From positions 1 to 35,703 of the IMG/VR virus record IMGVR_UViG_3300024324_000798: DNA of 35,703 bases. One strand, written 5' to 3'. Positions within the stretch are counted from its first letter, which is position 1, and each line of letters begins with the position of its first letter. The position numbers and the translations under genes are program-made. Source of the stretch: a virus. Under the pieces are notes generated by a model. It worked only from the letters and a program-made list of their open reading frames with translations. It was not told where the DNA came from and ran no database searches. Shown here in pieces: positions 1 to 35,703 of the stretch.

Positions 1-12
1 TTATAATCTATT

Positions 13-291
13 TCACAACACCTGATCTTCATAAAGCAAATCAACATCATCACATCCGGTCTCATCTTTTAAGAATCTTTTGATTGATGATATCTCAGAA
101 CGATGAATAATCTTGGTGAATGGAATCGGTTTGATTTCAATTGTATTATTATCTTCAATTACTCTCCTGAAAACAAGCTTCGCGTAAACAATTACAATGT
201 AACTTTCATCAACATCAATCCTATGATACCTTCGCTTACCTTCCTTTTTCTTTGGAATCCTTGATTTATCTATCCCGTTACGCTTCAACAT
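13..291 (-). CDS. Hypothetical protein, 92 aa, after the sigma factor gene
   Basis: I do not recognise the family. The protein is basic in its first third (KKKEGKRR near residues 14-21) and then alternates short beta-like hydrophobic stretches with charged residues; no signal peptide or membrane segment is visible. The ATG lies inside the last codons of the sigma factor gene (14-nt overlap), so the two are probably translated together. ECF sigma factors are often co-transcribed with an anti-sigma factor in this arrangement, but nothing in the sequence identifies this protein as one. It is the last gene on the minus strand before the window edge and is complete, with a TGA stop. Confidence 0.7.
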   Translation of the reverse strand: MLKRNGIDKSRIPKKKEGKRRYHRIDVDESYIVIVYAKLVFRRVIEDNNTIEIKPIPFTKIIHRSEISSIKRFLKDETGCDDVDLLYEDQVL

Positions 292-736
292 GATATTTAT
301 GCAATTCGTTAATACAACGATTTATCTTTGAACGACTCCTGGATAGACTCACCCTGACAGTATTCACATTCAAATCCAGCATTTCTGCAATCTCTTCATT
401 GCTGTACTCATCCAGAAATCTTAATTCAAATACAGTCCTTGAATCGCTCGATAACACATGTAAAGAATCTTTTACAATATCCATATCCTCTTTTGAATCA
501 TAATCAATCACGCAAGACCGGACAGGTAAAACTTCCATCAACTCAGGTTTCTTTTTCTTTATCCGGTCAAGACATAGATTCTTAGTCACTGTGTACAAAT
601 ACGCTTCATTGTTTCGCTTATTCGGTAATAAGTGAACTTTAATCACCACATCATGAACAACATCCTGACAATCTTCATGGTTCCCCAGATATCTCATTGC
701 AAGTTGATACAAATTTGCTGTATTATTTACATCCAT
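278..736 (-). CDS. ECF-type RNA polymerase sigma factor (sigma-70 family)
   Basis: The protein should redirect host RNA polymerase to a new promoter class. From the ATG at 736 it is 152 aa. Residues about 8-65 look like sigma region 2 (ARYLGNHEDCQDVVHDV-like core, then AYLYTVTKNLCLDRIKKKK, the 2.3/2.4 DNA-melting and -10-binding part). Residues about 95-142 look like region 4 (LSSDSRTVFELRF, EEIAEMLDLNVNTVRVSLSR, a helix-turn-helix). There is no region 1.1 or 3, which is the ECF layout. I chose the ATG at 736 because it lies 4 nt after the RuvC-like stop and leads directly into region 2; an in-frame extension to 781 would overlap that gene. The gene is in the unit headed by the ECF-like promoter at 1720-1746. 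Family call is strong; the target promoters are inferred. Confidence 0.9.
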   Translation of the reverse strand: MDVNNTANLYQLAMRYLGNHEDCQDVVHDVVIKVHLLPNKRNNEAYLYTVTKNLCLDRIKKKKPELMEVLPVRSCVIDYDSKEDMDIVKDSLHVLSSDSRTVFELRFLDEYSNEEIAEMLDLNVNTVRVSLSRSRSKINRCINELHKYHVEA

Positions 737-740
737 AATT

Positions 741-1286
741 TTAGAAGTTAATTTGTTTTTGAATTTCAAACGATCTCTCACCTTTTAGATTTTGGAGTAT
801 CCATTTTTCATCATGTATAGTTTTAAGCTTTAGAAAGTGAGCCAAAAGAAGAGAATCAGAATTTCTCTGCGTTACCTTAATCATTGGAAATTTCTTTTCA
901 GCAATTACCTTGTATCTCTTTTTCCTGTCGCTATATTCTTCATTCTTCTGATGGATTGATAAATAACTCTGCCAGGAATAAGGCATCACAGTCAAGTATT
1001 TAATCTTAGTATCCTCTAAAGCATCCAATATTTGTTGGTAATGCCTGAATAGCTTCTGTAATTGCATCGCTTTGCCAATATTAGCTGCATCACCAGGATA
1101 CATATTCACCTGTTCAACAATTGCAATTGGACTCTCAGAAATACTTCTTAAGTGTTTGAAATAGCCTTTCATGTCATTATAAGCAATTGGCATTTTAACA
1201 GAGGTTAATTCAATAAAATCCCTTGTGTGTGATATAGATCCGTTGGTTTTGCCGGGATCGATACCAATTATTAGATCAATATTCAT
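741..1286 (-). CDS. RuvC-like Holliday junction resolvase
   Basis: Predicted RNase H-fold endonuclease that resolves branched DNA during phage recombination, replication or packaging. The start IIGIDPGKTNG carries the first catalytic Asp (D10); AIVEQV holds the second acidic residue (E58); SYSWQ-type and A-EKKFP segments follow, and NSDSLLLAHFL near residues 142-152 supplies a C-terminal Asp (D144). This order (D..E..D with WQ and FP motifs) is typical of phage RuvC-like proteins of about 160-190 aa; this one is 181 aa. Its ATG overlaps the stop of the 61-aa gene (ATGA). It lies between the helicase and the sigma factor gene, as part of the replication/recombination set. Confidence 0.85.
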   Translation of the reverse strand: MNIDLIIGIDPGKTNGSISHTRDFIELTSVKMPIAYNDMKGYFKHLRSISESPIAIVEQVNMYPGDAANIGKAMQLQKLFRHYQQILDALEDTKIKYLTVMPYSWQSYLSIHQKNEEYSDRKKRYKVIAEKKFPMIKVTQRNSDSLLLAHFLKLKTIHDEKWILQNLKGERSFEIQKQINF

Positions 1287-1468
1287 CTCCTTCTTTTTTT
1301 GATTTCCTCATTCTTCTTCCTGATATTCTCACTGTGATTAAACTGTCTCAAACATTGCTCTGAAAATGCAATCTTATGCTTTAATTCTTCATTGTCTGGA
1401 TCGTTTTCTAACTTTTCCTTAATATGCTTAATCCTATCCTTGTAGAATCCTGATGTGTCGAATGTCAT
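1283..1468 (-). CDS. Hypothetical protein, 61 aa, very basic C terminus
   Basis: Unknown family. The sequence is highly charged and helical, with a run KKNEEIKKRRR at the end, suggesting nucleic-acid binding. I chose the ATG at 1468 because it forms a TAATG stop-start overlap with the 75-aa gene upstream, and the gene ends in an ATGA overlap with the RuvC-like gene. Upstream in-frame codons to 1537 would run deep into the preceding gene and are rejected. Confidence 0.7.
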   Translation of the reverse strand: MTFDTSGFYKDRIKHIKEKLENDPDNEELKHKIAFSEQCLRQFNHSENIRKKNEEIKKRRR

Positions 1469-1695
1469 TAGTATCTTAATTCTGTCCAGTGAATAATCCT
1501 TCCTTTGAATGGCTGTAGATGATCGAACCAATCCCAAAACTTATCCATAGTATCAAATCCATCATTTATTGCAAACCATTCAAGTTCATCAACTCGGACA
1601 GTATGAAGCTTAATACCTTTATTGATTTTATCAACAAAACCCGTCTTGACTATACCATTTGGAGTGCTTATTGTCTTAGTGAATCCTAGAATCAT
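1468..1695 (-). CDS. Small ASCH-like phage protein, 75 aa
   Basis: A short protein of a type common in phages of Bacteroidota. The pattern GFVDKINKGIKLHTVRVD resembles the K-ILxGxKxHTIR signature of ASCH-like small proteins, followed by FAINDGFDTMDKFWDWF and a terminal FKGRIIHWTEL. ASCH domains are thought to bind RNA or modified nucleotides; the biochemical role here is unknown. It is the first gene after a 99-nt gap that contains an ECF-type promoter (1720-1746), with the ATG 24 nt after the -10 element, and it heads the unit leading to the RuvC-like and sigma factor genes. Confidence 0.75.
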   Translation of the reverse strand: MILGFTKTISTPNGIVKTGFVDKINKGIKLHTVRVDELEWFAINDGFDTMDKFWDWFDHLQPFKGRIIHWTELRY

Positions 1696-1719
1696 ATTGA
1701 CTATTTTTTGTTACTATTA

Positions 1720-1746
1720 ATACGATTGACTTTATTTTTCATTACA
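1720..1746 (-). promoter_or_regulatory. ECF-type promoter site D: TGTAATG-N15-CGTAT
   Basis: On the minus strand TGTAATG (1746-1740) is followed by a 15-nt spacer and CGTAT (1724-1720); the ATG of the 75-aa gene is 24 nt further on. The spacing and -35 element match the three sites at 6134, 7908 and 8652; only the -10 differs (CGTAT for CGTCA). This unit includes the sigma factor gene, so the site could give positive autoregulation. The motif match is seen directly; promoter activity is inferred. Confidence 0.55.
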
Positions 1747-1794
1747 ATCTTTTTTATATTCGGTATTAATCCGGTTTCTAACATCTGGTTAAGA

Positions 1795-3171
1795 CTAAAA
1801 CGGGGCATCATCATGGAACCCGATTCTTGGGTGTTCTTTTTGTATCTCTTCTTCATAAGTATTAAAATCTGACCATCGTGTTTTGTCTTCTGATATATTT
1901 ATATCAACATCACCTATTTTACCGTTCCTATTCTTGCTCACAATTATCATTCCCGGTGCTTCACTATCGTATGAATTATTAAGAGATTCATTCCTTACTG
2001 GAAAAAGTATTTTATCAGCATCCTGTTCGATATCACCGGCCTCTTTCAACATATTCTTTTTAGGAATTACCCCTTCAGCTTCACGATTCAACTGGCTTAA
2101 TGCAATAATCGATATTTTAAGTTCCTTCGCTACTTGCTTAATCGCTCTGCTACATTCCTGAACTATTAACCTGGGTTCACTATATCTGGAAGAACTCATC
2201 AATTGTAGATAATCTATAATCACCAACTTAACTCCAAATTTACGGTTCATCTTTCTTATTTTGGATCTCAGTTGAGTTGCCGACATAGTACTTGAGTCAT
2301 CCAAATATAATGGGGAATCCTCATGTTTCTTAACTGACTTTTCAACAGCGACCCAATCAATATCACTTGCATTATTGATTCGACTCAATTTAATCTCACT
2401 ATCATTTGCTAGTATCCTTTTTGTGAGTTGGATATTGGTCATTTCCAGAGACACGAAGTAAACCGGAACAATATTAATGGCATTGATTGCGAACTGAATT
2501 GCCAGAGCTGTTTTACCCATTGATGGACGTGCACCAATCACAATCATATCTCCCTCTTCCCATCCGGAAGTAACCCTGTCTAAGTCAACAATTCCAGAAG
2601 GTATCCCAATTAATTCACCTTCATTCTTCTCTTGCTTTTCAAGTTGGTCGGTTAGTTTTAGCATTTCAACGATAAGTTTCACAGGTTCATTCGTTGTATC
2701 GGTATTAACTATCTTAGATAGATTTGACTCGGCAAAATCAATTATATGCTGCAGGTCAACTGTGTCATCGTAAGATATTTGTTGAAGCTCGGAACCGTAC
2801 CTAATGAACTCCCTTTTTACAAATTTTTCATAAAGAATCTTAGCATGATATTCAACATGAGCGGATGACATTACATTCCTTGTTAGACCTGTAATATATA
2901 CAGCACCACCGATTAAATCAAGCTGATTTCTCGCTCTTAATCCTTCTGTTATGGTTAAAATATCGATATTCTTATTCTCAGAATGCATATCTAAAGCGCA
3001 TTGGAAAATCTTCTGGTGTGAATCAACATAGAAACACCCCGTAGTTAGGAATGATACTGTATCAATTACATTATCTATCATTATAGCACCAAGAACAGCT
3101 TCCTCAATATCTATTGCTTGTGGTGGTACTTTCCCATATTCAGTATTTATTTCATCAGTCGTCTTTGACAT
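1795..3171 (-). CDS. dnaB: Replicative DNA helicase, DnaB family
   Basis: Hexameric 5'-3' helicase that unwinds the phage replication fork. From the ATG at 3171 it is 458 aa, the usual length. Residues about 15-115 match the DnaB N-terminal domain (PPQAIDIEEAVLGAIM.., then FYVDSHQKIF). The RecA-like domain carries Walker A ARPSMGKT (about 214-221), SLEM (about 241), Walker B LVIIDY (about 316-321) and the SQLNREAE element. I chose 3171 because MSKTTDEI begins about 10 residues before the conserved domain and overlaps the upstream gene by only 17 nt; a start at 3258 would overlap by 104 nt. No primase is seen in the window, so host primase is presumably recruited. Confidence 0.95.
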   Translation of the reverse strand: MSKTTDEINTEYGKVPPQAIDIEEAVLGAIMIDNVIDTVSFLTTGCFYVDSHQKIFQCALDMHSENKNIDILTITEGLRARNQLDLIGGAVYITGLTRNVMSSAHVEYHAKILYEKFVKREFIRYGSELQQISYDDTVDLQHIIDFAESNLSKIVNTDTTNEPVKLIVEMLKLTDQLEKQEKNEGELIGIPSGIVDLDRVTSGWEEGDMIVIGARPSMGKTALAIQFAINAINIVPVYFVSLEMTNIQLTKRILANDSEIKLSRINNASDIDWVAVEKSVKKHEDSPLYLDDSSTMSATQLRSKIRKMNRKFGVKLVIIDYLQLMSSSRYSEPRLIVQECSRAIKQVAKELKISIIALSQLNREAEGVIPKKNMLKEAGDIEQDADKILFPVRNESLNNSYDSEAPGMIIVSKNRNGKIGDVDINISEDKTRWSDFNTYEEEIQKEHPRIGFHDDAPF

Positions 3172-3793
3172 AATTAGGTTTGTATATTTCTGTTTGTTCA
3201 GAGTTATTGAATTTAGATATATTCTTTTTCCATGTTGATAATCTTCTAGATATGGCAAAACTTTTTTCTTTTTCCCATCTGCATTTTATATCATCATCAC
3301 CGGATTCTGTCCAGTATTCGAAAAAGTCTTTTAACATTAAATCAGGATATTGGGGTCTAAATTCCAAGACCTTTAGTCGGAATTTAGCTATCCTCTTATC
3401 TTTATCTTTATCTTTATTATTATCTTTATAGCTACGTTTTTGCTTAAGCAAAATTCTAGCATTGCTTGACCTCTTCAGACCCCCAATACGTCCAGCTTCT
3501 GAGCGTTTCTTTCTTTTTCCAGATAGTAGATCGAACTGCTTGTCAAGGAATTTTATTGTTATAGAATCATCTTGATTTTTCTTAATAATATTTAGCTTAA
3601 TTAATTCTTCTAGCAAAATCTTAGCATTGCTAAAGCGTTTATTGATCAATGCTAAATCAATACTACAATCCTTAAACCAATAAAATGCACATATATCAAC
3701 AAATAACCCTTTTAATTCATACGATTCAAGGCTTATATCATCATTGAGCCATTCCGATGCAGTAAATCTAAAGTAAGGAAGTTCTTTTGCCAT
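3155..3793 (-). CDS. Replication initiator-like protein (Lin1244/Lin1753-type N-terminal domain)
   Basis: Probably loads or organises the replisome upstream of DnaB. The N terminus (YFRFTASEWLNDDISLESYELKGLFVDICAFYWF) resembles the Lin1244/Lin1753 winged-helix domain of phage replication proteins. It is followed by a basic stretch KRKKRSEAGRIGGLKRSS and an Asp-Lys repeat (about 120-130) encoded by a tandem TTTATC-type hexamer on the plus strand (3396-3430). The C terminus has EKSFAISRRLSTWKKNI, reminiscent of DnaD/DnaT-like tails. The gene directly precedes dnaB, sits behind a host-type promoter (3920-3949) and a hairpin leader, and contains short repeats that could be an origin. Confidence 0.75.
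   Translation of the reverse strand: MAKELPYFRFTASEWLNDDISLESYELKGLFVDICAFYWFKDCSIDLALINKRFSNAKILLEELIKLNIIKKNQDDSITIKFLDKQFDLLSGKRKKRSEAGRIGGLKRSSNARILLKQKRSYKDNNKDKDKDKRIAKFRLKVLEFRPQYPDLMLKDFFEYWTESGDDDIKCRWEKEKSFAISRRLSTWKKNISKFNNSEQTEIYKPNYVKDD
3441..3660. repeat. Candidate iteron cluster inside the replication initiator gene
   Basis: Two 18-nt direct repeats, CAAAATTCTAGCATTGCT at 3449-3466 and CAAAATCTTAGCATTGCT at 3614-3631, match at 16 of 18 positions. The second continues into the palindrome TTAGCATTGCTAA. A third, inverted copy of the core (CAATGCTAA) is at 3648-3656, and a perfect TGCTTAAGCA palindrome lies at 3441-3450. Phage origins are often embedded in initiator genes as iterons, so this is a candidate origin. 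Alternatively the repeats only reflect a duplicated peptide (SNAKILL / SNARILL). Confidence 0.3.
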
Positions 3794-3797
3794 AATC

Positions 3798-3867
3798 GCC
3801 TAAATTAGGCACGGAAACAACCCCGGTAGGCAATACATTCAGACGAAGGTATCCGGGGTTGACCGTG
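3798..3867 (-). promoter_or_regulatory. Structured leader: long hairpin plus palindrome before the initiator gene
   Basis: In the 5' leader between the promoter and the ATG at 3793, plus-strand AACCCCGG (3819-3826) pairs with CCGGGGTT (3853-3860), and CACGG (3810-3814) pairs with CCGTG (3863-3867). This gives a two-part stem around a 26-nt loop. Directly next to it, GCCTAAATTAGGC (3798-3810) is a palindrome 5 nt from the start codon. No U-tract follows, so this is not a simple terminator. It could be an attenuator, a protein-binding site or a translation control element. Confidence 0.5.
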
Positions 3868-3919
3868 TTTATTTTCTATAAATTGTTTTCATGAGAACGT
3901 CTAAATGTTTTTGCCTATT

Positions 3920-3949
3920 CAAATGTAAGGATATAATTCTAATATCCAA
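3920..3949 (-). promoter_or_regulatory. Bacteroidota housekeeping-type promoter for the replication genes
   Basis: On the minus strand TTG (3949-3947), 19 nt and TACATTTG (3927-3920) fit the -33 TTG / -7 TAnnTTTG consensus of Bacteroidota primary sigma. Transcription would start near 3914 and give a leader of about 120 nt holding the hairpin at 3798-3867, before the initiator and dnaB genes. The site lies in a 168-nt gene-free gap. Confidence 0.6.
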
Positions 3950-3961
3950 CTAAACTATATG

Positions 3962-4519
3962 TTATAACTTGAATATTTTTAGATCATACAATTCCTTCAC
4001 AATCTTAGCCTCATGAACTGCATCATCAGCCCCTCGGTGTTGCTCCACATAATCTTCATCCGGGAAAAAGTGTTTGTATGCTTCCTCACATGAAGGCCAT
4101 TTGTAACCAGACTTACCATACTTCGCCGGTATCTTGCAAATATCAGTTGATAGCTTCATTGGACAAGGTAGCTTAACAGGGAATTTAAATCCCCTGTCTT
4201 CCAAGAATCCGAAGTCAAATTGATTATTGTAAGCCGTAGATCCTAATGGATACATTTCAATAATTGACTGAATATGCTCTTTAAAATGTGAGAGCTTAGG
4301 GCTATGATGAATCATCAATGCAGTGATACCTGAATTCTCAATTACCCAGGATTTTTCAACCTCCTCGGGTGTTGTCTTCTCTTCGTGTAATATATGGTCG
4401 AAAAGAACCCTGATATCACCTGTATCAAGATCCAGACTTACAATTCCTATCTCTATAATGCTGTTTTTTGTGTGACTGAAACCAGTAGTTTCAATGTCGA
4501 TGATTAAAATCTTTTTCAT
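3962..4519 (-). CDS. DEDDh 3'-5' exonuclease (DnaQ/RNase T fold)
   Basis: Predicted 3'-5' exonuclease of 185 aa. IDIETTGF near the N terminus gives the first Asp and Glu (D8, E10), AYNNQFDFGFLEDRG gives the third acidic residue (D102), and HRGADDAVHEA gives the His and Asp of ExoIII (H161, D166). This is the DEDDh set of DnaQ-like enzymes. With no polymerase gene nearby it acts either as a stand-alone proofreader or as a DNA or RNA trimming enzyme. It lies downstream of the annealing protein and PD-(D/E)XK nuclease genes in the unit that starts at the ECF-type promoter at 6134. Confidence 0.85.
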   Translation of the reverse strand: MKKILIIDIETTGFSHTKNSIIEIGIVSLDLDTGDIRVLFDHILHEEKTTPEEVEKSWVIENSGITALMIHHSPKLSHFKEHIQSIIEMYPLGSTAYNNQFDFGFLEDRGFKFPVKLPCPMKLSTDICKIPAKYGKSGYKWPSCEEAYKHFFPDEDYVEQHRGADDAVHEAKIVKELYDLKIFKL

Positions 4520-4591
4520 TCTTTAATTTATTTATAAGTTGAAATATTTGTGAATTTAAGCGGCTACTAATCATAGCCAAACCGTTGTAAT

Positions 4592-5446
4592 TTATTCTTC
4601 ATAATCAACCACATGTCCAAATCTATCATACCATTTTGGCACCAATTCATTGTGGGACTCTTGAGTATCAAACAGCCAAAAGTCATAACCCATGTGCCAA
4701 AGATCATGCTTCATACAATACTTGAAAGCTTTAACAAGTAGATCAAACTCTATCATGGCGTTCTCCTTATCCTTGTCATCGAACTTGATTACCGATACTC
4801 CAAATGGTTCTGTCTTTTCAACTACCAACCAATAGAATACCGGGAACTGCCATCTCTTTCTTTTGTAGTAATTCAAGTAAGTAGCAGGTTGTAACGGGTA
4901 TTCGTAACTGGCTACATCTCTCATGAAATCTCTTGGCTTTGCTGATCTTGCACTTTTTAGATCAACAATAATTTCCTGCCTTTTCATGTGTCCATTATCT
5001 TCACGATCAAGGTGACTACCAAAGTCCTGGAACCCTCTGAATGGTATTCCACCTGTGTACTTAAACTGCAACTCCTTCTGGACATCCTTTCGATTAGCCA
5101 ACAACTCTGAAGCTAACTTGTGCTCAAGGACTGACTTTACACATTGTTCAGCAATGGCATGGTCCTTTGGAGAAATAATCTCCTTATTTTCAGCTTGAGC
5201 AACCATTCTTAACTCATTGTTAAGTGCAACAGATCCCGTACCCTTGTACAACTCCTGAATAAGAAACCTCTTATCAACTTCTTCTGGCTGAAGTAACATA
5301 GAGTCGATAAGATTCCCCATCGCATAAGCTGTCTTATATTCTCTTGGGCTTGTCAGGTAGTGTATATAATGCTTCGGTGACTTTTTGAACTGTTTTAGAC
5401 TGGAATAGCTCAGTGGTCTGCTTTTTAGAAACTCTATATCTATCAT
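4592..5446 (-). CDS. PD-(D/E)XK exonuclease, RecE/DUF3799-like
   Basis: Likely a processive 5'-3' exonuclease making single strands for the annealing protein encoded just upstream. Residues 12-50 have the typical opening (LSYSSLKQFKKSPKHYIHYL.., then AMGNLIDSMLLQPEE). Catalytic positions fit D147 (SHLDRED) and VDLK (161-164), followed by a QxxxY motif in YPLQPATYLNYY (Q186, Y190) that is characteristic of RecB-like nucleases. The 'GxxxH' motif of close relatives is GNLID here. The length, 284 aa, is normal. The gene starts in a TAATG overlap with the annealing protein gene, which supports a coupled recombination pair. Confidence 0.85.
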   Translation of the reverse strand: MIDIEFLKSRPLSYSSLKQFKKSPKHYIHYLTSPREYKTAYAMGNLIDSMLLQPEEVDKRFLIQELYKGTGSVALNNELRMVAQAENKEIISPKDHAIAEQCVKSVLEHKLASELLANRKDVQKELQFKYTGGIPFRGFQDFGSHLDREDNGHMKRQEIIVDLKSARSAKPRDFMRDVASYEYPLQPATYLNYYKRKRWQFPVFYWLVVEKTEPFGVSVIKFDDKDKENAMIEFDLLVKAFKYCMKHDLWHMGYDFWLFDTQESHNELVPKWYDRFGHVVDYEE

Positions 5447-6108
5447 TATACTGACTTAATTAGTTCGTTCTTAATTTCCTTAAATACTTCAAGTTCGTTT
5501 GACTGCCCTTCAGCTACAAGCAAACGTTCAATAATCTTTTCTCTGCCTTCATCGTCCTGATATGTTTTCAGTGCTTCTTCAACTTCCTTCTTAATCTGGT
5601 TCTTTTCGATATTTCCAATTACACTAAGATCGTAATTGATCCTTTCATCCCGGTTCAAGTCCTTCCCAAATAGTTTACCCATCTTCTCAGCTGCATCCTT
5701 AATGGCATACGACTCTGCTGCTGGTACTGCTAACTGAACAGCATTAGCTTTGATATTATTGAACTCAATAGCTCCTGATCCTTTATCGGTCTGTAATGGT
5801 TGGGCTCCTGCCCCGTCTTGCCATTTCTCAGTATTAGTAACAGGATCATCATAGTATAATCGAATATGTACAACAACACTATTGGCAATCAACTTAATCT
5901 CCTTGATTTCAACATGCCAGTTGACAAATATCTTAGTAAGTAGATATTCAATCCTTTCAATCGGGATATATCCTACATTGTGAATAGGATGCTGCTTGAT
6001 CCACTTAGCCATAGGCGGCTGATTCAACAAGATATTCAACTCATTATGTTTGCTCTTCGTAGCAATGTCACCAGAATAAACATCTTGGATGTTCGGTAAT
6101 TTATCCAT
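5446..6108 (-). CDS. Single-strand annealing protein, Rad52-like
   Basis: Probable phage recombinase of 220 aa. The clearest family signal is residues about 110-155: GSGAIEFNNIKANAVQLAVPAAESYAIKDAAEKMGKLFG, which matches the Rad52/ERF-type helix ending in 'A.K..G..FG'. Before it comes a beta-rich part with IHNVGYIPIERIEYLLTKIF and VVVHIRLYYDD. The last 50 residues form a charged helix. It is coupled to the PD-(D/E)XK nuclease by a TAATG overlap, the usual annealing protein/exonuclease pairing. An ECF-type promoter (6134-6160) lies 25 nt before its ATG. The exact subfamily (Rad52, ERF or Sak) is uncertain. Confidence 0.65.
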   Translation of the reverse strand: MDKLPNIQDVYSGDIATKSKHNELNILLNQPPMAKWIKQHPIHNVGYIPIERIEYLLTKIFVNWHVEIKEIKLIANSVVVHIRLYYDDPVTNTEKWQDGAGAQPLQTDKGSGAIEFNNIKANAVQLAVPAAESYAIKDAAEKMGKLFGKDLNRDERINYDLSVIGNIEKNQIKKEVEEALKTYQDDEGREKIIERLLVAEGQSNELEVFKEIKNELIKSV

Positions 6109-6133
6109 CTTTTTATATTTGTGGTTTAATTAT

Positions 6134-6160
6134 TGACGAATAAGTCAGGGAATCATTACA
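6134..6160 (-). promoter_or_regulatory. ECF-type promoter site B: TGTAATG-N15-CGTCA
   Basis: Minus strand TGTAATG (6160-6154), 15-nt spacer, CGTCA (6138-6134), then 25 nt to the ATG of the annealing protein gene. It fills a 57-nt gap. The -35, spacer length, -10 and distance to ATG match sites at 7908 and 8652. Promoter role inferred from this repetition and from its likeness to ECF promoters. Confidence 0.6.
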
Positions 6161-6165
6161 CAGAA

Positions 6166-7503
6166 CTACATAAAGCTCAGAATGTGTATGATTACTGAAT
6201 TGGTCCAGCCGTTACCAATCATTTTATATTGTTGGGTTTCGCTGATATTTGGGTCAAATTTATACCAATCCGGAATTGTTTGCAATCTTAAACATTCAAG
6301 TGGGGTTAACCTTCTTAGTCTACAACTACCCATCACTAGATTATTGTGTTCCCAGGAACTACTTAGTACCGTAGGTGACTTTTCATCAAACACACCGCCT
6401 TTATTGTAACCATGAGGCATCTGTAATATTAGATTGTCTTTCTGAACACTTGTAATACAGTTGGTTTTGCCATCTGTTTTTGGCTCCAATCTTTGTTCTG
6501 TTGGATTTCCGGGTGTTCTGTCACTTGGATCCTCGGGGTTACGACCTCTCATTGCAACACAGAGAACATCTTTATCTTTCAATATCTGAAATATATTAGT
6601 TCTCTGAGCGTGGTTATCCATACCTTTCCAATAATTAGCATCTATACATGTAGACTTTTGGGATTCACGTAAAACACCATTGTCGTTTAATACACCAACG
6701 AGCGTTGTTGCTCTTGCCCTGGCTTGAGTTGGGTTATTATTCTTTTGAGTTAATGCGTATGATTTGTCAGGATTGATTCTTGGTTTCTCCTTTAGTATCT
6801 TTCCCAGCCTGTAATTACTGATGTAATATTTATCATCCACATCATCTTCTAAAACACTCTTTAGCAATATACCTTCATCTTCAGGTTGTGGAATATCAGT
6901 ATAATTATCCCCGAATAAACCCTGTTTTCTGGTTCTAATATTAGTCCAATATAAACGCTTTCTATTCTGAGCAGAAACCAATTCGCTATTTATCTTCACC
7001 GGGAATAATCCCAATAGATCATTAATAACCCGTTGTGATTGTTTATCCATAGCCACGTTCTCAAGTAGAAACTTCACGTCAGGATTACACTTCTTGATAT
7101 ACCGGTATATCTTCACGAACTCAAAGAATAGTCTGGATCTTGGATCTTCGAATTTCAATTGTTTACCAGCAAAACTGAGGCCCTGGCAAGGACTTCCAGC
7201 CCCAATAAGATCAATAAAAGACCAATCAGTATTACGAAGCCACACCATTTTATCTTTACTGGTTTCTGAGATAAATTCAGACTCTAAATACTTGAAATAA
7301 GTCGAATCCTTCCAGGTCATTGCCTTGCGCAAAAAAACAACATCTCCAACCTGTATTGTATCTGGGAATACAAATTGAGTTTGTTTAATTGCATGTTTAT
7401 CAATCTCGGATGAATAATACTTTGCAACCGTATAACCAGACTCTATCAGTGCAATCTGGAGACACGACATGCCGTCAAATAAGGATAATATATTCAAATT
7501 CAT
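6166..7503 (-). CDS. C5-cytosine DNA methyltransferase
   Basis: Methylates cytosine C5 in a specific DNA site, most likely to shield phage DNA from host restriction. Motif I is ILSLFDGMSC (about 5-14), motif IV GSPCQGLSFAG with catalytic Cys106, motif VI LLENV (E148), motif VIII QNRKRLYW (179-186), motif IX RLRRLTPLECLRLQ and motif X YKMIGNGWTNSV near the C terminus. The long middle part (about 200-400) is the target-recognition region. The length is 445 aa with all motifs intact. No restriction endonuclease gene is adjacent, so it is an orphan enzyme. It follows the 119-aa gene and probably shares the promoter at 7908. Confidence 0.95.
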   Translation of the reverse strand: MNLNILSLFDGMSCLQIALIESGYTVAKYYSSEIDKHAIKQTQFVFPDTIQVGDVVFLRKAMTWKDSTYFKYLESEFISETSKDKMVWLRNTDWSFIDLIGAGSPCQGLSFAGKQLKFEDPRSRLFFEFVKIYRYIKKCNPDVKFLLENVAMDKQSQRVINDLLGLFPVKINSELVSAQNRKRLYWTNIRTRKQGLFGDNYTDIPQPEDEGILLKSVLEDDVDDKYYISNYRLGKILKEKPRINPDKSYALTQKNNNPTQARARATTLVGVLNDNGVLRESQKSTCIDANYWKGMDNHAQRTNIFQILKDKDVLCVAMRGRNPEDPSDRTPGNPTEQRLEPKTDGKTNCITSVQKDNLILQMPHGYNKGGVFDEKSPTVLSSSWEHNNLVMGSCRLRRLTPLECLRLQTIPDWYKFDPNISETQQYKMIGNGWTNSVIIHILSFM

Positions 7504-7522
7504 AACCTGAAACTACTAATAA

Positions 7523-7882
7523 TTAACAGTCTTTGATTAACTCTTTCACCTTGTCTTCGAGTTCCGCAACATAAAAGTCCTCATTGTCATTGTTGATAGT
7601 GGCTTCAACCGATTCACCATTAAACATTACCCACGCTTCGAATGATGTAGACACTTCAATATGTGTAATGATTCTTGCCCCGGTTCCGGATTCAGTGTCA
7701 AACTCTGATTCAATTTCAACATACCCTTCTACGTGAAGTTGCGTGTTTTCATCAATATCGAAGTCCTGATTTATGTTGGTTCTGTCACCATCGCAATCAT
7801 TAAAGATTTCCCTTGCTACTGTATTCAGAAATGTTCCTTCTTCTAATTCGGTGATTTTTATGCTCTCAACTGATACTATCAT
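7523..7882 (-). CDS. Hypothetical acidic protein, 119 aa
   Basis: No family recognised. The sequence is strongly acidic (many Asp and Glu, e.g. NDCDGDRTNINQDFDIDEN and NNDNEDFYVAELEDK) with alternating hydrophobic residues that suggest a beta-rich fold; there is no signal peptide or membrane segment. Small acidic phage proteins sometimes imitate DNA or inhibit host enzymes, but that is only a possibility. It leads the unit containing the C5 methyltransferase and is preceded by ECF-type promoter site C, 25 nt before its ATG. Confidence 0.7.
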   Translation of the reverse strand: MIVSVESIKITELEEGTFLNTVAREIFNDCDGDRTNINQDFDIDENTQLHVEGYVEIESEFDTESGTGARIITHIEVSTSFEAWVMFNGESVEATINNDNEDFYVAELEDKVKELIKDC

Positions 7883-7907
7883 TATTTCAATGTGTTGGTT
7901 TAGAAGA

Positions 7908-7934
7908 TGACGACAGTTAGTAATTTATATTACA
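7908..7934 (-). promoter_or_regulatory. ECF-type promoter site C: TGTAATA-N15-CGTCA
   Basis: Minus strand TGTAATA (7934-7928), 15-nt spacer, CGTCA (7912-7908), then 25 nt to the ATG at 7882. The -35 element overlaps the last codons of the zinc-binding protein gene. Same -10, spacer and start-codon distance as sites B and A. Functional role inferred. Confidence 0.6.
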
Positions 7935-8281
7935 TCACCATAAGAAAGATTATCAACATAGTCTCCGAATTGATCACACTCCTTTGGCATAACAACATTG
8001 ATTTCACCAATATCAATTACATTGCCTTTTATATCACACTGAGGAGAATAAACAAAATGCTCTTTTGCTTTGCAATATAGTAGTTTAACTTCGAAATCAA
8101 GTGTTTCACCACTACCCTCAATACGGTCTGATTTTTGTTCTAAGTGTGTACAACTAATGCACTTTCTTTGGTTCTCAGGATTACTTTTACATAATTTTTC
8201 ATGATTCAAGCAACGATGTTTTTGCTTGTAATACTTGCTACAAAATTCACAAGTATAAATTTCCATTAACTCTGTTTTCAT
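7925..8281 (-). CDS. Zinc-binding protein, 118 aa
   Basis: Unknown function, but with two clear metal-binding groups. Near the N terminus C11, C14, H27 and C31 form a C2H2/C2HC-like finger (YTCEFCSKYY ... LNHEKLC). C41 and C44 (CISC), then C70, H75 and C82, could form a second site. I chose the ATG at 8281 because it starts just before the finger, lies 17 nt after the preceding stop and has AGGA about 11 nt upstream. A longer in-frame version to 8344 would overlap the preceding gene by 46 nt. It could be a DNA-binding regulator or host-takeover protein. Confidence 0.7.
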   Translation of the reverse strand: MKTELMEIYTCEFCSKYYKQKHRCLNHEKLCKSNPENQRKCISCTHLEQKSDRIEGSGETLDFEVKLLYCKAKEHFVYSPQCDIKGNVIDIGEINVVMPKECDQFGDYVDNLSYGDVI

Positions 8282-8298
8282 AAAATATATCCTGTACT

Positions 8299-8625
8299 TT
8301 AATATTCTATCGTAATCGGTTCTGAACTCCATACATGACCACAATCATGTATTGCTAACTCTATTGTATTATCACTAAGCCTGTGCCATTTGAGTAGAAC
8401 AGTTTTACTGATAAGACGATTCTCCATGTAAACAATCTTTCCTGTGCTTGATATTTTTGCAGGGAATGTCTTAATTATTTTTTTTGCAAAATCAATAGGC
8501 GCCAGACGGAATCTTTGATAACCATTCTTGTCTGAGTATATAAACTCGACTCCACATATAACGATAGAATCAACTTCTTTTCCGCTCTGAGGATGCATCA
8601 TCATCCCTAACTTTAAATTTTTCAT
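8299..8625 (-). CDS. Hypothetical protein, 108 aa
   Basis: Not recognised. It is a soluble, beta-rich looking protein with a basic middle (DFAKKIIKTFPAKISSTGK) and a tail containing HDCGHVW. It is the first gene after the late-region terminator and lies 26 nt behind ECF-type promoter site A, so it would be an early or middle product. It is followed by the zinc-binding protein gene in the same unit. Confidence 0.7.
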   Translation of the reverse strand: MKNLKLGMMMHPQSGKEVDSIVICGVEFIYSDKNGYQRFRLAPIDFAKKIIKTFPAKISSTGKIVYMENRLISKTVLLKWHRLSDNTIELAIHDCGHVWSSEPITIEY

Positions 8626-8651
8626 CTTGATTGTGTTTGATTACATTATAC

Positions 8652-8678
8652 TGACGACATAATAAAGGAAACATTACA
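8652..8678 (-). promoter_or_regulatory. ECF-type promoter site A: TGTAATG-N15-CGTCA
   Basis: Minus strand TGTAATG (8678-8672), 15-nt spacer, CGTCA (8656-8652), then 26 nt to the ATG at 8625. The first T of the -35 is the end of the U-tract of the late terminator, so termination of the late unit and this start are back to back. Sites A and B also share TTCC in the spacer. Confidence 0.6.
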
Positions 8679-8705
8679 AAAAAACCCGGTACAATATGCA
8701 CCGGG
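8678..8705 (-). terminator. Rho-independent terminator ending the late region
   Basis: On the minus strand CCCGGT (8705-8700) pairs with ACCGGG (8690-8685) around a 9-nt loop, followed by seven Ts (8684-8678). It lies 23 nt after the stop of the last late gene (8729) and directly before ECF-type promoter site A. Confidence 0.85.
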
Positions 8706-8728
8706 CCCCCAAATAATCACATGAAAAA

Positions 8729-9172
8729 CTATCCAACCTTCGCCAGATATTTCATTATTGCTAATGCAAATAGATCCAATGCGGAACGAATCAAATTTGC
8801 TTCAAATTCTTCATTAACTCCCTGAATATCTATTTCACCATTCATAAACTCGGTTAACAAATCCAATGCTTCTTCCCTTTTACCTTCAAAAATCTTGTCA
8901 ATAATAGGCTCCAATGGATTCTGAAACTCTTGAGGGATTTTTTCAAGCAACACATTATCAATGAACATCACTGTCAAATGTGCAACCTTACCATCTCCCA
9001 TTTCAAGTATGGGATTATCAAATTTCTTAATGTCATCCAGCATTTGGGCGAATTGCTTCTCATGCAATGGAGAAAATAGCCCTTTTCTTTCTTTACTCAT
9101 GTCTAAAGTTTTTAATATGATTACTAATAATGGCTTAAGCCAAAGATATAATTTTACCAACTTAGACCACAT
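8729..9172 (-). CDS. Conserved-type hypothetical protein at the end of the lysis region
   Basis: Function unknown; 147 aa from the ATG at 9172. The first 24 residues are hydrophobic (LVKLYLWLKPLLVIILKTL) and could be a membrane anchor. However, a second ATG at 9100 (MSKERKGLFSPLHEKQF) may be the true start, giving a soluble 123-aa protein; a -7-like TATCTTTG lies about 30 nt before it. The rest is helical and acidic (MLDDIKKF, EKIPQEF, KREEALDLLTEFMNG) and ends in a hydrophobic helix. It overlaps the lysozyme-like gene by 11 nt and is the last gene before the late terminator. Confidence 0.7.
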   Translation of the reverse strand: MWSKLVKLYLWLKPLLVIILKTLDMSKERKGLFSPLHEKQFAQMLDDIKKFDNPILEMGDGKVAHLTVMFIDNVLLEKIPQEFQNPLEPIIDKIFEGKREEALDLLTEFMNGEIDIQGVNEEFEANLIRSALDLFALAIMKYLAKVG

Positions 9173-9605
9173 ACAACCGGTATTGATTCATGAACTTATG
9201 AACACTTCCTTTATTGTTATAGTGGTCTTTCCAGAACTTTGCATACTCATTTCTGTTTTTTGGAAACGGTTTGTCAACCCTGGTGTAGTGTAGTGCTATG
9301 AAGATAATCTGTAAAACAAAGTTAGTCATCAAATCGTTATGGTCGAGATACTTCACATTTGCCACTTTCAGCACTCTCACATGAATATCCTTATGAAATT
9401 TTAGATACTTGTCACAAATGTTAATGAATTGCTTTGGAGTCATATTAAAGAAACCCATCCCCGGACCATCAATATTTCTTAATGTTTTACAAAAGTCTGT
9501 TTCAACTGCTGCAGTAGCCAGAATTAAGTTCACAACATCAACAGAAAACAAATCCATTCTACATAATACATCTTCTGTTAATTTTCTGAACTGTGATTTA
9601 TCCAT
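9162..9605 (-). CDS. Lysozyme-like endolysin (transglycosylase fold), putative
   Basis: Probably cleaves peptidoglycan glycan strands during lysis. Residues 28-57 (ILATAAVETDFCKTL ... GPGMGFFNMTPKQF) match the 'A..E..F/G ... G.G.FQ.T' signature of lysozyme-like lytic transglycosylases, with E35 as the expected catalytic acid. The later helices (ALHYTRVDKPFPKNRNEYAKFWKDHYNN) fit a small all-helical lysozyme fold. There is no signal peptide, so export would depend on the holin. It overlaps the TIGR02594-like peptidase gene by 8 nt. The similarity is partial, so the family call is moderate. Confidence 0.55.
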   Translation of the reverse strand: MDKSQFRKLTEDVLCRMDLFSVDVVNLILATAAVETDFCKTLRNIDGPGMGFFNMTPKQFINICDKYLKFHKDIHVRVLKVANVKYLDHNDLMTNFVLQIIFIALHYTRVDKPFPKNRNEYAKFWKDHYNNKGSVHKFMNQYRLYVV

Positions 9606-10023
9606 ATATAGGCCTTATGATAGCTAACTTCTTGGTTATTGGGTATGATGATATTTTTACCTGATCGCTTTGGTTTGAGCCCAGACAGTTGTAGAATCCG
9701 TTTAATTCATTCACAAAGAATGCAACATGGCCATAGATACTATTAGGTGAAATTCTCCAAAACACAACAATATCTCCGAACTGAGGAACTTTAACATGAT
9801 TATCCAGATCAATAAAAGAACGTGCATTTAGTTTACCAGTTCCGACACAACCAGCCTTAAGTAAACACCAGTTAACAAATGCAGCGCATGAGGCTAATTC
9901 ATCCTCCTGTACCCATTCAAAACCAATATCATGGAAGTATTTCAGTATCCTTGGATTGTGTTGTTTTCCCGGATATTCCTTAACTCCATATTCTCCAAAT
10001 GCTATATCAATCGGTTTTAACAT
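9598..10023 (-). CDS. Cysteine peptidase endolysin, TIGR02594/CHAP-like
   Basis: Predicted peptidoglycan amidase or endopeptidase, 141 aa. C46 in ELASCAAFVNWCL is the catalytic Cys, GTGKLNARSF follows, then PQFGDIVVFWR, the His99 of YGHVAFFV and N117 in LGSNQSD. This order matches the TIGR02594 family of NlpC/P60-like enzymes. It overlaps the holin-like gene upstream and the lysozyme-like gene downstream, so the three form a compact lysis cassette with two enzymes of different bond specificity. Confidence 0.85.
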   Translation of the reverse strand: MLKPIDIAFGEYGVKEYPGKQHNPRILKYFHDIGFEWVQEDELASCAAFVNWCLLKAGCVGTGKLNARSFIDLDNHVKVPQFGDIVVFWRISPNSIYGHVAFFVNELNGFYNCLGSNQSDQVKISSYPITKKLAIIRPIYG

Positions 10024-10330
10024 TGCCTAATTTTTTATCAATTGCGTTCCTTGCCATTTTAACGGCCTTGGTAAGTATTGAGTTCGAGAAGTAACCAAGC
10101 GTGAATGGACCCATTCTTTCCACAATCATTGATATATCCTTATCTGTTACCGTTGGTTCCCATAGTAGGAAAATAACCAAAGGTGCTGTAAATAGAGATA
10201 AAATGAATCCTGGAAGGTTTCTTTTAACAAATATTGAAATCTTGAAATCATTCTTCATGAACGCATTGACAAGCTCGGTTCCGAAGTGTAGAACTACTCC
10301 AATTATTGATATGTAATATGCTTCACTCAT
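10007..10330 (-). CDS. Putative holin
   Basis: 107 aa with hydrophobic segments at about 5-25 (YYISIIGVVLHFGTELVNAF) and 38-58 (NLPGFILSLFTAPLVIFLLW), plus a weaker one at 75-90, and a positively charged C terminus (KMARNAIDKKLGNVK). This suits a small membrane pore-former that releases the endolysins. The call rests on topology and on its 17-nt overlap with the peptidase gene. No sequence family is recognised. Confidence 0.6.
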   Translation of the reverse strand: MSEAYYISIIGVVLHFGTELVNAFMKNDFKISIFVKRNLPGFILSLFTAPLVIFLLWEPTVTDKDISMIVERMGPFTLGYFSNSILTKAVKMARNAIDKKLGNVKTD

Positions 10331-10369
10331 GATGTTATTATGTAAATATAGTAAATGTCTATATTATTT

Positions 10370-10723
10370 TCATCTTCTACTTGTTTTCAATATCTCAATA
10401 TCGTTCCTGTTTTCCACAATGTTGATCATATTGTTCTGAATCGCTTGCTTACCAACACCAATATCTGTTTTAATCTCCTTTTGTTCTTCTTTGATTTCGC
10501 CTAATTGAACTTCATGGTTGGATACCATTACTCTGGTTTCCTTCACTTCAATGGTTGTCTCCTTTATGTTGCTGTTGAATTCACGAAGCTCATACTTAGT
10601 GTCAGATATTTCTTCCTTGATCAAGTATCCGGTAGCCAACAGTAGTAATGCTATTATTCCTTTGCCTAATGAATACAAGTTTGCTTTGCTTTGTGCCATT
10701 AGTTTGATATTAGGGTTGAACAT
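10370..10723 (-). CDS. Small membrane protein with coiled coil, possibly lysis-related
   Basis: 117 aa: one membrane helix at about 19-35 (LGKGIIALLLLATGYLI), then a long charged coiled-coil region (ELREFNSNIKETTIEVKETR.. to the end). This resembles small phage anchors next to holins, such as spanin-like or haemolysin XhlA-like proteins, but no family is proven. An alternative start is the second ATG at 10699 (MAQSKANL). It lies directly before the holin-like gene. Confidence 0.65.
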   Translation of the reverse strand: MFNPNIKLMAQSKANLYSLGKGIIALLLLATGYLIKEEISDTKYELREFNSNIKETTIEVKETRVMVSNHEVQLGEIKEEQKEIKTDIGVGKQAIQNNMINIVENRNDIEILKTSRR

Positions 10724-10735
10724 TTTAGTATTTGT

Positions 10736-11239
10736 TTACACTTCGCCAGAGCTGGCAATATCTTTCGCTATAACTATATTAGATAAACCGAAGTGATCCC
10801 AATAGATACGGTGAATTTCATTTCCGGGAAGATCGTAAAAGTTCCCGTTCTTCTTAATTCCTATGTGAACAAAATAACCACCATCACATTCTTTCCAAAT
10901 AGTGTATTCTTCCCATGTCTTTTGAACCATCACAGGTGCTTCTTCTGTACCTGTATTAATAGATGAATCAGGAAACTCAACTGGAACCAGAGCAGTAATT
11001 TCAGGAATAATGAAACCATATTCATTCGATTCAATAATCATTCCTGGGATACTCTGATAAATCATTAGACTCTCTTTGCTCACTGGGTTGTGGTTTCCTC
11101 TCCCTGTGTAAACATTAAAGTCACCTTCAAAGGTTTGGGTATATCTCAACTTCTCAAGCTGTGAAAATGCGATCACAAATTGTTCACAGGCAGCATTGCC
11201 AAGTCCGAACATGTCCTTATGTAGTTTTATCCGTATCAT
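10736..11239 (-). CDS. Hypothetical protein, 167 aa, downstream of the adhesin
   Basis: No family recognised. Soluble, aromatic-rich, with mixed alpha/beta character. Its ATG overlaps the adhesin stop in an ATGA junction, so it is probably translated with it. It could be a fibre chaperone, a tail accessory part or the first lysis gene. Nothing in the sequence decides between these. Confidence 0.65.
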   Translation of the reverse strand: MIRIKLHKDMFGLGNAACEQFVIAFSQLEKLRYTQTFEGDFNVYTGRGNHNPVSKESLMIYQSIPGMIIESNEYGFIIPEITALVPVEFPDSSINTGTEEAPVMVQKTWEEYTIWKECDGGYFVHIGIKKNGNFYDLPGNEIHRIYWDHFGLSNIVIAKDIASSGEV

Positions 11240-13635
11240 TTCCCAAAGTAATTATCAGCACTGGTTTTAGCATCTCCTGTGAGTGCTGCATCGTACTGGG
11301 TTTGTTTCTTTATATCAATCGAATCTGTAATATCTGAGTAGGTTGGGTTAACTGTCATCGCTTTTATGGCTGCATAATTGTTACTGACAGGATTACCAGA
11401 TACATCATACCAATTATTGTCCTCATCTGCCACAAACATTTCAGGAGAGGAATATTGTAGCGCTTCTGTTTCTGAACCATTATGGAAATCATCAACAGAT
11501 ATCTTAGGATTAGTAAGCTTGTATCCTAATACATCCTTGCTTGGAGTAGCTATTTGCGAAGGAATCAATATCTGATCATAAACACCTGTGCCGTTAGTGA
11601 AATCATTCAGAGAAAAATAACCAGACCCAATCCTTAACCTTTTCAATACATCCGCTACGCCAACATTAGCCAAATAATAAGCTGAAGTAGTGTAAGTATT
11701 GTCGGTTATTGGATTGGTTCCTGTAGATGCTACCACTAACTCCATAGCTGTTAAATCAGGAGCAGTATAATGAGTATCAGTAATTGACTTAGTTTTACCT
11801 TGGATGTAAAAAGCAAAAGTTCCAATTGCCCCTGTTACATATTCATCAAGAACTGAATTTCTAAATACAAGTATCCTGTAATCCATATCAGCCGTAATGT
11901 AAGCATCAACAGTACTAAACATGGCTACTAAACCAGCTCCAACCCTACGCCAAAACTTCAACGCCATAGCGCCAGATACAATACCAAAATATCCATTATT
12001 TATTGTCGTCGTACCATCTGAATTAAACTGGAAAGTAAATGCTGCACCAGATGTTGAATTGATCACTCCATCAAAAACTAATCCGTAAGCATTAGTGTTG
12101 ACTTTGTAAGCAGTTCCTGCTGTCCGACATCTTAACTTGTCACTAAATCCGTAATCCAGATTGAAGGAACTTGTTTTGTCATCCTTTGCCCAATCAGTTG
12201 CTATTGTGAAATTATCAAGAGCTCCATCATTTACACCCTCATTGGCACGATTATAAGTAGTGTCAGATCCAGCACCTTCTGAGAACCAATACTCAATGAT
12301 CTTAGTACCATCCTTAACAACATTCCAATAATCAAATAATGAACCGGATGAATTATTCTTGCTAACATATTGGTTCATGCAAGCCAGCGTCTTATCTGAC
12401 TCTCCGGCCCAAACTTCAAGTTCAGCAACTCCGGAATCAGTCAACTCATTAAAGCTAACACCCCAATCTCCGGTTGCACCATCATAAGTGAACGTACCAT
12501 CATACCAGGTAGATACAGATAAGGTAATTATTGTCTGAACATTCGTGTCACCGCTACCCTTTGAACTAGATTGAATCCTTACAATTCCAGCAGCAGTAGT
12601 GTATATAGAAATACCACCCAAGGCCGTGTCAAATGCACCAAACAACCACTGAGCAGTTGCGAGAGAAGCAGGAGTCTTGAATTTGTAGTTAAACACATAA
12701 GAAGAACCACCTGTCATTGTGGTCCCGGTATTGACTGCCCTTGTTGTTCCAGACGTTCCCTGCAATCCCCAGTTCTGGACTCTCTTGCAATTTAATTTAA
12801 CCCTTCCAACGTTAGTCTCATCCGGTGAAACAACAACACTTTCATTGTTAGAATCCAAAGGAATTAAACCATCCACACCAGATTTAGTAGCATAACCAAC
12901 AGTATCTACGAATGAAGGATGATCAATATCTTTTAAATGAAAACTAGCCAGCGTTGCATTGGCTATTGTTGCAGTTACCCCACTTGTGGTAGAATAAGAG
13001 GTTGAGCTTAGTCCGTTGTTCTTGGTTTCCTGACACCAGAACACATAACCCTCAATTCGAATATTGGAAGCTTGTACTGTATTGGGAACTATCCAATTTC
13101 CACTTACATCAGTTGTATCTACCTGATCTGAACTACCATCATAATAAGTCAACGACTTTGATTCAAAACCAGCACCAAATTGCAACTCAGCAGTACCATC
13201 TCCAAGATAACACCATCCACCATGTATTATCCCTGATCTTGTACCTTTTCTATCAACCCATTCGTAAACCTTCTCAATAGAATTATAAACCCCCTGAGCA
13301 ACCAAGTACTGCACAACACTTGAAACCCACAATGGAGGTAAACCACCAACAGGAATGTTTATAATAGGATCCAAAGCTTCAATGAAATCACCCAAATCAG
13401 TATATACGGTTCCATCAACCTCAATTGCACTCAAAAGTGTGTTCCGGATATTAATACCATATACAAGCTTTTTGGATAGAATAGATACAATAATATCACC
13501 ATCCTCATTCTCTCTACCTCTTATACTGTACTCACCTAAACCTCTATAGACAGACTGAACGGGTGATAAATCCTTATTAACAACAAGTTCAAATCCATAA
13601 GAATTTAACGTCGAAAATTCGTAAGTGTAAGCCAT
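11236..13635 (-). CDS. Large tail adhesin / putative receptor-binding protein
   Basis: 799 aa. The first about 95 residues (YEFSTLNSYGFELV ... YSIRGRENEDGDIIVSI ... DLGDFIEALDPIINI) are homologous to the separate 96-aa protein encoded next to it. The middle holds at least one LamG/concanavalin-like beta-sandwich, with a typical run near 300-470: SSYVFNYKFKTPAS, WLFGAF, STWYDGTFTYDG, then WSEGAGSDTTYNRA-type 'linker' text. A second sandwich follows at about 500-680. LamG-like domains bind sugars, so attachment to surface glycans is plausible. It lies after the baseplate genes and before the lysis genes, and starts in a TAATG overlap with the 96-aa gene. Confidence 0.75.
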   Translation of the reverse strand: MAYTYEFSTLNSYGFELVVNKDLSPVQSVYRGLGEYSIRGRENEDGDIIVSILSKKLVYGINIRNTLLSAIEVDGTVYTDLGDFIEALDPIINIPVGGLPPLWVSSVVQYLVAQGVYNSIEKVYEWVDRKGTRSGIIHGGWCYLGDGTAELQFGAGFESKSLTYYDGSSDQVDTTDVSGNWIVPNTVQASNIRIEGYVFWCQETKNNGLSSTSYSTTSGVTATIANATLASFHLKDIDHPSFVDTVGYATKSGVDGLIPLDSNNESVVVSPDETNVGRVKLNCKRVQNWGLQGTSGTTRAVNTGTTMTGGSSYVFNYKFKTPASLATAQWLFGAFDTALGGISIYTTAAGIVRIQSSSKGSGDTNVQTIITLSVSTWYDGTFTYDGATGDWGVSFNELTDSGVAELEVWAGESDKTLACMNQYVSKNNSSGSLFDYWNVVKDGTKIIEYWFSEGAGSDTTYNRANEGVNDGALDNFTIATDWAKDDKTSSFNLDYGFSDKLRCRTAGTAYKVNTNAYGLVFDGVINSTSGAAFTFQFNSDGTTTINNGYFGIVSGAMALKFWRRVGAGLVAMFSTVDAYITADMDYRILVFRNSVLDEYVTGAIGTFAFYIQGKTKSITDTHYTAPDLTAMELVVASTGTNPITDNTYTTSAYYLANVGVADVLKRLRIGSGYFSLNDFTNGTGVYDQILIPSQIATPSKDVLGYKLTNPKISVDDFHNGSETEALQYSSPEMFVADEDNNWYDVSGNPVSNNYAAIKAMTVNPTYSDITDSIDIKKQTQYDAALTGDAKTSADNYFGK

Positions 13636-13925
13636 TAGAATTGCTTTATAACCAGTGAAAGTGCTTCTATAAAATCATCATAATCAGTCTCAACAACCGT
13701 ATCAATTGCAATTTCACTCATCAGAATTTCGGTGATAAGTGGTGAACCTTCTTTGGTTGTTTTACCTTTTACGGTAATTCGTTTATTACCATCTTCATCA
13801 TCTTTACCCCTTATTGCATAATCACCCTTATTACGGTTTATGTCAATTACATCAACTGCATCAACAGTTTTCTTGAACTGAAAAGTGTAATCGTTTACTG
13901 GGATAAATGAATATACTGTTGCCAT
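13635..13925 (-). CDS. Stand-alone paralogue of the adhesin N-terminal domain, 96 aa
   Basis: Aligns end to end with residues 1-95 of the next protein: YSFIPVNDYTFQF / YEFSTLNSYGFEL, GDYAIRGKDDEDGN / GEYSIRGRENEDGD and DYDDFIEALSLVI / DLGDFIEALDPII. The two genes are joined by a TAATG overlap. The protein probably forms the same fold as the adhesin anchoring domain, either as a connector to the baseplate or as a partner in mixed trimers. A host-type promoter (13950-13979) lies 24 nt before its start, which would allow separate expression of this pair. Confidence 0.8.
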   Translation of the reverse strand: MATVYSFIPVNDYTFQFKKTVDAVDVIDINRNKGDYAIRGKDDEDGNKRITVKGKTTKEGSPLITEILMSEIAIDTVVETDYDDFIEALSLVIKQF

Positions 13926-13949
13926 AGCTTTTTATTTTCAAATTTCTAA

Positions 13950-13979
13950 CAAATTTATGATACGTACAAATTAATTCAA
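13950..13979 (-). promoter_or_regulatory. Bacteroidota housekeeping-type promoter before the adhesin pair
   Basis: Minus strand TTG (13979-13977), 19 nt, TAAATTTG (13957-13950). This is an exact TAnnTTTG -7 element with consensus spacing. The -33 lies in the last codons of the fibre gene. The ATG of the 96-aa gene is 24 nt downstream. Confidence 0.55.
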
Positions 13980-16103
13980 TCGTTTGGCTGAAAAATGAAT
14001 GTATGGAACATCAACCGTTGTCCCTCCTGTGATATCGAATCTTACTATGAATTCATCCCCGGAACTGTCCTCGATAAACTTACTAAAACTGAATGGCATG
14101 TATGTCGCAAATGCATCGCTTACCTGAACCCGGAATACAATTTTTGAATCGGTCATGTTCCATATCGCAATATCAATTACATCCCCGGCCGTCAGGAGCT
14201 TTATTGAGCCACTCACCGAGAGTTCGTAATGTCCCGCATCATCAACTTGAATCGTTCCGTTCGTTCCTCCAAGCGTAACTCCGTTTGAAATCCCTTCGAA
14301 CATCCCCGTGAAGTCAGTCCACCCGGAGGCTGTATTGACGGTAGCTTTCACCGTGTCGTAAAGTTCGCCATAGATATGCTCAACAAATTCCACCGCTGTT
14401 TCTCCGGAATTTACCTGAACAATGTTTCCTCCTTCTCCACTGTAACCGCTCGGTGTATCGGTGAGATCCAAGAAGGTGCTGACGGCCGTTCCTCCGGATC
14501 CCGATCCGGCAGTTCGGTTTGGTGCGTATCCTCGAAGATCCTGAACCTGTGAAGCTGTCCATGTTCCTCCTCCCGCAGAGGAATTCTGATAAGTTACTCG
14601 AGCAATTAAAAATCCTACACCCTTGTATTGTTGAGGGATCGTGTAAACCGAGTAATTGCTTGCATCACTAATGGCCGTTACTGAACTGTTATAGCTCCCA
14701 GACGGCAAGTTCATCATCATGTGAGACTTCTCCCCAGTCTTATTACAAACACCCCAAAAAACAAAGGAAAAGTGCCTTCCTGATAGGGATGAATTATCAG
14801 CATCAGTCAATTCCGTGTTCAAGTTCGTCACCGTTTTATACGGAGCCGTGAAATCATTTACCACATGAACGTCATCCCCGGTGGACATATCCATTGCCGG
14901 GAAGGTTTGTAAGTGCATCTGATACACCTTCCCTTCCGTGGTCGATACGTAAACATCATCTGGACTCGAGGCACCTACAATATTGGAACTCAATAAAACT
15001 CCCGTGTTCCAATCAGAATCCAGTTGCCTTATCCTTTCTGAAATATGCTGCATGTGGCCCATGCCATTTGACCCTGCTAAGTGATCGTTCCAGTTCTGAT
15101 TTCTTAGCGCTGAATCAGTCGCTGTAGTAGCGATGGATTGCAATACAAGTTCAGCCACTTTGATATGCTCCGTTGTTGGCCAACTAGAAGTTGATAGCGT
15201 TAAAACCTTCGTTGATTTCGGTACGTAAACATAATTGGTGACTGGAACAACATCAGTTCCCGCGGTAAGAGTAATTGTATCAGCCGGTGTACAATCCAAA
15301 TAAGAAAAACCATCACTGAAATTCATAGTCAGATCACCTCCCCCAGACCTTTCAATGTATCCTTTTATTGCTCCTGCTGTAACTGCTGTTCGATAATCAA
15401 AAGACTCCAGGAATGCACCATTAAAAGCATTGATGGTTATATCATCCGGAACACCCGTCTTGTTCACAAATATCCATCCATCCGAAGCATCAACTTTGGC
15501 AACACTGGCAATTTTAATCAGGTAATTCGGGTATACTGGTCTTGAGTTGGTATATTCTCCGGCAGTTGAAGCAGAAACAAATAATTCATCCCGGACATCC
15601 AAACTAGAAGTATTTAGCCCTCTAACCAAACCGAATGTACATACTTCCCCCTCTTCCCCTGCACCAATTACATGAGTAGTAACCCCGATAACATTATTGA
15701 CGGTTGTATCTACGTCAGCCTTGGCTAAATGAATTGTAGGTCTGCCTTGATAAGCTGAGTCAATATAAACTACCGATCCATTCGGGAAATCTCCCCCTGT
15801 AGGATTATATGCCCTCAACCACAACTCTCTTCCAAGTTGTAAAGTAACATCTGAAATATCGTTGTACAATCCGACTATCTTATTGGTTGAATCATAGAAT
15901 ATTCTCCCTTCTCCATAAGGTGTAACCGTGTCGGGATTAAACTGAATAAAAAGAGTTGTGTCATCAATCAAAGAGAAATCAATTGTATCCTCCTGGTAAA
16001 TCATATACTCAGTTACAATTAATCCTTTAGTGTCAACCCTGCTTTGTTGAGAAATCCCGATTGTTGAAATCAGGATTAGAATTATCACTAGAATGTTCTT
16101 CAT
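13971..16103 (-). CDS. Tail fibre protein with N-terminal signal peptide
   Basis: 710 aa. The first 20 residues (MKNILVIILILISTIGISQQ) are a textbook Bacteroidota Sec signal peptide, unusual for a tail part. The body is beta-rich, with a fibre-type block around 430-560 (DDVHVVNDF, YSVYTIPQQYKGVGFLIARV, ASQVQDLRGYAPNR). A spacer FLDLTDTPSGYSGEGGNIVQ (about 575) is widespread in phage fibres. The C-terminal about 110 residues (GHYELSVSGSIKL ... FIVRFDITGG ... IHFSAKRLN) look like a C1q/TNF-type jelly-roll head, a likely receptor-binding tip. The 3' part (about 13980-14570) is visibly richer in G+C than its neighbours, suggesting an exchanged tip. It starts in a TAATG overlap with the gene before it. 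Confidence 0.75.
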   Translation of the reverse strand: MKNILVIILILISTIGISQQSRVDTKGLIVTEYMIYQEDTIDFSLIDDTTLFIQFNPDTVTPYGEGRIFYDSTNKIVGLYNDISDVTLQLGRELWLRAYNPTGGDFPNGSVVYIDSAYQGRPTIHLAKADVDTTVNNVIGVTTHVIGAGEEGEVCTFGLVRGLNTSSLDVRDELFVSASTAGEYTNSRPVYPNYLIKIASVAKVDASDGWIFVNKTGVPDDITINAFNGAFLESFDYRTAVTAGAIKGYIERSGGGDLTMNFSDGFSYLDCTPADTITLTAGTDVVPVTNYVYVPKSTKVLTLSTSSWPTTEHIKVAELVLQSIATTATDSALRNQNWNDHLAGSNGMGHMQHISERIRQLDSDWNTGVLLSSNIVGASSPDDVYVSTTEGKVYQMHLQTFPAMDMSTGDDVHVVNDFTAPYKTVTNLNTELTDADNSSLSGRHFSFVFWGVCNKTGEKSHMMMNLPSGSYNSSVTAISDASNYSVYTIPQQYKGVGFLIARVTYQNSSAGGGTWTASQVQDLRGYAPNRTAGSGSGGTAVSTFLDLTDTPSGYSGEGGNIVQVNSGETAVEFVEHIYGELYDTVKATVNTASGWTDFTGMFEGISNGVTLGGTNGTIQVDDAGHYELSVSGSIKLLTAGDVIDIAIWNMTDSKIVFRVQVSDAFATYMPFSFSKFIEDSSGDEFIVRFDITGGTTVDVPYIHFSAKRLN

Positions 16104-17248
16104 TATTGCTTGTTTTTAAAGGTTATTAATTTAAAATCAACTTCTGGTGAACCACCCGCAATAGATACATATAACGTTTGATCACCATCAGCACCAAGAG
16201 CCCTTGTTAAATCAATTGTCTCAGCAAAATCAGTTGTAGTTAATCTGAGTTGATTCAGCACATCTGTACCAGCTGGTGTTGTTCCGATATCAATAATAAT
16301 GTTACTACCACCCCTGAGTATTAATGTTAAATATCCAGCTAAATAACCATCACTAACAATCCAATCTGAGAAGTCACCGGTTGCACCTGTTTTTTCTAAT
16401 ACAATATCCATGTTTTCATCAATTTCAGGACATTCATAACCGCTATCATGGGTATTGAGTCCTATTATACTTTTCTGTGCTAATTCCGCTTTTACTGCTT
16501 TTAAATTTGTGTTTTCACCATTTATGTATTGAGGCAACGAGGTTCTTGTGTACTGAACCTCATCAATAAAGAATTGGTCATGTGCAATTGCTATTCTTAT
16601 CTGCTCAGCAACCATGTCCGGAACAAACTCAGTTTCAAATTCCATTATTCTTTTCACCTCATCCAGTAGATTCACAACTTCATCAAGATTATCATACGTT
16701 TCCTGATCCCCAGCCGGATCACCTAACTCAATTGAACCAGGGATTCTCATTCTGTGCTCAATATCATTATTGTAAATAACTTCAAATTCATTCTCTGAAT
16801 TACTCCACTGTAACGACCTCAGATATTGACTTGTTTTTGGTAGTATCTCGATCACATTTGATTTATGAATAAATGTTGCCTCTTCTGGTTGACCTGAATC
16901 TTCAACTGTAACTATCTTAAACCATACATGAGTGAAAGCAAACGTTGAAAAGTCAATATCAAATTCAAAATAAAATGAACTACCAATTCCAACACTCCAC
17001 GCAATAGCAATATTAGAAGAACTTCCATCCGGGAAATGTGCCGTCATTACAGGATTATTAACAGATAAAACAGAGGTTGACTTAACCTGAATTGTTACCT
17101 CGTCGGTATTATAGTACTTCTGGAAAAATGGCTTGTGACGGTAATTCTTATTAAAAACCGTTCTGTAAGGTTGATTATCAATGTTAGGTAATGAAGTGTC
17201 ATTATCCCAATAAAATCTAATACTCTGTGCTATTGAAACTATTACCAT
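16103..17248 (-). CDS. Baseplate/tail structural protein, 381 aa
   Basis: Probable baseplate or upper-fibre protein. The first about 130 residues are an Ig-like beta domain (RFYWDNDTSLP, VTIQVKST, MTAHFPDGSS, FEFDIDFSTFAFTHVWFKIV). A helical linker follows at about 185-225 (NLDEVVNLLDEVKRIMEFETEFVPDMVAEQI), and the end is beta-rich (DIVLEKTGATGDFSDW, LTLILRGGSNIIIDI). It lies between the large baseplate protein and the fibre in a tight run: 1 nt after the former, TAATG overlap with the latter. No named family is recognised. Confidence 0.6.
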   Translation of the reverse strand: MVIVSIAQSIRFYWDNDTSLPNIDNQPYRTVFNKNYRHKPFFQKYYNTDEVTIQVKSTSVLSVNNPVMTAHFPDGSSSNIAIAWSVGIGSSFYFEFDIDFSTFAFTHVWFKIVTVEDSGQPEEATFIHKSNVIEILPKTSQYLRSLQWSNSENEFEVIYNNDIEHRMRIPGSIELGDPAGDQETYDNLDEVVNLLDEVKRIMEFETEFVPDMVAEQIRIAIAHDQFFIDEVQYTRTSLPQYINGENTNLKAVKAELAQKSIIGLNTHDSGYECPEIDENMDIVLEKTGATGDFSDWIVSDGYLAGYLTLILRGGSNIIIDIGTTPAGTDVLNQLRLTTTDFAETIDLTRALGADGDQTLYVSIAGGSPEVDFKLITFKNKQ

Positions 17249-17249
17249 G

Positions 17250-19730
17250 CTACACGTCTTTTGTTATTTTTATTTCACTTAACACTATCGCGGTTGAATC
17301 ACTAATTCTTATCCCATCATTCGGAACTGAAGGATTCCATGTGAAAGATACCTCATAATCACCATCTGTTGCAAAGTTATGAGCTAATGCTATTATTGAA
17401 TCGTTCCCAATCTTAACCAATACCATATAACCCGAAATGCCTTTTATTGTTAAATTATAGGATTGTCCGGTTGTAAGGATAGTATCAAATTCATGTTCGA
17501 TGGTTCCTATTGCTGATACCGTCAACCTCGCACCGCTAACAGAAAGAGTTGGTGCACCTGAAAATATAAACCAACTATCCAATCCAACACTCCAATCAGA
17601 TAAATAAAGAACGGTCACCGGGGTAATTGCATCCAGGTTACACCTTAGAAACTCACCACTGGCTTTTTTTTCTCTCAGATTAGTTGTTAACGATAATATC
17701 CACCCATATTTGGTATCGGATAGTTTAATTAATCCTCTTGGATTCGCTCTCAATGCAATGATGTCATCATAAAAGAACTCAAATTCCTCAACAATAAACT
17801 TCTCAGGATAAAATATAGGTATTTCGTAATACCATAATATTGGATTATTACCATACAACTCCCTCTCACTAAGCGATACAGTATCTGTTGGTACATCGGT
17901 TGAGAAATCATCAGCGCCCTCATTGGTCATCTTAGGTATGAAACTTCCTGAATTACGAATCAGTCCTGAATTGATATTCCTCAAATGTCTCAACACGCTT
18001 CTTGATGGTGTCAGTCTCAGATTATAAGTCTCGGATGGTTCAAATTCCGGATTACCGGTAACAATAATATCCTCTGTTGTTCTTGCTTTGAAGTCCAGAT
18101 AACCATTCCTGTATAAATCAATCATGTACGATGAATTATCCTCTTTGATATCCTGAGTATCATCAGGCAATATATCTCTGAGTTTTATCATTCCGATTGT
18201 ATCACCACGAATCTGTGACACAAGTTTAAGTACATTCTTGAAATTATCAAGTGGAATAGACCATGATGATCTTTTGTTAAATTCATACAAACCTTCTTCT
18301 TTGTCAGATTCAGAAGTTGCGAAACCAACATGAACTTCATTGTAGTGTTTCCCGGGGATTACTTCTACCTCAACTGATAGTTCTCTGATTCTTGAACTTA
18401 TATCAAGAACAACAGCCGGATCATAAGCGTAATCGAAATCTTCTATCCTGACCTTATTAACTCCGGCAATCTTCTCAATATTCAGAGATAATGGAAACTT
18501 TGATTCCATTGCGCTATACAATTCGGCAAGAGTTGTATTGATTTTACTATCTATATTTCCGGCATTTGCATCTCTGATATTGGTTCCTGTTGTAATGGCT
18601 ATGTTTTCACCATCCGAGGCATAGGATGTGAGCTCTGAATCTGTGCGCCCGAATTTGGCGCTGTAAAGTGGGTTAGCATCTCCTGTTATTTTCTGTAAAG
18701 CTCTCAAAAATGCTTCATAAATCGGAAATGCTCTTGTTTCGATTTGTGGTAATATGGTATCATACCTGACATCAGCGTTAAATGTGCCCGCGACAATAAC
18801 AACCCCATTGGTGAATATGTACAATATATGATCTTCCGGTGCATTGGTGACAGAGATATCAATCTCACCTTTAAATTCCCAAAAGAACGAGGTTCCAACA
18901 ACGCTAATATCATCAATATCTACATCGGTAAATGAACCATCAGCTTTTATTCTTCTCAGCTTAAGATATAACTCGTATGGTGGAGAACCACCATTGAGAG
19001 TCATCTTGCCATCAATATCATATCTTAATCTATATGAATCAACCGTTATTTCTTTGATAAATGCATTATCACTAGATAAAAAAGTACCCACCCTTGGAGA
19101 TACAGCCCAATCTATATTTGATGTAACAACCTTTATAGGAATCAGATAACTTGTTCCAAGGAACTCATTCAAATCAGACTTATCCCATACCGCTTTATTT
19201 TTAATATGATATTCAGGAAGATCAATTGTTAAATTCTCAACCCCCGGGAATGGTGTTATACTTGCACCATCAACTGTCTTTGTGTTCAGAAGATCCAGTA
19301 AAGTATCATCTCTTGTTCTCACTGATTCGGTAAATGAATCATCAATCACCTGTATCCTTACTCCCCTCTCTAGTAATCTGTAAGTTCCAAAATCAATTCT
19401 ACCCGTAAATATCTCAGCATAACTAAGTGTTGATTTCACAAAGTATTCTATCAATATTGTACATTCTGCTTTCACGCCCTGAGTCTCGAATACGGTTTCA
19501 AGATAATCCTTCCCTTCTTTGGGAAATATGAGCGTATTGGTTGAGTATTCATAAAAAACACCATTGTACTTTTCACTTCTCTCAAATGTTAACTCACCTT
19601 TTTTCCATCCATCAGGAACATGGATCAATACCAATTCACCTTCTGTTGGATTCTGTAGAGTAAACCTAAAAATCCGGTTCTTATAACCGGAATTCTCTGC
19701 GTACAATTCTGCTATTGATCTGAAACTCAT
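17250..19730 (-). CDS. Baseplate hub / tail-tip protein
   Basis: 826 aa, next after the tape measure gene and joined to it by a TAATG overlap, the place of the distal tail and tail-tip (Tal-like) proteins in siphoviruses. The N terminus (LVLIHVPDGWKKGELTFERSEKYNGVFYEYSTNTLIFPKEGKDYLETVFETQG in outline) is a pattern I associate with Bacteroidota phages and prophages. Residues about 100-600 are beta-rich hub-like sequence. The last about 115 residues (LYLSDWSVGLDSWFIFSG ... IRISDSTAIVLSEIKI) look like a carbohydrate-binding jelly-roll. I see no peptidase motif. Confidence 0.7.
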   Translation of the reverse strand: MSFRSIAELYAENSGYKNRIFRFTLQNPTEGELVLIHVPDGWKKGELTFERSEKYNGVFYEYSTNTLIFPKEGKDYLETVFETQGVKAECTILIEYFVKSTLSYAEIFTGRIDFGTYRLLERGVRIQVIDDSFTESVRTRDDTLLDLLNTKTVDGASITPFPGVENLTIDLPEYHIKNKAVWDKSDLNEFLGTSYLIPIKVVTSNIDWAVSPRVGTFLSSDNAFIKEITVDSYRLRYDIDGKMTLNGGSPPYELYLKLRRIKADGSFTDVDIDDISVVGTSFFWEFKGEIDISVTNAPEDHILYIFTNGVVIVAGTFNADVRYDTILPQIETRAFPIYEAFLRALQKITGDANPLYSAKFGRTDSELTSYASDGENIAITTGTNIRDANAGNIDSKINTTLAELYSAMESKFPLSLNIEKIAGVNKVRIEDFDYAYDPAVVLDISSRIRELSVEVEVIPGKHYNEVHVGFATSESDKEEGLYEFNKRSSWSIPLDNFKNVLKLVSQIRGDTIGMIKLRDILPDDTQDIKEDNSSYMIDLYRNGYLDFKARTTEDIIVTGNPEFEPSETYNLRLTPSRSVLRHLRNINSGLIRNSGSFIPKMTNEGADDFSTDVPTDTVSLSERELYGNNPILWYYEIPIFYPEKFIVEEFEFFYDDIIALRANPRGLIKLSDTKYGWILSLTTNLREKKASGEFLRCNLDAITPVTVLYLSDWSVGLDSWFIFSGAPTLSVSGARLTVSAIGTIEHEFDTILTTGQSYNLTIKGISGYMVLVKIGNDSIIALAHNFATDGDYEVSFTWNPSVPNDGIRISDSTAIVLSEIKITKDV

Positions 19731-22552
19731 TATGCAAATTTTTTCATGTAACCTCCAAACCCTTTTTGGTCAGAAATCTTGCGTGCAACCTCATCATTAT
19801 GTCTCCTATTCATAGCTCTCACGATAGCTTTGTTTCCGTTTCTGATTTCCTTTTGAAGCGGACCATTGTCTTGTGATTGGAATTGATAAGTTGCATCGAT
19901 TAACTTCTTTGATTCCTCATGAGGGATGATTTCCATACCGCCCTCAAGATCCATCAATGTTGGTCTGTCAGGTGAAATGAATGTTTGCCCTTTCTTGTTA
20001 ATCATTAATTCCCATCCTTCTTCACCTACCCATGCAGGACCCTCTTTAGAATCCTTGGTTCCTTTGTAATACTCCGGCAATGGCTCAGCTAATACCAGTG
20101 CTGCACTTGTAGCGCCCAGTGCAGCGGCTGCAATAACAAGTCCTGGATTACCGAATGATTCATTAATATTCTCAAATGTCTGGATAGCAATATTGAACAA
20201 TGCTCTTGCTTTGTCGGCTTTTGCTTGTCTTAACTTAACCTCAGCAACTTTCTGTTCATACGCTTCCTGTGTTATTGCCTGTGAATCCAACTGCTTTTCA
20301 AGAGATATTAATTCTTTATTTCTGCTGATATCTCCAATTCTAAGAATGGAATCAAAACCTTCCTTAGCTAAGAACTTGGTTTGTTGAAGCACTCTTTCTC
20401 TATTCTTGATCTCATCATCTGCAACTTCTTTATTTTGTTCTTTCAACCAAATAAACCGGTCAGCATTAAACCGGGTAAGTCTGAATATGTAATCTTCAAA
20501 TGACATTAAAGATTTGTCCTGAGATTCCTTCTGAGACTCCAAAGGTTCCATCATCCATGGTTCAATGTCCAAATCGTCTTCCTGTTCTTCAAGTGCATTT
20601 TGGAGTAATCTTTCTTGCCGTAGCGCTTCAGCTTGTTCCAGCCGTTCAAGTTCTATTAAACGTTCTTGTTCCAATATCTCTTTACCCAGATTCTTTAGTC
20701 GTTCAATTCTTGCATTTGCATCTACTCGTTCTGCCTCAGCCCTTCTTGTGTAGAATTCAGTAAGCAACATTATTGATTCATCAGCTGTGAAACCTATGTT
20801 ACTAAGAATCTTCAAACTTGTTTCTTCATTCTCCTTCAAGAAAGCTGTGTTATGCTTTTCTAAATTGGAGACAAATATACTGAACTGCTTACCTTTTTCT
20901 TCCTGTAATTGCAACAGCAAATCATAAGTTCTACTAATTTGTAGAACTGTTAATTGAGTAGATCTTGTGAATATTAAATCAAGATTTGCAAATTTCAATA
21001 TCGTATCATTGAAGAAATCAACCGATGCTTTAATTGCGTTAGTACCATCACCACTTGCAGTTAATAACACTTCCCAATTCTTAGATAGCTTATCAATACT
21101 TGCCGCAAGAGTATTATTCTTGATATTAAATTCATCAGTCAATGAAGTTCCGGACTCTAAAGCTGCATTAGAAAGTAACTGTAACTCTGTGAATCGTTCA
21201 GTGTTCTTTGCAAGCGTTCCAAGCGTACCGACTACTTTCTTGCCTTGAAGTTGCATATCATCAAATGTTTGAGCAAGTTTAAGATTATCCCTTGCTGTGT
21301 CATTAACACCTTTCGATACTGCAATTAAAGCACCGACGGCATCTCTTTTAAATAAGTCCTCAAAATCCTTAACTGACATTCCTGCAATATTGGCAAACGT
21401 AACAGTCTCCTGACCCATTTTTAAAAGTACCTGACTGATTGCTGTACCGCTCACTGAAACTTCCTGACCTGTTTCATCGAATAGTGCACCAAGCGCTGTG
21501 ATATCAGTGATATTCAATTGGAATACTCTGGATAAACCAACCAACCTATTTGTGAAGTCCAGAATAGGACCTTCTGTAGCTTTTGTTTTCGCTCCAAGGT
21601 CATTCAATACACTACCAAACCTGTTGATTCCTTCAGATACTCCGAATTCATCTTCTAATCCAAATTGATTTGATATTTTACTTAATTGAGTTGCAATATC
21701 TGATGCACTTCCTTTTAAAGTGTCACCCAATGCAACAAACGATTTATCCACAACCTCAACAAACGCAGCAAGGTCAGAACCGGCAACATTCATTCTACCA
21801 GCCGCTTCAGCAATTCCAAGAAGACCGGCCATTGAAGTTCTTGTATCAAACTTAGTCAGCGTATCAAATAGTTTCCTTACCTCAGTATTTGTTAATCCTG
21901 TTGTCTTTCTAACGTTAGCTAAATTGTCATCAAGTTCAGCTGATGATGTTAGTATCTTACTGAATCCAGCAACCAGACCAGCTGCACCAAGACCAATTCC
22001 AAGAGCCCCGGTTAAACCAGTTATAGCTGACTTATAGTTCCCGATGTTCATCTTAGTTTTCACATAAGCATCAGAATTTCTCTTGAGTATCTTGGTATTC
22101 TTATCAATCGTCTGATTGATTTTTGCAACTGCCCTTCTTCCTTTACGGTCAGTAATAACAATATCTTCTTTGGCTTTTCTTAGCTTCCTGTTTTCAGCAA
22201 GGAGATGACCCATTGTTCCAACCTGCTTAGTCTCAAGGTCGATTAATAATTTCAGTTCTTTCCTTTGGTCAGCATTAGCCTTTTGAAGTCTTAATTTTCC
22301 CTTAACAACATCATCATCCAAGTCATTTAATTGCTTGGTGATTTTCATTGATTCAGTCTCAGCTTTATTCAATTCCTTTCTTTTGTCAGTCATTGATTTA
22401 TTGCTGGTTGCAATTTGATTAGTGACCTCAATCAGCTTCTTGCTGGCATCAATCATGTCCATTGTATTTTCAAAATTCTTCCGGATCCCTTCATCGAAAT
22501 CCTTGAATTGCTTAAATACATCGTCAAAATATACTTCACTAATCTTTGCCAT
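19730..22552 (-). CDS. Tail tape measure protein (TP901 type)
   Basis: 940 aa. Residues about 20-165 are coiled coil. A hydrophobic segment at about 174-200 (GALGIGLGAAGLVAGFSKIL) precedes the TP901-type core (AELDDNLANVRKTTGLTNTEV, AEAAGRMNVAG, ITALGALFDETGQEVSVSGTAISQVL). A charged coiled coil rich in Glu, Arg and Leu spans about 600-680, and another hydrophobic patch is near 835-860 (LVIAAAALGATSAALVLAE). Tape measures set tail length at roughly 1.5 A per residue, so the tail would be about 140 nm. It overlaps the 193-aa gene by 14 nt. Confidence 0.93.
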   Translation of the reverse strand: MAKISEVYFDDVFKQFKDFDEGIRKNFENTMDMIDASKKLIEVTNQIATSNKSMTDKRKELNKAETESMKITKQLNDLDDDVVKGKLRLQKANADQRKELKLLIDLETKQVGTMGHLLAENRKLRKAKEDIVITDRKGRRAVAKINQTIDKNTKILKRNSDAYVKTKMNIGNYKSAITGLTGALGIGLGAAGLVAGFSKILTSSAELDDNLANVRKTTGLTNTEVRKLFDTLTKFDTRTSMAGLLGIAEAAGRMNVAGSDLAAFVEVVDKSFVALGDTLKGSASDIATQLSKISNQFGLEDEFGVSEGINRFGSVLNDLGAKTKATEGPILDFTNRLVGLSRVFQLNITDITALGALFDETGQEVSVSGTAISQVLLKMGQETVTFANIAGMSVKDFEDLFKRDAVGALIAVSKGVNDTARDNLKLAQTFDDMQLQGKKVVGTLGTLAKNTERFTELQLLSNAALESGTSLTDEFNIKNNTLAASIDKLSKNWEVLLTASGDGTNAIKASVDFFNDTILKFANLDLIFTRSTQLTVLQISRTYDLLLQLQEEKGKQFSIFVSNLEKHNTAFLKENEETSLKILSNIGFTADESIMLLTEFYTRRAEAERVDANARIERLKNLGKEILEQERLIELERLEQAEALRQERLLQNALEEQEDDLDIEPWMMEPLESQKESQDKSLMSFEDYIFRLTRFNADRFIWLKEQNKEVADDEIKNRERVLQQTKFLAKEGFDSILRIGDISRNKELISLEKQLDSQAITQEAYEQKVAEVKLRQAKADKARALFNIAIQTFENINESFGNPGLVIAAAALGATSAALVLAEPLPEYYKGTKDSKEGPAWVGEEGWELMINKKGQTFISPDRPTLMDLEGGMEIIPHEESKKLIDATYQFQSQDNGPLQKEIRNGNKAIVRAMNRRHNDEVARKISDQKGFGGYMKKFA

Positions 22553-23120
22553 GTTCGTTTATTTTTTGAGCTTTGTCTAAAGCCAGAATATAATAAGCAT
22601 AAAATTCAACCAACTTAATACTGAAATCAATCGGAATAGCTAAAATAACAGCTGTTGATGCCACTGTTGTGTAAAATGTATCCTTCTTCTTTTCCGCCTG
22701 ATTCTCCAACCTTTGTTTTTCTTTCTCCTGAGCTTCCTTGTGTTGAGATACAAGTTTCATTGTCTCCTTGGCTAAGAATTCAATATGCTCCTTATTTTCA
22801 GGCTCAAACCCTAATTCCTCTTCGAATTCCTTTCGACACCTTTCATCATTCCTGATTACCAATCCCCAATAAATAATCCTGTATAAGTTGATTGTTGCCT
22901 CTAAATACAACTGGTCAGTCAAATAATCATACATTCGGTTAACCTGGTCACCATTAAAAGCATCATGATACTCTTCGATCAGCTGATTATGTTTCTTTTC
23001 AAGAAACTTCTTAGGACAAGGGAACCAGAACCTTTTGACCAACTCTTTCCTATCATCATCTACGATCTTCGCAAATCTACGTGCTGATATAGTTGTTTTA
23101 TTATGAAAAAATAGTTGCAT
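22539..23120 (-). CDS. Protein between tail tube and tape measure, 193 aa
   Basis: Family not recognised. It occupies the place of a tail assembly chaperone, directly before the tape measure gene. The first 100 residues are helical (RRFAKIVDDDRKELVKRFWF, DAFNGDQVNRMYDYLTDQLY). A charged coiled coil at about 120-145 (KEAQEKEKQRLENQAEKKK) is followed by hydrophobic stretches (TTVASTAVILAIPIDFSIKLVEFYAYYIL) that could associate with the tape measure or a membrane. It overlaps both neighbours (20 and 14 nt). Confidence 0.65.
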   Translation of the reverse strand: MQLFFHNKTTISARRFAKIVDDDRKELVKRFWFPCPKKFLEKKHNQLIEEYHDAFNGDQVNRMYDYLTDQLYLEATINLYRIIYWGLVIRNDERCRKEFEEELGFEPENKEHIEFLAKETMKLVSQHKEAQEKEKQRLENQAEKKKDTFYTTVASTAVILAIPIDFSIKLVEFYAYYILALDKAQKINEHGKD

Positions 23121-23529
23121 GTTTTCTTACTAATAATTCAGTGAATAAAGGTTTGACAGAGTTTTCAGACTGCTCGGTTAATCCGAATATATCCTCATAC
23201 TTATCAGTTAAAAATGGGGTCTTTTCATCATCAGAAGTGATAAACCATTCACCCGACTCAACGATAGCTTCCATTCCTCTGTAGAACTCTCCTGTCAATA
23301 ATAAATCCGGGGTTGAAAAACCGGCTAAATTATTCATCTTGCTTTTCATCACAGCATAATCAGTTGATGTGTAACTTGGCTTAATCTTACCACCAAGAGT
23401 ATTTTGACCTTCAATCAATTGGTCCTTGTTCATCTTAACCAGAATATCCCTGTTGTCATAGACAATTTGCTCAGCGAGATCCATGATGTTAAAATTTCTA
23501 TATTTTTCGTAAAAATCAACTATGTCCAT
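23101..23529 (-). CDS. Hypothetical tail-region protein, 142 aa
   Basis: No firm family. The central motif STPDLLLTGEFYRGMEAIV followed by TPFLTDKYEDIFGLTEQS is of a type I associate with virion assembly proteins of Bacteroidota phages, perhaps related to tail completion or chaperone functions. The ATG comes 3 nt after the U-tract of a strong terminator-like hairpin (23533-23564), so expression depends on readthrough or on another signal. No Shine-Dalgarno sequence is present. Confidence 0.65.
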   Translation of the reverse strand: MDIVDFYEKYRNFNIMDLAEQIVYDNRDILVKMNKDQLIEGQNTLGGKIKPSYTSTDYAVMKSKMNNLAGFSTPDLLLTGEFYRGMEAIVESGEWFITSDDEKTPFLTDKYEDIFGLTEQSENSVKPLFTELLVRKHATIFS

Positions 23530-23532
23530 GAT

Positions 23533-23564
23533 AAAAAAAAGAGGGGTTATTCCACCCCCCTTCC
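23533..23564 (-). terminator. Strong terminator-like hairpin after the major tail genes
   Basis: On the minus strand a 9-bp stem (AAGGGGGGT paired with ACCCCTCTT, one G-U pair) closes a 6-nt loop and runs into a tract of eight Ts (23540-23533), the distal six unpaired in this fold. It lies 33 nt after the stop of the 50-aa gene and 3 nt before the next start codon. It would lower transcription of the tape measure and baseplate genes relative to capsid and tail-tube genes. Confidence 0.75.
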
Positions 23565-23596
23565 ATCTGTTTTATTATAATATTGGCCTTCTGTGG

Positions 23597-23749
23597 CTAT
23601 TTCTCTTTCCACTTAGGATCTTTCAGAAGTTGCATTTTCTTGTAATGCTCTTCAAGATTCTCATTTGGAAATTTCTTATCAAACCACTTTTTCAGGTCCG
23701 GCTTACTCAACCTTGTGAGCGCAACCGGTAAATGTGTTAATTTTCCCAT
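23597..23749 (-). CDS. Small basic protein, 50 aa, coupled to the major tail gene
   Basis: A short ORF that is easy to miss. It starts in a TAATG overlap with the stop of the major tail gene and ends 33 nt before the terminator. The product is lysine-rich (LSKPDLKKWFDKKFPNE .. YKKMQLLKDPKWKEK) with Trp and Phe pairs, no membrane segment and no known family. Its stop-start coupling and its place before the terminator make it a likely real gene that is co-expressed at a high level. Confidence 0.65.
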   Translation of the reverse strand: MGKLTHLPVALTRLSKPDLKKWFDKKFPNENLEEHYKKMQLLKDPKWKEK

Positions 23750-24648
23750 TATTCAGCCTCCACTAATAGTTTATTACTCAGAGCATCAACAACTGAACTT
23801 GTCAGTTCTTTAACCCTGCATCCAACATAATCACCCGCAACTAAATCTACTGGTGAGGCCTCTTTCTGAATTAACAGATCATAAGTCCCATCAGAATTAT
23901 CAGTTGCAGCAATAGTAACATCAGAGAGATCATTTGAGAATAAAACTTCAAAATCAGCCGTTGCAAGTCCGGTTACAACAGCACCGCATCTCTTTCTTAC
24001 CCAAACAATAACAGTACTTGTTGCAATAACAAGTGCTGTTTTGATAGTCATATTATAACCATCAGGAAGGTAAGTCTTCAAAGTTTTCAACGGGTTCCAA
24101 ATTGGCTTAGCTAATCTGGATGTTGTGAATTGATCTCTGTCTTCGTAGTTAATGTAAATCGGGAATGATTGAGCTTTTGAATCAGGCATTGGTAACTGAT
24201 TACCACCTGCTGTAATATTGGCAGTAAAACCACCAAATAAACTCGCTTCTCCCTCATAAAACATCATTGATCCATCCTGTAGGAATAATACAACATCATA
24301 ATCACCACCGTCAAAAACCTTCTTCATTTCATTGAAATTACAAAGGCCGGTGTCAACAAAGAATGTTGCACTCGGTGGATTAATTTTTGTTATTTCCTTT
24401 TGTCCTGATGTACTTTCTTCATTGTTTGGTGCTGTTGAAGTCACTTCATAACTCAACACCGGAATATAGAAAGCAGTCAGCGACTGTTGGATCTTAGTTT
24501 TCCAAGTGATCTTATTTAAAATATCACTCAAGGCACTAAAAGTAATACCCTTGGTTAATATACCTAACCCTTTTACGGGTGCAGGTGGTTTAATACAATC
24601 CTGATTGAATCCACCTGGTAAATCTGCTGCACAAAATTCTTGTCCCAT
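23749..24648 (-). CDS. Major tail (tube) protein, putative
   Basis: 299 aa, in the usual place between head-tail connectors and the tape measure. The first about 190 residues (ITWKTKIQQSLTAFYIPVLSYEV, FFVDTGLCNFNEMKKVF, YDVVLFLQDGSMMFYEGEASLFGGFTANIT, FPIYINYEDRDQF) suggest a tail-tube beta-barrel. The last about 100 residues form a separate Ig/filamin-like domain (VTGLATADFEVLFS, ATDNSDGTYDLLI, YVGCRVKELTSSVVDALS), the kind of surface decoration often added to tube subunits. It is followed by the 50-aa gene and a terminator, consistent with a highly expressed unit. Assignment rests on order and fold signs. Confidence 0.7.
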   Translation of the reverse strand: MGQEFCAADLPGGFNQDCIKPPAPVKGLGILTKGITFSALSDILNKITWKTKIQQSLTAFYIPVLSYEVTSTAPNNEESTSGQKEITKINPPSATFFVDTGLCNFNEMKKVFDGGDYDVVLFLQDGSMMFYEGEASLFGGFTANITAGGNQLPMPDSKAQSFPIYINYEDRDQFTTSRLAKPIWNPLKTLKTYLPDGYNMTIKTALVIATSTVIVWVRKRCGAVVTGLATADFEVLFSNDLSDVTIAATDNSDGTYDLLIQKEASPVDLVAGDYVGCRVKELTSSVVDALSNKLLVEAE

Positions 24649-24658
24649 GGTTTTTATT

Positions 24659-25357
24659 TTAAGGTAAACACTGTTTTTCTAATACTTTTAAGGTCATATT
24701 GGTTATCTCAATAGCATCAACAAAATCTCCCAATTGTTTTGCGGCTGTACTCGGTGTTAAACCCCAATACAATCTATCTGTCTTAACATGCGGAATAATA
24801 TTGTTTTCGATATCAAAATAACCACTTGTAATTATTTCATTCAAAAAGTCCTGGTAAATTGGATACAAGCGAGTCTTGAAAACATTCTCAATACGTTCCT
24901 CAGAATTGTAATTCTTATCAGTATACATACCAATAATAAACCTGAATGTTGCAATAGCATAATCCTGTTGAACGTTCCGATTCTCATTGATATCATATAT
25001 CAAAGCAATAAAGGGATACTTCTGATATTTGAAGTTTTCGGTTTTACCGTCTTTCCTCATCAATGTCTCAGCCAATTTCTTGATTGGTTCATCAATAAAG
25101 TAAGGAGATAACGCAGTCCATGTTGTTAAATCTGAGAGTTCACCCGGAACAATAAACGCACTACTTGTTGCTGATACTACTTTGTAATCTGTACCATCAA
25201 TATCAACGATATCACCATCAATAAAGGTGTTTTCATCAGTAATGGTTGTGTTACCACCTGATATAGCTGAATTACTGGCATCTCCGGTTTCCCGGATATT
25301 ACCAATAATCTCAGAGAAAACATCTCTATACACTATGACATCAGAAACCGTATACAT
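24659..25357 (-). CDS. Tail terminator / head-tail joining protein, putative
   Basis: 232 aa, placed between a connector and the major tail protein. The C-terminal two thirds (KYPFIALIYDINENRN, YAIATFRFIIGMYTDKNYNSEERIENVF, LYPIYQDFLNEI, DAIEITNMTLKVLE) have the alpha/beta pattern expected of a tail terminator. Residues about 30-85 are an extra small beta module (IDGDIVDIDGTDYKVVSATSSAFIV..) resembling the insert in the capsid protein. It overlaps the connector gene by 17 nt. Confidence 0.55.
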   Translation of the reverse strand: MYTVSDVIVYRDVFSEIIGNIRETGDASNSAISGGNTTITDENTFIDGDIVDIDGTDYKVVSATSSAFIVPGELSDLTTWTALSPYFIDEPIKKLAETLMRKDGKTENFKYQKYPFIALIYDINENRNVQQDYAIATFRFIIGMYTDKNYNSEERIENVFKTRLYPIYQDFLNEIITSGYFDIENNIIPHVKTDRLYWGLTPSTAAKQLGDFVDAIEITNMTLKVLEKQCLP

Positions 25358-25958
25358 TTATTCTTTTTAAGGGTGTAAATTCCCATTCAGGGAAATCACT
25401 CAGATTATTAACCAGGTAATTATACAAACTAGGCTGATCGTTAAAGTATACATAGGTTGATTGATCATAAATATCAAACTGACACGGATGATAATAACTT
25501 TCATTATTCACATAATGGATATCACCACCCAATTTTACAACTTCATTGTACGCTTCAACATACTTATCAACTGAAATAACCCTATCACCAACAAGGGTAT
25601 CCGGGTCCATCTCACCAATTCCGGTAGTTACTGTTTGAATTTTCTTCAACCAGTAAACATAAACGTAATATGCAATTAAAGATTCTCTGTCATCATTGAC
25701 TAAACCTTTCCATTTTCTCTTAACAGTCCTTCCATTAAAAGCAAATGTGAACTCTGCACCATTCGTTATAGCTGCAAATCTACCAGTATCGGTTGCGGCA
25801 ATATATAGCGAATACAACTCATATCCCATCAACTTAATCAATATATCTTCCTGATACTTCTTAATCAAAGCATTAAGGGTTGAATCTTCACCTGTTCTAT
25901 CCAGGTTAGGAATAGAGATGTCGTTAATAAAATATAAGTTGTCTACTAAATTTGCCAT
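25341..25958 (-). CDS. Head-tail connector protein (DUF6712-like)
   Basis: 205 aa. The opening FINDISIPNLDRTGEDSTLNALIKKYQEDILIKLMGYELYSLY is the helical pattern of head-tail connector/adaptor proteins, and the following WKGLVNDDRESLIAYYVYVYWLK is typical of the DUF6712 group in phages of Bacteroidota. It would sit below the portal. Order fits: capsid, small proteins, connector, terminator, tube. Confidence 0.7.
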   Translation of the reverse strand: MANLVDNLYFINDISIPNLDRTGEDSTLNALIKKYQEDILIKLMGYELYSLYIAATDTGRFAAITNGAEFTFAFNGRTVKRKWKGLVNDDRESLIAYYVYVYWLKKIQTVTTGIGEMDPDTLVGDRVISVDKYVEAYNEVVKLGGDIHYVNNESYYHPCQFDIYDQSTYVYFNDQPSLYNYLVNNLSDFPEWEFTPLKRINVYGF

Positions 25959-25966
25959 TGATTAAC

Positions 25967-26200
25967 CTATTTTTCTGTCTTCTTACCAGCTGTTTTTAAT
26001 TTCTTAATCTCAGCTTTTAGTTTACCGTTTTCAGTTGTTTTCTCTTCCAATTTAGCCTTGATATCTTTAATCTCAGCTTTTAGTTCAGTATCATCAGCAC
26101 CTTCAAAATACCGAATTGAACCTCTTGCAACCAACAACCTTCCACGCTCACGAATAATTCTGACAGCTTTTGCATTTCCCTTGATAACCAGTGTTTCCAT
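25967..26200 (-). CDS. Small coiled-coil protein, 77 aa
   Basis: Two parts are visible: an N-terminal beta-like segment (LVIKGNAKAVRIIRERGRLLVARGSIRYF) and a long heptad coiled coil (ELKAEIKDIKAKLEEKTTENGKLKAEIKKLKTAGKK). Function unknown. Position just after the capsid genes suggests a head accessory or connector protein. It starts 6 nt after the preceding stop. Confidence 0.65.
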   Translation of the reverse strand: METLVIKGNAKAVRIIRERGRLLVARGSIRYFEGADDTELKAEIKDIKAKLEEKTTENGKLKAEIKKLKTAGKKTEK

Positions 26201-26206
26201 AATTAC

Positions 26207-26614
26207 TTATTTTAAAACCCAATCATTTCTTACAACCACCGTATCCGTAGAGATACTATTGAATCTACGTTTATAATAAAGGAATGGAGTAGTTGTACCC
26301 GATATAAGGTGAACCACTGCAACCCCTGTGGATGGTGCAATTATAATTGAATCTGCTGTTGTTAATTTAGCCCAGACAACCTGATCATTCGAACCAAACA
26401 AACTCACATAAACTGTGTCATTTGAATTGAGTCCAATATTATCAACATAACCTGCATAGCCATAGACATTATTGTCTTTGAGTTTAATATCAAGTTCCTG
26501 GAATACAATACCGGAACCATTGATAGTGTCATTAGCTTCGATCTCAACATAATCCTGTGAGAATCCACATGCGGCAATCATTACCGATACGATAAGAACA
26601 ATAAACTTTTTCAT
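26207..26614 (-). CDS. Signal-peptide-bearing protein next to the capsid gene, 135 aa
   Basis: Begins MKKFIVLIVSVMIAACGFSQ, a Sec signal peptide; cleavage after SQ is likely, though the Cys in AACG could also act as a lipobox. The mature part is beta-rich (DTVYVSLFGSNDQVVWAKLT, STGVAVVHLISG, FLYYKRRF), like a small decoration or surface protein. The gene has one of the few strong Shine-Dalgarno sequences here (TAAGGAGGT directly after the capsid stop). Such a leader is odd for a protein placed between capsid and connector genes. Confidence 0.75.
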   Translation of the reverse strand: MKKFIVLIVSVMIAACGFSQDYVEIEANDTINGSGIVFQELDIKLKDNNVYGYAGYVDNIGLNSNDTVYVSLFGSNDQVVWAKLTTADSIIIAPSTGVAVVHLISGTTTPFLYYKRRFNSISTDTVVVRNDWVLK

Positions 26615-26617
26615 GAT

Positions 26618-26626
26618 ACCTCCTTA
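26618..26626 (-). promoter_or_regulatory. Strong Shine-Dalgarno sequence overlapping the capsid stop
   Basis: Minus strand TAAGGAGGT, where TAA is the capsid stop codon, then ATC and ATG at 26614. It is nearly a full anti-SD complement with short spacing, in a genome where most starts lack any such site. It should give strong translation of the 135-aa protein. Confidence 0.65.
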
Positions 26627-28324
26627 TACTTCGTTAATAGCATTGATTGCTGTAGTAAATGAACCACTGATAAACATGTACTGGTTGAAGATTGGGAATA
26701 ACAGTTGCTCTTGTACAATTGCAACAATCTCATTCTTCTTCTTAGTATCAACATCTTCAGCAAATTCAAGTGTCAGGTCTTCAAACCAATATACACCACA
26801 TCCAAGCGCCCAATCACCAACCATAAATTTACCGGCCGGCATTGCAGTAGTTTCAACAACAGGAACACCACCAATCATCAAGATGCCATTATCTGATCTC
26901 TTAACTCCAATGTAATGTTCATCATTGCCTTTCAGTAATTCAATTGCTGCTGCATCTTGAGGGTTCAGAACAATACCGTTTGCTGAGTATTCACCAACAG
27001 TAACAAGTGACAATGCAACTCTTAGAACATCAGCTTCCTGAGCGGCTGCAACATTAGTTTTCCATCGGTTAGCAACTGTGAACGTCCATGCACTTGTATC
27101 AGCCTCAGCTACGTAGGTAAGGTCGATCAAAATATGCTTAGGATCAATAACTGTTACATCATGTGTACCGTTATAAGTGGCTTCGGTAGCATTGGCAATT
27201 GTAATCTTGCTACCATTATCAATTACCTGATTAGCTGCAAATGTAATCTTAGCTTTTGCACCACCATCATAAGTGGCAACGGAAGAAACTGATGCGGCTG
27301 CACCTGTTGTTTGAGTATTAATTCTGGTTGCAAAATCTTCAACAACATCAAACAATCCCTGAACGTTATTCCCGGCTCCATCACCAAATAGTAATTGGAA
27401 GTCCTCAACATAACGAACCATCGCTGGCAATCTCTGTGATAAATGTGTTGAAATAAACGGTACTGACTTCATTACATTCTTAGAAATTGGTACAGCATGT
27501 CCGATTCTTTTGGCTACAACAGTACTTTCTTGCATTTTGAATGTAGTGTCCGCAAGCGTTCCATTCTCAGCAAGAACATCAGCGTTTCTATCCCATGAAT
27601 AAACTTCCAGGAATGCTAACTGATGTGTATCAATTGGTGAGTTAGGTATAAGATCACGAATATTAAGCCTTACTACTTGAGGATGGTCCAGAACTCTGTC
27701 AACCCCGGTGGTAATCAATGCACGTGTAGCACCATAATCACTGGTGATTGATACAGTTTTTCTATCAATTTCCATCTTAGCAGAATAACCCATTCCGAAA
27801 CCTTTACTTGAAGCATTCTTGAAATCATCAGACTCGCAGAACTCAGCAATAGCATCTTTCAATGACTTCATATCTGTTCCTTTGATCTTCTTATCCAATA
27901 TCTCCTGCATCTTTTCACCTTGAATCTTCAAAGCTTCTGAGAGTTCAGTTTGTCGCTTGTCATAAGCTGCAAACATATCCTCATTGGATTTCTTCAACTT
28001 CGCTTCCCAATCATTGACAGATTTATCAAAATCCTCCTGAGTTAACACACCTTCCCGTTTTTCATTAACGAGTTTATCAATCTCAATCTTAAAGTCGGCA
28101 AATTCCTTTGTCAACATCGATTTATTGTCATCCTTGATTGTTTTCATGAGCTTCACTTCACCTTCAGTGAAAGTGACAGCAGTAGCACCAGTAGCCATAA
28201 AGCCACCTTCAATGGCGCCAAAACCCATGTAAGGAGCAACAACAAACGCTAAAAAGGCAAACAACGGGATCAGAAAATATCTGTGTCGTTTACCAAATCC
28301 GAATAAAATTTTTCCTAATTTCAT
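26624..28324 (-). CDS. Major capsid protein, HK97 fold
   Basis: 566 aa from the ATG at 28324, which lies 13 nt after the protease-like gene; upstream in-frame codons to 28381 overlap that gene. Residues about 16-36 (YFLIPLFAFLAFVVAPYMGFG) are a membrane-type segment. About 55-160 are a delta-domain-like coiled coil (EGEVKLMKTIKDDNKSML .. QEILDKKIKG), expected to be removed at maturation. The HK97 core follows (ALITTGVDRVLDH, LAFLEVYSWDRNADVLAENG, FQLLFGDGAGNNVQGL, NGIVLNPQDAAAIELLK, GGVPVVETTAMPAGKFMVGD). About 340-420 are an inserted beta domain (TYNGTHDVTVIDPKHILIDLTY .. SAWTF) in the middle of the core. Capsid identity is strong. Confidence 0.9.
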   Translation of the reverse strand: MKLGKILFGFGKRHRYFLIPLFAFLAFVVAPYMGFGAIEGGFMATGATAVTFTEGEVKLMKTIKDDNKSMLTKEFADFKIEIDKLVNEKREGVLTQEDFDKSVNDWEAKLKKSNEDMFAAYDKRQTELSEALKIQGEKMQEILDKKIKGTDMKSLKDAIAEFCESDDFKNASSKGFGMGYSAKMEIDRKTVSITSDYGATRALITTGVDRVLDHPQVVRLNIRDLIPNSPIDTHQLAFLEVYSWDRNADVLAENGTLADTTFKMQESTVVAKRIGHAVPISKNVMKSVPFISTHLSQRLPAMVRYVEDFQLLFGDGAGNNVQGLFDVVEDFATRINTQTTGAAASVSSVATYDGGAKAKITFAANQVIDNGSKITIANATEATYNGTHDVTVIDPKHILIDLTYVAEADTSAWTFTVANRWKTNVAAAQEADVLRVALSLVTVGEYSANGIVLNPQDAAAIELLKGNDEHYIGVKRSDNGILMIGGVPVVETTAMPAGKFMVGDWALGCGVYWFEDLTLEFAEDVDTKKKNEIVAIVQEQLLFPIFNQYMFISGSFTTAINAINEV

Positions 28325-28337
28325 CTTTACTTCGTTT

Positions 28338-29165
28338 TTAATTAAATGATTTATAGTTTTCAGCCAACTTGTTATAATCAACTGGAGTGTCGCTTAACGG
28401 CTCCTTATGAGTGTTCGTGAACGGCTCAAATTTCATATTATTATCTAAAGTTGGGGTTGCAAAATTACTTCCATTTGGAACTGCTGAACCTTCAATTGCT
28501 TTGGCTTCTTTAATAAACCAGGCATAACCAAATTTCTCAGCGTCATCAAGATTAACGATTTCAGTTGAATACTTTTCCCATGCTTCGAATTCAGCACCGT
28601 ATGAATCATCATTAATACCCAATATCATCTTGATATAATACATACCAACACTGTGCATTTTGACCCATCCGTTTGAATATTGATCAAACATGAATTCATT
28701 TCTCTTTTGTCTTATCAGTGAATCAAAAGTTAATCCTTCAGTGTTACCTTTATATTCAGGATAACCAAGTTCGCTCCACGTATAGGTCTTAACAAATGCT
28801 TCAAGATCTGGACCATCAGAGATTATATGAGAGAATTTTCTTGATTCATGTTCCTGTAGATGCATCATATTCCTGTTTTCCTTAAGGGTTTTATTCCAAA
28901 TACCTTTAAGATGAACATCTCTATGGGAATCATATAAGTTGGTTGTATTTATAATAACTCTTGTTTTGAATTTATCAGAATCAGGAATAAAAGGTTCATT
29001 CGCTTTCAATACCTCACCTTTGCTATCAAAAAGCAATGAACTTGTTGTACATATATCAGCAAGTTTCTTTTCCGCTTTCTTCTGAGCAATTAAAGTTTCC
29101 TTATTTGCAATTAAGAAATTGAATAATTCTTTTTTTGATCCGAATTTGCTCTCATCTATAATCAT
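28338..29165 (-). CDS. Prohead protease-like protein (HK97/U35 type), putative
   Basis: 275 aa, directly before the capsid gene. The pattern SHRDVHLKGIWNKTLKEN .. HLQEHESRKFSHI resembles the 'DrdgDvv.pGaf..tL..n...W.H' start of HK97-family prohead proteases, with H106 as catalytic His. GWVKMHSVGMYY (S172) matches the catalytic 'G.SIGF' strand, and KAIEGSAVPNGSNFATP (E225) matches the 'E.SLVp.PAN' element. It would remove the N-terminal delta domain of the capsid protein. The match is remote, so the call is moderate. A short helical N-terminal extension (1-50) is extra. Confidence 0.65.
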   Translation of the reverse strand: MIIDESKFGSKKELFNFLIANKETLIAQKKAEKKLADICTTSSLLFDSKGEVLKANEPFIPDSDKFKTRVIINTTNLYDSHRDVHLKGIWNKTLKENRNMMHLQEHESRKFSHIISDGPDLEAFVKTYTWSELGYPEYKGNTEGLTFDSLIRQKRNEFMFDQYSNGWVKMHSVGMYYIKMILGINDDSYGAEFEAWEKYSTEIVNLDDAEKFGYAWFIKEAKAIEGSAVPNGSNFATPTLDNNMKFEPFTNTHKEPLSDTPVDYNKLAENYKSFN

Positions 29166-29171
29166 GATATA

Positions 29172-29870
29172 CTATTTAAAATTCCACATGAATCCATTAC
29201 TTGTTTTTACTATTCCCCTGCATGCTGCTGAGAGATTGGTTACTTTATAACCTAACTCTCTTTGTACATCATGTAATGAATCAAACTCTCTTATAATCTT
29301 ACCGGTAATCTTATCAATCTGTAAAACTGGCTTACTCGATGGATTATCCTTACCTAATTTACCAAAACCTGCACCAATCTTAAGCTTTACATCATAAGCA
29401 TGTTGATTGTTTTCTGAGCAAGTACACCATTCAAGATTACTAAACAGGTTGTTTAATTTATTACCATCCTTGTGATTAATAAATGGTTTATTACTGTTAT
29501 TTTTTATGAATGATTCTGCTACTAATTTATGAACCACACAGTGTTTGTATTTACCATCTTTACATAAGGATAATGAATAATACCCTCTGTTATTGATTCT
29601 CTGTTTGATTAACTGACCCTTGATATTTATGTGTCCATTTCTACTATGCTTAACACATCTGTCAATACTTCTTACATTCCCGGTATTACTAACTTGATAT
29701 AATCCGGAATAATTGATAACATCCCTCCAAACTTCTTTCATTACAACTGCTTTTTGATAATCAACCGCTTTGATTATAATTGTGGCAGGAGGTGCAGTTG
29801 TTATACCTCCAGTTATATTAGCCGCTAAACTAATACTAGCCACAATCAATATTTTAATCAGAAAGATCAT
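29172..29870 (-). CDS. HNH homing endonuclease (NUMOD4-HNH-NUMOD1) with fused membrane-type leader
   Basis: 232 aa. Residues about 46-75 (EVWRDVINYSGLYQVSNTGNVRSIDR) are a NUMOD4 DNA-binding motif, about 110-160 an HNH nuclease (HKLVAESFI, INHKDGNKLNNLFSNLEWCTCSENNQHAY), and the tail a NUMOD1-like repeat (PVLQIDKITGKIIREFDSLHDVQRELGY). This is a free-standing selfish nuclease set between portal and protease genes. Residues 1-43 (IFLIKILIVASISLAANITGG..) look like a membrane segment unrelated to the nuclease. The normal nuclease start would be the ATG at 29741 (MKEVW), so the longer frame may be the remains of an interrupted small membrane protein. The ATG at 29870 overlaps the 28-aa ORF. Confidence 0.85.
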   Translation of the reverse strand: MIFLIKILIVASISLAANITGGITTAPPATIIIKAVDYQKAVVMKEVWRDVINYSGLYQVSNTGNVRSIDRCVKHSRNGHINIKGQLIKQRINNRGYYSLSLCKDGKYKHCVVHKLVAESFIKNNSNKPFINHKDGNKLNNLFSNLEWCTCSENNQHAYDVKLKIGAGFGKLGKDNPSSKPVLQIDKITGKIIREFDSLHDVQRELGYKVTNLSAACRGIVKTSNGFMWNFK

Positions 29871-29953
29871 TTTTTTACAAGTTTCTTGTCATCAAGAAGT
29901 TTCTTTTTCTTATCCATCTCTTCTTGAATATGTTTCGGTAACGGCTTTTTCAT
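29867..29953 (-). CDS. Tiny lysine-rich ORF, 28 aa
   Basis: Starts at an ATG just after a host-type promoter and ends in an ATGA overlap with the next frame. The product is almost all charged residues (KKPLPKHIQEEMDKKKKLL..). The stop-start overlap and lack of other use for the 124-nt gap support it as a real small gene or a translated leader. No function can be given. Confidence 0.4.
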   Translation of the reverse strand: MKKPLPKHIQEEMDKKKKLLDDKKLVKK

Positions 29954-29958
29954 ACTTA

Positions 29959-29990
29959 CAAAAGTATATCAAAATGGTTATACTATACAA
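29959..29990 (-). promoter_or_regulatory. Bacteroidota housekeeping-type promoter after the portal gene
   Basis: Minus strand TTG (29990-29988), 21 nt, TACTTTTG (29966-29959). It lies in the gap after the portal stop and could boost the protease, capsid and connector genes. Predicted start is at or within a few nt of the ATG of the 28-aa ORF. Confidence 0.5.
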
Positions 29991-29994
29991 TATT

Positions 29995-31362
29995 TTATTT
30001 TTCAGGGGTATCCCCAAGAATTAATATCTGTTGTTCAGTGCTTAATTCAGAGAACCTTTTTTCACCATCAACTTTATCTGGTTGCATCTCAACAGCAGCT
30101 CTCCATTCGTTATAAGTACACCCATCAGTGAGGAACATTTCTTTCATCCTGGTTGAATCAGTTTTCTTTCTTTCGGATTCTTCCTTGATATTTTCCTGAA
30201 GTGCTTTGATGTGATCAAAACTACCTTCCAGCTTCATTCCATATTCTTTCAGATTCAACCAATTGTTAAACCCAATCAAGAAATCATCACTTTCCGGTAT
30301 GATAGTATTCTCAAACATTGCTCTGAATGCTTGCTTCTGATTTTCAAATGTTGCACCTTGTCTGTACAGTTTAACCAGTAGTTCCGGAACCCCATACATG
30401 TGAGCTGACTGCATTACATCGGTTTGGATCTCTTCAAATAATCCAAGTTCATTTGCGTTGTAACCTACCTTTTGGAATTCAAATGGTTGTCTTGTGAGAA
30501 CAAAACTGTTCTGTTCATCAAGCGTTCCGAATTGTTTAAAATCTTCCTGAGCTTCCTCATAATCTTCCTTCAATAATGGATACACATCACCACCACTTTT
30601 CAAACCACCGGTAAATACTCCAATTGGTCCTCTCCTTTTACCGATCTTATTACGGCTCTCAAGAGACATTGCAATATTCTGTATCTCTTTTCTTAATGCA
30701 AGTAATCTTGACCGGCCTGATACCCTGGAGTCATTTTTGAAGGTGATATTAACATCATTCCTCTGTAATATACTTTCAGTTTCAAAGATTCTCTTATTCT
30801 GACCCATTTCAAATTTGTACTTTGAAATAATCTTTGACATTTCATCAGCATCAAAATACATTCCTGTAAGAACTGGAGTCATATATTGTGAAGGAACATT
30901 GTTCAGAACTTTAACATTCATCAGGTCCATCTTAAAACCGACAGGAAGAGAAGCATACATGAACGAATCACCAAATACAGAGAGATAAGTATTGTTTTGC
31001 CTTAACCATTCGAAAGTACTTTGATGTGGATTAGGGTTATCCAGTAGACTTATCAACTTGAAATAAGCTTCTTTTTGTCCGCTTGGTACTGTTTCAGGTG
31101 TTAGAAGATCGTTAGTTGCTAAATCTCTCACCTTGAATTTAACCGTTGCGTGTGCTTGTGATTTTATATCAATGATTGACTTAATGGATCCTAGATTGTT
31201 GTAAATGTTTTCAAGTCCTGTTTTTGACCTCGGATTGAATTCATTTATGTCCCATATCGGGGATAATCTGAACCTGTTATCTCTTAAAGTATCTCCTTTG
31301 TTGACTTGTTTCTGTTCTTCACTGAACCATCTTTGTTTGATATACTCTTTAAATTTACTCAT
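29995..31362 (-). CDS. Portal protein
   Basis: 455 aa, after the large terminase gene and before the protease and capsid genes. The text SIKSIIDIKSQAHATVKFKVRD, NPHQSTFEWLRQNNTYLSVFGDSFMYA, SPIWDINEFNPRS and FDEIQTD-type regions (ELGLFEEIQTDVMQSAHMYGVPELLVKL, GATFENQKQAFRAMFENTIIPESDDFL) is characteristic of siphovirus portals. I take the ATG at 31362, which forms an ATGA overlap with the terminase stop. Two further in-frame codons beginning with TTG are unlikely to be used. It forms the dodecameric DNA gate. Confidence 0.88.
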   Translation of the reverse strand: MSKFKEYIKQRWFSEEQKQVNKGDTLRDNRFRLSPIWDINEFNPRSKTGLENIYNNLGSIKSIIDIKSQAHATVKFKVRDLATNDLLTPETVPSGQKEAYFKLISLLDNPNPHQSTFEWLRQNNTYLSVFGDSFMYASLPVGFKMDLMNVKVLNNVPSQYMTPVLTGMYFDADEMSKIISKYKFEMGQNKRIFETESILQRNDVNITFKNDSRVSGRSRLLALRKEIQNIAMSLESRNKIGKRRGPIGVFTGGLKSGGDVYPLLKEDYEEAQEDFKQFGTLDEQNSFVLTRQPFEFQKVGYNANELGLFEEIQTDVMQSAHMYGVPELLVKLYRQGATFENQKQAFRAMFENTIIPESDDFLIGFNNWLNLKEYGMKLEGSFDHIKALQENIKEESERKKTDSTRMKEMFLTDGCTYNEWRAAVEMQPDKVDGEKRFSELSTEQQILILGDTPEK

Positions 31363-32681
31363 GACCAAAGTTTATTTTTCATTAAGAACACATATCTAAC
31401 TGCATCGATGCCATGATTATCATCATCAATTGGTTCAGGTAAGATAGTACCATGTTTGTCAATTTTACGTTTGTATTCTTCAAATTCACGTATCAAATTT
31501 ACAGAGTTTTTTGTAATACAGATAAAATAACTTTTCATCAGCTTAATACCCTGCATGATTGAACCAGGTCCTTTTCTGGCTTCCCATGCATTAAAACCAG
31601 CATTTCTAAGCTCCCTTACTGACTTATTTTCAGTATCACATATGATTATATCATTACCGTTAAAACCAAGCTTTTCTAAGCTACCCTGAATGGTTTTCTC
31701 AAGTGGATTTCCTGTCTTAACATTAGTGAGTCCTGTTTCAAATATCCTTTCATCCAGTATAATTATCTTACCATTCTCTGTGTTTTTGGTATAAACATCA
31801 ATCAATGTTGTTGGATCTGGAGAAAAACCAAAGTCTAATCCTGATGGTAATCTTTTACAACCAAGAGGGATTCCATCAATCTCTTTCCAGTTCGTAAATA
31901 TCAATCTACTTGAAATGGTACCCCATTCACCAAGACCATACACCGTGAAGTCATCCGGGCTGTCCCTCTCCATATCCTTAAACTCCTGAAGTGTATGATG
32001 GTCCACTCTGCCTATATCTTCATGAACCGGATGACCAACAATCCAGTAATTATCTTTGTATGTGGTTTTGATAAGAATTGCATTTCCGGTTTCGTTTATC
32101 TTAACATAACTATCTTCATGAAGTTCTGAATACTTAATTCCTTCAATAGATTTTGGTTGATCAATCCAGGTTTCTTTATCGATTACCTTTTTTTTCATCC
32201 AATGATTTTTTGATATCGGGTTCCAGTCAGCAATGATTTGTTGACCCTCCCTACCTCTCAATCTTCTTCTTATCTCTTTGTAGTCTGTATGGTTAAAACT
32301 GGATATCTCATTCAAATAAACCCTCTGGAAGTCTGAAATACCCTTAACCTTCTCACTGTAATCCATTCCTTTAAAACGGATATTGCAGTCATTGCCAAGT
32401 TTAATGTTCTTAGATAATGCTTTGAATATAGGTGGCTCAATCGGTTTGATGATGGTCTTGAAATCCCGGTAAACCGAATCATCAATCTCGGTTGAATGCT
32501 TCCTAAGTACAAGTGTGCTGTTGTGAGATTCGTAAGTGTCAAAGATTATGTTTTGAACGATGGAATAAGTTTTCGATGCTGAAGATCCACCCATGACATA
32601 AATGAATCTGATATCCGGATTATCCATGGCTTGTTTAATATGCCAATACACCGGATTGAATAACCTGGCATCAACTTCCAT
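31359..32681 (-). CDS. terL: Terminase large subunit
   Basis: Packaging motor ATPase and nuclease, 440 aa. The ATPase has Walker A GGSSASKT (about 31-38) and an acidic LNEISSFN element (Walker B/Glu), followed by RRRLRGREGQQIIADWNPISKNHW, the coupling motif typical of PBSX-type terminases. The RNase H-like nuclease carries LDFGFSPDPTTLIDVY (first Asp), IIICDTENKSVRELR (second) and HGIDAVRYVFL near the end (third). The length is normal. It starts in a TAATG overlap with the small subunit gene and ends in an ATGA overlap with the portal gene. Confidence 0.93.
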   Translation of the reverse strand: MEVDARLFNPVYWHIKQAMDNPDIRFIYVMGGSSASKTYSIVQNIIFDTYESHNSTLVLRKHSTEIDDSVYRDFKTIIKPIEPPIFKALSKNIKLGNDCNIRFKGMDYSEKVKGISDFQRVYLNEISSFNHTDYKEIRRRLRGREGQQIIADWNPISKNHWMKKKVIDKETWIDQPKSIEGIKYSELHEDSYVKINETGNAILIKTTYKDNYWIVGHPVHEDIGRVDHHTLQEFKDMERDSPDDFTVYGLGEWGTISSRLIFTNWKEIDGIPLGCKRLPSGLDFGFSPDPTTLIDVYTKNTENGKIIILDERIFETGLTNVKTGNPLEKTIQGSLEKLGFNGNDIIICDTENKSVRELRNAGFNAWEARKGPGSIMQGIKLMKSYFICITKNSVNLIREFEEYKRKIDKHGTILPEPIDDDNHGIDAVRYVFLMKNKLWS

Positions 32682-33202
32682 TAATCAACTGGTTTATAAA
32701 CTATCTGACCTTTCGAGACATTTACATTTGCATTTAAGTTGATATTGGTTTCAATACCGAGTAATTTGTCTTTTCTCTCACCTATCTTGAGAAGAAGATC
32801 AATATACTTTGTGTCGGCCAATTTCGTTTGAATTTCAATCTCAGTTATTTTTGTTTCATCAATTTTATCATCAGTCGTGTTTTTATACTTCTTCCTGGTT
32901 AAATCTTCTTTGGATTTTTCCCATTGCTCCATGACTTCAAATTCAAGATGTCTCAACTTCTCCATTTCAGTTGCAACGTAATGATCCATCATTTTATCGG
33001 TCCTATTAACAAGCATTTTTCTAAGAATTATAATATCTTTTGCTACTTGTTGGAAACTAAGAGTGTATGGATTTGCCAAGGATTCGTTGTGTTCATTGAG
33101 TTTATTTGTTACTTTTTGAATGGAATATCCGAATGTGTACCACCTAGCAACTAATTCATTATCTCTTTGGCGATCGAACTTACTTCTCTTCTTAGCTGGC
33201 AT
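32681..33202 (-). CDS. Terminase small subunit, putative
   Basis: 173 aa, coupled by TAATG to the large terminase gene. The N terminus is basic with a helix-turn-helix-like stretch (RDNELVARWYTFGYSIQKVTNKLNEHN .. LSFQQVAKDIIIL). A long charged coiled coil follows, and the C terminus is beta-like (NINLNANVNVSKGQIVYKP), as in other small terminases that recognise the packaging site and form rings. Identified by position and architecture. Confidence 0.75.
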   Translation of the reverse strand: MPAKKRSKFDRQRDNELVARWYTFGYSIQKVTNKLNEHNESLANPYTLSFQQVAKDIIILRKMLVNRTDKMMDHYVATEMEKLRHLEFEVMEQWEKSKEDLTRKKYKNTTDDKIDETKITEIEIQTKLADTKYIDLLLKIGERKDKLLGIETNINLNANVNVSKGQIVYKPVD

Positions 33203-33225
33203 TTTCTAACACTTTATATTTCAAT

Positions 33226-33233
33226 CAAAATTA
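33226..33233 (-). promoter_or_regulatory. -7 element of a possible late promoter before the terminase genes
   Basis: Minus strand TAATTTTG fits the TAnnTTTG consensus exactly, but no TTG is found at the expected 19-21 nt upstream. It lies between the terminator at 33253 and the small terminase start (leader about 18 nt), where a promoter is needed. Confidence 0.4.
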
Positions 33234-33252
33234 AGTCAATTTGATGGAAAAG

Positions 33253-33278
33253 AAAAACCGGACAATTTATCATCCGGT
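33253..33278 (-). terminator. Terminator separating the accessory block from the late region
   Basis: Minus strand ACCGGA (33278-33273) pairs with TCCGGT (33262-33257), with a 10-nt loop and a following TTTTCTTTT tract. It lies 29 nt after the stop of the 45-aa gene and 51 nt before the small terminase start. Confidence 0.7.
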
Positions 33279-33306
33279 CAATACCTTCTTTCGCTTGGTT
33301 GCGTTC

Positions 33307-33444
33307 CTATGCTGATAATCTCATATCAGGTTGGAATAAATTTACTGTTTTGCCTGTTAAGCGTTTTGAGTTCTCCATTGTTTCTAACTTTTCCAGAGTT
33401 ATATTTGGATGATCGGCTACTTTCTTTTGTGCTGAATTATACAT
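33307..33444 (-). CDS. Small protein, 45 aa, with a strong Shine-Dalgarno site
   Basis: A short ORF with AAGGAGG 7 nt before its ATG, one of only two near-perfect Shine-Dalgarno sites I see in the window. The product is hydrophilic (MYNSAQKKVADHPNITLEK .. GKTVNLFQPDMRLSA) with no membrane part and no known family. It lies between the 89-aa gene and a terminator. The good ribosome site argues that it is a real and well-translated gene. Confidence 0.65.
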   Translation of the reverse strand: MYNSAQKKVADHPNITLEKLETMENSKRLTGKTVNLFQPDMRLSA

Positions 33445-33483
33445 TATTGTTCCTCCTTACTATATTCTATACGTTAATATTGA

Positions 33484-33753
33484 TTAAACCAATCCTAAAC
33501 TTTCCATCATTTTAATAGCTGCATAGTGGTTGAATGCTCTTCTGTCGCAAGTAATCTGAATGAAATTATCTGCACCTATGAAAATTGCCAAATAATATTC
33601 TCGTGGAATCATTAGTACAAAATCCACATCTTTATCATAAAGCCTATAAACTCCACAATGGTGGTGTATTTTGCAATTATTAAATTTTATAGACAACTGC
33701 ACGTGCTTTGGGAATCCAGACTTGGCAATTTTTATTAATTGTGCTTCGTTCAT
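33484..33753 (-). CDS. Hypothetical protein, 89 aa
   Basis: Unknown. Mixed alpha/beta with several His and Cys (NNCKIHHHCGVYRLYDKD) and a beta strand DFVLMIPREYYLAIFIGA. The first five codons and the 15-20 nt before them are repeated upstream of the amino-methyltransferase gene (uORF MNEAQ..), and one 50-bp repeat ends 19 nt before the ATG. Part of the accessory block. Confidence 0.65.
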   Translation of the reverse strand: MNEAQLIKIAKSGFPKHVQLSIKFNNCKIHHHCGVYRLYDKDVDFVLMIPREYYLAIFIGADNFIQITCDRRAFNHYAAIKMMESLGLV

Positions 33754-33822
33754 GATTATTTAATATTAACTTACTGTTTTACAATCGTTTCGTATTAAGT
33801 CTTGCTGTGTTTATTTCTTAGT
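33740..33822. repeat. Repeat segment B: 28-29-nt start-region repeat and 50-bp direct repeat
   Basis: 33773-33822 is a 50-bp segment that recurs at 35111-35160 with 46 of 50 positions identical; both copies follow a stop codon within 10 nt. 33740-33768 recurs at 34755-34782 with one extra base. The copies flank the methyltransferase gene and suggest duplication or cassette-type exchange. Confidence 0.75.
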
Positions 33823-33831
33823 TACCTGCAA

Positions 33832-34737
33832 TTAATTTTTAATATTTCCCCCTTCCCTCTTTGGCTTTTTCAAAGCCATTTTTTTAAATACCAATACATT
33901 TTGATGTACTTTGACTATTTTCCTATTCCTTTCAAATATTACAGGAACTCTAATTGCCGCACTGCCTATATTATTTTTTAATATCATTTCATTGTAAAAT
34001 ACTAAGCCATATTCCATAAAACAACGCTTTGTATACCCGACAAAATCTAAATAATAACCATTTTTATCACGGACTTCGCCAACAACAAAAATAGCGAATG
34101 AGTTATCTTTTAATTTATCACAAGATTTTTCAATTATACTTTTATATTTTATTTTAAATTGGTCATAATTCATATTGCTTAAATCATCAGGTAACTTAGA
34201 GTAAATTTCAAGGTTAAAATAAGGGGGGCAACTAAATATCATGTCATATTTAGGTTGTAGTTCACTTATCAAATCTTCACTATCGCCAACTAACCATTGT
34301 GGTTGATTATTCACATCTAAAATATCCAGTCCTTGCTGCCTATTACTTTCAACCTGCTCATTTCTTAACTCAACTCCTGTGTATTTATGCCCTAGATAAT
34401 TTGCAATAATTCCCCTTACACTTCCACCTGCAAAAGGGTCTAGTATTTCTGAATTGGATGGGCAAAACCATTTATACATCAATTCGGTAAGTGTTGCATC
34501 AAATACACTAACATGTTTGTGTGATTCCCTGCCGCCTTGAAATTTAGCACAATTTTTAGAAAAAGGTTTATGTATAACTCTATTTTCCTCGCTTTTAATA
34601 CCTAACGAAAGCCACTTGTTTTTTCTAGCAATCCAATGCTTAGTTGTGGTATCTAAAATAGATACAGGTACTTCTCCGTATCTTTCCCTTAGTGTGCCTA
34701 CGTGCGTAATATCTTCACCAAATAAATTTTTATCCAT
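33832..34737 (-). CDS. Amino-group DNA methyltransferase (N6-adenine or N4-cytosine)
   Basis: 301 aa, predicted SAM-dependent DNA methylase protecting phage DNA. Motif I is ILDPFAGGSVRG (about 98-109), followed by YTGVELRNEQVE (motif II) and GDSEDL (motif III). The catalytic motif IV is SCPPYF (169-174), in the order I before IV. The usual Asp, Asn or Ser before PPY is Cys here, so substrate type cannot be read from it. The C terminus has IIEKSCDKLKDNSFAIFVVGEVRDKNGYYLDF, typical of orphan phage methylases. A 12-codon uORF overlaps its start codon. No partner restriction enzyme is seen. Confidence 0.85.
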   Translation of the reverse strand: MDKNLFGEDITHVGTLRERYGEVPVSILDTTTKHWIARKNKWLSLGIKSEENRVIHKPFSKNCAKFQGGRESHKHVSVFDATLTELMYKWFCPSNSEILDPFAGGSVRGIIANYLGHKYTGVELRNEQVESNRQQGLDILDVNNQPQWLVGDSEDLISELQPKYDMIFSCPPYFNLEIYSKLPDDLSNMNYDQFKIKYKSIIEKSCDKLKDNSFAIFVVGEVRDKNGYYLDFVGYTKRCFMEYGLVFYNEMILKNNIGSAAIRVPVIFERNRKIVKVHQNVLVFKKMALKKPKREGGNIKN

Positions 34738-34768
34738 CGCTTCGCTTTTTCTTTTGTGCTTCGTTCAT
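34730..34768 (-). CDS. 12-codon upstream ORF overlapping the methyltransferase start
   Basis: Encodes MNEAQKKKRSDG and stops in the sequence ATGGATAA that contains the methyltransferase start. Its first codons and upstream bases copy the start of the 89-aa gene. It may couple or limit translation of the methyltransferase, or be a leftover of recombination. Confidence 0.35.
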   Translation of the reverse strand: MNEAQKKKRSDG

Positions 34769-34782
34769 GATATTTAATATTA
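34755..34782. repeat. Second copy of the 28-29-nt start-region repeat
   Basis: Plus-strand TGTGCTTCGTTCATGA and the following AT-rich bases match 33740-33768 apart from one missing T. It includes the ATG and first codons of the 12-codon uORF. Confidence 0.7.
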
Positions 34783-34835
34783 CAGACTGCCTTTTAAGTA
34801 AAGGTCAACGTTATTAGCTATATTTTCACTGTTTT

Positions 34836-35051
34836 TCAATTCTCTCTTTTCAAATTATAATATCCAAGTAAGTGATCATTCTCCCCTAAATCATTTTGAA
34901 TCCCCGCCCTTATATTTCCAAGTATCATATAATCATCTTCTGATAATCTATTTATACCTCTCAAATCATTTCTATCTGTATCACAAATAGCAATACACAT
35001 CTTTAAAAATGATTTCACTGTTTTCGGTTTCATGTTTTTATTTGTTCCCAT
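34836..35051 (-). CDS. Hypothetical protein, 71 aa
   Basis: No family recognised. It starts with a basic segment (TNKNMKPKTVKSFLKMCIAICD) followed by an acidic helical part (NRLSEDDYMILGNIRAGIQNDLGENDHLLGYY). Within the accessory block between the DUF5662-like and methyltransferase genes. The last bases overlap a partial copy of the block repeat (plus-strand CACTGTTTTT near 34827). The 98-nt gap after it holds only the uORF region. Confidence 0.6.
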   Translation of the reverse strand: MGTNKNMKPKTVKSFLKMCIAICDTDRNDLRGINRLSEDDYMILGNIRAGIQNDLGENDHLLGYYNLKREN

Positions 35052-35110
35052 ATTAAAGTCTATCAGATATGTATTCTATTGCTTTTTTATTTCGCTTTTA
35101 TTCATTTTTC

Positions 35111-35160
35111 ACTGTTTTACAATCGTTTTGTATTAAGTCTTATTGTGCTTATTTCTTAGT
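35111..35160. repeat. Repeat segment A: 50-bp direct repeat
   Basis: Matches 33773-33822 at 46 of 50 positions and lies directly after the DUF5662-like stop codon. The same relation to the methyltransferase stop at the other copy makes it a shared 3'-flank element of accessory genes. Confidence 0.75.
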
Positions 35161-35161
35161 A

Positions 35162-35614
35162 CTACCAACCCATTCTATCAACGGTATTGCGGAATATGTC
35201 GCAAAGCTGTTCGGATATATTAAATCGCTCCTTATTAATCCCAATGGATTTGCGTATATCACCATCAGCGTGTCTTTCGGTTGCTGCTTTCCAGTCAAAT
35301 AGCATTTCTACCAAATCAAACAAGTCAAATCCATTCACACCCTTTTCATAATGCTCTGGGTGGTGGCTGTTGTTTGCATAATGGTGGTCAAGTGCCACTT
35401 TCAATCCCTTCAAAAATTCTTTGTACTCATCACTTCCATAAGTGCAATCTTTTAGTTTTGGGGTGTATTCATCAAATAATTCCTTTTCAGGGCTTTCAAG
35501 TTTTGAACTATCGTGCTTTCCTGCCCTAATTAATAACTCGCTTACTGCTGTAAGTAAAAGTTCATTCACTCTTTTAATGTGCTGTAGAGTATCAGCTTTG
35601 CTATCGTACTGCAT
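35162..35614 (-). CDS. DUF5662-like protein (possible HD-type fold)
   Basis: 150 aa, all-helical. The features AGKHDSSKLESPEKELFDEY, ALDHHYANNSHHPEHYEKGVNGFDLFDLVEMLFDWKAA and RHADGDIRKSI match the conserved pattern of DUF5662 proteins common in phages; the clustered His and Asp suggest a metal-bound HD-like site, perhaps a nucleotide hydrolase. The function is not established. It is the first gene of the accessory block, 46 nt inside the attC-like inverted repeat at the window end. Confidence 0.75.
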   Translation of the reverse strand: MQYDSKADTLQHIKRVNELLLTAVSELLIRAGKHDSSKLESPEKELFDEYTPKLKDCTYGSDEYKEFLKGLKVALDHHYANNSHHPEHYEKGVNGFDLFDLVEMLFDWKAATERHADGDIRKSIGINKERFNISEQLCDIFRNTVDRMGW

Positions 35615-35653
35615 ATATTTAAATTTTAATTGTTAATAATCCGCGCCAGTTGG

Positions 35654-35703
35654 TAACACGCAATATATGGCATAGAAAAAACGCCACATATTGCCATCCG
35701 TTA
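35654..35703. repeat. attC-like imperfect inverted repeat at the window edge
   Basis: GCAATATATGGC (35660-35671) and GCCACATATTGC (35683-35694) form a 12-bp stem with one mismatch (G-U in RNA) around an 11-nt loop. TAAC (35654-35657) and GTTA (35700-35703) flank it as an outer pair with unequal spacers. This layout resembles integron attC sites or the palindromic intergenic repeats of Bacteroidota. The window ends inside it. Confidence 0.45.

Follow-up and report, generated by a model that had tools for sequence, protein, structure and literature searches.

An ECF-type sigma factor gene and four candidate promoters of matching type in a putative Bacteroidota phage

To our knowledge, few phages are known to have a sigma factor whose set of target promoters can be predicted. 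Bacteroidota have an unusual main sigma factor and unusual promoters, and for this reason the timing of gene expression in their phages is poorly known. In Bacillus, promoters of the SigM/SigW type are characterized by a TGAAAC -35 element and a CGTC -10 element. The closest precedent for the locus described here is Salmonella phage 7-11, in which the sigma factor SaPh711_gp47 is associated with late promoters of the form GTAAtg-(16)-aCTA, and a sigma24 of Winogradskyella, a member of the Bacteroidota, was named among the closest homologues of gp47 (PMC8948821). In the same way, the sigma factor gp36 of phiEco32 serves middle and late genes through tAATGTAtA promoters (PMC8948821). No example from a Bacteroidota phage of a sigma factor with a predictable promoter set was found in the literature searched.

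The window analysed here is the whole 35,703-nt stretch of the IMG/VR record IMGVR_UViG_3300024324_000798, whose phage identity is indicated by relatives of terminase, portal and capsid. As in phiEco32 and 7-11, it contains a sigma factor gene and several similar promoter-like sequences upstream of phage operons, but the promoters before late genes that also mark this type of regulon were not found in it. The locus has in common with 7-11 a small sigma factor with region 4 and, as a prediction here, promoters made of two elements to which this factor redirects the core RNA polymerase of the host. The -35 element of 7-11, GTAATG, is nearly the same and the spacing is similar, whereas the -10 element differs (aCTA against CGTCA) and the promoters belong to late genes in 7-11 but to recombination, methylation and sigma operons here. 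A pairwise test of gp47 against the present protein gave a marginal similarity in region 4 (E 0.015) that was not counted as evidence of homology. What phiEco32 would share is a phage-encoded sigma factor serving phage genes, but it has single-element promoters, no region 4 homology and a host of another phylum. The SigM/SigW type shares the general ECF format (a -35 element with AA and a CGTC -10 element at 16 nt) but not the -35 sequence nor the phylum, and it is a weaker protein relative of the phage sigma factor than the Bacteroidota family described below.

The sigma factor and its cellular relatives

The first-pass annotation had proposed that the phage encodes an ECF-type sigma factor, and this was confirmed by both Pfam sigma domains of a 152-aa product (PF04542 and PF08281, over the cut-offs), which contains regions 2 and 4 without regions 1 and 3. 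Under the criterion used for ECF (group IV) factors, namely sigma regions 2 and 4, no regions 1 and 3 and about 150-200 aa, the protein was assigned to this group, and it matched the solved ECFs SigW and SigE. Its best NCBIfam match was NF058625 (GFO_1088/PG0214; 105.9-106.9 bits, 8.7e-31), short of the 130 bits set as the curated cut-off, and judged by this score it is a divergent relative of the family rather than a member. Its identity to the best relatives is about 30-35%, and its placement receives weak support in the tree (83/51). The helix of region 4 is shared, reading NTVRVSLSRSR in the phage protein against TAVRVALSRAR in the host ones.

The nearest cellular relatives are thus Bacteroidota ECFs of the NF058625 family. 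The sequence TGTAAC-N16-CGTC was found before the own gene of 8 of the 10 sampled members (7 with N16) and in none of 26 members of a control ECF family, TIGR02985 (Fisher p 1.5e-6); in addition, it is carried before their own genes by nearly all relatives of the phage protein that score above about 62 bits. Since these closest relatives use this sequence, the motif type would be predictable from the protein, although the promoter specificity is then extrapolated across a long evolutionary distance (below the cut-off, about 30-35% identity). As the sigma family and the promoter sequence can each be predicted from the other, the regulon lends itself to a direct test. The phage locus resembles the family in promoter type, in the 16-nt spacer and in having a candidate self-promoter before the sigma operon, P4, which has the layout of the host sites with two bases different (TGTAAT-N16-CGTA against TGTAAC-N16-CGTC); it differs by a sigma factor that is below the cut-off and shorter, by a -35 element ending with T and not C, and by the lack of a recognisable anti-sigma gene adjoining. 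Three apparent phage matches of the sigma factor (MT835665, MT838794 and MT838531) turned out to be bacterial contigs with argB or recA near the ECF gene; they were rejected as phage relatives and served as host examples.

Promoter-like sites and the operons behind them

Four promoters sharing a 15-nt spacer after TGTAATR and an ATG 24-26 nt after the -10 element had been proposed, and both features were found at all four places (Table 1). Described as near-identical, they comprise three exact copies of TGTAAT-N16-CGTCA, the only ones obtained by a pattern search of the window and all on the minus strand, and a fourth site, P4, whose CGTAT gives it two mismatches. Each site lies on the coding strand of its downstream gene, and its last base precedes the ATG by 26 (P1), 25 (P2), 25 (P3) and 24 nt (P4). 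P2 overlaps the final bases of the gene upstream, while the T-run of an intrinsic terminator abuts the -35 element of P1; this terminator separates the genes upstream from the P1 operon. As had been claimed for the other gaps, no further intergenic site with at most one mismatch was present in the window. A fifth match to TGTAATR-N15-CGTMW (5792-5818, plus strand, CGTCT) is antisense within the recombination gene and was set aside as chance.

Table 1. Coordinates of the candidate promoters, the terminator and the neighbouring genes
Feature	Position	Strand	Sequence or evidence
92-aa protein after sigma	13-291	minus	no family match; overlaps the end of the sigma gene
ECF-type RNA polymerase sigma factor, 152 aa	278-736	minus	Pfam Sigma70_r4_2 1.1e-13, Sigma70_r2 4.9e-10
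Holliday junction resolvase-like gene, sigma operon	741-1286	minus	PHROG 1770, 5e-17; 4 nt before the sigma gene
Small ORF in sigma operon	1283-1462	minus	5 nt behind 1468-1695
First gene of sigma operon (function not known)	1468-1695	minus	PHROG 8581 match
ECF promoter P4 (predicted, variant -10)	1720-1746	minus	TGTAATGAAAAATAAAGTCAATCGTAT, TGTAATG-N15-CGTAT
PD-(D/E)XK exonuclease-like protein (DUF3799), behind P3	4592-5446	minus	4e-25
Rad52-like single-strand annealing protein, first gene of P3	5446-6108	minus	PF04098 E 0.011, PHROG 15333
ECF promoter P3 (predicted)	6134-6160	minus	TGTAATGATTCCCTGACTTATTCGTCA, TGTAATG-N15-CGTCA, exact match
C5-cytosine DNA methyltransferase, behind P2	6166-7503	minus	PF00145 1.7e-31
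119-aa protein, first gene of P2	7523-7882	minus	no significant family match
ECF promoter P2 (predicted)	7908-7934	minus	TGTAATATAAATTACTAACTGTCGTCA, TGTAATA-N15-CGTCA, exact match
Zn-finger/endonuclease-like protein, second gene of P1	7925-8281	minus	weak PHROG 15137, 0.0015
108-aa protein, first gene of P1	8299-8625	minus	no significant family match
ECF promoter P1 (predicted)	8652-8678	minus	TGTAATGTTTCCTTTATTATGTCGTCA, TGTAATG-N15-CGTCA, exact match
Intrinsic terminator	8680-8710	minus	-21.3 kcal/mol, z -3.7; sequence

The motif search of the whole window that had been called for thus gave three exact sites and the CGTAT variant, above shuffles: TGTAATR-N15-CGTMW had 5 matches, where 100 shuffles gave 0.02 on average. 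In parallel, the 100 nt before each gene were searched without bias for every combination of a 6-mer, a gap and a 5-mer, and TGTAAT-15-TCGTC came out as the top gapped motif, with a score of 10.75. A matrix trained solely on host sites gave P1, P4, P2 and P3 the ranks 1, 2, 3 and 6 among about 71,000 positions, and ranks 4, 5 and 7 were antisense inside genes. Promoters of the sigma-70 type, a consensus that Bacteroidota do not use, numbered 39 where 39.3 were expected, and this count was therefore uninformative.

The sigma operon behind P4 runs from 1695 to 13, its genes overlapping or at most 5 nt apart, and no candidate promoter other than P4 was seen before it. Since the sigma gene lies in this operon, which the first-pass annotation had not pointed out, self-activation is likely. 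A membrane anti-sigma factor encoded next to the sigma gene is a criterion for the NF058625 family. No such gene was recognisable next to the phage sigma gene; its 92-aa neighbour has no family match and no obvious membrane segment by eye, and in the hosts the neighbouring genes were resolved to the level of ORFs. In the P3 operon, the PF04098 match of the annealing protein is weak and under the cut-off, and 44 viral relatives of it were found.

Competing readings and the proposed regulon

The preferred reading, held with considerable confidence, is that the phage ECF sigma factor and host core RNA polymerase would read TGTAAT-N16-CGT(C/A) at four operons, including that of the sigma factor itself. 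The sigma-regulon interpretation is well supported for a sequence-based one, because the promoters of the host family, the ranks given by the host-trained matrix and the motif-less relatives, three independent tests, all point to the phage sigma factor. The motif in related phages without the sigma gene had been named as a refuting observation, and the reverse was seen: in 44 virus contigs that share the recombination gene, the sequence before this gene contains no such site (2 mismatches at best, mostly 3-4). No sigma match was found in the 30 of their records searched, many of them partial, and the missing sigma match is weak evidence. No phage relative with both sigma factor and motif was found among the viral contigs scanned by sigma, annealing protein, terminase and portal alignment. 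Sigma alignments against viruses gave only distant phage sigma factors without the motif, a search with the region-4 alignment gave no phage relative, and no sigma match was obtained in Polaribacter phages Danklef_1 and Freya_1, which among named phages are the nearest relatives according to the structural genes.

A chance similarity in AT-rich intergenic DNA is strongly disfavoured, to the point of being hardly credible. A raw count of three is not exceptional alone, as at least three copies of some exact 6+5 pair occurred in 44 of 200 shuffles, and the case is made by information content together with position and strand: the best score in 500 dinucleotide shuffles was 9.57, all thus staying below that of the observed motif, and these sites are also recovered, independently, by the matrix trained on host sites. 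The repeated pair could also be the operator of another regulator, since two conserved half-elements at fixed spacing could bind a protein. This is very improbable, as the halves are not inverted copies of each other, spacing and sequences equal the -35 and -10 elements of a defined host ECF family, and the ATG lies at a distance that suits a short leader, with no TAnnTTTG element of the host main sigma visible at the genes behind P1-P4. It is likewise improbable, though less so, that P1-P4 are read by a host GFO_1088/PG0214 ECF instead of, or in addition to, the phage sigma factor, which would then serve other promoters, for example late ones. Such host factors, found in 10 of the 61 Bacteroidota genomes sampled, have own promoters of the same type. 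Moreover, the sigma gene closes the early region and, provided that the record wraps around, is followed by the terminase genes; in phages 7-11 and phiEco32, late genes are targets of the phage sigma factor (PMC8948821). Against this, the last -35 base is consistently T in all four phage sites and C in all host N16 sites found, the motif is absent from the contigs with the same recombination gene but no sigma match, and no ECF-like pair with at most one mismatch precedes late genes in the window, where instead a few elements of the form TAnnTTTG, as is typical for the main sigma factor of the host, are present; the sites are confined to the early/middle region.

According to the preferred reading, the phage sigma factor would join host core RNA polymerase and direct it to TGTAAT-N16-CGT(C/A) promoters, from which four short-leader transcripts would start. 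P1 and P2 would drive two early/middle operons of DNA-modification genes and genes without assigned function, P3 the recombination operon with its annealing protein and exonuclease, and P4 the operon with the resolvase and the sigma gene, which would create a positive feedback. Here we infer binding, transcription start, timing and feedback. It had been suggested that the sigma factor directs genes for recombination, methylation and replication; the first two fit, while replication is covered only in part: neither the DnaB-like helicase gene (1795-3171) nor the primosome-like gene (3155-3793) is directly preceded by a site. The first sigma molecules could come from read-through from the helicase region or from a host sigma factor. 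In this way, a selected group of genes of the Bacteroidota phage is probably made the target of the host polymerase by the sigma factor.

P1-P4 might also be recognised by a host ECF from the GFO_1088/PG0214 family. A two-step switch, a rather doubtful proposal, would have this host stress ECF read the near-matching TGTAAT promoters first and start the operons weakly, before the self-activated phage sigma factor, with a shifted -35 preference (T for C) and without an anti-sigma factor, takes over. If true, phage development would sense host stress and escape host anti-sigma control. In any case, the steady C-to-T change in the -35 element offers a natural host/phage pair for studying shifts in sigma specificity, and it may provide a separate switch for Bacteroidota genetic tools.

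Layout of the promoter-like sites

P1-P4, the candidate ECF promoters, all lie on the same strand as the downstream gene with the ATG 24-26 nt away (4/4). The first-pass annotation had described four near-identical sites; three are indeed exact copies of TGTAAT-N16-CGTCA, the only ones in the window, while the fourth carries CGTAT instead of CGTCA. Shuffled sequence gives 0.02 expected matches to this pattern, which had been picked after the sites were seen, and the search was therefore extended to every gapped pair in the regions upstream of all genes. TGTAAT-15-TCGTC ranked first in this search, above all 500 shuffled sets, and the sites can be considered as real, in the proposed places and with a fixed layout; three copies, taken alone as a count, were less striking in the shuffle comparison. 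The leaders of P1-P3 (about 8626-8651, 7883-7907 and 6109-6133) share an A-rich AAACCA/AAACA stretch before the ATG that is perhaps linked to transcription or translation start.

Candidate promoters and gene blocks of the virus record
Feature	Position	Strand	Remark
P1, TGTAAT-N16-CGTCA	8652-8678	minus	exact match
P2, TGTAAT-N16-CGTCA	7908-7934	minus	exact match
P3, TGTAAT-N16-CGTCA	6134-6160	minus	exact match
P4, identical layout with CGTAT	1720-1746	minus	variant of TGTAAT-N16-CGTCA
Small genes and methyltransferase	35614 to 33484	minus	first block in reading direction
Terminase, portal, protease, capsid, tail and lysis genes	33202 to 8729	minus	second block
Recombination, methylation and replication region	8625 to 13	minus	last block

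The phage sigma and its host relatives

The phage-encoded ECF-type sigma claimed earlier was recovered at 278-736; the product has 152 aa and contains sigma regions 2 and 4. Its best NCBIfam match is the Bacteroidota family NF058625 (GFO_1088/PG0214; 8.7e-31, 106.9 bits for a cut-off of 130), of which it is a divergent relative and not a member. If the phage sigma reads P1-P4, its nearest cellular relatives are expected to use similar sites; a promoter of its own is common for an ECF gene. Among its nine closest matches in 247 Bacteroidota genomes, eight carry TGTAAC-N16-CGTC at a distance of 44-78 nt upstream of the gene, and the remaining one has a near miss, TGTAGC-N16-CGTC. Across about 45 ECFs, the motif was found in nearly all relatives above about 62 bits and in few distant ones. 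In a separate sample taken by family, it was present in 8/10 NF058625 members (7 with N16) versus 0/26 of Sig70_bacteroi1 (Fisher p 1.5e-6). A matrix trained on 16 host sites alone and run over about 71,000 positions of the window placed P1 at rank 1, P4 at 2, P2 at 3 and P3 at 6, and ranks 4, 5 and 7 were antisense positions inside genes. Because of the host-family motif and of these host-only ranks, protein and DNA predict each other with no circular use of the phage sites, and P1-P4 are predicted to be read by the phage sigma, as proposed. Phage and host sites differ consistently at the last -35 base, which is T in 4/4 phage sites versus C in all host N16 sites. The -35-contacting helix of the phage sigma, NTVRVSLSRSR, closely resembles TAVRVALSRAR of the hosts, and a tree of 42 ECFs placed the phage sigma beside the motif-carrying group, on a long branch and weakly supported (83/51).

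Proposed operons and late genes

A strong intrinsic terminator (-21.3 kcal/mol, z -3.7) lies directly upstream of P1, its T-run abutting the P1 -35, so that the upstream genes would end there and P1 would start a new operon. P2 would drive a 119-aa protein and a C5-methyltransferase, P3 the annealing protein and a PD-(D/E)XK exonuclease, and P4 a tightly packed operon in which the sigma gene follows two small genes and a Holliday junction resolvase-like gene, whereby the phage sigma would raise its own level. No anti-sigma gene was recognisable in the phage. The first sigma molecules could come from read-through into the P4 operon, a weak, unseen host promoter or a same-family host ECF acting at the TGTAAT sites. 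Of the functions previously assigned to this sigma, recombination (P3) and methylation (P2) lie under sites, but replication is not directly supported since neither DnaB nor the primosome-like gene is preceded by a site; read-through may be what transcribes them.

TAnnTTTG, which the main sigma of Bacteroidota uses as its -7 element (PMC7366714), is seen at a few heads of late operons (33202, 29870 and 13925); as about one chance occurrence is expected by a rough estimate, a host main-sigma reading is suggestive only. A hairpin resembling a terminator (GACCGG...CCGGTTTTT) and, after it, TAATTTTG lie directly before the terminase small subunit, at about 33203-33285, an arrangement like that at P1 and a candidate start of the late operon.

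The virus and other phages

The 35,703-base record, identical to the window, was searched for end repeats and none were found; its main genes are all on the minus strand. The portal, capsid and protease share 34-48% identity with their counterparts in Polaribacter phages such as Danklef_1, which makes a member of the Bacteroidota the most likely host. A NUMOD4/HNH homing-endonuclease-like gene (29172-29870) sits between the portal and protease genes; Danklef_1 carries a relative of it within its recombination region. The copies of a 50-nt direct repeat (33773-33822 and 35111-35160, 92% identity) lie upstream of two small ORFs opening the right-hand gene block and are a possible control element.

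The annealing protein has relatives in 44 viral contigs (43-61%). The motif without the sigma, named earlier as a refuting case, was sought there and was found before the annealing gene in 0/44 (best 2 mismatches, mostly 3-4). No sigma match was found in 30 records of this set, a weak result as many are fragments, and no second phage with both sigma and motif was found. MT835665, MT838794 and MT838531, labelled phage, were rejected as bacterial DNA with argB or recA near the ECF gene.

In Salmonella phage 7-11, the mapped promoters of a phage sigma read GTAAtg-(16)-aCTA and precede late genes (PMC8948821). Their -35 is almost identical and the device of the same kind, but the -10 differs and the present sites stand at recombination and modification operons and at the operon of the sigma itself, belong to a phage of Bacteroidota and can be traced back to a defined host ECF family. 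P1-P4 and the phage sigma, with their predicted functions, would thus be a known kind of phage device in a new form. In viral contigs L024 and L026, which lack TGTAAT-N16-CGTCA, the terminase genes are preceded at a short distance by a small sigma-like gene that perhaps encodes a late sigma in other phages. Finally, contig IMGVR_UViG_3300009826_000019 (L079, about 108 kb) encodes a distant ECF-like sigma and carries CATCGG-N16-TATA before genes in 13 copies (from about 13,350 in the locus), which may represent a further set of phage promoters.
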